This document shows positions 1 to 64,000 of a DNA stretch of 64,000 nucleotides, piece by piece. This DNA is from Arthrobacter sp. MYb227 (GTDB lineage: Bacteria > Actinomycetota > Actinomycetes > Actinomycetales > Micrococcaceae). The stretch lies in contig NZ_PCPT01000003.1 of the NCBI RefSeq assembly GCF_002975435.1, positions 248,001 to 312,000 on the forward strand, written 5' to 3'. The translations under genes were made by a program, and so were the position numbers. The notes beneath the pieces are model-generated. The model searched no databases. It saw only the letters and a program-made list of their open reading frames with translations, and was not told the origin of the DNA. Position 1 is the stretch's first letter, and each line of letters starts with the position of its first letter.

Positions 1-267
1 CAGGCAAATCATGTCCAGACAAGGCCCCCCGCTGCAAATAAGAATCATCTTCGCTCTACCCGATGACCTGCTCCACAATCGAACGGAGGCCAAGCAGGGA
101 TTATTTCTGCCACCAGCTCGGCATCCTGCCGGTTAGACAAAACAACGTGGTAGCGGTGACCACTGGAGTCCTCGAAGGTTCACTCGTGCTGAAGCACTAC
201 GGCCCAGTGACCGATGCGGGGGCGTCTTTGGAGATTCCGAGTGCCACATCGACGATCGCAGAGAGTA

Positions 268-672
268 CTAGCTAGCCACTCCGGAGACGGCGACGGCAAG
301 GACTCCACCCGATCCCTTACTGAGAACACCGCTGAATTGCACTACATCGACGTAAGTCTTGGACAGGGCCTCTGAAACCGGCACGGCGTTCTCCTCGCCA
401 TCACAGAGCACTTCAACAGATTCGCTACCCCTCCAGGAAGACCCGGACAGGGTAGTGAATCCGAAACGGATTGTCCCTTCTCCGAAGCAACTTACGTTGA
501 TCCCCGTCACCGGGCACCGGAAGCATAGTTGAGAACGATGCCGGATTCATCGTCTGCTGGAGTCCCTTGACCCACGCGCAGGGATCCTCCGCCCAAGGAA
601 CCCTCTGCAGTCATGACGGCCTCGCTGAACTTATTGGCCTCACCTGAAGAACAACCCGGCGGTGTAAACAGC
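268..672 (-). pseudogene. Frameshifted lipoprotein-like gene, paralogue of the next gene
   Basis: The 3' part (268-510) reads as a secreted-type domain with two cysteines (VSCFGEG and VEVLCDGEE) and a hydrophobic end. The part upstream, about 513-672, continues the same kind of protein in a different frame (CSSGEANKFSEAV, then DDESGIVLNYASGA) and stops near 511. A hydrophobic signal-like stretch (VVITVAVYTAG) sits in yet another frame around 665-700. The cysteine spacing and the final hydrophobic block resemble the intact lipoprotein at 920-1387, so I read this as a decayed tandem copy. The function is unknown. A sequencing error could mimic one frameshift, but two breaks favour real decay. 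Confidence 0.5.
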
Positions 673-919
673 TACGGTAATAACTACGGCCTATGTCAGT
701 GTCAGAAGGTATCTAGTTTTCAACGTTAAATATCGCATTTCCAAACGCAATGATTCTCGGTTCACACTGTTCCACTGGGGAATCCTTAGCTGGACGCTTT
801 CACGTTTCAAGGTTCAGTTGAGTGATATCGGAGCGGAAAATTTCGCAGATCTTCGGACGCAAGCGTTGTGGCGTGGGCGGCAGTCGTCAAAAACCCGAGA
901 AGGGGTCAAAGCAAAGAAA

Positions 920-1387
920 CTATGCTTTGCCCTTGGCGACAAGCGCCCAGATACCGGCTTTGGCTTCGCCTTGGACCTCAATGTTGAGGCCTCCCGCGAG
1001 GGCAATCTGCTGGATTCCAGTAATCTTTTTGGTCCCCGCGTTGCAGTCAACTTCGGTCGTTGTCGTGGAGTCAAGGGTAAGCGTGACGCTGCCACGGGGG
1101 ACCTGACAAGTGAAGTAGACAGTGAACGGTCCCTTCCCGGAGACACTCCCGAGATTTACGCGGCTCGGTACTTCCGAAATATCACCGGCAGTACCACCGA
1201 TGCTGGCACCCGCTTCGGATTCTGTTGATATTGCCAACGCCTGCGCGAATTCGGCAATAGTCGCTGTTTGGTCGCGGCCGGTGTCGGCTGAATGAGCGCC
1301 ATCCGGAGCCGGTGCCCCGTTGCAGCCTGTTAACGCAAACAGCATGCAGCACAGACCAACCAGAGCGATTCGTGAACGGTTAAACAT
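920..1387 (-). CDS. Putative lipoprotein of unknown function
   Basis: This 155-residue protein starts with a basic N-terminus, a hydrophobic stretch and a lipobox ending LTGC, so it should be lipid-anchored at the outer face of the membrane. A linker rich in Ala, Ser, Asp and Gly follows. The C-terminal domain has two cysteines (FTCQV and VDCNAG) that could form a disulfide. I chose ATG 1387 because GAGGA lies six bases before it; an in-frame TTG at 1399 is a weaker alternative. The mature domain resembles the broken gene at 268-672. No family is recognised. Confidence 0.7.
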   Translation of the reverse strand: MFNRSRIALVGLCCMLFALTGCNGAPAPDGAHSADTGRDQTATIAEFAQALAISTESEAGASIGGTAGDISEVPSRVNLGSVSGKGPFTVYFTCQVPRGSVTLTLDSTTTTEVDCNAGTKKITGIQQIALAGGLNIEVQGEAKAGIWALVAKGKA

Positions 1388-1792
1388 CAAATTCCTCAAA
1401 CTTTCCGAAGCAGCCTTAGATGAACACTAAGAATATGCAACCTCGCCAGTCTTCTCACCCCGACACGGTAATTGGATACTCAGCGTTAAAGTCGTGGCGT
1501 TAGGTAGCGCAGAAAACCAGCCCGCTGCGACCCCGGAGGCAATTACGTGCCACGTTAATTGCTCGCGTTCGGGTTGTTCGTCTCTGGCGCACAACATCTC
1601 CCCATAAGAGGAACCTCCTGCTGTGACACCTTTCCTGGGTTTCGCCTCGGCCTGACGTAATCGAGAAATGGTGAAGGCAACAATGGGAACCGGCCGTGGA
1701 TATCGAACTGAAACGATCGGACACAGACCAGGCGGCCCAAATATGTGGTCGATCCACCGCCATAGCGACCGGTGCTATTTGATTGGGGTCGA
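1388..1792. other. Intergenic stretch without a convincing gene
   Basis: Open frames here on the minus strand are out of frame with any recognisable domain and run into the MFS gene. The stretch contains one copy of the dispersed repeat described separately (about 1586-1634). Confidence 0.5.
1586..1634 (+). repeat. Dispersed intergenic repeat, copy D (partial)
   Basis: The segment CCATAAGAGGAACCTCCTGC followed by TGTGACACCTTT matches the 3' part of copy A at about 16440-16472 (CCGCAGAGGGAACGCTCTGC, TGTGACACCTTA). Only the 3' module is clear here. Confidence 0.45.
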
Positions 1793-3358
1793 TTATGACT
1801 CTTGGTTTTTTGGGGTCTGATTGTTTTTTCGTCCTGTGGCCAGAGTCCATATGACGTCGATGACGAAAATGATGACCCATATTTTCCCTGCACCGTATAA
1901 GAAGCTCGGGATTCCCTCGAGTTCTGGTCGTCCTCCGGAGGCGAGGTGTTCACTCAAGTCGTTAGTGCTGAAAGAGTCCGCTATCCAGGACCAGCCCATG
2001 AAGGCAAGGACGATCTGAGCAACAGCGAAAATGACTAGATGCCATCCTAGGTCTGTGAACTTGGAGCGGTTTGTCTTGGTCATTGCCATCGTTTCTCCCT
2101 CTTCGTTTTGCTCGGGTATCCGAGTTTGATGGGTCGGCGCGTTTGGCCTTTCTGGAGTGCATTCAGCTAGCGTTATCTCCGGGATTGCATCGTTTTTAGG
2201 GATGTTGGTGACGCCGGAGTGACGCACGGCCCACGGGGTGATAATTGCTCCGGCGGCAATAACTGCCGCAAACAGGATGCAGACAATCTGCCAGGTCGTT
2301 GCTTCGTAGCTGATGCCGGCCAGTAGCGCGCCAACTCCCGCACCGGCGAGCCTGGCTGACTCGTAGAGCCCAAATCCCTTTCCGGCGCGTTCACCTGCGA
2401 CCTCGGCGATCACGGATTGTTCAATTGGGATGATCGCCGCCCATGCCGCTGCACTCAGAATCCATAGGGCGGTGATCAGAAGAGCTGAGGGTGCGAAGGC
2501 CAGCGTGAACGCGAATGTGGCACTGGATAGCGCAGCGATAACGGCGACTCTTTGCCGCCCGATGCGCATCGTGAGTCGGTGCGCTGGCCCGGGTATCAGG
2601 CTCATCACAATGGCTCCGGGCAGGAACACCAACGCGATGGAAACCACGTCGAGAGCGAAGGTCATTTGAAGGTGCAGTAGCAGCAGCAGTCCGATGGCCG
2701 CTTCAGCCAACGAGGTCAGTGCGGTGGCAATCAGCATTGGCCGCAATCGCTGCGTCGGAAAGGCTAGCTCCGCCCTTTCTGATGGCGAAGACGTCCGTCG
2801 GATTGCGGTTGCGACTAGCACGGCCGCAATGAAGCAGGCACCGGAGGCGGCCAAGAAAACGCCTTGGAAACTTAGGATATTTATCAGTGTCAGGCCGGCA
2901 ACGAAGGCCACCCACGAACCGGTTTCCTGCCACGACATCAACTTGGGGAATGCAAAAGAATCCGAGACCACCGATTCACTGACGATGGCACGTATTGATA
3001 CCCAGAACAGTGCACCCCCGAGACCGCCGATCACTGCCGAGATGAAGGCCATCGCCGGAGCGGTTGAAAGCGCATATCCAGCGCAAGAAATCCCATACAA
3101 CGCTGCCCCAGCAGCTGCAATATTCCGCCGCTCCCACACATCGGCCAGGAGGCCTGCAGGGAACCTGGCCACAAAGGAGACAAAGAGTTCCGTTGCAACC
3201 AGCAGCCCGATCACCGCTGCGTCCAAACCCATAGCCGCGCCCGCCCATAAGGGAATCAGGAAATCCAGCAAGTCCGCGGGGCCACCGACCAACGCAGCCG
3301 ACCAATTCGCCGAGGCCCGGCGCACGGAAGCACTCTGAGTGCTGGACGGCGATTTCAT
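1793..3358 (-). CDS. MFS transporter with C-terminal two-helix extension
   Basis: A 521-residue major facilitator superfamily protein. About twelve hydrophobic segments fill residues 1-395, with the usual loop after helix 2 (ARFPAGLLADVWERR), so it is probably an efflux pump. A hydrophilic linker follows, then about 98 residues with two more membrane segments (HLVIFAVAQIVLAFMGWSW and WVIIFVIDVIWTLATG). The extension begins at an in-frame ATG (2089) preceded by GAGGGAG, so it may also be made as a separate small protein. ATG 3358 is preferred over GTG 3373 because the latter lies inside the shared palindromic operator. It is divergent from the TetR gene, the usual layout for a substrate-induced pump. 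Confidence 0.85.
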   Translation of the reverse strand: MKSPSSTQSASVRRASANWSAALVGGPADLLDFLIPLWAGAAMGLDAAVIGLLVATELFVSFVARFPAGLLADVWERRNIAAAGAALYGISCAGYALSTAPAMAFISAVIGGLGGALFWVSIRAIVSESVVSDSFAFPKLMSWQETGSWVAFVAGLTLINILSFQGVFLAASGACFIAAVLVATAIRRTSSPSERAELAFPTQRLRPMLIATALTSLAEAAIGLLLLLHLQMTFALDVVSIALVFLPGAIVMSLIPGPAHRLTMRIGRQRVAVIAALSSATFAFTLAFAPSALLITALWILSAAAWAAIIPIEQSVIAEVAGERAGKGFGLYESARLAGAGVGALLAGISYEATTWQIVCILFAAVIAAGAIITPWAVRHSGVTNIPKNDAIPEITLAECTPERPNAPTHQTRIPEQNEEGETMAMTKTNRSKFTDLGWHLVIFAVAQIVLAFMGWSWIADSFSTNDLSEHLASGGRPELEGIPSFLYGAGKIWVIIFVIDVIWTLATGRKNNQTPKNQES

Positions 3359-3364
3359 ATTCAG

Positions 3365-3382
3365 AGAATACACACGTATTCT
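3365..3382. promoter_or_regulatory. Palindromic operator between MFS and TetR genes
   Basis: AGAATAC-ACAC-GTATTCT is a perfect 7-bp inverted repeat with a 4-bp centre. It lies in the 30-bp gap between the divergent starts (3358 and 3389). This is the position expected of a TetR site controlling both genes; the binding itself is inferred. Confidence 0.65.
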
Positions 3383-3388
3383 TTGTTT

Positions 3389-3946
3389 ATGAAATCAGGT
3401 ACAAACAAGCGGGACCTCTTCGCCGCATCGGTACTGGACCTGATTGTCAGCGGCGGCATTCAGGCCGTCAGCATCCGCACGGTCGCAGCAGATTCGGGCT
3501 GGTCGGTCGGAGCGTTGCAAAAGACGTTCTCCACTAAGGAAGCTTTGCTCCGCGCTGCCGTCGATTTGGTTATTTCCAGGGCTGAAGCGCGCATGGATGC
3601 TGTTCCTTTCGAGGGAGACGTCGTGGACTACCTGGTACGTACGATCGAAGAAACCCTGCCCCTCGACCAGTTGCGCAGGGAGGAAGCCATCGCTTGGAAT
3701 GCGTTTGCCGCGGAGGCTGTCCACACGCCGTGGATCGCCGAAATACTTACAGCCCAGGACCACCTGGTCTCTGCCCAACTGGTGGAATCCTTGCGTTCTT
3801 TCGGCACTTCACAGCCGGAAGCCGCTACGGCTGCCATCATTGCAGTTTCGGACGGCTTCGCCCTGCAGCTTCTGTATGACCCGAAGCGGACAGAAGAATT
3901 CCGCGCGACACTACGACCTATCATCAGTCATTTGCTCATCATCTAA
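3389..3946 (+). CDS. TetR/AcrR family transcriptional regulator
   Basis: This 185-residue protein has an N-terminal TetR-type helix-turn-helix: AASVLDLIVSGGIQAVSIRTV, then DSGWSVGALQKTFSTKEALL at about residues 30-50. The C-terminal ligand-binding part is helical. It is divergent from the MFS pump and very probably represses it through the palindrome at 3365-3382. ATG 3389 is chosen; an in-frame TTG six bases earlier is possible but would touch the operator. There is little room for a leader, so the transcript may be leaderless. Confidence 0.85.
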   Translation: MKSGTNKRDLFAASVLDLIVSGGIQAVSIRTVAADSGWSVGALQKTFSTKEALLRAAVDLVISRAEARMDAVPFEGDVVDYLVRTIEETLPLDQLRREEAIAWNAFAAEAVHTPWIAEILTAQDHLVSAQLVESLRSFGTSQPEAATAAIIAVSDGFALQLLYDPKRTEEFRATLRPIISHLLII

Positions 3947-3955
3947 TCCATCAAA

Positions 3956-4049
3956 TGCAAGGTGTCATTTTTCTCTAATGCCGATTGCACAGAGCGAAGT
4001 TCCCTCCATTGAGCTGTTGCGCTCGTAAGAACCTTCACAGGACACATTG
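3956..4049 (+). repeat. Dispersed intergenic repeat, copy B
   Basis: Aligns with copy A over roughly 70 bp at about 70-75% identity by eye. Shared blocks are TGTCATTTT.CTCTAA, TGCAC, AAGT.CCCT and GAGCTG..GCGC.CG. It starts just after the TetR stop codon. Confidence 0.55.
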
Positions 4050-4136
4050 TGCATTTCTGTTCAGCACCGCCAGACAACGGCCTGTATTCGACCGCTATTG
4101 CCGCCCTTTATGCCATGTAGTGTTGAACGCGGGGGC

Positions 4137-4550
4137 ATGGAGATACGCCCGTGCACCGACGATGACCTCGCCATACCTTCCTCAAGGTGGAAAGTCTATG
4201 GGTGCGTCCACGAAGAGCACCCTTTAGGCCAGCTCGCCGATGACACTACGTACGTGGTTGCTGGGAGGGGTGAAGAGCCTCTGATTTCGGGAGTCGTGCA
4301 GTGGGATGGATGCCTTAGAACTAAAGCTCGGCAGATGTTCTCCCGGGCCGTGGAGATTAACCATTTGCAGGTCCGCAACGACTGTCGCGGCCAAGGGGTC
4401 GGGACTGCGTTGATCGCAGCAGCGGAGCGACTAATCTGGTGCGAGGGAAGGCTCCAAGAAGCGGTCGGTGCGGCCGATGGAAATCCCCATGCTGAGCGCT
4501 TGTATCTGAGTCTGGGGTACCGGAAGACCGGGATTGCGGATGTCAGTTAA
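4137..4550 (+). CDS. GNAT family N-acetyltransferase
   Basis: A 137-residue Gcn5-related acetyltransferase. The N-terminus (MEIRPCTDDDLA) is typical. The acetyl-CoA pyrophosphate-binding motif is RNDCRGQGVGTALI at about residues 81-94, preceded by the beta-4 strand INHLQV, and the family end NPHAERLYLSLGYRKTG is present. It stops soon after that motif, so the last strand is short. The open frame extends upstream to 4047, but the family start is at ATG 4137. Substrate unknown. This is one of four GNAT genes or remnants within 7 kb. Confidence 0.8.
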   Translation: MEIRPCTDDDLAIPSSRWKVYGCVHEEHPLGQLADDTTYVVAGRGEEPLISGVVQWDGCLRTKARQMFSRAVEINHLQVRNDCRGQGVGTALIAAAERLIWCEGRLQEAVGAADGNPHAERLYLSLGYRKTGIADVS

Positions 4551-4739
4551 TACGCATGGGTCTCGGACAATGGAAATGTCCAGCAGGCCAATGAACGCGA
4601 TCAACTGCCTGTCAAAGACCTATCGTAAGCGACTGACCGGCATTGCAGGAGGCACCCGATTTCCCGCGCGAGATAACCCCGCTAGCGGAACCTTGACCGG
4701 GCACTATTCTGTGGTGCGTCGATGGGGGAGAATCTCTAC

Positions 4740-5690
4740 TTAGGAATCTGTCCAGATCAAGCACCGCACGTTTTCGAAGCGGCGGGCATCAAGGTCGGAT
4801 TTGAGGATCCATACCTGAAGCGGCGGCTCGTGGAACCACCCGGGCGTGTCAAAGGTACGTGGGTTGAATTCGAACAACAGCACATACCCGTCGCTCGTGT
4901 CGGCGAGGGGCAATACCTCGGGCAGGATGCCTTCGTATTCCTCCCGGATCTCACCTGGACTCCATCCAGACATCCTGCTGATCCGTTCCTCGGCATGAAA
5001 CCCCGGATCACCGGGGCGATGCTCTAGCCTCGGTGCCTCGAACCTCAGTAGTCTGTCGTAGATTTCGAACTCGGCTAGTTCGAAGAGCTCCGAGTACCGA
5101 TCATGCACACGTTCGTTTGTGAACTTGATGGAGAACTGATCTTTCACGGTCATGAATCCGTCGATATCCAACGGGATCAGCGGGATTGGGTCACGGACGC
5201 CCGCTGGAGTGTCGAGGATTTCGAAAGTATCGATCTCATCGGATGCTGGAATGAAATACCTGACGGCCCATGGAGGAGACGCCAGATCCTCAACGTCTTC
5301 AGGATCTCCCATGTTCTCGGTGTCATGGAACAGCTGGATGATGCCCTCAGGTGGAAGGCCTGTTGGCTCGAAGCCGTGGTCTCCAACGTTGACTGCTTCG
5401 TAGCCGAGATCGACCTGGACGATGTGTGTCAGGGGGATGCCGTCCGGTCCTACTGGCCACGACTGGCCGGTAGCGAAGGGTCGTCCGCCGAACCAGGAAG
5501 CACCGAACCTGGTGGGCTCGTCATCCAGTTCTCTTCGCATTTTCTTCGGCTGCTTGAATTCCATGGCACCGAGCCCCAAAGCGACTTTCGGCTCGGGGTC
5601 GACACCTGGCAAAGGTTCCCGAAGGTCACGCGCATACGCATCGGGGGCCCACAAATAGGTATAGGGATCCGGGAAGGTTTGTTCCACCAA
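4740..5690 (-). CDS. DUF1963 (YwqG-like) family protein
   Basis: A soluble protein of about 316 residues. Features of the DUF1963 / YwqG family are visible: an early segment with GASWFGGRPF, then GIPLTHIVQVDL, then IIQLFHDTE, and near the C-terminus GYVLLFEF followed by WILKSDLDARRFENV. YwqG-type proteins have no established biochemical role. GAAAGG lies just upstream of TTG 5690 and GTG 5687, and recognisable family sequence begins after them, so the frame's earlier ATG at 5795 is unlikely. No obvious operon partner. Confidence 0.7.
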   Translation of the reverse strand: MVEQTFPDPYTYLWAPDAYARDLREPLPGVDPEPKVALGLGAMEFKQPKKMRRELDDEPTRFGASWFGGRPFATGQSWPVGPDGIPLTHIVQVDLGYEAVNVGDHGFEPTGLPPEGIIQLFHDTENMGDPEDVEDLASPPWAVRYFIPASDEIDTFEILDTPAGVRDPIPLIPLDIDGFMTVKDQFSIKFTNERVHDRYSELFELAEFEIYDRLLRFEAPRLEHRPGDPGFHAEERISRMSGWSPGEIREEYEGILPEVLPLADTSDGYVLLFEFNPRTFDTPGWFHEPPLQVWILKSDLDARRFENVRCLIWTDS

Positions 5691-5948
5691 CGTTGACCTT
5701 TCAAGTTCAAGCAAGATAAAGATACGGGCCGTGGCGACGCTGTCGCACGATTTTGGGTGCGAGAATCGGTCGTAGACCCTCATTGATTTGATCATTAGCT
5801 TCCGACAGATCTGTTTTGCTTCTTACCGGTAAATCTCGCAGTCTGGTTAGGACACGCTCGAACATCTTGAAGGCGACCAAAAAGCTGCAGAACAACGGGA
5901 CAATTTCCACGGTCGTTGTTTCTACTCCTGCAGACGTCCGGAAGCCGA

Positions 5949-6000
5949 ACCCTGACCGAATGCTATTTATCGTCGTCGATGATTAGCATTCGGTCAGGGT
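5949..6000. repeat. Perfect 17-bp inverted repeat with 18-nt loop
   Basis: ACCCTGACCGAATGCTA (5949-5965) is repeated exactly as its reverse complement at 5984-6000. There is no T-run on either side. It sits between the 5' end of the DUF1963 gene and the next plus-strand gene, so it does not end the DUF1963 transcript. It may be a protein-binding site, an RNA hairpin at the head of the 6045 transcript, or a terminator for an upstream plus-strand transcript. Confidence 0.6.
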
Positions 6001-6044
6001 GGGTGTCCTAGGAATTTGATGGCACCGGCTTGTATGTTGGTGCC

Positions 6045-6482
6045 ATGCGCGCAATACAGACAGATCACGCTGAACCACGCGACTCGATGGATTCGCCGTG
6101 CTATCGCGTTAACTTTTGGGTGCAACCGCGTCCCGGGTATTCGTGGGTTCTTGACGCTTACGTGCTGGTTGAGGTCCGGGACGTATCCGAGGCGCTCGGG
6201 TGGGTTGACGAACACGCGAACGGACGCACATTTGAGTTGTTCGCCGAGATGGACTTCGAGCCTGAGGCGCCGTTTGGCACTTCGCGGAAGACTGGGCTGG
6301 TACGCCTGCTCGGAAGTAATCCTAACGCCGGTGAATCCGTGGAGATGGGCCGCTTCGAAAAGATATTGCCTCCGGCGGTCATCGGCCTTCGCCACTCGGA
6401 TAGGACGGACCTAATGGAGGCTCCACCATGCCTGTGTTGTCGCGTGCACGGCTCGCTTGTACTTGATATTGATGGCCCGTAG
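6045..6482 (+). CDS. Hypothetical protein (145 aa)
   Basis: Soluble acidic protein without signal peptide or membrane helix. The segment from WVLDAYVLVEVRDVSEALGW onward looks like an alpha/beta fold with alternating strand and helix periodicity. I do not recognise a family; small polymorphic immunity-type proteins look similar, but that is only resemblance. ATG 6045 (MRAIQTDH) is chosen over TTG 6030. Its stop overlaps the start of a small downstream frame by 11 bases, suggesting translational coupling. Confidence 0.55.
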   Translation: MRAIQTDHAEPRDSMDSPCYRVNFWVQPRPGYSWVLDAYVLVEVRDVSEALGWVDEHANGRTFELFAEMDFEPEAPFGTSRKTGLVRLLGSNPNAGESVEMGRFEKILPPAVIGLRHSDRTDLMEAPPCLCCRVHGSLVLDIDGP

Positions 6483-6621
6483 TCCGAATATTGAGCGGGC
6501 AACGGTGGAGATGCGGCTCAGTCCTGATGGGGAAAGGATCCATATGGTTGGTCGGTCGCCCACAGTTAAATTGAAGCAGTTGGAGGCGTCTGGGCGAGAA
6601 TTTACTCTAGGCCTGATCTAG
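6472..6621 (+). CDS. Small hypothetical protein (49 aa), possibly coupled
   Basis: Starts ATG within the last codons of the preceding gene and encodes MARSPNIERATVEMRLSPDG and so on, ending TLGLI. The amino-acid mix is protein-like: charged, with alternating polarity and no long hydrophobic run. The overlap of 11 bases is a common sign of coupling. No family is recognised, and this could be a chance frame. Confidence 0.35.
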   Translation: MARSPNIERATVEMRLSPDGERIHMVGRSPTVKLKQLEASGREFTLGLI

Positions 6622-6671
6622 GCAGCTCTGCCTAGTCCACGTGGTCCAGCAAGCTCTTCCCTCATGGATAT

Positions 6672-7106
6672 TCAATGGCGCAAGCGTCGAAGGGACATGA
6701 CCAAGGCGACGGCGCTGATGATCATGACGAAACCGCAAGCAATGAGAAGCCAACCTGGTGTAGGAGCAATTGTAGTCAGAAGCAATGGCGTTCCCGCAAG
6801 ACCGAGCCAAATCGTGGCGAGCACCGCGATCACCACTAGGGCAACGCGGTCAGCGCGGCCGCCCTTAGTCGTAGTTGGTTCTGGGCTCATTTCAAGCTCT
6901 TGGCTCACGATTTCCACCGGAGAACCGAGTTGCCTCAGCGCTACAGAAACAGCTTCCGGTTCAGCATTTTCAGGAAGCAGTGCAGAGATGTGGGAAAGGA
7001 TCTCTGCGCGGAGGGTTACTTGGCGAGATCTAGGAAGAACTTTGGCTTGCTCGTCGAAGAATGACATGTACTTCTTTACAGACGGGTTGTTTTCGAAGCT
7101 GCTCAT
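6672..7106 (-). CDS. HAAS/DUF1700-like membrane protein paired with PadR
   Basis: A 144-residue protein. The first ~75 residues are charged and helical (RSRQVTLRAEILSHISALLP, then VALRQLGSPVEIVSQEL), resembling the HAAS signalling domain. Two membrane segments follow (VALVVIAVLATIWLGLAG and GWLLIACGFVMIISAVALVM). It overlaps the PadR gene by four bases (ATGA). PadR plus HAAS-type membrane protein is a common actinobacterial and Firmicute pair thought to control membrane or envelope functions; the exact role here is unknown. Confidence 0.7.
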   Translation of the reverse strand: MSSFENNPSVKKYMSFFDEQAKVLPRSRQVTLRAEILSHISALLPENAEPEAVSVALRQLGSPVEIVSQELEMSPEPTTTKGGRADRVALVVIAVLATIWLGLAGTPLLLTTIAPTPGWLLIACGFVMIISAVALVMSLRRLRH

Positions 7107-7465
7107 TTGGTTTCCTCGTCGGTGTTTTTGGTTGGCAGTTGGTCTAGCAGTGTTGCTACGGATTGTGTGAAGTGTCCCCAGTCACGCTTGAAGGTTTCTG
7201 CTTCTTCCCGTCCGGCTTGGGTGATCTGGTAGTAGCGTTTGGGCCGTTCATCGCTTTCAACTTCCCATTGGCTTGTCACGAATCCGCTTTCTTGCAGTCG
7301 ATTGAGTAGCGGGTAGATCGTGCCTTGGCTGGTCAGTAGGCCGCCTACCTCATCGAGTTCCCTGACGAGTTGCAGTCCGTAGCGGGGGCCGCTGCATAGC
7401 AAGACGAGAATGCATGGCCCGATCACTCCTCGTCGGAGTTGAGTACTTGCAGTGTTCTGTGCCAT
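7103..7465 (-). CDS. PadR family transcriptional regulator
   Basis: The 120-residue protein carries the PadR winged helix: LRRGVIGPCILVLLCSGPRY (residues ~10-29), GLLTSQGTIYPLLNRLQESG in the recognition region, then the wing with RPKRYYQITQAGREE. PadR proteins are usually autorepressors. Just upstream, CTTG-N5-CAAG (about 7473-7485) is a small dyad that could be the operator. It is translationally coupled to the membrane protein that follows. Confidence 0.85.
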   Translation of the reverse strand: MAQNTASTQLRRGVIGPCILVLLCSGPRYGLQLVRELDEVGGLLTSQGTIYPLLNRLQESGFVTSQWEVESDERPKRYYQITQAGREEAETFKRDWGHFTQSVATLLDQLPTKNTDEETK

Positions 7466-7922
7466 GCGTTAAAAGATACCTTGCGTCACAAGACTATGGC
7501 AATTGCCAATGACGAGTGATCATTATTTTCACTCAATGACCTGCCCGTGGTTGTGTCGGTTCGAGGTGGACGGACTTGTGATCTTGGCCAGACATTGAAA
7601 CAGGCTTGTGAATAATGTGGGACGCATCGTTGATGCAGCCCCGTATAGCGGTTGGTCGCTGGGGCCGGCAGAACTAATATGCTGGAGTTGAGCGTATATT
7701 GAAGGCATTCCACAAGGGTTATCACCGGACACTCCTCGTTCCTGACCTGCTGACATTTTCAGAAGACGACTGCATCCAGCTGGTGCGCCCGTAAGATGAA
7801 CGGCGTTTGACGGGACACAGGCCGGTTGCAGATATTCAAATATTCGGTCAGAGCTAAACATTCTCTCGGAGGCCCGGGGAATTTTTCCGAGAATTCCGGA
7901 GATAAGCCGTTAGGCTTCAAAG
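7466..7922. other. Intergenic stretch without a convincing gene
   Basis: About 450 bp between the PadR and GNAT starts. Open frames on the minus strand show no domain or coding character. A weak copy of the dispersed repeat lies near 7769-7811 (GTGCGCCCGTAAGA compared with TTGCGCTCGTAAGA of copy B). Confidence 0.45.
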
Positions 7923-8399
7923 ATGATTATCGACAGGGTTGAGATTAGGGTCGCAACAGCCGAGGATGCGGCAGCACTTTTTGACCTTGCAAATATGTTC
8001 ACTCCCGGGTTGGAGACGAGCGTGAGTGAATTTGAGGCCCACTTTCGTTCCTTGTTGAAGGGCTCTAGCTGGTTGGTTGCCGTTGCAGAGGATGGGGGCC
8101 GTCTGACAGGATATGTTGCAGCTCAAGACTATGGGCGCGGACTACGAGGTTCTTTTACCGTGGGCCGGATCCACGACCTATTTGTGGATCCAAATGCGCG
8201 CGAAAGCGGAATTGGTCGTTCATTGGTGAAGTTCGCCTTCGAGTGGGCAAAAGCCCGTCCATTGCCGATGATTCTGGACTGGCAGGCAACGCCTGGATCG
8301 GTTTCCTTCTATGAATCATTGGGATTTGAAGCCGACCGAGTCGGTGATTTCCCAGAATACCCAGGATTTACCCTCGACTTACGTTCGGCCAACACATGA
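7923..8399 (+). CDS. GNAT family N-acetyltransferase
   Basis: A 158-residue acetyltransferase with the full fold: N-terminal VEIRVATAEDAAALFDLANM, central strands WLVAVAEDGGRLTGYVAAQD, beta-4 and CoA motif IHDLFVDPNARESGIGRSLV (about 87-106) with the RESGIG loop, and the C-terminal SVSFYESLGFE. The substrate cannot be read from sequence. It stands alone; the start at ATG 7923 has no strong Shine-Dalgarno. Confidence 0.85.
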   Translation: MIIDRVEIRVATAEDAAALFDLANMFTPGLETSVSEFEAHFRSLLKGSSWLVAVAEDGGRLTGYVAAQDYGRGLRGSFTVGRIHDLFVDPNARESGIGRSLVKFAFEWAKARPLPMILDWQATPGSVSFYESLGFEADRVGDFPEYPGFTLDLRSANT

Positions 8400-8686
8400 T
8401 TAGTCAGGCTTGCTGTGTCCAAGGCATGTGACTTGTAGCGATAAGTCTCGCAACATCAAACGTCAGGATTTTTGTTGGACGACGCTGGTAAGTCGGAACG
8501 TTATACTGTGGCAGCGTTTTCGGCTGGCGCTGATTCTGGTTGTAGGGGTTCTCGTTTTGCTACAGGATTGGTTTCGTACCGGATCGCATTGATGATGTGT
8601 TTCGCCGTTCGATGGGCGGTGAGACACAGAAGTATCGATGCTGTGCCACGTAGACTGGACAGCAAATGTTGGGAAGGGTTTCTCGG

Positions 8687-9646
8687 ATGGAAATGGCAGT
8701 ATCTGGTCTCGATGGGTTGATTGCATCGGCAAAACTCTGGAGCTACGACGAGCCCTCCGAGTACCTGGTGAAGGCGCTCAAGAAAATGAGCGGGACCGAG
8801 ATCCTGGGGCTGCACGAGGAACTCTACGCTAGGGCCATTGCCGCATCCTCTCGCGTGGGTATCAATGAATTCGTACTTCCCGTTTACTTCGCACGGCACC
8901 CCGTACCTTCCGTGGCGACAGCGTTGCCGGCCTATTACCGTCGGCTGAACCATTGTCTTGCCGGCCTCCACGCACACACGGAACTAACGGACGAAGAACC
9001 TGCCTACGTCGAGCCATTGGAGCATAAGGCTGACAAAGACAAGGACACGCTTGGTTCGTACATCCGAAAGAGCCAATGGCTTTACCTTAACGGGGTCCTC
9101 GGGCAGAACTTCCTGGACGAGGACTTTCCACGAGCCTACGAGGCCGTCACCTCCGAACCTTGGTCACGTCATATCCGGGCCAGTGGTCAGATGCACTCAA
9201 GCCGGGTCCTTGATTACATAAACCCTCGGTGTCTTGGTCGCTCAAGGGTTCCCGAACAGGTCAGGCTTTACTGGGATGCTGTGGACAATATGGTCTCGGG
9301 CCTCAACGAAAGTGACCAGTGGTGGTCGTGGCTTCGGAGCGGACCGTGGCACCGCATCGAACTCACTCTTGAAAAGGCATCTCCGCCAGAATCCAAGACC
9401 AGCGCGATGGGCACCAGCGCGGGCGATTCCCGGATCAGGGGAGTGCGCCACACCAATACCGGCAGCGTCTTGAAAATTCGCGTAAACCTGATCGAATCAG
9501 CTACTCGAAAGCTTGGCATCGAAGACATCCGGAAGAACGCGCAGATCGATCTTCAAATGGTCTTGGAGGACTGCGGGAAGCGACACAATTTCACCGCCCC
9601 GGTCCCGCGGCTGCCCGACTGCCTTGAATCCACAACAAGCGTTTAA
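8687..9646 (+). CDS. Hypothetical protein (319 aa)
   Basis: A soluble, mainly helical protein with many aromatic residues (SYIRKSQWLYLNGVLGQNFL, then ESDQWWSWLRSGPWHRIEL). The C-terminal third has charged helices (IESATRKLGIEDIRKNAQ). I do not recognise a family. ATG 8687 (MEMAVSGLDG) follows GGGAAGGG by 8 bases and is preferred over the ATG at 8666. A short hydrophobic frame just upstream (ending near 8592, RLALILVVGVLVLLQDWF) may be a decayed membrane gene. No operon partner. Confidence 0.6.
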   Translation: MEMAVSGLDGLIASAKLWSYDEPSEYLVKALKKMSGTEILGLHEELYARAIAASSRVGINEFVLPVYFARHPVPSVATALPAYYRRLNHCLAGLHAHTELTDEEPAYVEPLEHKADKDKDTLGSYIRKSQWLYLNGVLGQNFLDEDFPRAYEAVTSEPWSRHIRASGQMHSSRVLDYINPRCLGRSRVPEQVRLYWDAVDNMVSGLNESDQWWSWLRSGPWHRIELTLEKASPPESKTSAMGTSAGDSRIRGVRHTNTGSVLKIRVNLIESATRKLGIEDIRKNAQIDLQMVLEDCGKRHNFTAPVPRLPDCLESTTSV

Positions 9647-9734
9647 TCCCTGCTCACCACGACATTCCCACAACCCAACGGTGAGTGGGAAAGTGGAACA
9701 GCGTCCGTGTATAGAAAACGACGGGCCGGGCGAA

Positions 9735-10206
9735 TCAGGGTGTGAGCTGTCGCGTCATCCGGTAGTTGATCATTCGCGCTCCGTGGGTGATTGGATATTG
9801 CTCGGCAGCCACGATAAAGCCGTGCCTTTCGAAGAACGGGCGTGCGGTGATGCTGGCCTGGGTCCACAGTTCGGAAACGCCCTCAACTACGGCTCTCTCA
9901 TAAAGATGCGAAAGGAGCGCACTGGCCACGCCTTGCCTGCCGTACCTTGGGGCCACGAACATCATGTCGATGTAGCCGTACTCGCTAACGTCAGAAAATC
10001 TTGCGACCTCGCCACCGAAGACAGCCGCGATTGTGTTCAAGGACAAGCGCGCGGAATTCCCTTGGTGGATGTCTCGTTCTTGAGGGCGAGACCAAGCCCT
10101 CGATCTGTTCTGGCGTGTAGTCAGTAGCAGCCGTTTCGGTTATCGCCGATAGGAAAACGTTCAGGGTGGCTGGGGCATCGGATTCAGTGTAAGGGCGGAT
10201 CAGCAT
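9735..10206 (-). pseudogene. GNAT acetyltransferase broken by a one-base frameshift
   Basis: The N-terminus (MLIRPYTESDAPATLNVFLS, then DYTPEQIE) is in one frame. The rest (AWSRPQERDIHQGNSARLSL, then GYIDMMFVAPRYGRQGVASALL and ITARPFFERHGF) is in another. The switch falls exactly at EQIE/AW, where the plus strand has CCC at 10097-10099; removing one base rejoins a YafP-like acetyltransferase of about 156 residues. All core motifs are otherwise intact, so the lesion is recent or is a sequencing error. Confidence 0.75.
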
Positions 10207-10288
10207 TTTTTAATTCAATCTTTCCTGTTGATACCCCACTTGGGAACGAATGCGTGGACGCCGTTCCCACGACGGGGATCAACTGTGG

Positions 10289-10905
10289 TCAATTCGAGTT
10301 GGCGGAGGTTGAAGAACCAGATTGACGGAAGAGCTCCCATTCGCTCCGCAAGACACTCATGACTATCGCGTCGTGGTGGGTGCCATTGAAATAGGTCACT
10401 TCACGGAGTCGCCCGTCTTCGGTGAACCCGGAATTGGAGTACGCCTTGCGTGCTCGGTTGTCGAAAGCCCAGACTCGCAGCTCTATTCGGTTTAGTCCCA
10501 TTTGGTGAAAACCGTAATCGATAGCAGTCCTCACTGCGTCTGTACCATAGTCCTTACCCGTTTCCGCTGGGGCGATGATGATCATCAGACTTGCAGCTCG
10601 TTACGGCATCGATGCCCCGTAGAGTCTCACATATCCGAAGAAGCTTCCTGCTTCGCTCGTCTCAATGCTGAATCCGGTGCTGCCGGGTGTGGTGTTCGTG
10701 CCCCATTGCCTGAACAAGTCTGCAGTTGAGCCCTCGGGGCGCGGCTTGATGGTGGCTTGTTGAAGCACCGCGCATTCGGGCCTGGCCACCACTTTTCAAG
10801 CGACGGTTGATCACTTTCCCTCAGCGCACGGAAGCGTACTTTATCGCCACGAAGTACGCTGACACCGTATGCCGCGGCATCCTCTACTTCCCAATTAATT
10901 GTCAT
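10289..10905 (-). pseudogene. GNAT acetyltransferase (RimJ/RimL type) with frameshift and stop
   Basis: The N-terminus MTINWEVEDAAAYGVSVLRG, then RALRESDQPSLEKWW, shifts frame near 10785 to PECAVLQQATIKPRPEGSTA. That frame meets a TAA (about 10602-10604) and continues in the same frame as RAASLMIIIAPAETGKDYGT, then GLNRIELRVWAFDNRARKAY and GFTEDGRLRE. The last motifs are those of RimJ/RimL-type acetyltransferases (CoA loop GKDYGT, conserved N-RARKAY.S.GF). Two separate lesions make this a genuine pseudogene. Confidence 0.75.
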
Positions 10906-11144
10906 ATTCCAATCATTTAGCATTTCCGTAATCATCACCTACCTTGAGACGCGGCCTCTACGCTGACATGGTCCCTTCAGTTGAATGCATCTTATGCCAG
11001 AGACCCTTAAATCGATTTGGCCTCGGTTCAACGGAATCGTCACCATGAAACGAGAATGGCGTCCGGCAAACCGAGCTTTTATAAGGAATATTAAACTTGG
11101 GTGCACCTGCCGTGTACTTCATGGGTCCGAGCATGTTTGGGATG

Positions 11145-11981
11145 TTACCTCCACAGCCAGCGGAAGGCATCGGGGAGTAGGACGCCACCGTGATTGGGGC
11201 TATGGCCACCGTCGCCGAGGACAAGGCGGAAGTCGTAGCCTGCCTCGGCAAGAGCTGTCGAGACGCGAAGGTTATTTGATAGCCAGTTCCAGTCTGGTTC
11301 GTTCCAATGCAGATCACGGTGACCGGCCTGCATGAAGATGCGAAGCGGCTTGGTGGGAGTGTTCGGGATAAGTTCGGGGTAGGGATTTCCGTTGGGTATC
11401 TGCGCGAAGCTCGACAGGAACCCGATGACACCACGGAACTTGTCTGGGCGCAGCCACGCGGCGGTGAAGGCACAATTGCCCCCACTGCTCCCACCGCAAA
11501 TTCCCCATGTGTCTGGATCTTCGGAGATCGAGTAGCGCGTGGTGACCTGCGGGATGATCTCGGTAAGCAGAAATTCAACGTACCGGTCATCGAAAGCGTC
11601 ATACTCTGTGTTGCGGTTCTTCGGCTGTTCGGAGTCGGCGAATATCCCAGGATTGACGAAGATCCCGATAGTGACCGGGACATCGCCCTTGTGGATGAGA
11701 TTGTCCAAGACAATTCCGCCACGAACCTCTCCCTCGGGATCGAGGTAGAGCCAACCGTCTTGGAGGACCATCAGCGAAGCCGGCTCTCCAGCACGATACT
11801 GCTGCGGGACATAGACCCAGAACTGCCGAGAGGTCTCTGGATAGATAACGCTGTGGTTCCATTCAAACTTGATGATGCTTCCTACCGGGACTCCGGGTTG
11901 AAGAATTGAGTCGGGCCCATGTTCATAGCGCACGGAGGACTGGTCGATTGGCAGCGGTTGGTACGGGAGCTTGATCGTCAC
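11145..11981 (-). CDS. Esterase of the enterochelin esterase-like family
   Basis: A 278-residue alpha/beta-hydrolase (Fes/esterase D type). The nucleophile elbow is GICGGSSGGN (about residues 163-172), with the catalytic serine inside GGSSGG. The C-terminal histidine is in LVLGDGGHSPNHG (about 258-270). FWVYVPQQYRAGEPASLMVL is the typical early strand of the family. There is no signal peptide, so it is probably cytoplasmic. Such enzymes cleave esters, including siderophore or carbohydrate esters; the substrate here is unknown. It stands alone. Confidence 0.85.
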   Translation of the reverse strand: MTIKLPYQPLPIDQSSVRYEHGPDSILQPGVPVGSIIKFEWNHSVIYPETSRQFWVYVPQQYRAGEPASLMVLQDGWLYLDPEGEVRGGIVLDNLIHKGDVPVTIGIFVNPGIFADSEQPKNRNTEYDAFDDRYVEFLLTEIIPQVTTRYSISEDPDTWGICGGSSGGNCAFTAAWLRPDKFRGVIGFLSSFAQIPNGNPYPELIPNTPTKPLRIFMQAGHRDLHWNEPDWNWLSNNLRVSTALAEAGYDFRLVLGDGGHSPNHGGVLLPDAFRWLWR

Positions 11982-12135
11982 AAATAGTAAGTCTAGCGGT
12001 GGCTCCCGAACTTGCTCCGCAAGGAACCTTCACCGGTTGTGGTGCTAGATTCAGTTGACTGTCTGCGGTATTTGCGGGATTCCTCGCGAGCTGGTCGTCA
12101 CTAGATCCGTGGCAAGAACCGGTAGCACTTATGGA

Positions 12136-12522
12136 ATGGGATTGCTCGATAAGTGGTTCGGCGAAACAGGCTGGCCGCGGGATCCCCCGGTGGATGTGTT
12201 CTGTGATGCCGTGTGGGAGCTTGCCCTAGACGGCGAGAGCGGAGGGTGGCTGACTACCTCCGTCGGTATCATGCGGTCATTCCCGATCTTTTGGGACAAG
12301 CAGGAACAGCTGTGGTCCCAAGTACATTGGTTTGACGGCAAGCATGAATACATGGGGGAAGGCCACGGCCCCGGATAGTACTCAGTTGAAGATCTACCGG
12401 GTGGATACGTTGTCACAAGTGACACCTTGAGCGGTCAAGGAGTGAGCTTTGCGGCAACCCAGATCACAGGTATCGAGCACGATCGGCTGTGGGAGAAATT
12501 GAACCATGGCACGCTGGGATAA
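12136..12522 (+). pseudogene. Hypothetical gene interrupted by an in-frame TAG
   Basis: From ATG 12136 (MGLLDKWFGETGWPRD) a protein-like frame runs to TAG at 12376. It continues in the same frame as YSVEDLPGGYVVTSDTLSGQ, then ITGIEHDRLWEKLNHGTLG, ending TAA at 12522. Composition stays protein-like across the stop, so one nonsense change probably split a protein of about 128 residues. No family is recognised. The first 80 residues could still be made. Confidence 0.5.
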
Positions 12523-12639
12523 AGCGGAAAATTTGCTGGATCGCGTGCCCTAATCGGACTCTGTGGGGACGAGGTGCACCGGAAATCTCTTTTCCGAAAT
12601 CCCGGCTCCTGATCACGTGAATTAGTGCACAATCGAGAT

Positions 12640-13332
12640 ATGAGATTCGATAGGATTCTCCCGGACGACGAACCCAACCCACGCATCGAGAAAGCCTGGC
12701 TCCTGAAACTCATGCCCATCGCGGTGATGGGGCTCGCGCCCCAGCCCTCGGTGGAGGACACAGGTGACGTAGGAATCCAATCTAAATGGGATGGCCGCGG
12801 ATACACCGAAATGTCAGCGAGCGTCACCTACACACTCTGGCGAAACCCGGACGACCGCTCGGACCCGATAAACCTCGCGGACCCCGATGAGCAGCGACCA
12901 AGCGCCATCGAGGACGTACCACCACATTCGCCGAGACCCGCATGGATGCTCGAGCAGGTGGAGCGAATACGATACCCACTGCTCATGGAGGCCGTGCGAA
13001 CTACCTGGCACCCTGACCCAACCGAGCGCCCCACGGTGGGCGACCTGCTGGTGGAGCACATCAACGACATCCTCAGGAACTATTACCGAAGGGAACGGGG
13101 GCTGGGCCGCAACCAATGGGGCCGTCGAGCAACCGGACCCACAGTCACCGGCCGGTCGGTGAGCGGACGGGGCAGCGTCCTTGTCAATGGTGTCGATGTG
13201 CCCGCCGTGGAGATCGATACGGATCCGTTCGTGTACGGCGTCGGTGCGGAATTGGAAGGCGTCGTCGTCACCGCGGTGCTTCCGCGCACCGCACTCAAGC
13301 ACATCCTGCTCCATTTCGTGACGCGGAGCTAG
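12640..13332 (+). CDS. Hypothetical protein (230 aa)
   Basis: Soluble, Pro/Arg-rich protein. The middle has a helical stretch (AWMLEQVERIRYPLLMEAVR, then DLLVEHINDILRNYYRRERG). The C-terminus GRGSVLVNGVDVPAVEIDTD, then YGVGAELEGVVVTAVLP looks like beta structure. I do not recognise a family. ATG 12640 is chosen over GTG 12625. It has no close partner; the preceding gene is broken. Confidence 0.55.
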   Translation: MRFDRILPDDEPNPRIEKAWLLKLMPIAVMGLAPQPSVEDTGDVGIQSKWDGRGYTEMSASVTYTLWRNPDDRSDPINLADPDEQRPSAIEDVPPHSPRPAWMLEQVERIRYPLLMEAVRTTWHPDPTERPTVGDLLVEHINDILRNYYRRERGLGRNQWGRRATGPTVTGRSVSGRGSVLVNGVDVPAVEIDTDPFVYGVGAELEGVVVTAVLPRTALKHILLHFVTRS

Positions 13333-13498
13333 CGAGCGCTCCATGGCACCCGGAGGCTGGTCGTCGACATGCTGAAAACGCACGAACTGGGGTCCGTGGC
13401 CGGGGTTCTCGCGGCGTCCGGTTCGGGAACGCTCGCTGGGACGGTGCAGGGTAGATGCAGAGCGTCGCTCAATTGCTGGTGCGACTCGTTATCGGACT

Positions 13499-13771
13499 TT
13501 AGTCGAGTTTCCCAAAGGGGCCGGCAGCGTCGAGCGGAATCCGCTCTGGCTTCCTGGACATGATCAAGAACGCTACGCCAAAGAGAAACACAGCTATGGC
13601 AAGACCCAGTAAGGCTGTGTCGCTTGATGTCGCAGGGCAACCCGCAGAACTGTCATCAATCTCAGGACAGCTCCGCCATGGCTGCAAGAGCATCACGAAA
13701 CTACCTGCTGCTCCTGCGAGAGTCAGCAGGAGTCCTATGGTCAGGCAAACGGCCTTACTAGAAGCTTTCAC
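13499..13771 (-). CDS. Small two-helix membrane protein
   Basis: A 90-residue protein with membrane segments at about residues 7-30 (VCLTIGLLLTLAGAAGSFVM) and 52-72 (TALLGLAIAVFLFGVAFLIM). They are joined by an extracytoplasmic loop with two cysteines (RSCPEIDDSSAGCPA) that could form a disulfide. A charged C-terminal tail follows. No family or function is recognised. Confidence 0.6.
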   Translation of the reverse strand: MKASSKAVCLTIGLLLTLAGAAGSFVMLLQPWRSCPEIDDSSAGCPATSSDTALLGLAIAVFLFGVAFLIMSRKPERIPLDAAGPFGKLD

Positions 13772-13810
13772 ACTTCATTCAAACACAGCAACGCTTGCCT
13801 TCTTCATCGC

Positions 13811-13838
13811 GTCCTATGAGGAACGCTCTGCTTACGGA
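13811..13838 (+). repeat. Dispersed intergenic repeat, copy F (short)
   Basis: TGAGGAACGCTCTGCTTACG shares the 11-mer AACGCTCTGCT with copy A. Too short to be sure. Confidence 0.25.
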
Positions 13839-14341
13839 ATAGGCTGTACTGAAAGCCCGTGGGCCCATTCACGCATTCCGGCCGGCGCTGACGAAGTGGC
13901 ATAGCGGGCGAACTGGTCCTGAACAGCCGTCCGGTGGATACCGCCAAGGATTTCCTGTGGCCTCCTAAAGAACGGTTGCTCAACCGGAGGGCGCCACTGC
14001 TCCAACAACTCAACAGCGCCGTCGTTGGGGGACTCCAGCCCGAACCAGACCCGGTCTACCCCCAGAGTAATGGCAGCGCCCATGCACATGAGACACGGTT
14101 CGAGATTGACCACCAGCGTCAGGGGCAGGGACGAACGGCTAAACCCGATGCTCCGGTCGGCTTCCAGCATTGCCATCAAATCGGCATGAACAATACGGCG
14201 GCCCAAAGCTCGCTCGTGCGTGAAGTCCTTCGCTACCACCTGGTCCCCACGCAACACAAGGGCGCCGATAGGCATCTCCCCGGCATTCAAGCCATCTTCT
14301 GCAACCTCAATAGCAAGACGAACAGCATCCTCTGGCCCCAT
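13832..14341 (-). CDS. TadA-like nucleoside/tRNA deaminase family protein
   Basis: A 169-residue cytidine-deaminase-fold protein. It has the family start (DAVRLAIEVAEDGLNAGEMP, IGALVLRGDQVVAK) and both zinc motifs: HADLMAML at about residues 53-60 and LEPCLMCMGA at about 81-90. The first motif is normally HAE, with Glu as the proton shuttle; here it is Asp. That may lower or change activity. The histidine and the PCxxC cysteines are present. The C-terminal part carries the usual RRPQEILGGI helix. A housekeeping TadA is not expected to have this change, so this is probably a paralogue. Confidence 0.8.
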   Translation of the reverse strand: MGPEDAVRLAIEVAEDGLNAGEMPIGALVLRGDQVVAKDFTHERALGRRIVHADLMAMLEADRSIGFSRSSLPLTLVVNLEPCLMCMGAAITLGVDRVWFGLESPNDGAVELLEQWRPPVEQPFFRRPQEILGGIHRTAVQDQFARYATSSAPAGMREWAHGLSVQPIP

Positions 14342-14755
14342 GACAATCCCCGAACTCTCTCATCAGGCATAGGCGACGGTCTACCCACCTGCCCAGCCCC
14401 TGGCGAATAACAAACGAGTCGATCCTAATCCAGTTCGTAATCCATTGCCCTCTGCAACACAGGTTTCACGGTGGCGACACCAGAGTCCTGCACTCGGTAC
14501 GGGACAGAGCTGTCAGCGCTGGTCAAATAGTGAGCCCTTTCGTGGGCTGTCACGATGGCTCACTTTTCGACCGTCACCGACACGAGCGCTTCTTTGCAGC
14601 CAGAACGGTTGCGCCGTCCCGAATGGGGCCCGGATAGACATTGGCAAAGCGTCCGGTAAACCGGTCTGCGGGACAGCGGAGCTGGACATGTGCAAACAGC
14701 TGCCCGTTAGCAACCATGGTTGACGAAAACTGTTTTAGCAATGTAAGTTGACAGC
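14342..14755. other. Intergenic stretch with one hairpin
   Basis: No convincing gene. AGTGAGCC (14529-14536) pairs with GGCTCACT (14557-14564), followed by TTT, which could be a weak terminator or an operator. Confidence 0.4.
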
Positions 14756-15001
14756 ATGAAGTCAGTACAGATCGCAACTGTCGCCTCAGACACCAGTGAC
14801 CCGCGCGCCGGGCTTCGAGCCATCGCTTCCCTCCGTGCGCTCACTGAGAGACTCGAACTCGCTCAAGTTGAGGCGGGTCTGGTTTTGGGTATGAGCTGGC
14901 AGAACATCGCCGATGCTCTCGGAGTTTCCAGGCAGGCAGTGCATAAAAAGTACGCGAAGAAGGTAGACCAGAGCATCCCCGTTCCAAGGAGGAACCAGTG
15001 A
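14756..15001 (+). CDS. Small helix-turn-helix protein coupled to a Clp-N protein
   Basis: An 81-residue protein: a helical N-terminus (GLRAIASLRALTERLELAQV) followed by a clear HTH, MSWQNIADALGVSRQAVHKK (about residues 47-66), of the sigma-70 region 4-like or Xre type. Its last codons overlap the GTG start of the next gene by four bases, so the two are translated together. In this arrangement the HTH protein is likely to be the DNA-binding partner of the Clp-N/SRPBCC protein, but no experiment is implied. Similar HTH sequence recurs in the gene at 21352-22020. Confidence 0.75.
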   Translation: MKSVQIATVASDTSDPRAGLRAIASLRALTERLELAQVEAGLVLGMSWQNIADALGVSRQAVHKKYAKKVDQSIPVPRRNQ

Positions 15002-15996
15002 GTAAGTTCACCGACGCGGCAACGACATCGCACACCCTCTCGGTCGCAGCTATGGAGGAAGCCTCCCGCTTCGGCCAGCGCAGCACCGACATTGACCACA
15101 TGTTTCTTGCCTTGGTGGTCAGCGAACAGGTTGCCGGGCAGGTATTGCGTAGTGAGGGGATCACGCTTGAAGCGGCGCGGGAGGCGGTAGTAGGGCAGCA
15201 TTCAGCACAACTGGCCTCACTCGGCATTGGCACCCGCCTCCCGCCGCAAGACCGGATCGTCTTCCACGAAACTGGAGGCTACGAGTGGAGTGACCGGGCC
15301 TTGGAAATCCTCAAGCGTGCGAGCCGGGGCGAGAAGCGTGGCGACGCTGCCGCTGTACTGCGCGAACTCGTCACGGAGCCAAGCGGCATGATCGACCAAG
15401 TCTTAAAGCGTCTGGGCTCCACGCCCGATCTGGTGATGGCACGACTCGACGAAGTTCAGCGCTACCCGGCGTTCACGCCGAAACGTGCCATCCAGTCAGG
15501 CCGGCGCTCGGGAGCCTGCGAGGCCTTCGTCCCGGCTCCGGTCAAGCAAGTCTGGGGATTGCTTGCCATTCCAACACGGATGCCTGAGTGGGAACCGATG
15601 ATTGGTGATGTCGCGCTCGAAGGAACGCAGACAGAACCGCGGATCGGCGATCGCTGGACAACTCACGCCCGCACGCAGCGGTCTGATGGAAAACCGATTC
15701 GGATCAAGCCCGAATTCCAGAGGCAGGTTGTCGAGCTTGTCGCATGCACAGAAGGGGCACTGATCGAGTGGCAGTTCGCTTATCCCGATTCAGCACGGGC
15801 TAACGTGAAGCGCATTCGGATCGAATTGGAGCCCGCCGCTGGCGGTACTCAGCTACGCATCTCATTGGAATGGGAACGCAATTCCACTCTGCCCGCTCGC
15901 CTGATCCGCGGGGTGCTTGTCCGCCCGTTCGTGCGCTTCGGGATCTGGATGCAGCTGTCGCAACTGAGCGGCGGTATCAGTCGAGTATTCCGCTAA
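14998..15996 (+). CDS. Clp N-terminal domain fused to SRPBCC domain
   Basis: A 332-residue two-domain protein. Residues ~1-140 have the double repeat of Clp N-domains: SVAAMEEASRFGQRSTDIDH, then MFLALVVSEQVAGQVLRSEG, and later WSDRALEILKRASRGEKRGD with VLRELVTEPSGMIDQVLKRL. No AAA+ ATPase follows. Residues ~165-325 form an SRPBCC / polyketide-cyclase-like pocket (AFVPAPVKQVWGLLAIPTRM, then PRIGDRWTTHAR). A Clp-N domain normally recruits substrates or adaptors; SRPBCC domains bind hydrophobic ligands. With the HTH protein in front, a ligand-sensing regulator is a fair guess. Confidence 0.8.
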   Translation: MSKFTDAATTSHTLSVAAMEEASRFGQRSTDIDHMFLALVVSEQVAGQVLRSEGITLEAAREAVVGQHSAQLASLGIGTRLPPQDRIVFHETGGYEWSDRALEILKRASRGEKRGDAAAVLRELVTEPSGMIDQVLKRLGSTPDLVMARLDEVQRYPAFTPKRAIQSGRRSGACEAFVPAPVKQVWGLLAIPTRMPEWEPMIGDVALEGTQTEPRIGDRWTTHARTQRSDGKPIRIKPEFQRQVVELVACTEGALIEWQFAYPDSARANVKRIRIELEPAAGGTQLRISLEWERNSTLPARLIRGVLVRPFVRFGIWMQLSQLSGGISRVFR

Positions 15997-16017
15997 ATAG
16001 CCGAGAAGAACAATGCA

Positions 16018-16263
16018 ATGAAACGAGTCGCACAAGTTGTTCTCGGCATCGTCATGATCGTCGTGCTCTTCGCATGGTTGATCTCGCGGCATGAAGAACC
16101 TCTCAACGAGTGGGCGAGCAGCAGTACTCTTGTCGGTTGGGCCTTTCAAGGTTTTGCCATGCTCAGCTTTCTCGGCGGTACCGCACTCATCGCGAACGCA
16201 TGGGCTCACGGCCGCAAGGAAGGGCACGGCGGTATTTCCGGAGATCCTGAAATAGATGTTTAA
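16018..16263 (+). CDS. Small two-helix membrane protein
   Basis: An 81-residue protein with membrane segments VVLGIVMIVVLFAWLIS (residues ~7-23) and WAFQGFAMLSFLGGTALIAN (~41-60) and a charged C-terminus. It begins 21 bases after the Clp-N/SRPBCC stop, with GAGAAGAA as a possible ribosome site, so it is probably the third gene of that operon. Function unknown. Confidence 0.65.
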   Translation: MKRVAQVVLGIVMIVVLFAWLISRHEEPLNEWASSSTLVGWAFQGFAMLSFLGGTALIANAWAHGRKEGHGGISGDPEIDV

Positions 16264-16328
16264 GTAGCCTGAGGCACGTCAGACTCGTCAGGGCCGTGGA
16301 ACGAAGCCCCGGGATTTTCAAGGTTCCC

Positions 16329-16475
16329 GCAAGCCGGTCGTTCACCGGAACGCATGCAGCCGCCTTCGGAAATGTTTCGAATGTCATTTTCCTCTAAGGC
16401 GACTGCACCGTCCAAAGTCCCCTGCACTGAGCTGCAGCGCCCGCAGAGGGAACGCTCTGCTGTGACACCTTAGGA
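16329..16475 (+). repeat. Dispersed intergenic repeat, copy A (longest)
   Basis: The most complete member of a diverged family. Its 5' part (GCAAGCCGGTCGTTCA at 16329 to about 16390) matches copy C. The middle (TGTCATTTTCCTCTAA to GAGCTG, about 16382-16434) matches copy B. The 3' part (GCGCCCGCAGAGGGAACGCT and TGTGACACCTT, about 16437-16472) matches copies D, E, F and H. All copies found are on the plus strand and outside intact genes. The remainder of the gap (16264-16704) has no convincing gene. Confidence 0.6.
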
Positions 16476-16704
16476 CAGTCGCTTGCGCAGTAGTCCGATG
16501 CGTAGGCTGAAGCTGATCCTTCAAGGCATCTTAGTTGCCTCGTAGGGAGAGCACTTAGCCAAAGCTGCCGCTTGCCTCCCGCAGTCAGCACCTTGAATCC
16601 GTTCTGCTGTTGAAATTGGCCGGTAGGCTAGATCAAGTGCGCATACTCCGGGCCCGCGGAAGGGAATTCTCGTTCAGTTCAATCACGAAACTCGTCAAAC
16701 CGAG

Positions 16705-17826
16705 GTGATCCACGCAAATATTCGGCGCAAGGCTGGGCAGCAGCTCAAACGGATTATGCTCCAGGTGCTGGCCTCGATCATGGTCGTCCTTGTCCTGTGG
16801 GTGACCATTCCAGCTCCCGATCTGACGTTGAAAATCACCCAGATCGCGCTCGGGATCGTGGCGATCACCGGTGTTGGACTACGCCATCTTTACCCACGGA
16901 CGGCATTCAGCCTCGCATTCGTCAGCACGGTCGTTGCGATGGCGTTGGGACTTACCGTTGATCCATTATTGCTGGCTGGTATCGCCTTGAATTCGGTCGC
17001 AGCCCGGCGTGGTCGCAGGGCTTTTGCTCCGTGGATGCTGGGCGTGGCTTTTGCCGGGGCATTCGTAGCGCTATTTCTTGACGTTGCCGGTTCCGAAGAT
17101 GACATGCGCACCGTGTTGTTCAGCGGGATCACGTTGTGCGTGGCGTGGGCCATGGGTGTGAAAACTCGAACGGCACGGGATCTAATCGCAGCGAACGCGG
17201 CGATCGAAGAGCGTATGCGTTTGGCGAGAGATGTCCACGATGTGCTTTCCCATTCTTTAGGATCGATCGGTGTCCAGGCAGGCGTTGCAGCACATGTTGA
17301 CGGGCTCAGCCAGGTGCAGCTTCGCTCCACCCTGCGAGAAATCGAACAACTTTCACGTTCGTCCATTGCCGAGCTCAAGACGCTGCTCAGCATGACGCGT
17401 GGCACGGATGACACAGCCGCATTTGCGGCGGATTTGTCTGATTTGCTGGCCGACACCGCACGTACGGCCGAACAATCTGGTGTCTTGACGAGCATCACGG
17501 CCACCGGTATCGAGGATTTGCCGGTCGCACACCACATCACCACACATCGCATTGTGCGAGAGTCAGTCAGCAACATGATGAGGCACTCCGGGGCAACCCG
17601 TTGCGACATCGAGGTCATTGCAACGGAACGATCTGTGGCCATCACCGTCACCGACAATGGCTGTGGCGATATCCCGCACGTACATGAAGGCTTCGGACTG
17701 CTGGGAATGCAAGAGCGGGTGGATCTGCTCGGTGGAACGTTCCATGCGGCGACTTCCGATACCGGGGGATTCGAAGTATCGGCCGTACTGCCCTTGGCCC
17801 AATGCGAAGATGGTGAGCATGAGTGA
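16705..17826 (+). CDS. NarL-type sensor histidine kinase
   Basis: A 373-residue kinase. The N-terminal ~150 residues are four or five membrane helices with almost no extracytoplasmic part, as in intramembrane-sensing kinases. The HisKA_3 box is LARDVHDVLSHSLGSIGVQA with phospho-acceptor H178. The HATPase domain has the N box RIVRESVSNMMRHSGA, VTDNGCGD and GFGLLGMQERVDLLGG. Its stop overlaps the response regulator start. The pair leads into an ABC transporter operon, so it probably controls that exporter in response to a membrane-active signal. GTG 16705 is assumed; ATG 16756 is possible. Confidence 0.9.
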   Translation: MIHANIRRKAGQQLKRIMLQVLASIMVVLVLWVTIPAPDLTLKITQIALGIVAITGVGLRHLYPRTAFSLAFVSTVVAMALGLTVDPLLLAGIALNSVAARRGRRAFAPWMLGVAFAGAFVALFLDVAGSEDDMRTVLFSGITLCVAWAMGVKTRTARDLIAANAAIEERMRLARDVHDVLSHSLGSIGVQAGVAAHVDGLSQVQLRSTLREIEQLSRSSIAELKTLLSMTRGTDDTAAFAADLSDLLADTARTAEQSGVLTSITATGIEDLPVAHHITTHRIVRESVSNMMRHSGATRCDIEVIATERSVAITVTDNGCGDIPHVHEGFGLLGMQERVDLLGGTFHAATSDTGGFEVSAVLPLAQCEDGEHE

Positions 17827-18517
17827 CGTAATACGGGTTCTGATCGCAGATGACCAAGAACTCTTGCGAGGGACCTTCAGGCTTCTGGTCGATAGTGACC
17901 CGGGCATGATGGTCGTTGCCGAGGCTGCCGACGGAGAAGAAGCCAGCGCATTGTGCGCCGAACATCGTCCAGATGTGGTGTTGATGGATGTGCAGATGCC
18001 CAGAATGAGTGGGCTAGAGGCAACCCGTGCGCTTTGTTCACAGGTAGATGGGCCGAAGGTCATTGTGCTGACGATGTTCGACCTCGATGAGTACATCTAT
18101 GAGGCGCTTCGTGCCGGGGCTTCGGGTTTTCTGCTCAAGAACTCGCCTCCCGCCGAATTGTTGCGCGCGATCAAGGTAGTTCACGAGGGTAACGCCCTGT
18201 TGGCCCCCGAAATCACCAAACGTCTCATCGCCACGTTGGCACCCTCGTCGAATGTTTCCGCCATGAGTACAGGTGCACCGTGCTCGGATACACGGCTGGA
18301 GAGGTTAACAGTGCGAGAACGTGAAACCTTTGCGTTAATCGCGCGCGGCAGATCCAACGACGAAATCGCCGCCGAGCTCCACCTGTCCCGCATGACGGTG
18401 CGAACCTACGTCAGTCGCATCCTCACCAAACTAGATTCCCGCGACCGCGCCTCACTTGTCGTCATCGCCTACGAAACAGGATTCATCACCCCTGAGAACC
18501 AGGCATCTCAACGTTGA
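17819..18517 (+). CDS. NarL/LuxR-type response regulator
   Basis: A 232-residue regulator: receiver domain from MSDVIRVLIADDQELLRG with phospho-acceptor D57 in VLMDVQMPRMSG, conserved Thr and Lys in VIVLTMFD and GFLLKNSPP, and a C-terminal LuxR HTH (LTVRERETFALIARGRSNDE, then IAAELHLSRMTVRTYVSRIL). The start overlaps the kinase stop by eight bases; ATG 17810 in the same frame is an alternative. Cognate partner of the kinase just upstream. The likely target is the ABC operon 128 bases downstream. Confidence 0.9.
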   Translation: MSDVIRVLIADDQELLRGTFRLLVDSDPGMMVVAEAADGEEASALCAEHRPDVVLMDVQMPRMSGLEATRALCSQVDGPKVIVLTMFDLDEYIYEALRAGASGFLLKNSPPAELLRAIKVVHEGNALLAPEITKRLIATLAPSSNVSAMSTGAPCSDTRLERLTVRERETFALIARGRSNDEIAAELHLSRMTVRTYVSRILTKLDSRDRASLVVIAYETGFITPENQASQR

Positions 18518-18645
18518 CCGAGCAAAACTGTCAACATTCGCGGACTGCATTCATCCTTGAGCACTGGTAGTTGACTGCCAAGTTATTCCGAAGTGTCAAC
18601 ACCAGGGGGCAGAGAACTATCTCGTATCTTGTTTGACTTGAACTC

Positions 18646-19386
18646 ATGATCGAAATCAGTAATCTCGTCAAACGCCACGGCACCAGCAATGTCATCGATG
18701 ACCTCAGCTTCACCGCGCACCCTGGCCGGGTCACCGGTTTCCTCGGACCGAACGGAGCCGGGAAAAGTTCCACGCTGCGCATTCTTTTGGGACTGGACAG
18801 GGCCACCGCCGGCACGGCGCTGATTAACGGAGCCACTTATCGAAGCTTGCGCAATCCGCTGAGGACCGTGGGGGCGATGCTCGATGGTCCAGGCGCCACC
18901 AAGGGCCGCACTGCCAAAGCCCATCTCACATGGATCGCACAAAGCAACGGTATTCCGGTCTCTCGGATCAACGAGGTCCTCGCGATGACCGGCCTGAGCG
19001 GCGCCAGTCGCACCAGGATCGGCGGATTTTCGCTCGGGATGGGCCAACGCCTGGGCATTGCTGCGGCGCTACTGGGAGATCCTGAGATATTGGTGCTCGA
19101 TGAGCCAACCAATGGGCTTGATCCCGACGGGATCCGCTGGATACGCCGATTCTTGCGTTCCATGGCGGCGGAGGGGAAAACAGTTCTTGTTTCCAGTCAC
19201 CTGATGGGAGAGATGGAAGAAACCGCTGATGACTTTGTTGTCATCGCCCAGGGTCGCGTTGTCGCACAAGGTACGGGAGACGAAGTCCGCGGAAACCACA
19301 GCAATCTAGAGACAGCATTCTTCGCACTTACCGAAGGACAAACAGAATATCTTTCCGGCAGAATCGATGGCGTCGAACAAGCATGA
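18646..19386 (+). CDS. ABC transporter ATP-binding protein
   Basis: A 246-residue ATPase: Walker A GPNGAGKSS (~36-44), signature region GGFSLGMGQRLGIAAALL, Walker B ILVLDEPTNGLDPDG and the H-loop VLVSSHLMGEMEE. The signature is degenerate (FSLGMGQ), as is usual for the bacitracin/lantibiotic-type and ABC-2 exporters. It overlaps the first permease by four bases. With two permeases it should form an export complex in the cytoplasmic membrane. Confidence 0.9.
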   Translation: MIEISNLVKRHGTSNVIDDLSFTAHPGRVTGFLGPNGAGKSSTLRILLGLDRATAGTALINGATYRSLRNPLRTVGAMLDGPGATKGRTAKAHLTWIAQSNGIPVSRINEVLAMTGLSGASRTRIGGFSLGMGQRLGIAAALLGDPEILVLDEPTNGLDPDGIRWIRRFLRSMAAEGKTVLVSSHLMGEMEETADDFVVIAQGRVVAQGTGDEVRGNHSNLETAFFALTEGQTEYLSGRIDGVEQA

Positions 19387-20135
19387 TGATTCTTTTTCGA
19401 TCCGAAACCACAAAGTTGTTCACTAACGTTTCAACCTGGGTCATTGCCGGTGTCGCGGTCCTGGCGACTTGGCCGATGGCCCTGAGCAACGCGGGAGCCT
19501 CAAATCTACCGGCCGATGATCCGCGGCTCTTTTCATCAGAACCCATTGCACTAAAGTTCCAAGGATTCGAGATGGCAGGGTTCGGATATGTGCTCGTGGT
19601 CGTTCTGGCAGCGCTCTGGGCAGGAAGCGAGTATGGCAGTGGGATGCAGATCCGTACCAGTCTCATGGCCACTCCGAAACGCGGACGGCTCTTCCTGACA
19701 AAAGCATTATTGCTGGCGGTGAGCGTCGGGATCATCGCTTTCATCACGATGACCGGCACCATCATCATCACCCATATGGCTTCAAGCTCCGGCCTTGACC
19801 CATGGGAGCTGTCGCCCGAAACATGGGAGCACCTTGGCGGGGTGACCCTCGCTTGGACGTTGACCGCGCTCATCTCTTTTGCCATCGGGTCCCTCGCCCG
19901 CACGGCTATCCTGCCACTGCTGCTGATCACTCCCTTGGTCATCGGCATCGGTGACTTTCTTGCCATGTTCTGGAGTGGCGCAAAGTACTTGCCCGTGGCA
20001 GCCGGAGCCTCCATGTATAGCCATCCCGCCGCAGGAACCTACCTCACCCCAGTCACCGGTGGAATCGTTCAAGGTCTCTGGGCACTCGGGCTGCTCGGCG
20101 TTGCCTACGTTTCATTTTGTCGTAGAGATGTCTGA
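19383..20135 (+). CDS. ABC-2 type permease, first of two
   Basis: A 250-residue membrane protein starting ILFRSETTKLFTNVSTWVIA, the usual amphipathic start plus first helix of lantibiotic-type ABC-2 permeases. About six helices follow. The stretch LWAGSEYGSGMQIRTSLMAT PKRGRLF is the conserved cytoplasmic loop of this family. It is clearly related to the next gene (SEYGSGMQIRTSLMATP versus TEYLDAQVRTTLIATPS). Coupled by an ATGA overlap to the ATPase. Confidence 0.85.
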   Translation: MMILFRSETTKLFTNVSTWVIAGVAVLATWPMALSNAGASNLPADDPRLFSSEPIALKFQGFEMAGFGYVLVVVLAALWAGSEYGSGMQIRTSLMATPKRGRLFLTKALLLAVSVGIIAFITMTGTIIITHMASSSGLDPWELSPETWEHLGGVTLAWTLTALISFAIGSLARTAILPLLLITPLVIGIGDFLAMFWSGAKYLPVAAGASMYSHPAAGTYLTPVTGGIVQGLWALGLLGVAYVSFCRRDV

Positions 20136-20138
20136 GAC

Positions 20139-20891
20139 ATGGCCATGCTAAATACCTTTCGTTCCGAACTCACCAAGGCGCTCACCTTACGCAGTATCCA
20201 GGCGACTTTACTTGCGGCTGTCTTGGTACCGCCTTTGTTGGCGTTCTTCTCAGGTCTCGCTTTCGATCCCACTCGCACTGCATCGGGTGGGTTTCCCGTT
20301 GAGTCACATGGCTTTGAGACCGCAGGCTTTGGACAACCGATCATCATCCTGTTTGCGGCTTTGTTGGTGGGCACCGAGTACTTGGATGCTCAAGTGCGAA
20401 CAACGCTCATCGCGACACCGTCACGGGCCAGAATTTTCGGGGCCAAACTCATGATTACCGCACTTCTGTCCGCGGTTGTTGCTGCGCTCTCCACGGCGGT
20501 TGCCGTGCTCCTCAAACATGCTGTCCTCGATGACCACGGACTGGATTTGGGCCAATTCTCAACAGCCATGGCATGGAACCTGCTGGGGGTAATCGTCAAC
20601 TACAGCCTGCTCGGCTTGATCGCTGCCAGTGCGACGATGATCATGCGGAATTACATTGCCGCCATCGTGGTTCTTGTCCCGATGGTGCTTGGACTGACAA
20701 TCTCTTTGGTCGGGGCAATCCCGTTACTGAAATTCCTTCCCGATTTGGCGGGAATCCAACTCCTGACCGCATACCCCGGTATCGGTCTTCTTGAATCGAT
20801 ACATGGTGCGCTCGTCATGATGATCTGGGCACTTGGACTTGGAATTATTGGGTGGTGGCTGTTCTCTACCCGGGATGTAGGAACCAGCTAG
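20139..20891 (+). CDS. ABC-2 type permease, second of two
   Basis: A 250-residue paralogue of the preceding permease: FRSELTKALTLRSIQATLLA at the N-terminus, a loop before helix 2 with HGFETAGFGQPIIILFAALL, then VRTTLIATPSRARIFGAK and about six helices. It starts three bases after the previous stop. The two similar permeases plus one ATPase suggest a heterodimeric channel, typical of antimicrobial-peptide immunity exporters, although the substrate is not known here. Confidence 0.85.
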   Translation: MAMLNTFRSELTKALTLRSIQATLLAAVLVPPLLAFFSGLAFDPTRTASGGFPVESHGFETAGFGQPIIILFAALLVGTEYLDAQVRTTLIATPSRARIFGAKLMITALLSAVVAALSTAVAVLLKHAVLDDHGLDLGQFSTAMAWNLLGVIVNYSLLGLIAASATMIMRNYIAAIVVLVPMVLGLTISLVGAIPLLKFLPDLAGIQLLTAYPGIGLLESIHGALVMMIWALGLGIIGWWLFSTRDVGTS

Positions 20892-20897
20892 AAGCCC

Positions 20898-20975
20898 GGA
20901 GCAGCCATCAGCGGCTCCCACGAGAAATGTGCCCGCAAGGGGACGCTCTGCGAGACGTCACTTCCAAGAAGGCGT
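20898..20975 (+). repeat. Dispersed intergenic repeat, copy E (partial)
   Basis: GTGCCCGCAAGGGGACGCTC, then TGCGAGACGTCACTTCC, aligns with GCGCCCGCAGAGGGAACGCT and TGCTGTGACACCTT of copy A. It follows the last ABC permease stop. Confidence 0.45.
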
Positions 20976-21100
20976 AGGCAGGGATTACCTTAGGTGTCGC
21001 TCCGGTTTCTCGGAATCACTACGAGTGAAACAACGCATCGCTTGTGGAGGGGAAATGCTTCAAGGGTGCCTGGGATGAGCAACAATCAAGCGGATAGGAT

Positions 21101-21268
21101 TCATTTTTCAGATTTTTTGCTTGTTCTGAAGAAGATGAAGCCGAAGGCTACCGCAAACAGGGCCGCCCAAATAAACCGCTCTGATTCATCGACTGCCCAT
21201 GCGCCCAAAACAGCGAAGAGGACTACGACTGTGAGCAGGGTACATGCAACGTTTACTATTTTTTCCAT
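21101..21268 (-). CDS. Small two-helix membrane protein
   Basis: A 55-residue protein, MEKIVNVACTLLTVVVLFAV, then a short loop (DESERF) and IWAALFAVAFGFIFF with a lysine-rich end. GAGG eight bases upstream supports ATG 21268 rather than the frame's earlier start. Function unknown. It follows the HTH/DUF3887-like gene on the same strand by about 80 bases and may be co-transcribed. Confidence 0.6.
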   Translation of the reverse strand: MEKIVNVACTLLTVVVLFAVLGAWAVDESERFIWAALFAVAFGFIFFRTSKKSEK

Positions 21269-21351
21269 TGGGAGCCTCTGTTGGTGATTGGAGCCATAAG
21301 TGGGCAACGCCTTTGGTGTCGCCTAGTTCGCAGCGAACATCAATGGACTCG

Positions 21352-22020
21352 CTAGAAGGGGAGATTGTCCGTCTGCAGTGGATGAACAATCAGAATTCCG
21401 GTGATTTTTCCTGCACCGTTGTAGGCAACTCGGCCGATCCATTCACCTGATTCGTGATTGAGTTGGGTCTGTCCTGTCAGGCCGCCAGCTAGAAACTGGT
21501 TCAGTTTCTGTGCAAGAACATTTGTTCCATCAGCGGTTTGAATGGTGGTGTTGGAACAAGACCCGAACCTGCCACTGCCTACCACGATCTGGTCCCAGAC
21601 GCCCATGAGTTTTTTCTTCGTCAGGGCTCGGGTGCAAGTGAAGGTCATTAGCGATTTCACGGAGCCGTATTCGCCTTTGCTGAGATGTCCAAAGACTTCT
21701 TCGGTTCGCGAGACGAGGTCGATGATTGGGTTGCCCATCGTTCCTTCTCTTGGTGTTGCCGCTGATATGGTTTCGAAGCGCTTGAATGCTGCTTGTCGGG
21801 TGATGCCGAAGGCATCTCCAATGTCCTGCCATGACACCCCTCGTGCCCTAGCTACGGCGACGGATTCTTCCAAATGTGCTCGAGCTGCCTGTTCTAGATG
21901 GTTGCCGATTTCGACGGCGTTGAGTGCGTCAGTCCCGGTGGTTGGTGCTGTTCCGAGGCTTGAAGCATCAGCAAGGAGCTCAGCAAGCCTTTCAAGTGGT
22001 GAATCCGTACGTCCTGTCAT
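21352..22020 (-). CDS. HTH protein with C-terminal DUF3887-like domain
   Basis: A 222-residue protein. Residues ~1-60 are helical and acidic, ending in an HTH, GVSWQDIGDAFGITRQAAFK (about 61-80), very like MSWQNIADALGVSRQAVHKK of the 14756 gene. Residues ~95-222 resemble DUF3887 (FGHLSKGEYGSVKSLMTFTC, then VWDQIVVGSGRFGSC, and VAYNGAGKITGILIVHP at the end). DUF3887 domains bind hydrophobic ligands or act in hydrolase partners. A ligand-responsive regulator is plausible, with the same logic as the HTH plus Clp-N/SRPBCC pair. Confidence 0.7.
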   Translation of the reverse strand: MTGRTDSPLERLAELLADASSLGTAPTTGTDALNAVEIGNHLEQAARAHLEESVAVARARGVSWQDIGDAFGITRQAAFKRFETISAATPREGTMGNPIIDLVSRTEEVFGHLSKGEYGSVKSLMTFTCTRALTKKKLMGVWDQIVVGSGRFGSCSNTTIQTADGTNVLAQKLNQFLAGGLTGQTQLNHESGEWIGRVAYNGAGKITGILIVHPLQTDNLPF

Positions 22021-22112
22021 TGGTCAAACCTAACTCAAAGATGAGGGATGTCAACCATTGAATGACAGTTCACGTAATTGTGCGTGTGCGGATCGAGCTG
22101 CTCTCGATGCGT

Positions 22113-22190
22113 CCAGCAAGCGGGTCGTTCATCCCGGCACGTGCAGGCGACTTCTAAATTTTTGCAAATGCCATTTTCAAGGGGACTGGG
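22113..22190 (+). repeat. Dispersed intergenic repeat, copy C
   Basis: GCAAGCGGGTCGTTCAT, then GTGCAGGCGACTTCTAAATT and GCAAATGCCATTTTCAAGG align in order with the 5' half of copy A. A weaker echo (GTGTCGTTCATTCC, then CTAAATTTTCG) follows at about 22250-22312. Confidence 0.5.
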
Positions 22191-22406
22191 CTGAATGTTG
22201 GAAATCTTCCGCAGTGCGCCGCACGAAGGGGAAGCTATGAGAAGGGCAGGGTGTCGTTCATTCCATCCAACAACAGCGCAGTCATGATTGGCATGCCGGC
22301 AACTATCTAAATTTTCGTTCTCGCAAGTGCAACGAATTCAGTAGGGCTACTGAACCAGGCGGAAATCGAAGATTTACCGTTCCTGCGCAACGGAAACAAC
22401 ACCCGA

Positions 22407-22844
22407 TTATTTTTGCGATTGCCCTTCAGTAACGGACAAAGCATTAGGCTTAGAGTTATCAATCCCGCGTGATAGCCACCGGACTAATCCACTGAAATAT
22501 GCAAGTGCAAACCCACCCGCAACGACTGCAAAAATGGTCGCAAACATGGTCACTCTGGCATCACTTGTGACGCTAATCCCTAAGTATTCAGCAACACGTG
22601 TGGGACGCGGTGCCCATGAAGTTTCAAAGATAAGAACCAGCCCCTGCAGGGTCACTAACGTGCCTGCTATCAGAGTTCCAAGAAGCCCCTTAGCCATTGC
22701 CGCGGAACATATGATTGCAAGATAAATAGTCAGCACGATTCCGTAAATTACTCCAAATATCGCCACTGCAATCATCAAATACATTCCTTCAGAGATACAA
22801 GCGAATCGATTCCTCAGTGGAGTACTCTTGTGAGACTGTGTCAA
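22407..22844 (-). CDS. Membrane protein of unknown function
   Basis: A 145-residue protein with hydrophobic segments at about 24-45 (MIAVAIFGVIYGIVLTIYLA), 50-75 (GLLGTLIAGTLVTLQGLVLI) and 99-120 (VTMFATIFAVVAGGFALAYF), plus a polar C-terminal tail. The true start could be the ATG at residue 21 (MYLMIAVAIFG). No family recognised. Confidence 0.55.
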   Translation of the reverse strand: MTQSHKSTPLRNRFACISEGMYLMIAVAIFGVIYGIVLTIYLAIICSAAMAKGLLGTLIAGTLVTLQGLVLIFETSWAPRPTRVAEYLGISVTSDARVTMFATIFAVVAGGFALAYFSGLVRWLSRGIDNSKPNALSVTEGQSQK

Positions 22845-23086
22845 GCGGTCCTGCTGGACACAGTCTCTGGTGATCAGTAGGTTTTCAACAACTATTTCTT
22901 TCGATCAGGCTAAGCCTATGCAGCGCTTTCTTTACGCAATGCCACCCGCATGGTGCCATGTTCAGAGTCCATCCGCACAAGACTCAGCCCTCATTTGCTT
23001 AGCTCTTCCCTGCCCGTATACCGAAGGGCGTTACCGGGCGGTGTCCCGTAAAGTCTCCTCAATGCAAGGACGAGAAGCGACAGTTT

Positions 23087-23572
23087 TCAGCCGTATGAAT
23101 CCGTATCTTCGTCGTATTCCATGCTCTTTCGCATCCAGCGCGAACCTGGGCCCTCGGATGCCGCCTCATCTCGCGGATTGAAGAGGTGACACTTCTTCAG
23201 GGAGAGGCAACCGCAGCCGATGCAGTCATCGAGTGACCCCTGGAGTTTTTCAAGCTGGCGGATTCTTCGTGCCACCATTTGTGCCCAGTGCGTGCTGAGC
23301 TGATGCCACTGGTCTTGGGTCGGGGCCCTATCCGAGGGGAGTCCGGCGAGGGCTTCAGCAATCTCGGCCAAGGTCAGCCCTGCCCGTTGTCCCGCGGCTA
23401 TGACGGCCAATCGCCGCAGGGTATACCTGCGAAAGACTCGCATGTTGCCGGCGGTCCGTTCAGAGGTGATCAAGTTGCGGGACTCGCAATACCTCACTGT
23501 GGGTACCGATAAGCCTGTCCTGCTTGCGATTTCGCCGATGGGCAGGAGGCTTCCGGGTGTGACGTGGGTCAT
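23087..23572 (-). CDS. soxR: Redox-sensitive transcriptional activator SoxR
   Basis: A 161-residue MerR-family protein with the SoxR iron-sulfur ligand set CIGCGCLSLKKC (C117, C120, C122, C128). The MerR HTH is at the N-terminus (LPIGEIASRTGLSVPTVRYC), followed by ITSERTAGNMRVFRRYTLRR and the dimerisation helix. It would sense redox-active compounds through its [2Fe-2S] cluster. The usual YE of the wing is CE here (RYCESRNLI). A SoxR-box-like dyad lies 30 bases upstream of its own start. Confidence 0.9.
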   Translation of the reverse strand: MTHVTPGSLLPIGEIASRTGLSVPTVRYCESRNLITSERTAGNMRVFRRYTLRRLAVIAAGQRAGLTLAEIAEALAGLPSDRAPTQDQWHQLSTHWAQMVARRIRQLEKLQGSLDDCIGCGCLSLKKCHLFNPRDEAASEGPGSRWMRKSMEYDEDTDSYG

Positions 23573-23937
23573 ATGCCCATGTTTGCATGCCGCCAGCTTG
23601 ACCTCAAGCTAGCTTTACCTAGTTCGATGGTGCGTACGACCTCGGGCTCAAGGAAAACCATGACCTCCATATTGATCCACAAGGGATGCGAAGCCACTAC
23701 CGCGGGGAATAGTGAACAAGCCCCGATGCAGATTGTAATCTCCACCCGTGATAAAAGCCGAAGATTGAGGCTGCTGAGGAGACTGTTCCGCGAGGGAAGA
23801 AACTCAAGCCGAAACGCAAGCATCCAGCTACCGCACGAATCACTCCGGATGCTTTTAGCTGGAAGTTTTGGCTCGAGAATCATCTGACCTGAAAAGTACA
23901 CCTTTAGAACTCATTTCTATGAGAAGGAAGTTCCAAA
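23573..23937. other. Gap between soxR and the VOC gene
   Basis: No convincing gene on either strand apart from the SoxR-box-like site near 23602. The stretch may carry the promoter of the divergent VOC gene. Confidence 0.4.
23602..23619. promoter_or_regulatory. SoxR-box-like site
   Basis: CCTCAAG-CTAG-CTTTACC resembles the known SoxR box CCTCAAG-TTAA-CTTGAGG: the left half is identical and the right half matches 4 of 7. TTGACC precedes it on the plus strand. The site may control soxR itself or the divergent VOC gene. Confidence 0.55.
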
Positions 23938-24605
23938 ATGAAAATTCTCAACGTTTCCATCACCGTCAGTGACCTAGCGAAGGCGGGGAAGTTCTACCGC
24001 GATGTTTTGCTACTGCCGGTCGAATCTACACCCGCTGGAACGGAGGTCAACATCGGCTCAAGCACGCTGACGCTGAACATGGGGGAAAGTTTTGACGGTG
24101 TCCATCACCTTGCCTTTGGAATCCTGCCCGCGGAGTTTGAGCTAGCCCACGAGTGGCTTGCCAGACGCGTCTCCCTGCTCCAATCGGATGGCTCAGATGT
24201 CATCTTGGGCTCGGATGACTGGAAATCCCGCTCCCTTTATTTTTTGGGACCCGAAGGCATCATCTTGGAGTTCATCGCCCGCGACGCTGACGCGTCCACG
24301 GTTCCCAGCGTGGGCGAAATCCGCACATGCTGTCCATCAGCGAGGTTGGAATTGGTGTGGAGGACGTGCTGGCCAGCGTGGCAACACTGTCCGAAGAATT
24401 AGCCATCCCCAACTACTATGATCTTTCCAGCACTTTCGCCTCGATGGGCAGCCACGATGGCCTCCTGATCATTGTGCAGCAGGACCGGTTCTGGTTCCCC
24501 ACCAAGGTATCTAAATCAGCTCGTGGACCCCTGACCGTTCGGGTCGAACCACTTGCGGGGAAATTTCCGGTGAATCTCAGCTCAAATATCTCGATAGTGA
24601 GCTGA
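23938..24605 (+). pseudogene. VOC (glyoxalase-fold) protein split by a frameshift
   Basis: MKILNVSITVSDLAKAGKFY and the following VOC repeat run in one frame to about 24325 (SVGEIR). From there the protein continues in another frame as PHMLSISEVGIGVEDVLASV, then IPNYYDLSSTFASMGSHDGL, and SARGPLTVRVEPLAGKFPVN to a stop at 24605. Joined, the protein would have about 222 residues and two VOC modules. GAAGGA lies before ATG 23938. The first half is complete enough to fold alone, so loss of function is not certain. Confidence 0.65.
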
Positions 24606-24669
24606 CGGCTAAGGTCTTGGTTTGTCTTCTGACGAGGACTGCACTGATACTCGAAGTCCTCTGTGCTGA

Positions 24670-25565
24670 GTTAGAACGCCCGTACGGGCCAACCCTTATT
24701 GGGACCCCGCAGCCTGTGACGCACTGGCTTCCGTGGACGGTGTCGACGAGGCCGGGGCGAGCCGCAACGGCGAAGCACTTCGATTTGCCACGTTGCCGGA
24801 TTTGCCATCCCCGTACTTTGAGGTCACGCCCGGGATGGCGAAGTTGATTGGGGGATTCCCGGTATCCCGGGTGCCGGGCTGATCGTGGATGCGGAACTTG
24901 GCGCATCCTTGGGTATTGGGCGAGTACCGGCGGGCACCTATCTGGCAACCGGCGCGGAACAGGTTCCGATAGCCGGAACCTTTGAACATCCCGATGATGG
25001 GCGGGATGCGACACTTAGCGGGGCAGCGCTCGGTATCGCGGCGGATCAGAATGCCTTTGATTCCTGTTGGGTTCGGTTCTGGCCACCGGCGGGCAATCCC
25101 CTTGAGCTGCTAAGTATCCCCGTGACCGCAAACCACGGTGCCAGCGAGGCCGTGCAATGGAACTCAAGCCTTGGCCGCATCTTCAACCCGCCAGAAGCGT
25201 TCCATGCATTGCCGCTCACGGAGCTGACCATCGCAGCCGCAGCGATCTCGGCGGTGCTCGCGCTGACCAGTGTCAGGCTTCGTCGACTTGAGCTTGCCTC
25301 CGCACGGCACATCGGGGTCACCGGCCCTGATTTGGTCGGCGTCACCCTTGCCGAGACGACGATCTGGCTGGTACCGGCGTGCGTCATCGCGCTGAGCACC
25401 TTTGCCTTCCTGGCCGCATGGCAAAATCCCGATCCGTTGCTGGCGGCTTGGTTTGCCGGTGCCCGTGTTGTTGGTGCTGCCGCGGCTGCTTGGTGGATCA
25501 CCGCCGGCATCGCGACGGCCCTAATTCGCGAGGCACACCTCGTGCGCTATTTCCAGCAACGATGA
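24670..25565 (+). pseudogene. Remnant of an FtsX-type ABC permease
   Basis: A periplasmic-domain fragment (ANPYWDPAACDALASVDGVD, then YFEVTPGMAKLIGG) reads in one frame to a stop at 24880. The protein then resumes in another frame as GAGLIVDAELGASLGIG and runs to the end with three membrane segments, including LTIAAAAISAVLALTSVRLR and AWWITAGIATALIREAHL. The last part is the FtsX/MacB C-terminal domain. The N-terminal half and the partner ATPase are missing. I infer a truncated and frameshifted remnant. Confidence 0.6.
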
Positions 25566-25815
25566 GCAGCGTTTAACTCAGTTTGTTGGTAAATGTGCGC
25601 TGGCGTTCCAGCATCAGCGACCATCCCAAAAAGGGAAGAGCTGGCCGTACTTCAGCGCTTTTTGGCCTTACAACGTTGGAGACGGAATCGCTGATGAGCT
25701 TTGGTAGCCACAGAGCGCCGTCAGTGACTCATACCTGAAGGGCGGCATCGCACCCGAAGCGCCCCAAGCTCTATTATGGTGCACCGTCTTTGAAGTTTTT
25801 GGGCCTAGGGGGCCA

Positions 25816-26499
25816 CTAGGTGTTGTCTGATTTCTTCCAGTTCGGCAGAAACTTCTTCCGCACTTTACGTGTAAGTGCCAGCAGCTCCGGCCCTAGGAAA
25901 AGAAACGCGATCAAGTACGTGCCGGTCAACGAAAAAAGAATTATGAGACCGATCGGGATAAACGATACTAAGTAATCAAGGAAGTCGGTGGGTACATACG
26001 GGTCGTCAAAGTTGGTCGCAACGATATGTGACTTATCCGCTGGATCCACTACCACTTGAATTGTGCTTCCTACTGACGGGCCAACATCCGGGTAGCCACT
26101 GTGGCACAGAAGCACACGCTGTCCTTGTATTTCAACGTATGTGGTTTCGGTTTTCCCATTTGACCACCAGGGTCTATTCACGACGAGAGCTTCTTGGGGC
26201 TTAACGCTCTGCACCAGAGCTATATCGGCTATTCGATGCTCTTCGGCGGCGGTGCTTTCCGTATGAATCCATATGATTCCTACGATCACCACCAGCACAA
26301 GAAGGAATCCTCGAATGGCGACGTGCCATGAATGGAGCGCGCCCAATAACCGTGTGAAAATTCCAGGCTTATTACGTTTTCGATATGAAGCACGTTGCCG
26401 CCGAAGCCGTTCGGCGGTTCGTCTTGATTCACGCAACTCGGCGCTCGCCTTGCGTTGGGACCGGGTCATCTTTGGCGGAGCCAAGTAGGTGCCTTTCAC
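25816..26499 (-). CDS. DUF3592-like membrane protein
   Basis: A 227-residue protein. A long basic N-terminus (RKASAELRESRRTAERLRRQ) precedes a membrane helix (FLLVLVVIVGIIWIH), an outside domain with strands (TTYVEIQGQRVLLCHSGYPD, then GSTIQVVVDPADKSHIVA) and a second membrane segment near the C-terminus. The outside domain has the pattern of DUF3592. The start is GTG 26499 or ATG 26469. The divergent gene at 27040 has a similar plan. Function unknown. Confidence 0.6.
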   Translation of the reverse strand: MKGTYLAPPKMTRSQRKASAELRESRRTAERLRRQRASYRKRNKPGIFTRLLGALHSWHVAIRGFLLVLVVIVGIIWIHTESTAAEEHRIADIALVQSVKPQEALVVNRPWWSNGKTETTYVEIQGQRVLLCHSGYPDVGPSVGSTIQVVVDPADKSHIVATNFDDPYVPTDFLDYLVSFIPIGLIILFSLTGTYLIAFLFLGPELLALTRKVRKKFLPNWKKSDNT

Positions 26500-27039
26500 G
26501 TGGAATCCAGTACTGCGCAGTCGAACGAAACATCAGGTTGGCGTTGGTTTGTCATGCGAGCAGTTCCGACAGCGTTGGGAACGAATCACCAGACGGGAAA
26601 CAAATCGACCTACTACATGATGCCACCTTTGTGTCGATGGATTTGCTCTACCCGAGGGGCATGAAACGTGAAGCTACTCGATGCCGGGCTTATTCACTTT
26701 GGACGTTATTGCTATTAAAGAGGCGATCTTTGGGATACTTTCCGTGGCTATGCAAGTGGGGGCGATCCATTTCTGGGCCTTTTCCTCGAATGTTCGGCGT
26801 TTTCCGGAGACGACGGTGTGGGCGTCGGGTGGACTGGAAACGCCGCGCTTTGGTTCCCACTCGTATTCGCTGCAGTACCTTATCCTTCTTGCAAGCAGAG
26901 CTTGGCGCATGTTCGGGTGTAGTAGGAGCTTAATTCACGGGTTTATGAGTGCGGGAAAAGACATCTTGCGCTGGAGACGGATTCGATTGTCGGCGGCTGA
27001 GAGCTGAATTAGTTTTCAAGAGCTATAGAACGCGGGTCA
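26500..27039. other. Intergenic stretch without a convincing gene
   Basis: About 540 bp between two divergent membrane-protein genes. Several open frames exist on both strands, but none shows a recognisable motif, ribosome site or consistent coding character. Confidence 0.4.
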
Positions 27040-27654
27040 ATGCTCTCGTCTGATGATGTTGTGAACGTGTCGTTTTCCGAGATGCCTTGGACATGGAGTC
27101 GCGTTCTAGACTGGAGAAGTGAAAAAGAGTCCCCATCTGTATCAGTTCAATTGATGCGACTAGTGCTCCGGCGTGTTCTTGCCGTCATTATTGCTCTCGG
27201 GCTGCCTGCGCTGGCAGTAAGTGCTGTTTTTCTCGGTTCAGATACATCGGCTGAGTATAAGAATCTGGTGGAGACAGCACCTAGACAAGTCGCCACGGTA
27301 GTAGAGGTACGTGAACATTTTCGGGGACCCACGGAGTACGTGGTTGAATCCAATGGAAATCGATTCACGCTTGGACACAGCGAAGCGCTCGACACTCTTG
27401 AGGTTCACCCTGGCGACACCGTAGCGTACGTCATCGATACCGTCGATCCATTGTGGACAGTCGGAGTGGGAGACCCCGAGTATTGGGAACCGAATTTAGC
27501 TCGTGATGTATTCCTGCCCGTAGGGATTGTCGGTTTTTCACTAATCTTGGCTCTCTTTGTAATCGACTGGTTACTCCCTGCAGGTTTCGAACGCCAGAAG
27601 AAAACAGGCCGAAATATCAGAGGAAGGCGCTCGGCCGAGAAGCCAACGGACTAG
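27040..27654 (+). CDS. DUF3592-like membrane protein
   Basis: A protein of up to 204 residues with one helix (VLAVIIALGLPALAVSAVFL), an outside domain (EYVVESNGNRFTLGHSEALD, then HPGDTVAYVIDTVDPLWTVG) and a second helix (VGIVGFSLILALFVIDWLLP). The plan mirrors the divergent gene at 25816-26499. The first 38 residues are atypical, so the true start may be ATG 27154 (MRLVLRRVLAV). Function unknown. Confidence 0.55.
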   Translation: MLSSDDVVNVSFSEMPWTWSRVLDWRSEKESPSVSVQLMRLVLRRVLAVIIALGLPALAVSAVFLGSDTSAEYKNLVETAPRQVATVVEVREHFRGPTEYVVESNGNRFTLGHSEALDTLEVHPGDTVAYVIDTVDPLWTVGVGDPEYWEPNLARDVFLPVGIVGFSLILALFVIDWLLPAGFERQKKTGRNIRGRRSAEKPTD

Positions 27655-27671
27655 TGGTGCGGAAGGAATCG

Positions 27672-28319
27672 TTATTGCAAGCGACGAACAACTTCTTCGA
27701 CGACCTTGGCCGCAGTGCCCGCGCTGAGAGTGGGAACTACGGCTTCTGCTGGCCATGCCATGCCGCGCGAAACCCAGCCTGTCTCTTGACCAACTGCTTG
27801 GCCACCAGCAATATCTGCGGTTGGATGATCACCGACCATCCAACCACCGTCCAATTCGGTATCTAGCTGACGAGCCGCAATACGGAAGATTGCGGGATCT
27901 GGTTTCTTAACGTTTTCGGCTTCGGAGATGACGACGGCATCCACGTATGCGCCAAGACCAGTTTTTTGGAGTTTGAGCGTTTGTTGAGAGACCGTTCCAT
28001 TCGTGACAATGGCTATCTTGAAGCCAGCATCTCTGGCATTCGCGAGTGCATGCTTTGTCGAAGTCCCAAGGGTCATGGCATCCACATGTTCATAGAGAAG
28101 CTTGTCCACGAGAATTTCGAGTGCCATGTCTATTTCAAATCGACTTTTGATCTGCCGGGCCAGGGAGTCCCTGGGTTCATAGCCATCACGGTCAGCTTCA
28201 ATAAGCCACTCTGCCTCCGGAGCGGGTAGGCCGATCGACCAAACGAAATTGGCGGCCCATGAATTAAACGCCCAGGCGCGGTCGATCAACGTGTTATCCA
28301 AATCCACGAGAAGTAGCAT
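27672..28319 (-). CDS. HAD-superfamily hydrolase
   Basis: A 215-residue phosphatase-type HAD protein. Motif I is DLDNTLID at residues ~6-13, motif II is IVTNGT (~103), motif III is the Lys in KKPDPAIF (~137-144), and motif IV is GDHPTADI (~160). The cap between motifs I and II is helical, as in the YjjG/pyrophosphatase group. The substrate cannot be named. The C-terminal helix is long. It is convergent with the preceding plus-strand gene. Confidence 0.85.
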   Translation of the reverse strand: MLLLVDLDNTLIDRAWAFNSWAANFVWSIGLPAPEAEWLIEADRDGYEPRDSLARQIKSRFEIDMALEILVDKLLYEHVDAMTLGTSTKHALANARDAGFKIAIVTNGTVSQQTLKLQKTGLGAYVDAVVISEAENVKKPDPAIFRIAARQLDTELDGGWMVGDHPTADIAGGQAVGQETGWVSRGMAWPAEAVVPTLSAGTAAKVVEEVVRRLQ

Positions 28320-28460
28320 GCTTCAACCCTAAGCTGACGACTGCGAATCTCTTTGGTGCTCCTAGAAATCATCTTTTAGAAGTGGGCTATACAAATTTGA
28401 GCATTCCTCAGCACAGGAATTCCGTGCATCTCTGGGACTTTCACCGGGCTGGTTCACCAT

Positions 28461-28491
28461 TTGACCCTCAAGCGGGTTGAGGGCTCATTAT
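28461..28491 (+). promoter_or_regulatory. MerR-type promoter with 19-bp spacer
   Basis: TTGACC (28461-28466) and CATTAT (28486-28491) are separated by 19 bp. CCCTCAA-GCGGG-TTGAGGG (28465-28483) is a perfect dyad that fills the spacer. An overlong spacer with a central dyad is the hallmark of MerR-activated promoters. Transcription would begin about at the ATG (28499), giving a leaderless mRNA. Confidence 0.8.
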
Positions 28492-28498
28492 TGAGGGT

Positions 28499-29539
28499 AT
28501 GGAAAACGAACTCTTCAGTATCGGTGATACCTCACGTCAGAGCGGGTTAAGCGTAAGCGCCCTGCGGTTCTATGATCGTGTGGGTCTGCTGGTGCCGGCG
28601 TGGGTAGATCCAGCAACTGCGTATCGCTGGTACTCACAGGAACAAATTCATACTGCCGAGTTGGTCGCTGTCCTGCGCCGTGTGGGCTTGGCACTGCCCG
28701 AAATTTCTCTGATTCTGTCGCCCGATCATGACAAAGATGTTTTGCGAGAAGTTCTTGCCGAACACGTGGTTCGCCTTGAACAGGGACTGACTTCGGCCAA
28801 GGCAAAGGTTGGCCAAATCGTGGCCCGCTGGGGGACCGATGAGGGCGTAGAGGCCAGCGCAGAGATTAAGGTAAGTTCACAAGAGCTGAGAGCTGCCTTG
28901 AGCTCGGTGCGTTTTGCGATGGGGGATGACGAGCAGTTCCCCGCATTGCATGGAATTCTTTTTGAAGCAGCGGAGGGGTTCTTGAACGTGAGTGCAACGG
29001 ACCGCTTCCGTGCTGCGTTCTACAGCATGGAAGCGGCCACAGGAGTATCCACGCTTCGAAAGGTTCTAGCAAAATCAGCTGTAGAGGAATTGAACGAATT
29101 CCTTCAACCTCAAGGTGAAGTAACCCTGACATTCGCCGATGATCTTCACCTCGTTCTTGGCGGAGGGACCTTGACCTGCCGGCTGTTAGATGTCGACTTC
29201 CCCGATTTGACGCACCTCACAACGTTCCCTGAGGAAGGTTGCCGGGCCGAGGTGGATCGTGAATGGCTACGCCAGACACTTGGAGAAGACCTTGTGGCCG
29301 AACGCTGGCTGATAGAGATTGACGCCGATGGTGAGCTTCTGGTTGGTTCTCAAGACGAAGCACGCAGTGAACAACACCTGCTCCTGCAGGCACAGTATCT
29401 TTCGGAAGCTATTGAGGCAGCAGGTAGTGGACAGCTGAGCTTGGAAATAAATGGACAGTTTGCTCCATTAGCCATTCGTCGAACAGATAAGCCTGGAGCC
29501 TTTTCGATCCTGATGCCGATCCGCCGAGACAAACCATGA
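28499..29539 (+). CDS. MerR regulator fused to a sliding-clamp-like domain
   Basis: A 346-residue protein. Residues 1-75 are a MerR winged helix (LFSIGDTSRQSGLSVSALRF, then YRWYSQEQIHTAELVAVLRR) and 85-115 the usual dimer coil. From ~125 the protein resembles DNA polymerase III beta-clamp domains: VSSQELRAALSSVRFAMGDD, then PALHGILFEAAEGFLNVSAT, and an end APLAIRRTDKPGAFSILMPI like the clamp terminus. The clamp fold probably serves as a ligand or dimer platform. It overlaps the MFS pump by four bases and has a MerR-type promoter, so it very likely activates its own operon when it binds the pump's substrate. Confidence 0.8.
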   Translation: MENELFSIGDTSRQSGLSVSALRFYDRVGLLVPAWVDPATAYRWYSQEQIHTAELVAVLRRVGLALPEISLILSPDHDKDVLREVLAEHVVRLEQGLTSAKAKVGQIVARWGTDEGVEASAEIKVSSQELRAALSSVRFAMGDDEQFPALHGILFEAAEGFLNVSATDRFRAAFYSMEAATGVSTLRKVLAKSAVEELNEFLQPQGEVTLTFADDLHLVLGGGTLTCRLLDVDFPDLTHLTTFPEEGCRAEVDREWLRQTLGEDLVAERWLIEIDADGELLVGSQDEARSEQHLLLQAQYLSEAIEAAGSGQLSLEINGQFAPLAIRRTDKPGAFSILMPIRRDKP

Positions 29540-30810
29540 ATGTGGTGCCGGGGCCGCAAATTTCGGCACTGCCCATTCCTACACGCTTTTGGGTTTGGCT
29601 CGGTGGCTTGAGCCTTGCCTCTCTGGGTACCCAAATTCTTGGTTTTGCGATGGCTTGGGTTGCGGCTGGATACGGCGGGGCGTTTGCCGGATTAGTGCTT
29701 GCAGCAATTAACCTCCCACGCACACTGCTGTTACTGCTCGGTGGAGCGGTTGTTGACCGAGTGGGTGCGTGGCGTGTGATGCTTTGCGGTGATGCAGTCA
29801 TGACACTGGTAACCGGTATTTTTGCCGGCGCCTTGTTAGTGTGGGGTCCTAGCCCGTGGCTACTGCTTCTAGTTGCAATTCTCATGGGCACGGTCGACGC
29901 GTTCTATATGCCAGCGTCGGGTTCTATGCCGCGACGACTCGTGCCCGATGAAAAACTTGCCCAAGCCATGTCGGCAAGGCAAATCAGTGTTCAGCTAGCG
30001 GCAGTTGTGGGCGGACCGATTGGTGCCTTCGTGGTGGCAAGCGTGGGAATTGCTGCCGCAGCTATCGTCAACTCTTCGGCCTATGCCGTGATGTTCTTGA
30101 TTCTCTTGCTTATCCGTCCCACAAATGGCGTGCAACAAATCGAGCCGGCTCCGGTTGAAACTAAGAAGGCAAAGTTTGGCCAAGCAGCGTTGGAAGGATT
30201 ACGCATTTCGCTCACTGACCCCATTTTGCGGCCAGGGCTTTTGATGCTGATTGGGTGCGCCGCGTTCTTGCTGCCGGTACTTTCATTGCTTCTTCCGGTA
30301 CTGGCCCGCCAGCAAGGTTGGGAAGCGACCCATGTGGGTCTCATCTATGGGGTATCTACGGCATTTACAGCGATCGTTGCCTTGTGGGTTCTGCTCACTG
30401 GAGGCTTTACTCAGCCCGGGCTTGCCGGATGCGGCGGTCTTGGTATCGCCGCTGTGGGAATTCTGGGACTGGCGACGCTTCCGGGGCAAGCATTGTTGGT
30501 TACTTCCGGCGCGCTGGTTGGCCTCGGTGTGGGTCTCTTCAGCACCCATATTGGCCCGCTTTTGCTTGGTGGAACCCCACTAACGCATCTGGGGCGGGTG
30601 CAAGCTGTCGTGGCGATCGCACAGAGCCTGCCATTGTTAGTGAGCAACTTTATGCTGGGGTCCTTGGCACAATTCACCAGCGCCCGGGTTGCGCTAGTTT
30701 TTTGCTCGGTCCTGCTTGTTTTGACGGCAATCCTTGCTCTGGGATCAACGCAATTGCGTAGTTCCCGCCGTGTTCGTGAAGCCGAGAAGAAGCAAAAAGT
30801 CGCCGCATAA
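29536..30810 (+). CDS. MFS transporter, coupled to the MerR-clamp regulator
   Basis: A 424-residue MFS protein with about twelve helices. The loop after helix 2 is GGAVVDRVGAWR and there is a long central loop (NGVQQIEPAPVETKKAKFGQ). It belongs to the MFS group that exports macrolides or related compounds, judging by the N-terminal WLGGLSLASLGTQILGFAMA. Translation is coupled to the regulator by ATGA. Probable role: export of the compound sensed by the regulator. Confidence 0.85.
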   Translation: MNVVPGPQISALPIPTRFWVWLGGLSLASLGTQILGFAMAWVAAGYGGAFAGLVLAAINLPRTLLLLLGGAVVDRVGAWRVMLCGDAVMTLVTGIFAGALLVWGPSPWLLLLVAILMGTVDAFYMPASGSMPRRLVPDEKLAQAMSARQISVQLAAVVGGPIGAFVVASVGIAAAAIVNSSAYAVMFLILLLIRPTNGVQQIEPAPVETKKAKFGQAALEGLRISLTDPILRPGLLMLIGCAAFLLPVLSLLLPVLARQQGWEATHVGLIYGVSTAFTAIVALWVLLTGGFTQPGLAGCGGLGIAAVGILGLATLPGQALLVTSGALVGLGVGLFSTHIGPLLLGGTPLTHLGRVQAVVAIAQSLPLLVSNFMLGSLAQFTSARVALVFCSVLLVLTAILALGSTQLRSSRRVREAEKKQKVAA

Positions 30811-30949
30811 CTGCAGGTAGCTACGTCATCGGTGGTCAAGATCTCCGGGTCGTAACGTTTGGCCGGTGGGACCTCTCTTGTAGCTAAACGCTGAGGTCAG
30901 CCTGTTATGCTCATGAATTATTCGCTCAGGACTTCGGAGGAAAACATAG

Positions 30950-31651
30950 ATGTTGCAGGACACGAATTACGACACTTTCGCCGAAGCGTACTCGGCAGAA
31001 AACGAAACCAGTCTGCTCAATGCCTTCTATGAACGGCCCGCGGTGCTAAAACTGGCCGGAGATGTCAGCAACCATCGAATCCTTGACGCTGGCTGTGGCT
31101 CGGGCCCACTAGCTCAGGCGCTCACCGAACGTGGCGCCCGCGTGAGCGGCTTTGATGCCAGTGAAGAGATGATCAATCTTGCAAGGAAACGGCTTGGAGA
31201 TCAGACGGATTTACGCGTCGCTGATTTGAGCCAGTCGCTACCCTATGCTGATGATTCATTCGACGATGTGGTTGCTTCATTGGTCTTCCACTATTTGGAG
31301 GACTGGGTAGGTCCGTTGGAAGAAATCCGTCGCGTCTTGCAGCCTGGTGGCAGGCTCATTATGTCGGTGAATCATCCGATCCTTTACCCATGGTCTAACC
31401 CCGGCACCGACTATTTCAAACCCACCCGGTATTCGGACGAGCACGTATTCAACGGCCAACCGGGCACCTTGACGTATTGGCATCGCCCCTTACACGCCAT
31501 GACTGACGCCTTTAGCAAGGCTGGATTCCAGATTGAAACGATTAGCGAGCCTCCATATTCGAGCGACGCACCGGCGGAGATTGTTCCACCACAGTTCAAA
31601 GATCGAACATCTTTTCTGAGTTTCATCTTCTTTGCGTTGCGAGCAGTGTAA
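30950..31651 (+). CDS. Class I SAM-dependent methyltransferase
   Basis: A 233-residue methyltransferase of the type-11 group: motif I ILDAGCGSGPLAQAL (~46-60), an acidic residue at the end of beta-2 (VSGFDASEEMI), then DLRVADLSQSLPYADDSFDD and motif III region VLQPGGRLIMSVNHP. GGAGG lies nine bases before ATG 30950. The substrate is unknown; the short C-terminus and the NHPILYPW segment are common in small-molecule methyltransferases. It stands alone after the MFS gene. Confidence 0.85.
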   Translation: MLQDTNYDTFAEAYSAENETSLLNAFYERPAVLKLAGDVSNHRILDAGCGSGPLAQALTERGARVSGFDASEEMINLARKRLGDQTDLRVADLSQSLPYADDSFDDVVASLVFHYLEDWVGPLEEIRRVLQPGGRLIMSVNHPILYPWSNPGTDYFKPTRYSDEHVFNGQPGTLTYWHRPLHAMTDAFSKAGFQIETISEPPYSSDAPAEIVPPQFKDRTSFLSFIFFALRAV

Positions 31652-31704
31652 GAAACTTTTCGCCGGCCATAAACCGCGGATACAGGTGGTGGAAGAACGA
31701 GCAG

Positions 31705-32016
31705 TTATTTCTCCACGGGGCTCTTACTGTCTGTTCTATAGAGACCCGTGACCGTATAGCTACGTTTGATGGCCGCAGTTGCCCGTCCCCAAGCGCTAGC
31801 CGTCGCGCGTGCTTGGTGGAAGCGAAAAGAAGCGGCGTCTTGGAAACGCTCTGCCACATTCCACACCAGCGGATCTTCAGTTAGTACCACCTCAAACGAT
31901 AGGCACCCTGGCTCGGCACGTGTTAGTTCAATGTGCCGAGCCAGGTGCTTTTCCACGAGGGCAGCTTCGGCGTTGTTGTGACAGATGAGCTGGCCAGCTA
32001 ATTTGATATTCCGCAT
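31705..32016 (-). CDS. ABM-domain (putative monooxygenase) protein
   Basis: A 103-residue ABM-fold protein starting MRNIKLAGQLICHNNAEAAL, then HIELTRAEPGCLSFEVVLTE and WNVAERFQDAASFRFHQART. This is the order of the YgiN/quinol-monooxygenase type: E-G-C-L-SFEV, then E-F-D and H in the C-terminal half. ATG 32016 is chosen; the frame's first ATG at 32082 adds a non-family extension. It follows the LysR gene by 69 bases on the same strand. Confidence 0.75.
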   Translation of the reverse strand: MRNIKLAGQLICHNNAEAALVEKHLARHIELTRAEPGCLSFEVVLTEDPLVWNVAERFQDAASFRFHQARATASAWGRATAAIKRSYTVTGLYRTDSKSPVEK

Positions 32017-32085
32017 ATCTTGGATTCTTTCACGGAGCAATCTGGAGACTCTTTGGAGGACGGGAATGCCTGTATGGGACAAGCA

Positions 32086-32982
32086 CTATGCGCCCATTCG
32101 ATCGAGAACTAAGCGCAAGGCCGGCCATGCGCTACGCCCGGCACGAACTCGTGCGAAGGAACGCAAATGAAGATCCGGGTTGTGCAGTGGAAGGATGGTA
32201 ATTCCTTCTCGTGGCGGACGATTTTCTGGCAAGAGACCCACACCAAGTCCGGCCAAGATCAAGTCCTCTACCAAATCTAAACTGTCGGATTGGTGACGCA
32301 TGGCTGGTTGGAAGCCAGCCATGGAGGAAATCAGCCGCAGGACAGTTTCATCGGCGATATTGCGTGAGTTACCAATCCAATTTCGTTCCTTGAATGTAGC
32401 AAAGATTCCCGCGGCATCGGGTTGGTCCTTGGCCGTGCGAAGTGATTCGGCATCTTGGCTCGGAACTCCTAAGCCCCAGGGAGTGCTCCACAGCTGGATG
32501 CTCTCGATTCCAGGGTTCGGGGGATCGGGTGCCAGATTGTAGTCGTAGGTGAGTGCCAGATCGAGATCATCGACGCCAAGCTGATTCAGCGCTTCGGCGG
32601 GTTCGTGTTCAAAGACCACTATGTTTACGGCCGGGTGAAGCGTTGAGAGCTCCTTGATGATTGGCATCAACGTGATTCTGATGGCTGTGGCAAAACCGCC
32701 AACTCGAAGTGTGCCCGATGGCTCGGCACTTGGATCAAGGTCTAATTGTGCTGCGTCAACGGCTGCAAGGATCTTCCGGGCATGTTCGGCTAGTCGGCGC
32801 CCCGCAGCGGTAAGCCGCACACCCCGCCCAACGGGTTCAAGCAGTTGAGCACCGGTTTCCTTGGAAAGCGCGGCAATCTGTTGGGAGACGGTTGACGTGG
32901 TGGTTTCCAGCACATCTGCAACGGCGCGCATGGAACCGAGCTGAGCTAGTTCGTGAAGATATCGCAGGCGACGGGTGTCCAT
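32086..32982 (-). CDS. LysR family transcriptional regulator
   Basis: A 298-residue LysR protein: N-terminal HTH LAQLGSMRAVADVLETTTST, then VSQQIAALSKETGAQLLEPV, and an effector domain from about residue 90 (GTLRVGGFATAIRITLMPII). It is divergent from the EamA-type exporter with 85 bp between starts, so it probably regulates that exporter. The inducer is unknown. Confidence 0.9.
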   Translation of the reverse strand: MDTRRLRYLHELAQLGSMRAVADVLETTTSTVSQQIAALSKETGAQLLEPVGRGVRLTAAGRRLAEHARKILAAVDAAQLDLDPSAEPSGTLRVGGFATAIRITLMPIIKELSTLHPAVNIVVFEHEPAEALNQLGVDDLDLALTYDYNLAPDPPNPGIESIQLWSTPWGLGVPSQDAESLRTAKDQPDAAGIFATFKERNWIGNSRNIADETVLRLISSMAGFQPAMRHQSDSLDLVEDLILAGLGVGLLPENRPPREGITILPLHNPDLHLRSFARVRAGRSAWPALRLVLDRMGA

Positions 32983-33067
32983 TCACCTATTGTCCATGAT
33001 TTATGAACGGTATATCGTCAATTCTCGCGTGGACGTGAATGAAGGACATGGTGTCAACTTGAGAATT

Positions 33068-33985
33068 ATGAGCATCGCACCAACATCCACCAAGAACTCC
33101 GCCGGCATTGGTTCCCTCATGGCGTTTGCCGCCATGGGTTGCGTACAGCTGGGGCTTGCCGTCTCGGCAACCATGGCCGGCAGCATTGGTCCGGAGGGAG
33201 TTGGTTGGTTGCGCCTAGCCTGGGCAGCCGTCATAATTCTTGCGATCGCACGACCCTGGAAACAGCGCTTTAGCAAGGCCACCTTGGGAATCTGTGCGCT
33301 TCTTGGTGTGGCGACAGCAGGGATGACCCTTGGGTTTATGATGGCTATTCAAACCCTTCCCTTGGGGACGGCGAGCGCCCTTGAATTCCTTGGCCCGCTG
33401 GCGGTGGCAGTATTCCAGGGCCGTGGTGCCGGGCGCTGGTGGGCTGTTGTTGCCTTTGCTGGTGTACTGGGGCTGACCGAGCCCTGGAATGGAACCGCGG
33501 ATCTAACCGGTGTGCTCTTTGCTTTGGGTGCTGCCGTTTGTTGGGCTGTTTATGTGTTGTTGACGCAGCGTGCCGGGGATGCGGTGGATGGGATCGGTGC
33601 CCTGGGCATTTCAATGCCGGTTGCTGCAATCGTTGCAACATTGGTGGTAGGTCCGGCAACCATTGCTCAGATAGATCTGCGAACATTGCTTGTTGGATTT
33701 GGATTGGCATTGCTCTTACCGGTGATTCCGTTCAGCTTGGAGATTCTCTCGTTGCAACGTTTGACGACTGCTGCATTTGGCACCTTGATGTGCTTGGAAC
33801 CGGCAATCGCGATGTTGGTGGGGTTCTTGATTCTGCATCAGGTTCCACGCACGGCCGCCATGATAGGCATTGCGTTGGTGATTGTGGCCGGAATTGGTGC
33901 CACCCGGACCGGGGCGCGGAAAACTGATGCACTTGAAGACCACGTGATTGAGCAAGAATCGGTGGGCACTGGCGTAGCTTCATAG
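33068..33985 (+). CDS. EamA/RhtA-type metabolite exporter
   Basis: A 305-residue protein with ten helices in two EamA repeats. Family signatures are GPEGVGWLRLAWAAVIILAI, then LPLGTASALEFLGPLAVAVF and FGTLMCLEPAIAMLVGFLIL, typical of the RhtA (threonine/homoserine exporter) branch. ATG 33068 (MSIAPTSTKN) is chosen because the upstream frame extension overlaps the regulatory region. It is divergent from a LysR gene, the usual layout for an amino-acid exporter. Confidence 0.85.
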   Translation: MSIAPTSTKNSAGIGSLMAFAAMGCVQLGLAVSATMAGSIGPEGVGWLRLAWAAVIILAIARPWKQRFSKATLGICALLGVATAGMTLGFMMAIQTLPLGTASALEFLGPLAVAVFQGRGAGRWWAVVAFAGVLGLTEPWNGTADLTGVLFALGAAVCWAVYVLLTQRAGDAVDGIGALGISMPVAAIVATLVVGPATIAQIDLRTLLVGFGLALLLPVIPFSLEILSLQRLTTAAFGTLMCLEPAIAMLVGFLILHQVPRTAAMIGIALVIVAGIGATRTGARKTDALEDHVIEQESVGTGVAS

Positions 33986-34077
33986 CGTTCTTTTGGTGTT
34001 TCAATGGCGTTTTCTGTGCAGGAGCTATGCATCGAAAAAGCGCCTCGCGTGGAACCTCCCGCATGGTGCCACACGAC

Positions 34078-34102
34078 TATAATTGGTTGTTAGAAGCAAC
34101 CA
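34078..34102 (+). promoter_or_regulatory. Promoter -10 with adjoining operator-like dyad
   Basis: A perfect TATAAT (34078-34083) is followed at once by TGGTTG-N7-CAACCA (34084-34102), a dyad placed across the likely start of transcription. A repressor bound here would block the MFS gene that starts at 34142. No good -35 is visible. Confidence 0.5.
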
Positions 34103-34141
34103 TTTAGGCATCTATCCCGGCATGTCCGGGAAGGGAGGCTG

Positions 34142-36061
34142 ATGGCCGTGATGCTGCAAAAGGCACGTGCTATCACCGTACAACGGCAAGCCCATATCGA
34201 TCAGGCAATCGCCGCACCACACTATAAGTGGATTGTCTTATCGAACACCACCCTCGGTGTCCTGATGGCAAGCATCAATGCCTCAATTCTTCTCATCGCC
34301 CTGCCTGATATTTTCCGTGGGGTTGGGATCAACCCACTCGAACCGGGAAACACCAGCCTCTTGTTGTGGCTCATCATGGGGTACATGGTTGTCACAGCGG
34401 TGCTGGTGGTCAGCTTCGGGCGTCTCGGGGACATGTTTGGCCGCGTGCGAATGTATAACGCAGGCCTTGCGATATTCACAATTTTCTCCATAGCCCTTGC
34501 CCTGACCTGGATGCAGGGAACCGCCGGTGTGTTGTGGATGATCATCATGCGTATCTTCCAAGGCGTGGGCGGTGCCATGCTCATGGCAAACTCCACGGCA
34601 ATCATCACCGACGTCTTTGCCGTCACACAGCGCGGACTCGCCCTAGGACTGAACCAAGTGGCAGGTATTGCCGGATCATTCTTGGGGCTGATCATAGGCG
34701 GGCTGCTGGGCCCCATTGACTGGCGTTTGGTGTTCTTGGTATCGGTACCGGTTGGACTCTTTGGAACCGTTTGGGCCTACCTGAAATTGCACGATACAGG
34801 GATACGTCAACCCGCAAAACTGGACTGGCTGGGAAACATCACCTTCGCGATCGGACTGATCGCGGTCCTCGTAGGAATCACCTACGGAATCCAGCCCTAC
34901 GATAAGCACACCATGGGGTGGAGCAACCCGTGGGTCCTTGGCGCACTGATCGGTGGTTTCTTGATGCTTGTTCTCTTCTGCATTGTTGAAAACCGCGTCA
35001 CCGACCCCATGTTCCACCTCAAACTTTTTAGAATCAGGGCATTTAGCGCAGGAAACCTAGCCAGTCTACTTTCGGGCATTGGCCGTGGCGGATTGATGTT
35101 TGTGTTGATCATCTGGCTTCAAGGTATCTGGTTGCCGCGCCACGGATACGACTTTGTCTCCACCCCGCTGTGGGCAGGTATTTACATGTTGCCGCTTACC
35201 GCAGGATTCTTGGTGGCAGGACCACTCTCCGGATGGCTTTCGGATAAACACGGAGCCAGAACACTCGCCACCGGTGGCATGCTGGTTGCGGCGCTGAGCT
35301 TCTGGTGGCTATTACTACTTCCCGTTGACTTCGAATATTGGGCCTTTGCCCTAGCACTGCTGACAAACGGCTTGGGCATGGGGCTATTCGCCGCTCCCAA
35401 CAGGGCAGGAATCATGAACAGCCTGCCGCCAAACCGGCGTGGAGTTGGTGCCGGGATGAGCACTACCTTCCAAAACTCTGCAATGGTGCTCTCCATTGGG
35501 GTGTTCTTCTCCCTGATGATCACCGGACTTGCCGCCACCCTGCCGCAGACTCTCAGCGCCGGGCTCACCGCTCACGGAGTGAGTGCCGCGGACGCTTCCC
35601 GCGTGGCAGGTCTTCCACCGGTCTCGGTGCTCTTTGCTTCCCTGCTTGGCTACAACCCAGTTCAATCTTTGTTGGGACCCAGTACCCTGCAATCACTTCC
35701 GCCGGCAGATGCTTCCTACCTCACGGGCAGGGGATTTTTCCCAACGCTGATTTCCGGCCCATTCGCCCAAGGCCTTAGCGTTGCCTTTGGTTTTGCGATT
35801 ATTGTCTGTTTGATCGCGGCGCTTGCCTCGGCCCTGCGCGGAGGGAAATACGTATATACCGAGCCTGTTCCCGAAAACGTATTTTTGCGCAGCGAAGCCA
35901 GCACGGTTCAAGGCGACCACGATGCTCAAGCAGGTCGCTCAGCAGGCTGCGGGACAATCAATCCAAGTATGAAAACGCGGGAGAACGATTCGCTAGAGCT
36001 AACACGGCGCAACGGGGAAGCCCAAGACCCCAAAGTAGTGGGACGCACCGATGTCAAGTAA
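34142..36061 (+). CDS. 14-helix MFS multidrug transporter (DHA2/EmrB-QacA type)
   Basis: A 639-residue drug:H+ antiporter. The N-terminal helix start TTLGVLMASINASILLIALP matches the family motif with D replaced by N (A-S-I-N rather than LDxT). The loop motif is SFGRLGDMFGRVRMYN, and the helix-5 motif is LNQVAGIAGSFLGLIIGGLL. A C-terminal polar tail of ~70 residues follows helix 14. GGGAAGGGAGG lies just before ATG 34142. Its control by the dyad at 34084-34102 is inferred. Substrates unknown. Confidence 0.9.
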   Translation: MAVMLQKARAITVQRQAHIDQAIAAPHYKWIVLSNTTLGVLMASINASILLIALPDIFRGVGINPLEPGNTSLLLWLIMGYMVVTAVLVVSFGRLGDMFGRVRMYNAGLAIFTIFSIALALTWMQGTAGVLWMIIMRIFQGVGGAMLMANSTAIITDVFAVTQRGLALGLNQVAGIAGSFLGLIIGGLLGPIDWRLVFLVSVPVGLFGTVWAYLKLHDTGIRQPAKLDWLGNITFAIGLIAVLVGITYGIQPYDKHTMGWSNPWVLGALIGGFLMLVLFCIVENRVTDPMFHLKLFRIRAFSAGNLASLLSGIGRGGLMFVLIIWLQGIWLPRHGYDFVSTPLWAGIYMLPLTAGFLVAGPLSGWLSDKHGARTLATGGMLVAALSFWWLLLLPVDFEYWAFALALLTNGLGMGLFAAPNRAGIMNSLPPNRRGVGAGMSTTFQNSAMVLSIGVFFSLMITGLAATLPQTLSAGLTAHGVSAADASRVAGLPPVSVLFASLLGYNPVQSLLGPSTLQSLPPADASYLTGRGFFPTLISGPFAQGLSVAFGFAIIVCLIAALASALRGGKYVYTEPVPENVFLRSEASTVQGDHDAQAGRSAGCGTINPSMKTRENDSLELTRRNGEAQDPKVVGRTDVK

Positions 36062-36112
36062 GCAGAGAACCGAAGACCCACTGCTGGGCCGGGCACTGCT
36101 ACTGTCGAAACC

Positions 36113-36526
36113 ATGAAACAACACGAGCTCGACGCACTCACCGCACTGCGCCGAGCCAAAGATCTGATCGACAAGGAATTTGCCAAGCCGCTTGATGTGC
36201 CAACCATGGCAGCTAAGGCACTCATGTCCCCGGCACATTTCTCACGACAGTTCAAGGCCGCCTACGGTCAAAGCCCCTATGCGTACTTGATGACCAGGCG
36301 TATCGAACGATCTATGGCCTTACTACGTGCCGGGGTCAGCGTCACCGATTCATGCATGGAAGTTGGTTGTACCTCGCTGGGATCCTTCAGTACAAGCTTC
36401 ACCCAGATCACCGGCGAAAACCCCAGTGCCTATCGGTTACGGGAACACCCGGCGGTTGAAGCCATGCCCGCTTGTATTGCCAAGACCGTCACTCGGCCTC
36501 AACACACCAAAATGCCAGCTTATTGA
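36113..36526 (+). CDS. AraC-type helix-turn-helix regulator (DNA-binding domain only)
   Basis: A 137-residue protein that is nearly all AraC DNA-binding domain: LDVPTMAAKALMSPAHFSRQ, then FKAAYGQSPYAYLMTRRIER and VSVTDSCMEVGCTSLGSFST with SFTQITGENPSAYR. No sensor domain is present. It lies between the DHA2 pump and a VOC gene. A regulator adjacent to a VOC protein suggests they work together, for instance in resistance to a small molecule. Confidence 0.85.
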   Translation: MKQHELDALTALRRAKDLIDKEFAKPLDVPTMAAKALMSPAHFSRQFKAAYGQSPYAYLMTRRIERSMALLRAGVSVTDSCMEVGCTSLGSFSTSFTQITGENPSAYRLREHPAVEAMPACIAKTVTRPQHTKMPAY

Positions 36527-36635
36527 GCTTCCGGTAACAGTGCTACCCGCAGCCCGCTTGCAAGGGTGTGCGGTGATGGGAAGTTGAGCAGGATTCAAGA
36601 AGCACACCGCAAGCACTGCGGCTTAGTGTTGGGAT

Positions 36636-37040
36636 ATGAACATTTCCTTGCAGTACTCACACATCACCGTCAACGACATCGACGCAGCCCTCGTCTTCTA
36701 CAGCAACGGATTGGGCTTAGAAGTCAAGAGCAACGTCGAATCCGGAGAACATCGCTGGGTTACCCTGGGTACCAGCACCCAACCGGGACTCGAAATCGTA
36801 CTCTCGGATCCACACGCTGGGCGCTCGCCGGCAGACGGGGACCTGATCCAAGAGTTACTCACCAAGGGCGTGATGCCCATGACCGTCTTTAGCACCGATG
36901 ACCTGGACGGAGTCTTTGAAAAGGTGCGTGCCACCGGGGCCGAGGTGCTCCAAGAACCGATCGAACAGCCTTGGGGCCCACGCGACTGCGCCTTCCGTGA
37001 CCCCTCGGGCAACATGATCAGACTTTCACAGCAGGCCTAA
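36636..37040 (+). CDS. VOC (glyoxalase/bleomycin-resistance fold) protein
   Basis: A 134-residue VOC protein: SLQYSHITVNDIDAALVFYS at the start, RWVTLGTSTQPGLEIVLSDP in the middle, and the end GPRDCAFRDPSGNMIRLSQQ. Histidine 10 (SHITV) and the acidic residues near ELLTK and FRDPSGN are candidate metal ligands. It lies 109 bp after the AraC gene, and the pair is a frequent actinobacterial association. Substrate unknown. Confidence 0.85.
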   Translation: MNISLQYSHITVNDIDAALVFYSNGLGLEVKSNVESGEHRWVTLGTSTQPGLEIVLSDPHAGRSPADGDLIQELLTKGVMPMTVFSTDDLDGVFEKVRATGAEVLQEPIEQPWGPRDCAFRDPSGNMIRLSQQA

Positions 37041-37073
37041 GCCAGAAGCCAGCCACAATTCAGTAATAGCTAT

Positions 37074-37111
37074 GTTGGGGGTGCCTTGCCAAAAAGCAAG
37101 GCACCCCCAAC
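37074..37111. terminator. Long perfect hairpin, probable bidirectional terminator
   Basis: GTTGGGGGTGCCTTGC (37074-37089) pairs perfectly with 37096-37111 across a CAAAAA loop. No T-run follows on either strand. It separates the converging VOC and Pro-rich genes. Confidence 0.7.
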
Positions 37112-37140
37112 GCTATGAACCACACCTCTGGTGTGTCGTC

Positions 37141-37329
37141 TTACCGTATGGGTGGATACGGAACCGTCGGATCGGGCTGTGCCGGGGGATACGGAGTGTT
37201 CGGATCCGGCATCGGTCGCATCGGTTCGGGTTCAGGATCCGGTTCATGCGTAGGGTCCGGATGACTTGGCGGCAATCTATCGGGTTCGGCCGGTGGGTAT
37301 GGACGTTCCGGCGGCTGGGGGATGCTCAT
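37141..37329 (-). CDS. Small proline-rich protein
   Basis: A 62-residue protein of low complexity: MSIPQPPERPYPPAEPDRLP and repeated units of the type P-x-P-D-P and YPPxxPDP to the end (TVPYPPIR). About a third of residues are proline, and Asp/Glu are frequent. AAGGA lies upstream of ATG 37329. Such tails often mediate cell-wall or protein contacts, but without a signal peptide the place of action is unclear. It could also be a chance frame in a skewed sequence, although the start and ribosome site favour a gene. Confidence 0.5.
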   Translation of the reverse strand: MSIPQPPERPYPPAEPDRLPPSHPDPTHEPDPEPEPMRPMPDPNTPYPPAQPDPTVPYPPIR

Positions 37330-37448
37330 AGGATTTGGTCCTTGCACTGGATGGTTTCGCACCCAGTCTATGTCTTGGAATATGTCAACGAAAGGCTCTT
37401 TCCCCCGGGTGCGGAAGTAAAATTGAAGGGTTCTACTCCCTCTCGAGA

Positions 37449-37841
37449 ATGGCACCTCCCATGTCTCTCTCAGCTAGCCCACTAACAACCATCATTCCCG
37501 TGACCGACGGCGAGCGCTCACGGAAGTTCTACGAAGAATCCCTTGGTCTTCCCTTCCAAGGAGAAGCCGCAAGTGGAAATTTGGTCTTCACCCTCGCCGG
37601 ATCCGGTTCCCTAGAGCTCCTGAAGGATCCGGCAGCAACGCCCTCTATGCACACCACCGCGAGTTTCGAAGTCAAGGATCTTGCCTCGATGATCAGTGAC
37701 CTTGCTAAGCAAGGTGTGGTGTTCGAGGACTACGACCTGCCGGGTCTGAAGACCACCGACCATATCGCCGTTCTGGAATCTGAGAAGGCAGCCTGGTTCA
37801 AGGATCCAGACGGCAACGTGCTGTGCCTGCATGAGGGCTAA
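37449..37841 (+). CDS. VOC family protein
   Basis: A 130-residue VOC protein: LTTIIPVTDGERSRKFYEES near the start, NLVFTLAGSGSLELLKDP, MHTTASFEVKDLASMISDLA and the end KAAWFKDPDGNVLCLHEG. Two starts are possible, ATG 37449 (MAPPMSLS) and ATG 37461. The usual first ligand histidine is replaced (IIPV), so it may bind a ligand rather than catalyse. A terminator follows. Confidence 0.85.
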   Translation: MAPPMSLSASPLTTIIPVTDGERSRKFYEESLGLPFQGEAASGNLVFTLAGSGSLELLKDPAATPSMHTTASFEVKDLASMISDLAKQGVVFEDYDLPGLKTTDHIAVLESEKAAWFKDPDGNVLCLHEG

Positions 37842-37858
37842 GCGCATTTGCGTTAGGT

Positions 37859-37905
37859 AACGGTTCCTCCAGCTCCCTAGTAGGGGCGAAGGAACCGTTT
37901 TCCCT
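37859..37905 (+). terminator. Rho-independent-like terminator after the VOC gene
   Basis: AACGGTTCCT (37859-37868) pairs with AGGAACCGTT (37890-37899), followed by TTTCCC. The loop holds a second small stem (CTCCCTAGTAGGGG). The rest of the gap to 38262 shows no convincing gene. Confidence 0.7.
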
Positions 37906-38262
37906 GTTACGCCCTGGCCATGCTTGCGCACTGAACGCCGGGTAAGTGTCCTTTGAGGGTTCCGGCGAACTCTGTCGAACAGTCCACCGTCCGTTTGCTG
38001 CCCATGGCATGCAGCTCGGTCAACTGTGCGCCACGGTACTTGGCGTCTGAGGCGCCGCGACTTGAGTTCCTGACATCGGTTTCGGAAGGTGCTCGGCCAT
38101 TCGGTAACCCAGCTGGGAGCGTACAGCCAACAGGTAAGGGAATCCGGCCATGCTGTCGTCCGTGGCCCTGACGCACGGCTGTACTCAGAATATGTGAACT
38201 TGCCGGTGATTTCGCCTGTGAATCAACCATTGATTGGAATAGGCGATCAGGGAAAATGAGGT

Positions 38263-38655
38263 GTGAAAACCGATGCAGGGGCCCGGGGAGGTCTACAGGC
38301 CTATCAGGATTCCGTCCGTCTGGACGAGGTCTCATTAGTCACGCACCTCCGGGACATCCTTGGAGCCAAGCTCGTGGCCTACATCGGGTCCGTCAAGGAA
38401 ACCCGTGCTATGCGCCAATGGGCCGACGGTGAAAGGACGCCCTCTGCCGAGGTCATGAAACGCCTGCGCTACACCTACCACGTTGCGGCCCTGCTTGCTG
38501 AACATGATGCCAGAAACACCGTCCAAGCTTGGTTTCAAGGTATGAACCCGCAGCTAGACGATGTCCCGCCTGCACGGCTGTTGAGAGAAGGGCTGCTGGA
38601 CGATGTAGCTCCGAAGGTTTTGGCCGCGGCTCGCGCGTTCACGGCGTTAGGTTAG
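38263..38655 (+). CDS. MbcA/ParS/Xre-type antitoxin-like protein, orphan
   Basis: A 130-residue protein. The middle has an Xre-like helical region (ETRAMRQWADGERTPSAEVM) and the C-terminus has the toxin-binding DUF2384 pattern (AWFQGMNPQLDDVPPARLLR, then VLAAARAFTALG). Proteins like this neutralise RES-type toxins encoded immediately downstream. No RES domain is seen after this gene, so it is an orphan or has lost its partner. GAGG lies four bases before GTG 38263. Confidence 0.75.
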   Translation: MKTDAGARGGLQAYQDSVRLDEVSLVTHLRDILGAKLVAYIGSVKETRAMRQWADGERTPSAEVMKRLRYTYHVAALLAEHDARNTVQAWFQGMNPQLDDVPPARLLREGLLDDVAPKVLAAARAFTALG

Positions 38656-38687
38656 ATCGTGCAGTGCGCTGCAGTGTGAGTGTTTGA

Positions 38688-38876
38688 GAGCACGGATCTG
38701 GATGCCTCGCCTTTACCTCTTGGCACGGAGATGACCTGAAATTGTGGGCAATTTTCGAACGATCGCCGGACACCAAGCTCTCCCCGCTACTTAGGGAGAT
38801 CCAGGAAGAAAACGAAGTTCACCACGAGATGTGCGGCGTCTTTGATCTACTTGGGCTCAAATGGCAGCTTGATTGA
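38688..38876 (+). pseudogene. Remnant of an unrecognised gene (C-terminal fragment)
   Basis: A 62-codon open frame with clear coding character but no start codon: EHGSGCLAFTSWHGDDLKLW, then AIFERSPDTKLSPLLREIQE, and CGVFDLLGLKWQLD before TGA. The frame is closed upstream by TGA at 38685. It looks like the end of a larger protein lost by deletion. It lies where the toxin partner of the preceding antitoxin would be, but I do not see RES-domain motifs. Confidence 0.45.
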
Positions 38877-39272
38877 GGCACATAACCATTCCTAAACCCG
38901 GTTTGCTGTAGAAATCTCATACATGATTGCTTCCTCGCAGATCACCACCCCCAGCCGAAAGGGCGATCAGACAACCGTGCTCGGTGCTCGCCACCGAAAA
39001 TCTGTCCGAGATTTCTGGAAGGGTAGCAGTGCCAGAATTCGGCGAGCTTCCCGGCAAAGCGTTGACCATTGGCGGTACACGGCCTAGGTGACCACGGAGT
39101 CGGCAGTTAAGGAAGGATCGTCTGTAGATCGCTGCTGCAGGTGCCCAACTCATCGAGTTGAGTCACTAGATCCATAACGTAGGGGAGAAGACACGGGTTT
39201 CCCACTTGTTCGGCACCGTCGCATCCGACGCTGCCGAACAAACGGGAAACAAGCTTCCATAATCCTTTGGCG
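38877..39272. other. Gap with a long hairpin near its right end
   Basis: No convincing gene. Contains the terminator-like structure at 39197-39250. Confidence 0.4.
39197..39250. terminator. Hairpin after the PheS-like gene
   Basis: GTTTCCC-AC-TTGTTCGGCA pairs with TGCCGAACAA-AC-GGGAAAC across a 16-nt loop. It lies just beyond the stop of the minus-strand PheS-like gene (39273), so it should end that transcript. Confidence 0.7.
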
Positions 39273-40391
39273 CTAGATCATCTCCGCATACGGACCACTG
39301 TGCACCGCAACATAAATTTGGTTTCGCAACTCATTGGCCTGGCTTGAGGTCAGCGTGCTTTCAAGCGGACGAATCGTCAGGCGAATCAACGCATTATCCT
39401 GATCCAACCCAAGCCCTAACCGTTCCCTGGCACTGGGTGGAAGATCCGCATACGAGATACGTGACAGAAGCTGGACGGACTCGAGAAGATCAGCATCTTC
39501 GCCCAGCGCGCCACGCACCACATCGCCCAGGGTTTCTTCATCCTCGGACGCGTTGATCACCACCGAAATATCGCGGCGCGCCGCAGGCAACAAGGAAACC
39601 GGCTTCCACGGTTCAAGATCCAACATCTGCTGGGCACTGCGCTCGCCGGTGGCCCGCAAATAACGAATATCCGGGATGGACTTACGTAGCATCAGTGCCC
39701 TGTCCATTCCCATGCCTAAGGCAAGACCCGAATACTGCCGTGGATCTAATCCGGCCAGTTCAAGAACCCTTGGGTGGATGAGCCCGCATTCGGCAAGTTC
39801 TAACCATTGACCATCGTGTAATACATCGATTTGTTGTCCGTGGATCGTGTACGGGTGCACTGCCGGGGTGGTCTTGTAACGTGCCCCGGGCAATACCGCC
39901 TCAACCAGACAAGCAATCATTTCCGCTAGATCCTGGGGTGTTGAATCCGGTGTGGAGCGAAGTCGCCAAAGGTCTACTTGGTGGGGCTCTCCCACGTGGG
40001 TACTGTCGACCACGTCGCGGCGGTAAACCAAACCGGGGATCACGAGCAGTTCATCAACTTCGGCGCGTCCCGTATAGCTTTTGAGTGCCGCGGGGATTTC
40101 TGCCGAGGTGTGGCTGCGCAGCATGGTGGTGGGACTTGCATAGCGGGTGTACCGGCGAGCGCGGGTCACGTCAGTGGATTCATAACGCAGGTGATCGTAG
40201 TTATCGCTTACCGAGACGATTGGTGGGTTGCGCAGGATCCGTGCGGTACAGTTCCAGGTTTGTTGCAGTGCCTGGGTGACGCTGTGCAGGAGTTCTTGCA
40301 TTGCATGTGGGCCGTGGGCCGGATTGCTGAGATCTCGAATGCTTAAAGCTTCGTGAAGTTCATCGGCGTTGAGATAGCTGTGGGTAGTCAT
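39273..40391 (-). CDS. One-chain PheS-like protein with FDX-ACB domain
   Basis: A 372-residue protein with the class II PheRS catalytic core: PAHGPHAMQELLHSVTQALQ (motif 1 region), LVIPGLVYRRDVVDSTHVGE then PHQVDLWRL (motif 2), and WLELAECGLIHPRVLELAGL then SGLALGMGMDRALMLRKSIP (motif 3). Residues ~275-372 form an FDX-ACB anticodon-binding domain (WKPVSLLPAARRDISVVINA). It has no coiled-coil N-terminus and no PheT neighbour, so the layout is that of mitochondrial PheRS, not bacterial alpha2-beta2 PheRS. It may aminoacylate tRNA, or use the fold otherwise. A leader reading frame and alternative hairpins precede it. Confidence 0.8.
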   Translation of the reverse strand: MTTHSYLNADELHEALSIRDLSNPAHGPHAMQELLHSVTQALQQTWNCTARILRNPPIVSVSDNYDHLRYESTDVTRARRYTRYASPTTMLRSHTSAEIPAALKSYTGRAEVDELLVIPGLVYRRDVVDSTHVGEPHQVDLWRLRSTPDSTPQDLAEMIACLVEAVLPGARYKTTPAVHPYTIHGQQIDVLHDGQWLELAECGLIHPRVLELAGLDPRQYSGLALGMGMDRALMLRKSIPDIRYLRATGERSAQQMLDLEPWKPVSLLPAARRDISVVINASEDEETLGDVVRGALGEDADLLESVQLLSRISYADLPPSARERLGLGLDQDNALIRLTIRPLESTLTSSQANELRNQIYVAVHSGPYAEMI

Positions 40392-40428
40392 GGTGTCTCC
40401 GGGTAGGTCAGTGTCGTTGAATGGGGGA

Positions 40429-40546
40429 TACCCCCGGCCGACAGCAGTGGAGACAGCGAATGCTAGGTGCGCATGAATCTGTACCCACGACTGGCAATCA
40501 GCCGGGGGTAGATAAATCGGGAATCGATGCGCATGGGATCACCGTA
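40429..40546 (-). promoter_or_regulatory. Leader region with alternative base-pairing upstream of the PheS-like gene
   Basis: Read on the minus strand: a -10 box TACGGT (40541-40546), six bases, then the ATG of a 23-codon frame. Within it TACCCCCGGC (40501-40510) is perfectly complementary to GCCGGGGGTA (40429-40438), 70 bases downstream. The second element can instead fold with CCCCC next to it (GGGGG-TAT-CCCCC). Two exclusive structures, one covered by the leader frame, are what a translation-controlled attenuator needs. Confidence 0.55.
40463..40534 (-). CDS. Leader peptide (23 aa), probable leaderless uORF
   Basis: Encodes MRIDSRFIYPRLIASRGYRF then MRT. It contains two Phe and two Tyr codons. 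The spacing from a TANNNT -10 box to ATG is six bases, typical of leaderless actinobacterial mRNAs. Codons 9-12 form one arm of the pairing described for the leader region; the codon just before is Ile and Phe is at position 7, so stalling there would mask the arm. Its regulatory role is inferred. Confidence 0.5.
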   Translation of the reverse strand: MRIDSRFIYPRLIASRGYRFMRT

Positions 40547-40675
40547 GCAAAGATTCTGGGGTTTGCGCCACAGGTGGACGGTGTGGGAAACGGCATAGTT
40601 GTACCGGGGGCACGGTGCATTAGCTGGTTCCACTAGCCCTGCCGAAATGTGATGAAAAGGTCTAGCGTTGGCACT

Positions 40676-40843
40676 ATGAGTGAAGAGAAGAAGGATCAGC
40701 CCGAACACCCGCATCACCACCTGACACACAATACCGATGAACGCGCAGTCAGCGATGTTCAAAGCTCAAAGTGGGGCAGTGAGGGTGGCGCGGTGCCACC
40801 GGACTACGACCCTGATCTTGAGGGGGACGAAGAAGAAGACTGA
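40676..40843 (+). CDS. Small acidic protein (55 aa)
   Basis: MSEEKKDQPEHPHHHLTHNT, then VSDVQSSKWGSEGGAVPPDY and an acidic tail (DLEGDEEED). Low complexity, highly charged, with a His cluster. TAGCGT (40663-40668) lies seven bases before ATG 40676, matching a -10 box of a leaderless transcript. No function is known. Small acidic proteins of this sort are common next to housekeeping genes in actinobacteria. Confidence 0.65.
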   Translation: MSEEKKDQPEHPHHHLTHNTDERAVSDVQSSKWGSEGGAVPPDYDPDLEGDEEED

Positions 40844-40939
40844 CTAACTTCCGCTGTTCTTAATCGATAGGAGGTAGCTAGTGTGCTGGACTCTGCCTAA
40901 AATCCGTCCGACTAGCGGCCTACGCTAGAAACAGCACCT

Positions 40940-41659
40940 TTAGAGATGCCGAAGGTAGCGTTCTGGAACGTTCATGAATGAACGCCAATGGGACACTAGA
41001 TCTAGATCTTCCCACTCAGTGTCCCGCAAGCCCCAGGGCCCCACCTCGTAAATGGTGGCACCGGGTAGCGCAGCCAGCAGCGGCGAGTGTGTGGAGAGAA
41101 TTACTTGAGAGTCCCCGGTAGCCATGAGGTCTTTGAGGATTCCGACAAGTGCTAGGCAGCCGGAGAAGGAGAGCGCTGATTCCGGCTCGTCAAGGACCCA
41201 CAGACCGCCTTCTTTGAAACGATCAATGATCAGTTCAAGGAACGATTCGCCATGGCTCATATCGTGAAAGATTGGTTCGGGGCCCCGCCCGGGGTTTTGC
41301 TCAAGATAGGTGTAGAGTCCGTGCATGGTTTCGGCGCGCAAGAAGTATCCGCGCCGGCTTGCACCAGAATTTCGAAGGATCTGGAGGTTTTCATCAAGTC
41401 CTGATTCGGTCACCCGGGTGCTGTGTTGCGCACCGGTTGACCCGCCCTCGGGGGATAAGCCGTAACTGACGGCAATTGCCTCGACCAGCGTTGATTTTCC
41501 GGAACCATTTTCGCCCACTAAAACCGTTGCGGTTCCCGGCTCCAATCCTTCATCTAGCAGTTGCCGAACCGGGGCCATGGTATTTGGCCATTGGTCTCGA
41601 ACTGCCGGATTCATGGTCCGTTCGGCAATGCGGCGGATGGGAAGGCTTGAGATGTGCAT
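40940..41659 (-). CDS. AAA-type ATPase (RecF/OLD-like ATP-binding protein)
   Basis: A 239-residue ABC-like ATPase with Walker A VGENGSGKST (~49-58), a short internal insert, Walker B WVLDEPESALS and H-loop LSTHSPLLAALPGA. It lacks permease partners and the long coiled coil of SMC-like proteins, fitting the compact AAA_21/AAA_23 group. These proteins act in various DNA- or phage-related or unknown roles. The gene that precedes it on this strand is a VOC protein 41 bases upstream, so they may be co-transcribed. Confidence 0.8.
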   Translation of the reverse strand: MHISSLPIRRIAERTMNPAVRDQWPNTMAPVRQLLDEGLEPGTATVLVGENGSGKSTLVEAIAVSYGLSPEGGSTGAQHSTRVTESGLDENLQILRNSGASRRGYFLRAETMHGLYTYLEQNPGRGPEPIFHDMSHGESFLELIIDRFKEGGLWVLDEPESALSFSGCLALVGILKDLMATGDSQVILSTHSPLLAALPGATIYEVGPWGLRDTEWEDLDLVSHWRSFMNVPERYLRHL

Positions 41660-41700
41660 GGCTGGGACAAAGTTTCCCTTCTGTGGTGAGTGTCTTGAGG

Positions 41701-42141
41701 TTAGACGCCGGTAATAAGGCCGGTGTCATCGATGGTGAAGCTTGGGTTATGCACGAAATCCCAGCGGAACCCATCCGGGTCTGCAACACAAGCACTGGTG
41801 CCACCCCATTCCCTGGTGGTTGGCGCGCCAATGGAGGTTGCTCCTGCGGCCATGGCTCGGGCGTAGAGCGCTTCTACTTGTGCAACGCTTTCGGTGTTGT
41901 GCCCCAAAGAAAGCGGGGGTGCCTGTGGCCCATGCCCAATATCTCCGTATTCGCTGGGCATCGAGGTGATGTTCCATAGTGAGAGCATGAGTCCGTGGCC
42001 CGCTTGGAGAAAGAGAATCTCTCCTTGGGCGTAGTAGATTTCACGGAACCCCAGTCCGGTGACGTAGAAATCGTAAGAATGTTCGATATCTGCCACGCCA
42101 AGGGTTAAAGCTGTGATCATTGGTGAGTTTGTGCTGCTCAT
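41701..42141 (-). CDS. VOC family protein
   Basis: A 146-residue VOC protein: MITALTLGVADIEHSYDFYV at the start, FLQAGHGLMLSLWN, then SLGHNTESVAQVEALYARAM and the end SACVADPDGFRWDFVHNP. The first beta strand ligand position is Leu (ALTLGV), which argues against a metal-dependent glyoxalase. It precedes the AAA-type ATPase by 41 bases on the same strand. Substrate unknown. Confidence 0.85.
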   Translation of the reverse strand: MSSTNSPMITALTLGVADIEHSYDFYVTGLGFREIYYAQGEILFLQAGHGLMLSLWNITSMPSEYGDIGHGPQAPPLSLGHNTESVAQVEALYARAMAAGATSIGAPTTREWGGTSACVADPDGFRWDFVHNPSFTIDDTGLITGV

Positions 42142-42224
42142 GATTATGAGTCTATGCCCTAGAAGTCGTCAAAAATAGCCTCACCACACCCAAGTGTCGT
42201 AGATATGTTCTAATCTCACTTGTA

Positions 42225-42240
42225 TAGAACGTACGTTCTA
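42225..42240. promoter_or_regulatory. LexA box (SOS operator)
   Basis: TAGAAC-GTAC-GTTCTA is a perfect palindrome that matches the core GAAC-N4-GTTC of actinobacterial LexA boxes. It lies 107 bases before the DUF6504-like gene. Confidence 0.8.
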
Positions 42241-42346
42241 GTAAAATGGTTGAGTACGCCACCGGGCCTCACGTGCACCATCTTTCCGAAACTTATTTCG
42301 GGCGGAATCGGTTGCGAAAGGACGCTGGGCGAGTGAGAGGTGATGT

Positions 42347-42658
42347 GTGGGAATTTTTACTCAGTCGATCGAAGTTGACTGCACACCTGCGGGGGTTCCG
42401 CTACGCATGCGGTGGCAGGGGCGAGAGTACAGGTTGGCGGCTGAGCCCGTGCGTTGGTTCCAGCGCCGTAACTGGTGGAACGAGGAGCTGCGTGCGGAGC
42501 GCGGTCGCGGACCGGGGCTTGTTGACTACGAGGTCTGGCAATTGCAGGTAAAACTCGCCGGCGTTGGACCCCTGCGCACCTTCGAGGTTTCTCGTCAGGT
42601 CGAGACCGGGAGGTGGCGCATGATTCGAATCTATGACGCCTATCAGGAAAGTGCTTGA
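42347..42658 (+). CDS. DUF6504-like protein of the SOS mutagenesis block
   Basis: A 103-residue protein (GIFTQSIEVDCTPAGVPLRM, then RWQGREYRLAAEPVRWFQRR, and RWRMIRIYDAYQ). Proteins of this type sit beside imuB/dnaE2 in many actinobacteria (DUF6504 assignment from memory). The LexA box upstream and dnaE2 downstream support an SOS role. GTG 42347 is assumed. A frame that starts nearer the LexA box (42246) has no coding features beyond overlap. Activity is unknown. Confidence 0.65.
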   Translation: MGIFTQSIEVDCTPAGVPLRMRWQGREYRLAAEPVRWFQRRNWWNEELRAERGRGPGLVDYEVWQLQVKLAGVGPLRTFEVSRQVETGRWRMIRIYDAYQESA

Positions 42659-42748
42659 GCCCAACCTCTGGTCGAACGGGTAAGGAAATGCAACGCTAAA
42701 CGCAGAGCCCAAGAACCTGCGGCTCACAAAGGTTTAGGAGTCGATGAG

Positions 42749-44104
42749 ATGCAAGAGATCTTTGATGCGGCAATCATTGGTCTGGGACCCGGCGGCGAAG
42801 TGGTTGCCGACAGACTGCTGAGCGCAGGCAAAAAAGTAGTGATGTTTGAATCCGAGCTCATTGGCGGGGAATGTGCCTATTGGGCATGCATCCCCTCAAA
42901 AACCGTCTTGCGTGGCCCCGAGCTACGCACCGAAGCTGCCCGAGCCGCGGGGGTTGGAGCCATAACGCTGGATTGGGATAAGGCGCGCGAATATCGCGAC
43001 TACATGGCCCGTCACCTCGATGACAGCGCCCAGTTCAAGGGATATGAGGATCGCGGGGCAACCATCGTTCGCGCCAACGCAAGCATTGCCGGCCCCGGAA
43101 CGGTGAGTGCGAGCGGTATCCGATACCTTAGTCACCACATTATTGTCGCCACGGGTACAGTGCCGCTGATTCCAGAATTCCCCGGCAGTGACCAAATCAC
43201 CCTCTGGGGTAACCGTGAGGTCTATACCCTCAAAGCATTGCCGGCATCCGTGGCAATCATTGGCGGTAGCGCCGTGGCGCTGGAGACCGCGAGCTTCCTT
43301 AGCGGATTTGGCGTCCAAGTCACGCTGCTCAACAGAAGCGCAAGACTGCTGGGGCGTGAAGAGCCCGAAGCTGCTGCGCTCGCCGAAGGCTACTTGTGTG
43401 AAGCCGGCATAGATGTGCGCACCAATACCTCGATTATCAGTGCGCGGCGTAGCGGGGAAGTAAATGTCCTCAAACTGCATGATGGAAGCGAGCTAAGCGT
43501 TGACGCGACCATTTTCGCTACCGGACGCCGCCCACGCACCGACTCTATGGGTATCGCACGGGCCGGAGGGTTGCTGGATGACAAGGGCAACATGCAGGTC
43601 GATGAGCATTGCTGGGCGGCCGACGGGCTGTGGGGCATCGGGGACGTCACGGGAATCATGCCCTTCACCCATGTAGCCAAATACCAGGCACGCGTCGTGG
43701 CCGATTGCATCCTGGGCAAAGAGCGGAAAGCCAACTATGGAGGAATCCCCAGAGTAGTCTTCAGCAATCCAGAAATCGCGGCCGTTGGGCTAACCCGTGA
43801 ACAAGCGGACACGCTCAACATTGAGAGCGAATACCTCACCGTCAACATTCCCGAAGCCATTGCCCGCCCCGGGACCTATGAAGAAAATCCGAGAGGAGAT
43901 CTGGGCATACTCATCGACGTCCAACGTCAGGTCATGATCGGAGCCTGGGCCATGGCACCACAGGCCGCCGAATGGATCCACTATGCGGCTCTTGCCATTA
44001 GGGGCCAAATCCCGTTGGCCACGCTACGCGATCAGGTGGCGCAATTCCCCAGTTACACCGAGGCCTACCTCGTGGCACTCGAGCGGCTCGAAAATGCACG
44101 ATAA
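42749..44104 (+). CDS. Pyridine nucleotide-disulfide oxidoreductase
   Basis: A 451-residue flavoprotein of the dihydrolipoamide dehydrogenase / mercuric reductase group. FAD site: IIGLGPGGEVVADRL. Redox-active disulfide: GGECAYWACIPSK (about 39-51), with the two cysteines four residues apart as usual. NAD(P) site: VAIIGGSAVALETASFL. Second FAD site: GLWGIGDVTG. The C-terminal dimer domain is complete, but the expected HxxxxE histidine near the end is not evident (YAALAIRGQIPLATLRDQVA), so it may not be a lipoamide dehydrogenase. TAGGAG lies nine bases before ATG. It sits between the two SOS genes. Confidence 0.85.
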   Translation: MQEIFDAAIIGLGPGGEVVADRLLSAGKKVVMFESELIGGECAYWACIPSKTVLRGPELRTEAARAAGVGAITLDWDKAREYRDYMARHLDDSAQFKGYEDRGATIVRANASIAGPGTVSASGIRYLSHHIIVATGTVPLIPEFPGSDQITLWGNREVYTLKALPASVAIIGGSAVALETASFLSGFGVQVTLLNRSARLLGREEPEAAALAEGYLCEAGIDVRTNTSIISARRSGEVNVLKLHDGSELSVDATIFATGRRPRTDSMGIARAGGLLDDKGNMQVDEHCWAADGLWGIGDVTGIMPFTHVAKYQARVVADCILGKERKANYGGIPRVVFSNPEIAAVGLTREQADTLNIESEYLTVNIPEAIARPGTYEENPRGDLGILIDVQRQVMIGAWAMAPQAAEWIHYAALAIRGQIPLATLRDQVAQFPSYTEAYLVALERLENAR

Positions 44105-44208
44105 ATAATCGTGACTCAACTCATGGGAACCGTATAACCCCTGACCAGAGACCCAAATCCTTGTACGGAATGCAAATGATTCGAAAACATCTTCTAAACC
44201 AAGTTGAT

Positions 44209-44224
44209 TCGAACGCGCATTCTA
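44209..44224 (+). promoter_or_regulatory. LexA-like box upstream of dnaE2
   Basis: TCGAAC-GCGC-ATTCTA matches the LexA consensus TCGAAC-N4-GTTCGA at the left half and 4 of 6 positions at the right half. TATGAT, a likely -10, starts two bases later. A weaker copy lies near 44180. SOS induction of dnaE2 is established in actinobacteria. Confidence 0.65.
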
Positions 44225-44367
44225 ATATGATGGGTTTAGCCCCGCCGGCACACGGACGAACCGCTTCGAAAAACGCCAACACGGTACTCACTTCGAACCG
44301 AAGCCCCCACAAAATGCCACCACGCGGGGAGTGGAAGGCACACCATCACCAAGGGGGATAAACGCTC

Positions 44368-47300
44368 ATGAGCTTTACCCACCTGAACGTCACCTCCGCC
44401 TTCAGCGCACACTACGGAGTCTCCTGGCCCGAAATCCTCGTCCAAGCAGCGCTCGCCGACGGAGCCGACGCACTAGCCATCACCGACCGCGACGGACTCT
44501 ACGGAAGTATCAAACACCTCAAGGCCTGCATCAAACATGGAATAGATCCAATCCTAGGGGTGGACCTAGCCGTCCTCGAACCTGCCACCGAACAGCCAAA
44601 CCCGCACACTCACCCCGCACCCCTACACGTGAGCGGACGGATCACCATACTCGCCAAGGGACATAGTCAGGGGAATGGTTATAAAGCGCTATGCAAACTC
44701 ATCACAGCGGCACACCAACCACAAACCCTTACAGGAGTCGCCAAGGGGCACGTAGGCATCATGCTCAACGAACTCAAAACACATGCCCTAGATGCAAATG
44801 GTGAACCCCAGCTGGCCATCCTGCTTGGACCCAACTCCAACGTGGGCCAAGCAACCGCTCACCGCAACTACACCCACGCACGAAACCTCCTTCACGCTTG
44901 GCGTGCCCAGCTAGGAGCGGAAACGCTGTATGTAGAGATCGTCACCCACCTCAACACCCCAGGCCAACGCCTGAGCACCTCACACGCAATCCGTATGCTC
45001 CGCTGTGCCCAAACACTAAACATCACCCCCGTCCTCACCAACGCCGTACGCTACGCAGACCCAGACGGAGCCGCCACCGCAGACGTCCTAGACTCCGCAC
45101 GCGCACTCAGCTCCCTCGAAACCCTCCATGACATCCAACCCAACGGACAAGGCTGGCTCAAAACCACAACGGAGATGCACAACCTCGCCCAAGAACTCTC
45201 CAGGGACGCAACCAACCCAGCCCTTGCCACCACACTGCTACGTAATACCGCAGCGCTCGCCGACTGGGCACGCCTAGACCCCATCCAAGACACCGGATGG
45301 TCAATACCCGTAGTCCCCGAAGCCCACATCATCGGCATCACCGGAGATCCCAACACAGAACTCGCCAACCGCGCAGAAGCAGGCATCACCCGACTACTAC
45401 CCGATCAAGCCAACGACCCGGTATTACGCCACCGCCTAGGGGAAGAGCTAGCTACCATCACAGACCTCGGCTTCGCCACTTACTTCCTCACGGTCGCAGA
45501 AGTCAGTGACATGATCACAAAAATGGGAATACGCTCCGCGGCCCGCGGCTCCGGCGCCTCATCCTTGGTCAACTACCTCACCGGTATCAGCCAAGTAAAC
45601 CCCCTAGCCCACGACCTACTCTTCGAACGCTTCCTCTCCCGCGACCGCAAAACCCTCCCCGACATAGACATCGACGTCGAATCAGCCAGACGCCACGACA
45701 TCTACCAACACATCTTCACCCGCTTCGGAAAAGAACGCGTCAGCCTCATGAGCATGCAAAACGGCTACCGCGCCCGCGGAGCAGTACGCGACGCAGGCAC
45801 CGCCCTCGGCATGGAAGAGACAGACATCGATTCAATCGCCAAACAACTCTGGCGCTTCTCCGCCGCCACCTTCCGCCAAGCCCTAGAAGAAAAACCAGAA
45901 CTCGCACCCTTCGCCCAACGCCTCGGCACAGAAAAACAACTAGACCTACTCGTAGACCTCACCGAACGCCTCGATCGACTCCCACGCCACATCTCCATGC
46001 ACCCCTGCGGCGTCATCCTCTCTGACAACACACTCCTAGACCGCACCCCCGTCCAGCCCAGCGGCATCAACCTCCCCATGAGCCAATACGACAAACACGA
46101 CATGGACCCCATGGGACTGATCAAACTCGACATCCTCGGGGTACGCATGCAATCGGCCATCAGCCACACACTTTCCGAAATCCAACGCATCCACCCCAAC
46201 GCCCAAGCCGTTGCCACGGCAGGCGGACACCTAAACAAACACTCAGGACAGATCCCCAGCTACATTTCACCCAACGGAACCATCGACCTAAGCCTCGTCC
46301 CACTAGACGACGAACCAACCTACAACCTCATCCAATCCACCCACACCCTGGGCTGCTTCCAAATCGAATCACCCGGACAACGCGAACTCATCGGCAAACT
46401 CGCCCCCACCGAATTCAACGACCTCATCATCGACATCTCCCTCTTCCGCCCCGGACCCATGAAATCCAACATGGTCGCCCCCTACCTAGAACACCGCCAC
46501 GGATTCGCACCCGAAAAATACCCTCACCGCAACCTCGCACCAGCGCTCGCCGAGACCCACGGAGTCACGGTCTTTCACGAACAGGTGCTACGGATCTTCA
46601 GCATTATGACCGGCTGCACGCTGGCCAAGGCCGATGTGTATCGCCGCCTGCTGGGAAGTAGGTCCGAACCCGAGGTTGAAGCATTCTTTAGAGCCGCGGC
46701 ACATGATCGTCAGTACAGTCTCGAAGTCATTGACGAGGTCTGGGGGACTCTTGCCGCGTTTGGGTCCTTTGGTTTCTGTAAGGCCCACGGGGCAGCCTTT
46801 GCCGTGCCCACCTACCATTCGGCCTGGCTGAAGGCACACCACCCGGAGGCGTTCTTGGCCGGGATCTGGGAACACGATCCGGGCATGTATCCCAAGCGTT
46901 TACTTGTAGCCGAGGCAAGACGCATGGGAATTGCGATCCTGCCGCTGGATATCAACCGCTCGGATGCCAGCTACCGGGTTGAGAAGCTTGATGGGTTACT
47001 TCCTCCTGCTCGGATGCCGGTGGTACCGCGGGCAGTGGGTGCGGCATTGCCCGGACGCTTCGGGATTCGGCTTGCCCTGCGCGGGATCCGCGGGGTTTCG
47101 GAACGAGAAATCACCAGGGTGTTGGCGGGGCAACCCTACGCATCGATTGCCGATGTGCGTGATCGATCCGGGCTGAGCCGAACCTCGCTGAATAACTTTG
47201 CGGCACTCGGTGCTTTTGACTCGCTACAGGCCAAGGCCGGGCGCGGCAATCGGGCGGATTTGATGGAGCACCTACGTGGACGAACACGCAAGCCGATTCC

Positions 47301-47937
47301 ACAACGCTATCGGCCACTGCCCGGACAATTGGCCTTGCCGCTGGGGGACCTGGATATTTCGATGATGCAGGTGGGTGCGCCGCAAACTCCGTTGGATGAG
47401 GTGGTGCGCACCGAGCTTGATTTGCTCAGCGTGGATGTCAGCGCACACCTGATGCAATCCTATGCGCCGCTCTTGGCAACGCTTGGGGTGTCGCATGCCG
47501 AAGATCTACTGGCAATGCGCAATGGAACCGAGGTTCTGGTGGCCGGGGTGCGGGTTGCCACGCAAACTCCGCCCATGCGTGGTGGGCGTCGAGTGGTTTT
47601 CATTTCCGTTGATGACGGCACAGGGTGCGTGGATGCCACGTTCTTCCACGAGGCCCAGCAGCGCTGCAGCCCGTTGCTTTTCTCCACCCGGTTATTGCTG
47701 ATCCACGGGCTGACCCGGCGCACCGGGCCGCGGGGGATTAGCCTGCAAGCGTTGGCGGCCTGGGACCTATCGGAAAAATCAGTACTTCCTGCCCCCGGTT
47801 ATCTCAGTGACCCGACAAGGACTCGCAATATTGAATTTGGCGCTTCATCCACCGCGCCCAAGATAGAAACGGGTATGTCGCTGGCCGAACTCATGGCAGC
47901 CGAAGATCTTGATGCCCGCGGGCATCTGGGAGCCTGA
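44368..47937 (+). CDS. dnaE2: Error-prone DNA polymerase DnaE2 (ImuC)
   Basis: An 1189-residue C-family polymerase: PHP domain at the start (SFTHLNVTSAFSAHYGVSWP), catalytic aspartates in LPDIDIDVES (~430-440), then SLMSMQNGYRARGAVRDAGT, FGFCKAHGAAFAVPTYHSAW of the fingers, and an OB-fold segment near the end (VLVAGVRVATQTPPMRGGRR). The length is usual for DnaE2. It performs mutagenic lesion bypass with ImuA'/ImuB, neither of which is encoded nearby. Base composition changes abruptly near 46560 (residue ~731): the first part is C-rich and G-poor on this strand, the last third balanced. Confidence 0.92.
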   Translation: MSFTHLNVTSAFSAHYGVSWPEILVQAALADGADALAITDRDGLYGSIKHLKACIKHGIDPILGVDLAVLEPATEQPNPHTHPAPLHVSGRITILAKGHSQGNGYKALCKLITAAHQPQTLTGVAKGHVGIMLNELKTHALDANGEPQLAILLGPNSNVGQATAHRNYTHARNLLHAWRAQLGAETLYVEIVTHLNTPGQRLSTSHAIRMLRCAQTLNITPVLTNAVRYADPDGAATADVLDSARALSSLETLHDIQPNGQGWLKTTTEMHNLAQELSRDATNPALATTLLRNTAALADWARLDPIQDTGWSIPVVPEAHIIGITGDPNTELANRAEAGITRLLPDQANDPVLRHRLGEELATITDLGFATYFLTVAEVSDMITKMGIRSAARGSGASSLVNYLTGISQVNPLAHDLLFERFLSRDRKTLPDIDIDVESARRHDIYQHIFTRFGKERVSLMSMQNGYRARGAVRDAGTALGMEETDIDSIAKQLWRFSAATFRQALEEKPELAPFAQRLGTEKQLDLLVDLTERLDRLPRHISMHPCGVILSDNTLLDRTPVQPSGINLPMSQYDKHDMDPMGLIKLDILGVRMQSAISHTLSEIQRIHPNAQAVATAGGHLNKHSGQIPSYISPNGTIDLSLVPLDDEPTYNLIQSTHTLGCFQIESPGQRELIGKLAPTEFNDLIIDISLFRPGPMKSNMVAPYLEHRHGFAPEKYPHRNLAPALAETHGVTVFHEQVLRIFSIMTGCTLAKADVYRRLLGSRSEPEVEAFFRAAAHDRQYSLEVIDEVWGTLAAFGSFGFCKAHGAAFAVPTYHSAWLKAHHPEAFLAGIWEHDPGMYPKRLLVAEARRMGIAILPLDINRSDASYRVEKLDGLLPPARMPVVPRAVGAALPGRFGIRLALRGIRGVSEREITRVLAGQPYASIADVRDRSGLSRTSLNNFAALGAFDSLQAKAGRGNRADLMEHLRGRTRKPIPQRYRPLPGQLALPLGDLDISMMQVGAPQTPLDEVVRTELDLLSVDVSAHLMQSYAPLLATLGVSHAEDLLAMRNGTEVLVAGVRVATQTPPMRGGRRVVFISVDDGTGCVDATFFHEAQQRCSPLLFSTRLLLIHGLTRRTGPRGISLQALAAWDLSEKSVLPAPGYLSDPTRTRNIEFGASSTAPKIETGMSLAELMAAEDLDARGHLGA

Positions 47938-48147
47938 GCAGGTCAAGCACTTGTGCAAGGCCTTTTAGCTGTACTGGAGAAATATCACGCTGAAGAATAC
48001 GCACTGGGGTTGGCAAGCGTGAAAGAACGGAGCGAGCTATCGGCCATGACCGGTCGTTTGCGACATTTCACAGTAAGCCACAGATGTTTAGGGTTATAGA
48101 TCGAACCCGGTTAGCTAAAAATTCCTGGCAGGGGGGAAAATATTGGT

Positions 48148-48193
48148 TTCAGGTTCGGTGGTCATATCGGTAGGCGTGACCACCGAACCTGAA
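48148..48193. terminator. Perfect 17-bp hairpin
   Basis: TTCAGGTTCGGTGGTCA (48148-48164) pairs with its exact complement at 48177-48193. It lies between the converging dnaE2 and flavoprotein genes, with 12 loop bases and no T-run. Confidence 0.7.
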
Positions 48194-48206
48194 TCGCAGG
48201 CCAGAT

Positions 48207-49718
48207 CTAGTTGCTATTGCGTTGTACTGCTACGGATACCAGCACGTCATTGTTCTCCCGCGCTGCGCTAATGCCTGCACGACGGCCGAAGAAGCTGCCA
48301 TCACCTAGGCTCGTTCCACTGGCGTAGCCTCCGGCACATACGCCCGAAGTGCAACGTCCCGCGGCAAATAGGCCTGGAATGGGCTTGCCAGAAACATGTA
48401 ACACTCGGGAGTCGGTATCCGTCCTCAACCCGCCAAGGGTGAAGCCACCGGTACGGCCACGCAGGTCAATGGCCGCGATGGGAGTTCCTAACGGCTTGAC
48501 CCACCGAGGATTCTTGCCCAGTAGCGGGTCCGAGCCTTCGGCGGCGTAGCGATTATACAAATCGACGGTGGATTGTAAAGTTCCGGCCGGAAGCCCAATT
48601 TCAGATTCCAAATCTTCGACTGTCTCTCCAACCCATGTCGGTTGCAATAGTAATTCCGGGGTCGAAGATTCACTCTTGGATGCTTCTTCGAATGCTGCTT
48701 CATCGATGATCAGGAAAGCCTGATTATCTTGATGAAATAACGTAGCCTGACCGATTCGTCCGGCGTAGGTGTCCTCGGTAATGTAGCGTTGCCCGCGAGC
48801 ATTAATGAGAACTCCACGCACCAATAATTGTGGATCGCAGAAGAATGCGACCTCGGTTGCATCCATGTGAGCGGTTTCCGCACCTAGTGACTGAGCCATT
48901 TGAATGGCTTTGCCGTCGTGTGCCTCAATCGATGCTGCTGGGCGTCCTAGGATTCGAGGAGCATTCGCACGCACCATCTCTTCGTTGTAGGCGAAGCTAC
49001 CCATGGCTAGAACCACGCCCCTACGTGCCTTAACGTACACGTCCTTGCCATATCGCTTGGATGCGACGCCCACGACCCGGCCTTCGGCATCAATGATGAG
49101 GCTTTGAACGCGGATATCGTATTCTGCGTGGACGCCCAACTTTTCGGCGGTCTCGACCAAGGGCTTCATGAGCATATAGCCCCCACCTTGCTCGCCGGTT
49201 TTCTTTTCCGACATCTGAGGCACATGACCTCGCGGTGCAGGAGGAATTGAAGAGCTAAACGGTGCCGCGTTTTCGCCACCAGAGTACATTAGCCCGTCGT
49301 CATATGGGGGCTCCCAGCCGGGCTGATCCCAATAGGATTCTTTGAAAGTAACACCAGCGTCGACAAGCCAGTTGTAATGATCCACGCTTTCATCGCAGTA
49401 GACCTCGATCTTCTGTTCGTCGGTTCCGGGACCGAGCGCCGCTTTCATAAAGGCCTTCATGTTTTCCGTGGTGTCGTGGAAACCCAGAGCTTTTTGTAAC
49501 GGTGTGCCACCACCGAGGTAAATGAACCCGCCGGACATCGACGCGGCTCCTCCCGATCCAGCCGAACGCTCGAGCACTAGCACCTCAGCGCCTGCCCGCG
49601 CAGCTTCAATCGCGGCGCTCACTCCGGCGATCCCGTAGCCGGCCACCACGACGTCGACTTCAAAATCCCAGGCGTCGATGTCTTTGGCTGAGATTTGTGT
49701 AATTTTTGCGTCGGACAT
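48207..49718 (-). CDS. FAD-dependent reductase/dehydrogenase (fumarate-reductase-like)
   Basis: A 503-residue flavoprotein of the succinate dehydrogenase/fumarate reductase superfamily. The FAD-binding site is VVVAGYGIAGVSAAIEAARA (~23-42), followed by LERSAGSGGAASMSGG. Later motifs are GVVLAMGSFAYNEEMV, RTGGFTLGGLRTDTDSRVL and GLFAAGRCTSG. It is of the type annotated as 3-ketosteroid dehydrogenase- or fumarate-reductase-like proteins. GAGGGAG lies seven bases before ATG. A dyad (AGATAC-N11-GTATCT) about 135 bases upstream may be its operator. Substrate unknown. Confidence 0.85.
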   Translation of the reverse strand: MSDAKITQISAKDIDAWDFEVDVVVAGYGIAGVSAAIEAARAGAEVLVLERSAGSGGAASMSGGFIYLGGGTPLQKALGFHDTTENMKAFMKAALGPGTDEQKIEVYCDESVDHYNWLVDAGVTFKESYWDQPGWEPPYDDGLMYSGGENAAPFSSSIPPAPRGHVPQMSEKKTGEQGGGYMLMKPLVETAEKLGVHAEYDIRVQSLIIDAEGRVVGVASKRYGKDVYVKARRGVVLAMGSFAYNEEMVRANAPRILGRPAASIEAHDGKAIQMAQSLGAETAHMDATEVAFFCDPQLLVRGVLINARGQRYITEDTYAGRIGQATLFHQDNQAFLIIDEAAFEEASKSESSTPELLLQPTWVGETVEDLESEIGLPAGTLQSTVDLYNRYAAEGSDPLLGKNPRWVKPLGTPIAAIDLRGRTGGFTLGGLRTDTDSRVLHVSGKPIPGLFAAGRCTSGVCAGGYASGTSLGDGSFFGRRAGISAARENNDVLVSVAVQRNSN

Positions 49719-50542
49719 GCAAGATCTCCCTCTCGTAGATGAACGACAAATGACTAGGACACTAGTGGTACGCCCTGGGCATCATGGGGACCGATCCCAT
49801 TCAGTGGTACGACGTTCTCGAATCAAAATTTGTCTCGTGGAGTTGTTTCTTTCAGATACGTTAAAGTGAAGTATCTTCTACCCAATCGGTTGACTTAAGG
49901 GTGCAAATCTCAGCCGTCACTCACGAAGAATGTTGCATGTTTGAAATGGATCAGTGGAGGTAGCTATGAACATGTTGTGGGTGCACTATTTGACGATTGA
50001 GCTGGAGAACGGAATTTCGAGGCTCATGTCTTGGCTCCGCAGATGCTTATTCGGAGGCCGCGGTGCAAGGGCCCACGAGGCGTAACGGTCAATCCATATG
50101 ATGACCAGTGGCAGAGCCTGGGCGAAGTATCCTCGCGTGGCAGTTCGCCTCGAACACAGATGAAGCGTGAAGATCAAAAAATCATCTCTGTTGCACCCGG
50201 CCCAGGCAGCCATCCAAACCGTGCGAGCACCAAAGCCACTGCCAAAGATGGAAGCATTGGACGTTCGGCCAGGTAAGAAACAGGACTTTAGCCCATGAGT
50301 GCATCTAACCTGGATACGAATTTTCTGAGCTCTGGCTCAGGCGCGCAAGGTACTGAGGAACCGGAATCTGTTGCTGGCCCCAGACGCACCATGGTGTGCA
50401 AGTGCGTCAACGTAGTAAACGCAGGTATCCAAGTCCACTTCAGCGGATGTGGTGTGACGTGCAAATATCCATAGGTGGTGCTCCCCGCTGGTGCGATACT
50501 GAAAGTATCTAAGGGCCACTCTGGGAGCGGGGCGTTGCATCG
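49719..50542. other. Long gap without a convincing gene
   Basis: About 820 bp. Frames of up to 150 codons exist but show no motifs, ribosome sites or domain character. The dyad at 49854-49876 is the only regulatory-looking element. Confidence 0.4.
49854..49876 (-). promoter_or_regulatory. Dyad upstream of the flavoprotein gene
   Basis: AGATAC-N11-GTATCT, in the region expected for the promoter. A repressor site is a guess. Confidence 0.35.
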
Positions 50543-50800
50543 ATGATTCCTACAATGATCGTGCTCGGGATTCTCTTTGGCCGCTGGTGGATAGCTGCAA
50601 TCATCGGCGGCGGGTTGTTCTGGGGCTTTGCGATTGGAGCCATGAGCGTCATCGCAAATGACGAAACCTTTAGTTGGGGGCTCATCTTGGGTGCTGTGCT
50701 TCTGGGTGCCGTGAACGCGGCTTTTGGGGCAGGGATACATCAGCTAGTTTTGTGGATCATCCGCAAAATCCGATCAGCCAGAAAAACCCCGACTCGTTAG
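50543..50800 (+). CDS. Small membrane protein (85 aa)
   Basis: Nearly all hydrophobic for residues 1-72: MIPTMIVLGILFGRWWIAAI, then GGGLFWGFAIGAMSVIAN and WGLILGAVLLGAVNAAFGAG, then a short basic tail (RKIRSARKTPTR). Two or three membrane helices. GGAGCGGGG precedes the ATG. No family recognised, and no partner. Confidence 0.6.
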   Translation: MIPTMIVLGILFGRWWIAAIIGGGLFWGFAIGAMSVIANDETFSWGLILGAVLLGAVNAAFGAGIHQLVLWIIRKIRSARKTPTR

Positions 50801-50941
50801 CACCCGAGCAAGAAAACGCGGTGTTCCCATTGGAAATTTAGGAAGGTTTCTCCTCGCGTTGAGCCCCCTGCCGTGAGCCCACGAAAATTCGGGACTTTTG
50901 ACCTATTGCCCATGGCTATACACGCGAGTAGCGTCCTATAC

Positions 50942-51616
50942 ATGAGTACAGCGCGGGAGGATCTTACCGGACGCGCCCGGCTACGGGACGCCGCCATTGA
51001 AAGCTTTGCCGCTCACGGATTCGCCGAATCCCTGCGTGCCATAGCAACACGTGCCGGAGTCAGCGCGGGATTGGTACGTCACCACTTTGGCTCCAAAGAA
51101 GCACTACGCGCCGAATGCGATGCAACGGTGCTCGAACGCTATAAGAACCTAAAAACCGAAAGTCTGGCAGCGGCACCACAACAACTCTTCGCCCAACTTC
51201 CTGCTTCCCGTGAGGGTGGCATCCTGATCGTCTACATTCTGCGCTCGGTGCGTGAAGGCGGCACGGCTGGTCGAGAATTCGTTGAAAACATGATCCGTGA
51301 GGCCACCGTATTCTCTCGCGAGGCGGTGGCTCGTGGTCTGGTGGTACCCAGCCGCGATGAGGAAGCCCGAACCCGGTTCCTCGTTCAACAGGCTCTAGGT
51401 CTGTTAGTGGTGAGCTTCGCGCTGGGACAGGAAGTACCACTTGATGACTTCGGGGCCGTCAGGGATCGTTTCTACGCCGAATCCATGCTTCCAACACTCG
51501 AGCTATATACCGAGGGTCTCTTCACCACCCACGAGTACCTCGATGAATATGTGGCCTATATGGCTACAACTAAAAACCCGCCCGCGGGCCTCGCGGGAGA
51601 AACCATGAAACGGTAA
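50942..51616 (+). CDS. TetR family regulator of the following ABC exporter
   Basis: A 224-residue TetR protein starting [20 protein letters not shown], with the [23 protein letters not shown] then [14 protein letters not shown] 50942 is chosen since upstream residues are atypical. It starts 10 bases ahead of the ATPase gene, so the three genes form an operon. It most likely represses the operon until an exported compound binds. Confidence 0.9.
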
Positions 51617-51626
51617 GGAGAACACC

Positions 51627-52586
51627 ATGTCCACCAACACCCAGGCCATTTCGGTCACCGAGTTGCACAAGAACTTCGGAAACACCGCGGCCCTGGCTGG
51701 TTTGGATCTAGAGGTGGAAACCGGTCAGGTGGCAGGCTTTCTCGGTCCTAATGGATCGGGCAAGTCAACAACGATCCGTATCTTGCTCGGCTTGTTGCGC
51801 GCGGATTCGGGAACCGTCAAAATGCTTGGCGGCGATCCATGGGATGACGCGGTCGCCCTACACCGCCGCATCGCCTACGTTCCCGGAGAGGTAGCCCTGT
51901 GGCCTAATCTCACCGGAGGGCAAGCCATCGGCATTCTTTCAGCGCTGCGTGGGGGAGTGAACAGTGCAAAGCGTGATGAACTACTTGAACGCTTTGATCT
52001 TGACCCCACCAAGAAGGCCCGCAGCTATTCGAAGGGAAACCGTCAAAAGGTTGCCTTGGTTGCGGCGCTTGCCTCCGACGCGGAGCTGTTGCTGCTCGAT
52101 GAACCAACCTCCGGCCTTGACCCACTGATGGAACAGGTTTTTACCTCCTGTATCCGTGAGGTCAAGGAGCAGGGCCGGTCCGTGCTGCTCTCCAGCCACA
52201 TCTTCGCCGAGGTTGAGAAGCTCTGTGACACCGTCACCATTATTCGTGAAGGCGTTGCGGTGGAAGCCGGGCGTTTGGACGAACTACGTCATCTACATCG
52301 CACCACAGTTTCGGCAGTACTTGACGGGGACGCCTCGGCACTGGCCTCGGTTCCGGGGGTTAGTGACCTGGTATTTGAGGGATCTAAGGCAACCTTTACC
52401 GTGGGCTCCGAAGACCTTGCCCAGGTGCTACGGGCACTTGCAGAATACTCGCCGCGTTCCTTGGTTTCCGCACCACCATCGCTCGAAGATCTTTTCCTGC
52501 GTCACTACGGTGGTCTGCCGACCGAATCACCAATGTCCAAGAGTGGGCACCACACCCACCATATCCACCCGGCCGGTGCACGATGA
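51627..52586 (+). CDS. ABC exporter ATP-binding protein
   Basis: A 319-residue ATPase: Walker [11 protein letters not shown] (~42-51), signature [15 protein letters not shown], Walker [17 protein letters not shown]-loop [12 protein letters not shown]. The C-terminal ~90 residues form the extra domain of the drug-exporter group (DrrA-like). The signature YSKGNRQK is that of the tetronasin/anthracycline-type exporters. Overlaps the permease gene by four bases. Confidence 0.9.
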
Positions 52587-54223
52587 GTGCCACAACAATT
52601 CAAGGCCACTTGTTACCGATGCAGCGGAGTTCGGCAGGAACCTTGGCCGGACTTGGAACCGCTGTACGGTTCATCATGCATCGCAATTGGTTGCGCCTAA
52701 CCATATGGGCAGCGGTGTTGGCGGTGATGATTCCGGTGGTCTATGACTCCCAACAGCAAGCATTTCCCACTCAGGCCGCCCGAGACGCCTACTCACAGGT
52801 TGCCAACACACCAGCGGTAGCAGCAATGACCGGGCTGCCCTATGCGGCCGGCTCCTTGGGCGGAATCTTGGTCATCAAAATTTGGATGACCTTGGCAGTG
52901 GCTTTGGGCTTTGCCTCGATTTTCTTGGTCACACGCAATGGTCGCGCCGATGAGGAGGCCGGACGAACCGAGCTACTGCGTTCCGCGGCTCTGGGTCGGC
53001 ATGCCTATTCGGTGGCCAACTATCTGGTGGCTGGAACGCTGAGCGTGGTCACCGGGCTACTGATTTCCCTGCTTTGCCTCTCGCTGGCCCTGCCTACCAG
53101 TGGCTCTTGGGTGATGGGCGCCTCGATTGCCGGTATCGGGATTGCCTTTGTGGGAATATCTGCCATCTGCAATCAGCTTGCCACCACCAGTAGGGGAGCA
53201 AACTCCTTGGGAGTTGCGATCATTGCGCTCTTCTACTTTCTCAGGGCTGGTGCAGATCTACAGGCAACTAGCACCACGCCTAGCGCGTTGAGCTGGTATT
53301 CACCCATTGGGTGGGCGCAGAATATGCGTTCCTTTGGGGAAAATAATTGGCTTCCCCTGCTGGCCCTCTTGGGTTTGGCGGTGCTTGGCTGCATGCTGGC
53401 CTTGCGCCTTGAAAGTCGCAGGGATCTTGGCGCAGGGATCTTGGCAGAGCGCAAGGGACCGGCAACATCATCAAGATTCATTTCTCATCCGCTGGGCTTG
53501 GTGCTGCGCTTGCAGCGATCATCATTGATTGGTTGGCTGGTTGGGGCCGTCATCGCCGGGCTGTTCTTTGGCGGTGTCGCGAAGGCCATGACTGCCGTGC
53601 TCGATCCCAGTAATCCATTTGCCAAGTCATTTGTGGGTAGCGGACACAGCATGCTCGATGGCGTGATGGGAATCTTTGTTCTCTTCAATGGACTGCTCGC
53701 CGGGGCCTTCGCCATCCAATGCCTAGCCGCTGCGCGCAGCGAGGAGGAAAGCGGACGGCTGGAAACCCAACTCGCTGGTTCCCTTTCACGCTTTAACTGG
53801 CTCGGGGCCCACGTGTTGGTTGCAGCGCTGGGGTCGGTAGTGATGCTGCTGCTCGGTGGATACCTCACCGGTGTCTCCTCACAAGGCGCTGCTACCGGAG
53901 GATCCATGATGGCTGCCAGCTTTGCCTATTGGCCGGCGGTCCTGCTGGTGCTTGGGGTATTGCTCTTCCTGCAAGGTTTTGCCCCACGCCTGAGCACGGG
54001 GCTGACATGGATTATTTACGGTTTGTCGCTGATGGCAGCAATGTTCGGTGGGCTTTTCTCATTGTCCGATGACGTCATTAAGCTCACACCCTTTGGGGCG
54101 GTTCCTCGGCTTCCGGCCGAAGACTTTGTCTTGCTGCCCATCATCGTGCTATCAATCATTGCGGTGCTTTTGGCGATATCTGGTTTCTGGCGGTTCCGTG
54201 CCCGGGATTTGATGCCCGAGTAG
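52583..54223 (+). CDS. ABC exporter permease (tetronasin-type, large)
   Basis: A 546-residue membrane protein with about twelve helices in two similar halves ([20 protein letters not shown] in the first, [20 protein letters not shown] in the second). The conserved loop [20 protein letters not shown] recurs as [20 protein letters not shown] in the second half. This duplicated layout is that of the TnrB/antibiotic exporters. With the ATPase it should export a hydrophobic compound. Confidence 0.9.
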
Positions 54224-54247
54224 CACGAGAGCTACCTCAGCAGTTCT

Positions 54248-54295
54248 CCTCCGATGGGTGTTCACGGCTAGCAGGACGTGAACACCCATCGGAGG
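54248..54295. terminator. Perfect 19-bp hairpin after the exporter operon
   Basis: CCTCCGATGGGTGTTCACG (54248-54266) pairs exactly with 54277-54295. No T-run. It lies 25 bases after the permease stop. Confidence 0.75.
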
Positions 54296-54318
54296 TAAAT
54301 CGATAGTTTCGGAACTCT

Positions 54319-54347
54319 TTACACGGCTCTGGGCGCGGGTCTAGCGT
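54319..54347 (+). promoter_or_regulatory. Promoter of the VOC gene
   Basis: TTTACA (54319-54324), 17 bp, TAGCGT (54342-54347), then seven bases to ATG 54355. The short distance implies a leaderless transcript. Confidence 0.6.
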
Positions 54348-54354
54348 GAACCCC

Positions 54355-54732
54355 ATGGACTGGAAACTAGAACTAGTATTTGTCCCCGTGTCCGATGTGG
54401 ATCGTGCCAAAGATTTCTATGTGAACAAGGCTGGCTTCAATGCCGACTTTGACGAACGGCCCAGCGATTCAATCCGTTTTGTTCAACTGACTCCGCCTGG
54501 GTCGGCCTGCTCGATCTGCATTGGGGAAGGGCTTACCGAAGCCGAACCGGGAACTGCTCCTAGCATGCAAATGGTTGTCAGCGACATCCAAGCGGCCCAC
54601 GACCAGCTGAAGGCCAACGGTGTGGAAGTCAGTGACGTCGAGGTTTTGGACTGGGGGAGTTTCGTGTACTTTGCCGATCCTGATGGGAACAAGTGGGCGG
54701 TGCAATACATCCCTCAGCGGCCCAATGGCTGA
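54355..54732 (+). CDS. VOC family protein
   Basis: A 125-residue VOC protein: MDWKLELVFVPVSDVDRAKD at the start, FVQLTPPGSACSICIGEGLT in the middle and the end SFVYFADPDGNKWAVQYIP. The promoter at 54319-54347 supports ATG 54355 rather than GTG 54346. It resembles the antibiotic-resistance-type VOC proteins in length and layout. Substrate unknown. Confidence 0.85.
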   Translation: MDWKLELVFVPVSDVDRAKDFYVNKAGFNADFDERPSDSIRFVQLTPPGSACSICIGEGLTEAEPGTAPSMQMVVSDIQAAHDQLKANGVEVSDVEVLDWGSFVYFADPDGNKWAVQYIPQRPNG

Positions 54733-54762
54733 TTCACAAACACTGATTCTCTCTGAAACCCA

Positions 54763-54900
54763 TCGGCTATATATTGCCGGTAGGGCTTTGCTCGAGCATG
54801 AGTCCCTCTAAAGCAAGGTGTGTTTCGGCAATATCTTGCCGATAGGCACCTTGGTGGGGCATGCTACAAGTTACAAGTCGGCAGGATACTGCCGTATAGA
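54763..54900 (+). promoter_or_regulatory. Three operators and promoter of the HipB-like gene
   Basis: Three copies of TCGGC-N8-GCCG: CGGCTATATATTGCCG (54764-54779), CGGCAATATCTTGCCG (54826-54841) and CGGCAGGATACTGCCG (54879-54894). Spacing is 62 and 53 bp. The third lies inside the 18-bp spacer of a promoter, TTACAA (54871-54876) to TATAGA (54895-54900). The pattern parallels the known HipB sites (TATCC-N8-GGATA) in having an 8-base centre. Confidence 0.75.
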
Positions 54901-54911
54901 GGGATAAGTGG

Positions 54912-55118
54912 ATGAAAAACGGTGCAACGCTGGCCACCAGCATTCGAACTAGGCGTAAGAAAATTGGGCTGACTCAAATGCAGCTAGCCGAACTGGCCCA
55001 AGTATCTGAACGTACGGTTCGATCAATGGAAACGCAGAGAGGGAACCCGTCACTGGTTTCTGTACTTGCGGTACTCAGCGTGCTGGGTCTTAAACTCTCG
55101 CTTTCTTGGGTCGACTAA
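54912..55118 (+). CDS. HipB-like Xre-family regulator, no hipA
   Basis: A 68-residue protein made only of an Xre HTH: ATLATSIRTRRKKIGLTQMQ, then LAELAQVSERTVRSMETQRG and VLAVLSVLGLKLSLSWVD. Length, start and the C-terminal beta strand (KLSLSWVD) are those of HipB antitoxins. The sequence after it holds only terminators, so the HipA kinase is absent. Three operators upstream suggest strong autorepression. GGGAT precedes ATG. Confidence 0.8.
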   Translation: MKNGATLATSIRTRRKKIGLTQMQLAELAQVSERTVRSMETQRGNPSLVSVLAVLSVLGLKLSLSWVD

Positions 55119-55137
55119 AAGATGCTCAGTGAGATCG

Positions 55138-55176
55138 GCTGCCTCAGAAGAATTACTAAATTTTTTCTGAGGCAGC
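55138..55176 (+). terminator. Terminator after the HipB-like gene
   Basis: GCTGCCTCAGAA (55138-55149) pairs with TTCTGAGGCAGC (55165-55176). The loop is T-rich. Confidence 0.7.
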
Positions 55177-55182
55177 TCGGAA

Positions 55183-55250
55183 CGCGTCGTTCAATGAGTG
55201 AAACGTGGAGTGTTGGACGGCGACGCGCCCGCAGAGAAAGCGTTTGTCAT
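55183..55250 (+). repeat. Dispersed intergenic repeat, copy H (weak)
   Basis: CGTCGTTCAATGAG and GCGCCCGCAGAGAAAGCGTT match the two ends of copy A, the second with the exact 12-mer GCGCCCGCAGAG. The centre is not conserved. Confidence 0.35.
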
Positions 55251-55269
55251 GAGGTCTCCCCTTGAAAAC

Positions 55270-55299
55270 GAACCCCTTGGCACTAGCGCCAAGGGGTTC
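55270..55299. terminator. Second hairpin between converging genes
   Basis: GAACCCCTTGGC (55270-55281) pairs perfectly with GCCAAGGGGTTC (55288-55299). A third imperfect stem follows near 55322-55365, next to the end of the minus-strand gene. Confidence 0.7.
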
Positions 55300-55374
55300 T
55301 CGAAAAACCAAAGAGGGGGGACTCCTCGCATGCCTAACCTAAATAGGAGGCATGTGGGGAGCCCACATCAATAA

Positions 55375-56118
55375 CTATTGGTGAAGAGCTTTTTGGTGGT
55401 GAAATGGCCCCAAATCCCATTCGTCATTGCTCATCTTGAGAAGTGCGATGCTTACGAAGACGCTCGCAACTGTGGTTAGACCCCACCCCATGGTGACATC
55501 GAGTAACCGGCTAGGCACAACCACGGCGGCAATGAAATGGAACGGTTGGGAAACCATCAGGGCACCTGCAACCCACCAGTTCAGGATTTTAGCCCGGCCC
55601 AACGCGATACCCGTGAGGATCATGCCCACGATATGTCCGATGAGCCAAATGATCCCACCCACTGCGGCAAATGTACTGTTCTGCAGAGCATCACCAATAT
55701 CCGTAATGCTCTGATGATCAAACCCGCTGGCACCAAGTTGAGAGACCAAATAGTCCATGTTCACGGTGGTTGCACCCATGCTCCACCCAACAAAGCCAAG
55801 CCCACCACCGAGCATTGCCAACAACGGTGAGCCTCGCCTAGCTACATAGGAGATGGCGAGGACACTGAGTAATAGCATCGGAGCAAAGACGATTCCGGAC
55901 CACACCATAAGGTCCAAGGTTCCCTGATTCGCAAGCGATTGGGAAACGATTGCATCCGGAGAATCTGTGGTCCAATACGGCATGATGGCCCGAATCATGA
56001 GGATGCCAAACGGGCCAAGAGTGATTACCGCAGCGGCGGTAACCCGCCAGAAGGTACGCATATCCCGTCCCGCCACCAGTGGCGGAGTTTCGCTGCGCAC
56101 ATCATTCATGCGTGTCAT
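55375..56118 (-). CDS. Six-helix membrane protein of unknown function
   Basis: A 247-residue protein with six hydrophobic segments, including VTAAAVITLGPFGILMIRAI, LMVWSGIVFAPMLLLSVLAI, LAMLGGGLGFVGWSMG and WLIGHIVGMILTGIALG. It ends in a polar tail (NDEWDLGPFHHQKALHQ). AGGAAGGA lies nine bases before ATG 56118, which is preferred over the frame's first ATG. It is divergent from a sensor kinase and may be regulated by it. No family is recognised. Confidence 0.65.
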   Translation of the reverse strand: MTRMNDVRSETPPLVAGRDMRTFWRVTAAAVITLGPFGILMIRAIMPYWTTDSPDAIVSQSLANQGTLDLMVWSGIVFAPMLLLSVLAISYVARRGSPLLAMLGGGLGFVGWSMGATTVNMDYLVSQLGASGFDHQSITDIGDALQNSTFAAVGGIIWLIGHIVGMILTGIALGRAKILNWWVAGALMVSQPFHFIAAVVVPSRLLDVTMGWGLTTVASVFVSIALLKMSNDEWDLGPFHHQKALHQ

Positions 56119-56271
56119 GACTTTTCCTTCCTGTCTCCGGCGGTATCGGATGATCCCGCCAACAACATCAGGATGTGCCTCGAGAAGAGAAGAAGAATCG
56201 TGGTGAATACCCAAGAATAATCAGTGCTGGCACGTAGAGCATGGGCATCGATCCGGGTTTAAGCTGTTGAC

Positions 56272-58236
56272 ATGGGTTGGGCCCGTGTCGTATCAAATGC
56301 AGTGTTTCTGCCAGTGATGGTGTTGCTGGCAATAGCCATCTGGGCATTGAACACGGGAGTGGACGGCTTCGCGCGTGGCTGGTTTTTAGTATGCATCATC
56401 ATGTCCTTACCTTCCCTGATTCTTGGATACCTGATCACCAGAAGACTCCCGCAGCAAGGAGTTGGAGCACTGCTAAGTGCCGCCGGGCTACTGATATTTG
56501 CCGTTGGTTGCAGCGACACATATCTTGCCGCGGCACGCGAATCTACGCAGCTCCCAATTAGCAGTCTATTGATCGCATTCATGCAGGGAGCGTGGATGCT
56601 GCTCTATTTGCCATGGGCACTGATGCTTTTAGTTTTCCCTGAAGGCCGTTTTGCGGATAAAACTGCGCGGAGGTTGGGGCAAGGGCTTTGTTTGGTGGTG
56701 GTACTTTTTGCGGTTCTGGTTGCTTTGAGTCCGATGCCCTATACGGATTCATTTCAGGAACAGCACCGTGTCTTAGAACCTGTGCCGGGGACAGAACTTG
56801 TGGCAGTGTTACTCCTACCGGTGTTCCTAGCAATGTTGGTTTTCAGTGTGGTGCATCTGGTGCGGCGATTCAGACACGTCGATCCCATAATCAGGAACCA
56901 GATTCGTTGGTTAGTGCTTGCTGGCTTGAGTGTGCCAGCCACTTTGCTCCTGTGCTGGGCCGGATACCTTGTTTTCGGCAACGAATCAATTGTGGTAATT
57001 GGCCTTGTTGCCATGTATCTATTCATTCCCGCAACTATTTCGGTAGCGATACTTCGCGAGGATCTTTATGATGCTGGCCGTGTGTTGGTTGTAGCTTTGG
57101 GTGTATTCGTGAACCTTGCCCTTGTCATACTGCTTGCGGTGGTAGTTCTGCGTTTGCCCGGGAGTACAACGGAATCGAGCTTTACCGTACTGGTTGCCTG
57201 TACCGCCTTCGGATCCTTGATACTTTCAGCGCTGAGGCCACGACTCCAACGATTGATTGGCCGCATCGTCTATGCCGAACACGAACAGCTCATCGATTCA
57301 CTGAGAATTTTTGAAAACAAGGTCTACTCCAACGACGCTCAACCCACAGATCTGGAAAATACTCTTCGTACCGCTACCAGCGATCCCACATTAAAAATCG
57401 GATACGCCGCTTCCGTTGGCAGTGGGTTTCGAGATCCACGCGGGAACTCCGTGGCGGCGGGCGACGGAGTTAAGGTCTTCTTGGCCCAGAGAGCTATAGG
57501 CATAGTGGTGCCAGGTCTCGGACGCGGACGGGTATTTAATAAAGAAAGCCTGGAAGCGATGGCGTTGCTGGTTGAAATGGGCAGGCAGCACATGGAACTT
57601 TCCATTGCACTTGCCGAAATTGAAGCGAGCCGCGCACGCCTAGTGCTTGCCTCTCACCATGAACGCAAACGCCTGGAACGGGACTTGCACGACGGTGCTC
57701 AACAGCGCCTGGTCGCATTGGGAATGAAGCTTAGACTCATGCAACGCCAGCTGCCAGCAACCGGAGGTGAGATTGCGAAACAACTTGATAGTGCTGTTGC
57801 AGAAATCGGGACGGCGGTTGCCGAATTGAGGCAGATCGCCCACGGGATTCGTCCCAGCGCACTGGACGAAGGGCTTGAAGCAGCACTGCGGCAACTTAGC
57901 GGCAGATCACCGACGCCGGTGTCGGTACAGATCGAAGGATCTTTTGCCCGTCTTCCGGAACTTGTGGGGGCCACTGCCTACTTCGTTGCCTCGGAAGCAG
58001 TACACAACGCAATTAAGCATTCTGGCGCCGAACACATCATTGTTCAGCTGGCAAGACGAGACGAAGCAGTTCAATTACAAGTGAGCGACGATGGCTGTGG
58101 CGGAGCCAAACACACCCCGGGTGGGGGACTCTCCGGCCTGAGCGACAGAGTCGATGCACTGGGAGGCTCACTGAAGGTGCGAAGTAGCAAAAGTGCTGGC
58201 ACCCTGATCGAGGCGGTGCTCCCATGCGCTTGGTGA
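56272..58236 (+). CDS. NarL-type sensor histidine kinase
   Basis: A 654-residue kinase: eight to ten N-terminal helices (to about residue 310), a linker and the catalytic part. HisKA_3 box [20 protein letters not shown] with phospho-acceptor His near residue 473. The HATPase domain has the N box [23 protein letters not shown], and [16 protein letters not shown]. The long multi-helix sensor is that of 7TM/MASE-like kinases. It overlaps the response regulator gene by 13 bases, so they act together. Signal unknown. Confidence 0.9.
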
Positions 58237-58889
58237 TTGCCGAAGATTCTGCGCTGTTCCGTGAAGGGCTCGCAAATTTATTGACGGATGCCGGGCACCA
58301 AATCGTAGCCGCCGTCGGTGATGCCCAAGAAGCAGTGAGAGAAACCAGAAAGCTCGTTCCCGATGTGCTGATTTGTGATGTTCGAATGCCACCTGAGATG
58401 ACCGATGATGGGGCACGGGCAGCACTTGAGTTACGCCGGGAGTTTCCTCGGTTGGGGATTGTGCTGCTATCCCAACGCATTGAAACGACTCACACCGCAC
58501 GCTTGGTACCCGGTGGTTATTTTGCTTATCAGCTCAAAGATCGGGTACTTGATGTCAACGAATTTTTGGGCACGCTGAACCACATCCGTGAAGGTGGCAC
58601 AGCGCTAGACCCAGAACTGGTGCTTGAACTGATCGGGGCCGCGCGTACCCAGCGAGCCTTGGAACTGCTCACTCCCCGTGAACATGAAGTACTTGCGTTT
58701 ATGGCGGAGGGACGCACCAATCTGGGGATTGCCCAACGTTTGTGGCTCACCGAACGCACAGTTGAAACACACGTCGGAAACATCCTATCTAAGCTCGATT
58801 TACCAGTAACACCGGCGGATCATCGCAGGGTTCTGGCGGTCATCACCTATTTACAAACACAGGGGACCGATCAAGGCTTAACCGGATAA
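58224..58889 (+). CDS. NarL/LuxR-type response regulator
   Basis: A 221-residue regulator: [20 protein letters not shown], phospho-acceptor D near residue 52 in [21 protein letters not shown] with the conserved Lys, and LuxR HTH ([20 protein letters not shown], then [20 protein letters not shown]). Partner of the preceding kinase. Its 3' end overlaps the converging AhpD-like gene by 19 bp. Confidence 0.9.
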
Positions 58890-59323
58890 CGCGAGGTGAT
58901 CGCGATGCGATTAAACATGTTGATTGCAGCACTGAGCCAGGCAACAGCAGAGATCTGTTCGTCGGAGAGCACCGCCCGAGCCATGGTGTAGACCCCGTGC
59001 GGGACGTGGTCAACGGAAACCATAGTGATCGATTCGCACAGGGCCAACGCGGCGCGCTCCACAGCGGTGAAGTATTCGGAGTCTGCCCAGGCCGTCACCA
59101 AGGCGAGGCGGTCGGTCGTTTCACCGAGTTTCAGGGCATCGCGTGTATGCATGCGCAGGCAGTATGTGCAGCCGTTGAGCTGCGAGGCGCGCACCTTGAG
59201 CAGCTCGCAGAGCTTGGGGTCGATTCCTGCCCGCTCGGCGGCCTCGCTGGCGGCCTTGTTCATGGCCAACAGCGCAGCGTATGCAGCAGGATCGGACTTG
59301 CTGAGATTCACACGGGGTTCCAT
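58871..59323 (-). CDS. Carboxymuconolactone decarboxylase / AhpD-like protein
   Basis: A 150-residue AhpD-fold protein. The active-site pair is [16 protein letters not shown] (C52, C55 and H59 region), with the AhpD-typical E and H residues around them ([12 protein letters not shown]). The C-terminal part has [17 protein letters not shown]. The pattern is that of the alkylhydroperoxidase-like CMD family with disulfide or peroxide-reducing activity. Overlaps the end of the response regulator by 19 bases. Confidence 0.85.
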
Positions 59324-59877
59324 GACTAGATGCTAGTACCGGTTGCTGTTAATCAACAGAGTAGGAGCATGAAACTCGAATGAGGTTCCAAGCGCATCCC
59401 CACGACTAGTGGCGCATAAAAACGTTCTTTCATCAAGAAGCCGTGTTTCTTATCCAAGGTCTTAGGTACGCAACTATGGATAAGGAGATGCCTTCTTGCT
59501 GTGTGAGGAAGATTTCCTGACGTGAGGCAGAAGAAGTGCCGAAAAAATCGGTAGGTAGCTCGTCCAGTAAAACTTGGTTTTGACCCTGCTCCTCATCCCA
59601 TGAAATTCGAAGTGGTGGGTGCTGTTACCCGTGTTGCTACTTAGATTATTGATGAAAAAGACCTCAAATACTCATGAAATCACTTTGCACAAAGATCTTC
59701 GAACGTGAGGAAAAACCGAAAATGCTATCCCACCTGCCTGATTGGCGGTACATGGAACCGATGACATGAGCATGCGAATTGCTTGGTAGCGCAGGGTGTC
59801 GGTTAAGCTGGATGTTGGCTGGTTGTGGCCACCGTACGCCACAAACCCTGAAGCCGTAGACGAAACGAGGAGCCGTA
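59324..59877. other. Long upstream region of thrS
   Basis: About 550 bp. Two short frames with plausible starts lie here: MDKEMPSCCVRKIS, with its second ATG after AAGGAG (about 59476-59520), and an 18-codon frame at 59652-59708. A near-perfect hairpin (GGTTGTGGC with GCCACAAACC, 59821-59847) precedes the thrS ribosome site. No larger gene is seen. Confidence 0.4.
59652..59708 (+). CDS. Possible Thr-containing leader peptide of thrS
   Basis: MKKTSNTHEITLHKDLRT: four of 18 codons are Thr (ACC, ACT, ACT, ACG). It lies 170 bases before thrS with a hairpin between them. The peptide has no good ribosome site, and Thr frequency alone is weak evidence. A Thr-sensing attenuator is possible but unproven. 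Confidence 0.3.
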   Translation: MKKTSNTHEITLHKDLRT

Positions 59878-61890
59878 GTGCTTGAGCAAATTACACTGAC
59901 CGTCGATGGGGAAGCACGCGAGGTGAATGCCGGCACTACCGGTGCCGAGCTGTACTTCGATGAACGCGAGGTCGTGGTGATGCACGTTGATGGCGTGCTG
60001 CGCGATCTGTCCCACCCACTTGAAGCGGGAACCGCCGTCGAACGTGTCACCATCGACTCGCCCGCAGGCCTCGAGGTGCTCCGTCACTCCACCGCACACG
60101 TCATGGCCCAGGCCGTGCAGCAGTTGCGCCCCGATGCCAAGCTTGGCATCGGCCCGTACATCACCGATGGTTTCTATTTCGACTTCGATGTTGCCGAGCC
60201 ATTCACTCCCGAGGATCTGAAGACCCTCGAGAAGATGATGCTCAAGATCGTCAACCAGAACCAGAAGTTCGCCCGCCGCGTCGTGACCGAAGACGAAGCC
60301 AAGATTGCCATGGCCAACGAGCCGTACAAACTTGAGCTGCTGAACAAGGCAAGCACCGCAGATTCTGCCGGTGAAGGCGTAAACGTAGAAGTTGGCGCCG
60401 GCGAAATCACCATCTACGACAACGTTGATCGTAAGAGCGGTGAAGTTATCTGGTGCGATCTGTGCCGTGGTCCGCACCTGGCCAACACCAAGCTGATCTC
60501 CAATGCTTTTGCTCTGACCCGTACCTCTGCCGCTTACTGGTTGGGTAGCGAAAAGAACAAGCAGCTGCAGCGCATCTACGGTACCGCTTGGCCTACCAAG
60601 GAAGCGCTGAAGGCTTACCAGGAGCGTATTGCCGAGGCCGAGCGCCGCGATCACCGCAAGCTCGGCGTCGAGTTGGACCTGTTTTCCTTCCCTGACGAGC
60701 TGGGTTCCGGTCTGCCGATCTTCCACCCCAAGGGTGGTGTGATCAAGCGTGAGATGGAAGACTACGTTCGCGATCGCCATATCGAAGAAGGTTTCCAGTA
60801 CGTTGGAACCCCGCACATCTCCAAGGATGGGCTTTTCCACACCTCCGGTCACCTGCCGTACTATGCCGATACCATGTTCCCGCCGCTTCATATCGATGAG
60901 GAACGCGACGAAGACGGCAATATCACCAAGCCGGGCCAGGAATACCGCCTGAAGGCCATGAACTGCCCGATGCACAACCTGATCTTCCGTGGTCGTGGAC
61001 GTTCCTACCGCGAGCTGCCGCTGCGCCTGTTCGAATTCGGTCACGTGTACCGCTACGAGAAATCCGGCGTTGTTCACGGCCTGACCCGCGTGCGTGGTTT
61101 TGCCCAGGACGATTCGCACTCCTACGTCACCAAGGAACAGGCTCCGGGCGAGGTCAAGCACCTGCTGGACTTTATGCTTTCGCTGTTGAAGGACTTTGGA
61201 CTCAACGACTTCTACCTAGAACTCTCCACCCGCGATGACAGTGATAAGTTCATTGGCTCGGCGGAGCAGTGGGAAGAAGCCACCGCGGTGTTGGAGAAGG
61301 TTGCCACCGAATCCGGTGTCGATTTGGTTGCAGACCCGGGCGGTGCCGCATACTACGGTCCGAAGATCTCCGTTCAGGCCAAGGATGCGATCGGCCGTAC
61401 CTGGCAGATGGGCACCGTGCAGTACGACTTCAACCAGCCTGCACGCTTCGGACTTGAATACCAGGCTGCGGATGGAACCCGCCAGGAACCGGTGATGATT
61501 CACGCGGCGAAGTTCGGCTCGATCGAACGCTTCCTGGGCGTGCTCACCGAGCACTATGCAGGTGCCTTCCCGGCATGGCTTTCCCCCGTCCAGGTCCGTG
61601 CTATCCCGGTTGCCGAAGCCTTCAACGATTACCTCGGTGAGGTTGTCGCCAAGCTCAAGGCTCAGGGTGTTCGTGTGGAACTCGAGGACTCCTCGGATCG
61701 CTTCCCGAAGAAGATTCGTACCGCCTCGAAGGACAAGATTCCATTTGTGCTTATTGCCGGTGGCGAGGACGCTGATGCAAATGCTGTTTCCTTCCGTTTC
61801 CGTGATGGTAGCCAGGACAACCAGGTCCCGGTCGACGAGGCCGTGGAACGCATCCTCACCGCCATCAAGACCCGCGATAACAGCAACTAA
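59878..61890 (+). CDS. thrS: Threonine-tRNA ligase
   Basis: A 670-residue ThrRS: N-terminal TGS domain ([20 protein letters not shown]), editing domain with [14 protein letters not shown] and [12 protein letters not shown], class II core with [20 protein letters not shown] (zinc-binding Cys), [20 protein letters not shown] (motif 2), and the anticodon-binding C-terminus. Charges tRNA-Thr in the cytoplasm. GAGGAG lies eight bases before GTG 59878. The following HIT gene, 38 bases on, is a common actinobacterial neighbour. Confidence 0.97.
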
Positions 61891-61928
61891 CCACGCGCTG
61901 TATAGCTAAGCCACCGAACAAGGAGTCC

Positions 61929-62495
61929 ATGGGCATGCAGTATCCGCAAGATGATTCGATTACCGACGAATTTGAACTCGCCGGTGTTCCGGATTCGTTC
62001 CAGCGCCTGTGGACTCCTTACCGGATGGCCTATATCAAGGGTGGCCAAGACCAGGTCAAGGGCGAGGAAAGTTGCCCATTTTGTGTGGGGCCTACCCGTA
62101 CCGATGAAGAGTCTTTGATCCTGCATCGGGGTAAGACCGCCTACGTGATTTTGAATCTTTTTCCTTACAACCCGGGCCATATTTTGGTGTGTCCGTATCG
62201 TCATGTGCCGGATTACACCGACATTACCGAGGAAGAAACTGCTGAGATGGGAGCCTTGGCACAGAAGTCAATGCGCGTTTTGCGTCATGTCTCGCGTGCC
62301 ACGGGTTTCAACCTTGGCATGAACCAAGGTGTCACCGGGGGAGCAGGTATTGCCGCGCACTTGCATCAGCATGTGGTGCCGCGGTGGGCCGGCGACGGGA
62401 ACTTTTTCCCGATCATCGCCCAGACCAAGGCAATCCCGGCAACCTTGAGCGAGATTAGAAATGATCTTGCTGCCGGCTGGTTGGAGATCGACTAG
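61929..62495 (+). CDS. HIT family protein
   Basis: A 188-residue HIT-domain protein with the catalytic histidine triad HLHQHVVPRW (about 142-151) and the zinc-type CPFC pair near residue 49-52 (SCPFCVGPTRTDEESLIL). The fold also has NLFPYNPGHILVCPYRHV. It is of the actinobacterial type found after thrS, related to AP4A phosphorylase. It hydrolyses or transfers nucleotides. It is likely co-transcribed with thrS; AAGGAG precedes ATG. Confidence 0.92.
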   Translation: MGMQYPQDDSITDEFELAGVPDSFQRLWTPYRMAYIKGGQDQVKGEESCPFCVGPTRTDEESLILHRGKTAYVILNLFPYNPGHILVCPYRHVPDYTDITEEETAEMGALAQKSMRVLRHVSRATGFNLGMNQGVTGGAGIAAHLHQHVVPRWAGDGNFFPIIAQTKAIPATLSEIRNDLAAGWLEID

Positions 62496-62737
62496 GCGAC
62501 TAGATCGCTACTAATTTAATAATGTTTCATCGGTTGTGGTCATCGAGCGTTAGGCTTGGTGGCCATGACCGTTTTTCGGATCATGCTTGGAATGGACGTT
62601 ATCGGGAGATCGGCGCAGTACGTCAGATATCTTCTAGAAGTTTGACCTCAGCTCCAAGCAACAAGGCTCTAACCTTGTATTTATAAAAACAAGTCACATA
62701 CCTTGTGTAATGGAAAACAACTACATAGGCTTGTGTC

Positions 62738-63337
62738 ATGATCGTGATGACGATAGACCAACGAAAATCCCGCACCAATCCGGACAAGGTTGAATCCTTA
62801 TTGCAATGGCTTAGTCGGAGCTATCGTGTGATGCGTGGATTTGAGCGAACCGCGGGGGATGAGGTTCAGGGTGTGTTGGGCGACGGAGTAACTGCCGCGC
62901 GGATTGCTCTTGCCGTCGCCGCAACAGGGGATTGGAGTGTGGGTATTGGCATAGGCGCGGTTGAATCTCCCTTGCCCGAGCAGACCCGCGCGGGACGTGG
63001 GCTTGCCTTTGAAAATGCTCGTGATGCCGTAGACCGAGCGAAAAAATCTGGTGGGGCCATTGCCGTATCTGGCCCCGGTAATGAGGCCGGGAGGATTGAG
63101 GCCGAGTTGCAGCTGATTTCGATTCTTGAATCACGGCGATCCGAATCGTCGGCGGAAGCTGGCAGGCTCGTGGTAGAAGGAATGACTCAGTATGAGATTG
63201 CCGTGAAGCTCGGAATATCGCAGCAGGCAGTATCGCAGCGGTTGGCTTCGGGGCTGTGGCACGAAACTGAGAAATTAGCCACGTATGCGGCCCAAGCCCT
63301 TGAGGAATATTCGCGAATCGTGGAGGGTAACAAATAA
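62738..63337 (+). CDS. SatD-like protein with C-terminal HTH
   Basis: A 199-residue protein. Residues 1-130 resemble the SatD family: DQRKSRTNPDKVESLLQWLS, then FERTAGDEVQGVLGDGVTAA and GIGIGAVESPLPEQTRAGRG. Residues ~148-185 are an HTH (TQYEIAVKLGISQQAVSQRL). Its stop is adjacent to the start of the next gene, a membrane protein, as in the satDE pair. Just upstream lie ACAAG-N8-CTTGT and a repeated motif (CCTTGTGTAATG, GCTTGTGTCATG) which may be operators. Function is not established here. Confidence 0.7.
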   Translation: MIVMTIDQRKSRTNPDKVESLLQWLSRSYRVMRGFERTAGDEVQGVLGDGVTAARIALAVAATGDWSVGIGIGAVESPLPEQTRAGRGLAFENARDAVDRAKKSGGAIAVSGPGNEAGRIEAELQLISILESRRSESSAEAGRLVVEGMTQYEIAVKLGISQQAVSQRLASGLWHETEKLATYAAQALEEYSRIVEGNK

Positions 63338-63889
63338 ATGTTTGTGTACTCAATAGCGATGCTATTGCTCATACCAGTAATGGCGACGCCTAGGTATTTT
63401 CTCAAAACGGGATCCACAACATGGTTTGGAGTTCCGGTCGCTGGCACCATGCTTGCAGCCCTCTTGGCGCTAGCTGCAATTTTTACAGTAATCTCACCGG
63501 CCGAAATTGAGCCGAGTTTCCTGCACCAAGGTTTCGTGGTGGTGCTCAGTGTCTTGGTTGCGGCGCTTGGCGGTGGTCCGGTGACAGAAGTGGTTTTCGC
63601 ACTCGCAGCTCGCCGCCCCTCCCGTGGTGCGAATCGTTCCGTCGGCACGGCGGAAGAAAGTCTGCTCCGCGGTGGCATGTGGATTGGCATCTTGGAGCGT
63701 ATTGCCATTGCTTCCACGCTGTGGGCGTCCTGGCCCGAAGGGTTGGCTGTGGTCTTGGCGGTCAAGGGGTTGGGCCGCTTTGCGGAATTGAAACAGCACG
63801 CGGCGGCCGAGCAGTTCATTTTAGGAACGTTTAGCAGTGTCTTGTGGGCCTGTGCCGCCTATGGAATCGGCAGATTACTTCTGAGCTAA
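63338..63889 (+). CDS. Membrane protein paired with the SatD-like gene
   Basis: A 183-residue protein with about five helices, including YSIAMLLLIPVMATPRYFL, VPVAGTMLAALLALAAIFTV and GFVVVLSVLVAALGGGPVTE. Two charged loops are cytoplasmic-like (ARRPSRGANRSVGTAEESLL). It starts immediately after the SatD-like stop, so they form an operon. Comparable to the membrane partner of satDE, but the assignment is by position and topology only. Confidence 0.7.
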   Translation: MFVYSIAMLLLIPVMATPRYFLKTGSTTWFGVPVAGTMLAALLALAAIFTVISPAEIEPSFLHQGFVVVLSVLVAALGGGPVTEVVFALAARRPSRGANRSVGTAEESLLRGGMWIGILERIAIASTLWASWPEGLAVVLAVKGLGRFAELKQHAAAEQFILGTFSSVLWACAAYGIGRLLLS

Positions 63890-63897
63890 GATTTTGC

Positions 63898-63936
63898 GAC
63901 TGCCGCACGCGCCTTGAAGAGGCGCGTGCGGCAGTC
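63898..63936. terminator. Perfect 17-bp hairpin after the SatD-like operon
   Basis: GACTGCCGCACGCGCCT (63898-63914) pairs exactly with 63920-63936 across TGAAG. It lies eight bases after the membrane-protein stop. Confidence 0.75.
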
Positions 63937-64000
63937 GGCTAAAGCGTGGGGCGTGTAAGGGGTTCATATGATCCGCGCACGCTCCTTTGTGCGTTTAGGG

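What the first reader, a model, noticed from the sequence alone, without database searches (positions are those of the whole stretch)
28461..30810. MerR protein with a sliding-clamp domain, MerR promoter and coupled pump
The C-terminal ~220 residues resemble DNA polymerase beta-clamp domains, down to the LMPI end. Here the clamp fold is joined to a MerR DNA-binding domain, has a promoter with a 19-bp spacer and a filling dyad, and is coupled to an MFS pump. A replication clamp fold used as a drug sensor would be a striking reuse. A further possibility is that the pump's substrate is a clamp-binding antibiotic (griselimycin-like), for which the fused domain would be both decoy and sensor; this is speculation.
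Basis: partly seen in the sequence, partly recalled or inferred. Interest (0 to 1): 0.75.

Follow-up and report, generated by a model that had tools for sequence, protein, structure and literature searches.

The report
MerR switch carrying clamp antibiotic pocket
A soil bacterium's gene switch carries two thirds of the ring protein that holds DNA polymerase on DNA, and in related bacteria the same switch site sits before drug pumps and the clamp gene itself, as if it were an alarm for antibiotics that hit the clamp.

Summary
Window 28499-29539 encodes a MerR DNA-binding domain and long helix joined to beta-clamp (DnaN) domains II and III (Pfam 51.6 bits; AlphaFold2 pLDDT 91.9; all 50 PDB matches shown are clamps or clamp complexes). 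It has a 19-bp-spacer promoter with a perfect 7+7 dyad and overlaps an MFS pump by ATGA.

It belongs to a widespread actinobacterial family that I did not find described. A promoter block of the same layout precedes it in 79 of 80 relatives (the last is weaker). The clamp's peptide/griselimycin pocket is largely kept; domain I and dimer-interface residues are gone. One MFS family is coupled to the fusion in three places of the tree.

In 14 of 15 Micromonospora loci the next gene is serS, but the operator recurs in trans: 688-704 nt before dnaN in 43 of 48 genomes, before MFS pumps in 35 (five close to the window's pump), before a small TPR gene in 18. Four congeners without the main-clade fusion have no site.

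Best reading: a target-mimic sensor of clamp-directed antibiotics that induces a pump, itself as a sponge and, in Micromonospora, the clamp. No ligand was shown; a generic drug sensor or an endogenous clamp-ligand sensor remain possible.

The parts
28461..28491 (+). MerR-type promoter/operator: -35 TTGACC (28461-28466), 19-bp spacer, -10 CATTAT (28486-28491), perfect dyad arms 28465-28471 / 28477-28483
   Evidence: (0 mismatches; 0.01 expected in window at up to 3); same layout upstream of relatives
28499..29539 (+). MerR / beta-clamp fusion regulator, 346 aa, predicted leaderless start ATG 28499
28514..28717 (+). MerR HTH domain (residues 6-73)
   Evidence: Pfam MerR_1 43.4 bits
28733..28837 (+). 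long helix / linker (residues 79-113), presumed dimerisation helix
   Evidence: AF2 secondary structure H79-113; dimerisation role from knowledge of the MerR family
28871..29206 (+). beta-clamp domain II-like (residues 125-236), with ATDRFR pocket loop (166-171) and FPD (234-236)
   Evidence: Pfam DNA_pol3_beta_2 51.6 bits; pocket mapping
29234..29524 (+). beta-clamp domain III-like (about residues 246-342), ending LMPIR
   Evidence: fold by AF2/Foldseek; weak PF02768 in three relatives; M339 P340 R342 align to E. coli M362 P363 R365
29536..30810 (+). MFS efflux-type transporter, 424 aa, ATGA overlap with the regulator
   Evidence: Pfam MFS_1 110.8 bits; relatives coupled to the fusion in 7 other loci

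Best explanation
The gene encodes a ligand-activated MerR-family regulator whose effector domain is a truncated sliding clamp (domains II and III). It no longer has clamp domain I or the domain-III dimer-interface residues, so it should not form a replication ring, but it largely keeps the pocket between domains II and III that clamp-binding peptides and griselimycins occupy. Binding of a clamp-directed antibiotic (griselimycin/mycoplanecin-like or unknown) would change the MerR dimer and re-align the 19-bp-spaced promoter. That would induce the protein itself (more sensor, and possibly a decoy that soaks up drug) and the co-transcribed MFS pump. In Micromonospora the same operator would also raise clamp (dnaN) supply, a second pump type and a small TPR protein. 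Shown by computation: fusion, fold, promoter, coupling, pocket retention, recurrent operator and the genes behind it. Inferred: ligand class, activation mechanism, that the fusion protein is what binds these operators, sponge function.
For: Domain and fold. Family: 80 full-length fusions kept from one capped scan of species genomes, including Streptomyces, Micromonospora, Kitasatospora, Nesterenkonia, Pseudonocardia and Nocardioides; 7 of 295 family genomes and 11 of 396 phylum genomes with a full-length match (lower bound: at most 5 candidates per genome were scored). Operator: 68 of 80 loci score 11 of 11, 11 score 10 and one (L024) 8 on a simple consensus; the -35 starts 37-39 nt before the matched start in 67 of 80; the seven dyad positions pair on average 5.7 of 7, 74 of 80 loci at least 5, against 1.9 for a shifted centre. 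In 6 of 6 Streptomyces genomes tested there is one site (<=2 mismatches), and by position it is the fusion's own promoter. Micromonospora: 289 sites in 101 genomes against 3 for the reversed pattern. In the 48 genomes whose sites were all printed (149 sites; completeness checked): 47 at the fusion, 43 at 688-704 nt upstream of dnaN, 30 at a first MFS type, 5 at relatives of the window's MFS (45-47% identity over the stretch fetched), 18 at TPR genes, 2 doubtful TPR, 4 unassigned. 28 of the 29 first-type MFS genes found carry the site. The 4 congeners with no site lack the main-clade fusion; 24 of 24 others tested have it. MFS-coupled members sit in three places of the tree. Pocket equivalents: T172, R176 and P363 80/80, P242 79/80, M362 78/80, Y/F323 80/80, R365 70/80; L273 falls in a gap in 80/80, E304 lost. 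Literature: griselimycin resistance in mycobacteria depended on amplification of the dnaN/ori region (passages, PMC5694481), so raising dnaN dose is a known escape route; griselimycin and mycoplanecin gene clusters carry an extra dnaN, inferred to give self-resistance (passages, PMC10817943).
Against: No ligand binding, induction or resistance phenotype is known. The dnaN site was found only in Micromonospora: 14 upstream regions from other genera (Streptomyces, Arthrobacter, Nesterenkonia, Pseudonocardia, Symbioplanes, Asanoa, Nocardioides and others) have at best 6 mismatches, and the window genome's own dnaN region at best 9. The site lies about 690 nt from dnaN at the edge of oriC, so control of dnaN is inferred. 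Some Micromonospora with the fusion lack the dnaN site at <=2 mismatches (5 of 48; also G710, G714, G715). Pocket retention is only moderately significant in well-aligned parts (p = 0.034 identity, 0.004 similarity), not significant for domain II alone (p = 0.21, 0.15) or for the window protein alone (p = 0.21, 0.056). In the window, R152, L177 and N320 equivalents are F, A and Q; R152 is lost in nearly all fusions. Only 4 of the 80 scanned loci have the window-type MFS directly downstream. The four site-free genomes may be one lineage and hence one event; three of them have a distant-clade fusion with its own TPR gene.
Confidence: 0.58

Rival explanations
1. Generic multidrug or metabolite sensor: the clamp fold was recruited only as a convenient ligand-binding scaffold, and the inducer has nothing to do with clamp inhibition (as the GyrI-like domain serves BmrR).
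For: MerR regulators paired with MFS pumps that bind diverse drugs are known (family knowledge; BmrR is the best PDB match of the N-terminal part); the window protein has changed some pocket residues (F147, A172, Q297); pocket retention in domain II alone is not significant.
Against: The operator upstream of dnaN in 43 of 48 Micromonospora genomes has no reason under this reading; the ATDR.R, FPD and MP residues are among the best conserved of the clamp part in the fusions.
Confidence: 0.22
2. Endogenous replication-status sensor: the clamp part senses free clamp-binding proteins or peptides of the cell (or phage/toxin proteins that hit the clamp) and adjusts clamp supply; pumps are secondary.
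For: The clamp pocket binds the clamp-binding motif of all known partners (passages, PMC11139829); the site lies at the dnaN/oriC region in Micromonospora.
Against: Repeated linkage to pumps: one MFS family in cis in three places of the tree and in trans in Micromonospora, plus a second MFS type; no dnaN site in the other genera examined; an intracellular protein ligand would not call for export.
Confidence: 0.13
3. The operator at oriC acts on replication initiation (transcription through, or protein bound at, the origin) rather than on dnaN supply.
For: The site lies between the end of dnaA and DnaA-box-like repeats, about 690 nt before dnaN.
Against: It keeps the promoter layout and the orientation toward dnaN seen at pump and self promoters.
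Confidence: 0.05

Closest known systems
BmrR (MerR family, MFS pump activator, GyrI-like effector domain)
   Same: MerR HTH plus long helix plus C-terminal ligand domain; MFS pump (recalled); dyad in a long promoter spacer (recalled); BmrR is the best PDB sequence match of the N-terminal half
   Different: Effector domain is two thirds of a sliding clamp instead of a GyrI-like fold
TipA class (TipAL/TipAS, AlbA): minimal autoregulated resistance systems
   Same: Autoregulated regulator that could both sense and sequester drug; in 6 of 6 Streptomyces genomes tested the only site found is its own promoter; TipA description from passages of PMC7762955
   Different: TipAS effector there, clamp fold here; sequestration not shown here
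Beta sliding clamp DnaN, and the self-resistance clamps GriR/MypR of griselimycin/mycoplanecin gene clusters
   Same: Domain II and III fold, most peptide/griselimycin pocket residues; resistance by an extra clamp-like protein (PMC10817943 passages)
   Different: No domain I, dimer-interface residues lost, fused to a DNA-binding domain; a sensor/decoy rather than a working clamp
BlaR1/MecR1 (recalled, not tested): sensors whose domain resembles the drug's target
   Same: Principle of sensing a drug with a relative of its target fold
   Different: Membrane protease relay and beta-lactams; here a one-component cytosolic regulator

Membership tests
MerR-family activator | N-terminal MerR winged HTH | tested here: met
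   MerR_1 43.4 bits, cut-off 21.6
MerR-family activator | Long helix for antiparallel dimerisation after the HTH | tested here: met
   Helix 79-113 in the model; the dimer itself was not modelled
MerR-family activator | Operator dyad inside a 19-20 bp promoter spacer | tested here: met
MerR-family activator | Ligand-dependent promoter distortion and activation | not testable with these tools
   needs a transcription assay
DnaN sliding clamp | Three clamp domains per subunit | tested here: not met
   Only domain II- and III-like parts; TIGR00663 72.4 bits of the 137.65 needed
DnaN sliding clamp | Domain I / domain III dimer interface | tested here: not met
   Domain I absent; L273 in a gap 80/80, E304 lost (alignment of this part of domain III is uncertain)
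DnaN sliding clamp | Clamp-binding-motif pocket between domains II and III | tested here: inconclusive
   Most key residues kept in 80 fusions, but the statistical excess is moderate and the window has changes at three positions
TipA-type autoregulated resistance system | TipAS effector domain | tested here: not met
   Pfam scan gives DNA_pol3_beta_2 and no TipAS
TipA-type autoregulated resistance system | Autoregulation and drug sequestration | tested here: inconclusive
   Operator at the own promoter in 79 of 80 members at 10-11 of 11; sequestration not testable

The most novel reading that the evidence does not exclude
A broad actinobacterial target-mimic alarm for clamp inhibitors: a piece of the replication clamp, fused to a MerR domain, detects antibiotics that attack the clamp and switches on export, decoy and, in Micromonospora, replacement clamp. 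Its spread would imply that clamp-directed natural antibiotics are far commoner in soil than the known griselimycins and mycoplanecins, and the promoter would be a ready-made reporter to find them.
Probability: 0.5. Interest if true: 0.88.

Novelty: new variant of a known kind. Interest (0 to 1): 0.78.

Why it matters
Clamp inhibitors are a rare, validated antibiotic class. A dedicated, widespread sensor family would point to a hidden reservoir of such compounds and of resistance to them, give a one-promoter reporter for screening soil extracts, and show how an essential replication part was turned into a gene switch. The question is directly testable by a binding assay and a reporter fusion.

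Tried and rejected
Dismissing the clamp resemblance as chance: rejected by Pfam, PDB sequence and fold matches. A pump as universal neighbour: rejected; only 4 of 80 scanned loci have the window-type MFS directly downstream (other pump families were not looked for there), and in 14 of 15 Micromonospora loci a serS-type gene follows, 13 of them listed 23-654 nt on by first start codon (one copy checked by Pfam). A dnaN site in all genera: rejected (the pattern is of the Micromonospora/Streptomyces type, so a diverged site in Micrococcaceae could be missed, though the window-type pattern also found none in the own genome's dnaN region). The second dnaN of genome G710 as a drug-resistance clamp: judged a mobile-element clamp from phage-like neighbours recognised by eye, without the operator. 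Six weaker sites of the window genome (2-3 mismatches): four scored within 6 mismatches of the longer pattern and none is convincing; one (L137) has an open frame of 209 codons from a TTG 36 nt on, probably inside a longer gene, not checked. A second MerR of Micromonospora as owner of the operator: none of the 74 assigned among the 78 re-read sites precedes another MerR gene. Pocket test restricted to domain II or to the window protein: no significant excess. Literature: searches listed no paper on a MerR/clamp fusion (71, 80 and 91 listed none at all); beyond listings I read passages of PMC10817943, PMC5694481, PMC7762955 and PMC11139829 only.

Rows dropped: L091 left out of alignment, tree and pocket counts because its reading frame has a stop. 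Of 97 site-bearing Micromonospora genomes only the 48 printed completely were classified; G739 was printed in part and left out. L259 (47 residues matched) and L261 (cut by a contig end) count as first-type MFS on short matches. L020 (MFS-coupled) was not put in the tree.

Full report
WHAT IS THERE. The ORF at 28499-29539 (+) encodes 346 residues: a MerR HTH (6-73), a long helix (79-113) and a C-terminal part that matches the central domain of DNA polymerase III beta (125-236, 51.6 bits) and, by PDB sequence search, beta clamps in stretches within residues 115-322. The AlphaFold2 model from an 80-row family alignment has mean pLDDT 91.9 and pTM 0.76; the 50 Foldseek PDB matches shown are beta clamps or complexes with one, among them a griselimycin-bound one. 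TMq is 0.53-0.58 because only the clamp part aligns. The whole-protein DnaN model is far below its cut-off: this is not a clamp but two clamp domains on a MerR protein.

PROMOTER AND COUPLING. TTGACC-N19-CATTAT spans 28461-28491 with a perfect dyad CCCTCAA-N5-TTGAGGG between -35 and -10; ATG 28499 follows 7 nt after the -10, so a leaderless mRNA is expected (inference). The pattern occurs once in the window against 0.01 expected with up to 3 mismatches. The MFS gene begins inside the regulator's stop codon. Pfam calls it MFS_1; its substrate is unknown.

FAMILY. Where plasmid records annotate a full-length relative, they call it only 'MerR family transcriptional regulator'; two of the best nine have no annotation there (stretches read). 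The fusion is patchy: 2 of 15 genomes of the window's genus, 7 of 295 of its family at E <= 1e-20, 11 of 396 of the phylum sample with full-length matches (lower bound). The window genome has this fusion and one ordinary dnaN as its only clamp-domain matches. The tree (89 rows, bootstrap not settled) splits a main clade (81 rows) from a distant clade (8 rows); the window groups with its congener and Arthrobacter sp. ATA002, then two Nesterenkonia.

OPERATOR. Across the 80 loci the 31-nt block consensus is TTGACCCTCGACCTGGTCGAGGGCCCAGAGT; 68 score 11 of 11, 11 score 10 and one (L024) 8 on a simple consensus, and 67 of 80 lie 37-39 nt before the matched start (matched starts are not always the true start codon). 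The dyad positions pair 5.7 of 7 on average, against 1.9 for a shifted centre. Distant-clade members have TTGACCTTCAAGTTGGTTGAAGG-type blocks. Genome-wide in ten fusion-bearing genomes (<=2 mismatches), six Streptomyces and one Phytoactinopolyspora have one site each, Nocardioides none, and two Micromonospora three and four; by position each single site is the fusion's own promoter.

REGULON IN MICROMONOSPORA. Extra sites in the first two species lay upstream of dnaN and at the start of an MFS gene (both species) and before a TPR-like gene (one species, 2 mismatches). A genus search found sites in 97 of 101 genomes, 289 in all, against 3 for the reversed pattern. For the 48 genomes printed in full (149 sites, completeness checked) I located dnaN and the MFS and read the other 78 sites: 47 fusion promoters; 43 sites 688-704 nt upstream of dnaN; 30 sites at one MFS type (28 of the 29 orthologues found, plus 2 on short matches); 5 sites at a different MFS that is 45-47% identical to the window's pump over the stretch fetched and lies on other contigs than the fusion; 18 TPR genes; 2 doubtful TPR; 4 unassigned. 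In all, 35 of the 48 genomes have a pump behind a site. Alignment of 12 site-bearing upstream regions puts the dnaN site before DnaA-box-like repeats and, in the four regions measured, 67-164 nt after the end of dnaA (dnaA and boxes recognised by eye; one of the 12, L174, has 3 mismatches). The four genomes without a site (G717, G744, G763, G785) lack the main-clade fusion and the first-type MFS, whereas 24 of 24 others tested have the fusion. These four may be one lineage, so this may be one contrast, not four. The Fisher p of 0.0005 (43/48 against 0/4) ignores kinship and the choice of 48 genomes that have sites. Fusion-bearing genomes without a dnaN site exist (5 of 48; also G710, G714, G715). 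No dnaN site was found in 14 regions from other genera.

REPEATED PARTNERS. The window's MFS family is directly coupled, with overlapping ends, in eight loci: the window, L004, L024, L033 (the same locus as L019), L043, L020, L060 (Streptomyces sp. VRA16) and L022. In the six genomes searched the coupled gene is the only match at E<=1e-20. Seven of the eight were put in the tree and fall in three places: five Micrococcaceae, one Streptomyces, one in the distant clade (gains and losses were not told apart). The TPR gene follows the fusion in eight distant-clade-type loci (L016-L018, L021, L023, L194, L195, L198; not L022) and in Pseudonocardia nigra and has the operator in trans in Micromonospora. 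So two partner types recur in cis and in trans, which supports one function.

POCKET. Using the subsite residues listed in a review (PMC11139829, passages read), I aligned 21 actinobacterial DnaN and E. coli DnaN with 80 fusions. T172, R176 and P363 are kept in 80 of 80, P242 in 79, M362 in 78, R365 in 70, Y/F at 323 in 80; R152 is lost in nearly all. Among 71 columns at least 85% conserved in DnaN, the 16 pocket columns are retained 70% (similar residues: 85%) against 39% (44%) elsewhere, p = 0.003 and 0.0005. In well-aligned parts only, p = 0.034 and 0.004; domain II alone 0.21 and 0.15; window protein alone 0.21 and 0.056. The excess is therefore moderate and carried by the family as a whole. 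L273 of the dimer interface falls in a gap in all 80 and E304 is lost; domain I is absent.

MECHANISM. Established MerR logic plus these facts favour a ligand-activated regulator of its own gene and of a pump. Because the sensor has the fold and most of the drug pocket of a known antibiotic target, and because Micromonospora has the same operator upstream of that target's gene, the most economical ligand is a clamp-directed antibiotic. Passages read state that griselimycin binds between domains II and III and that resistance depended on amplification of the dnaN/ori region (PMC5694481), and that the griselimycin and mycoplanecin clusters carry an extra dnaN (PMC10817943). Where the fusion is the only gene found with an operator (six Streptomyces), a sponge role like that of TipA (PMC7762955, passages) is the natural guess. 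None of this is experimental.

NOVELTY. Seven library searches listed no paper on such a fusion; the library holds openly licensed papers only, so a description elsewhere is possible. MerR drug sensors with swapped effector domains are a known kind; a sliding-clamp effector with dnaN and pumps as apparent targets is a new variant.

Noticed in passing
L186 8686-9816 (-) (unnamed Micromonospora G710): A second dnaN (76% identical to the search DnaN) lies among phage- or integrative-element-like genes (by eye), without the operator.
   Followed up: partly
G735:C18:118622-119749 (not fetched): Another Micromonospora has a second, 67% identical dnaN about 73 kb from its fusion gene.
   Followed up: no
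L148, L155, L158 and loci L016-L018, L021, L023, L194, L195, L198, L102: A small TPR-like protein (about 140-217 aa; weak sub-threshold Pfam TPR matches in the three scanned) recurs beside the fusion or behind its operator; function unknown, possibly a partner of the sensor.
   Followed up: partly
L232 and L233 (one genome, two copies): Two near-identical copies of an open frame of about 145 codons with an operator-like site (2 mismatches) and a GTG 37 nt on; no function assigned.
   Followed up: no
L013, L014, L015 (plasmids of Embleya and Streptomyces): The fusion also occurs on large linear plasmids, which could allow transfer.
   Followed up: no
window 25816-26499 (-) and 27040-27654 (+): Two similar-looking small proteins with hydrophobic stretches and no Pfam match above cut-off.
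   Followed up: no
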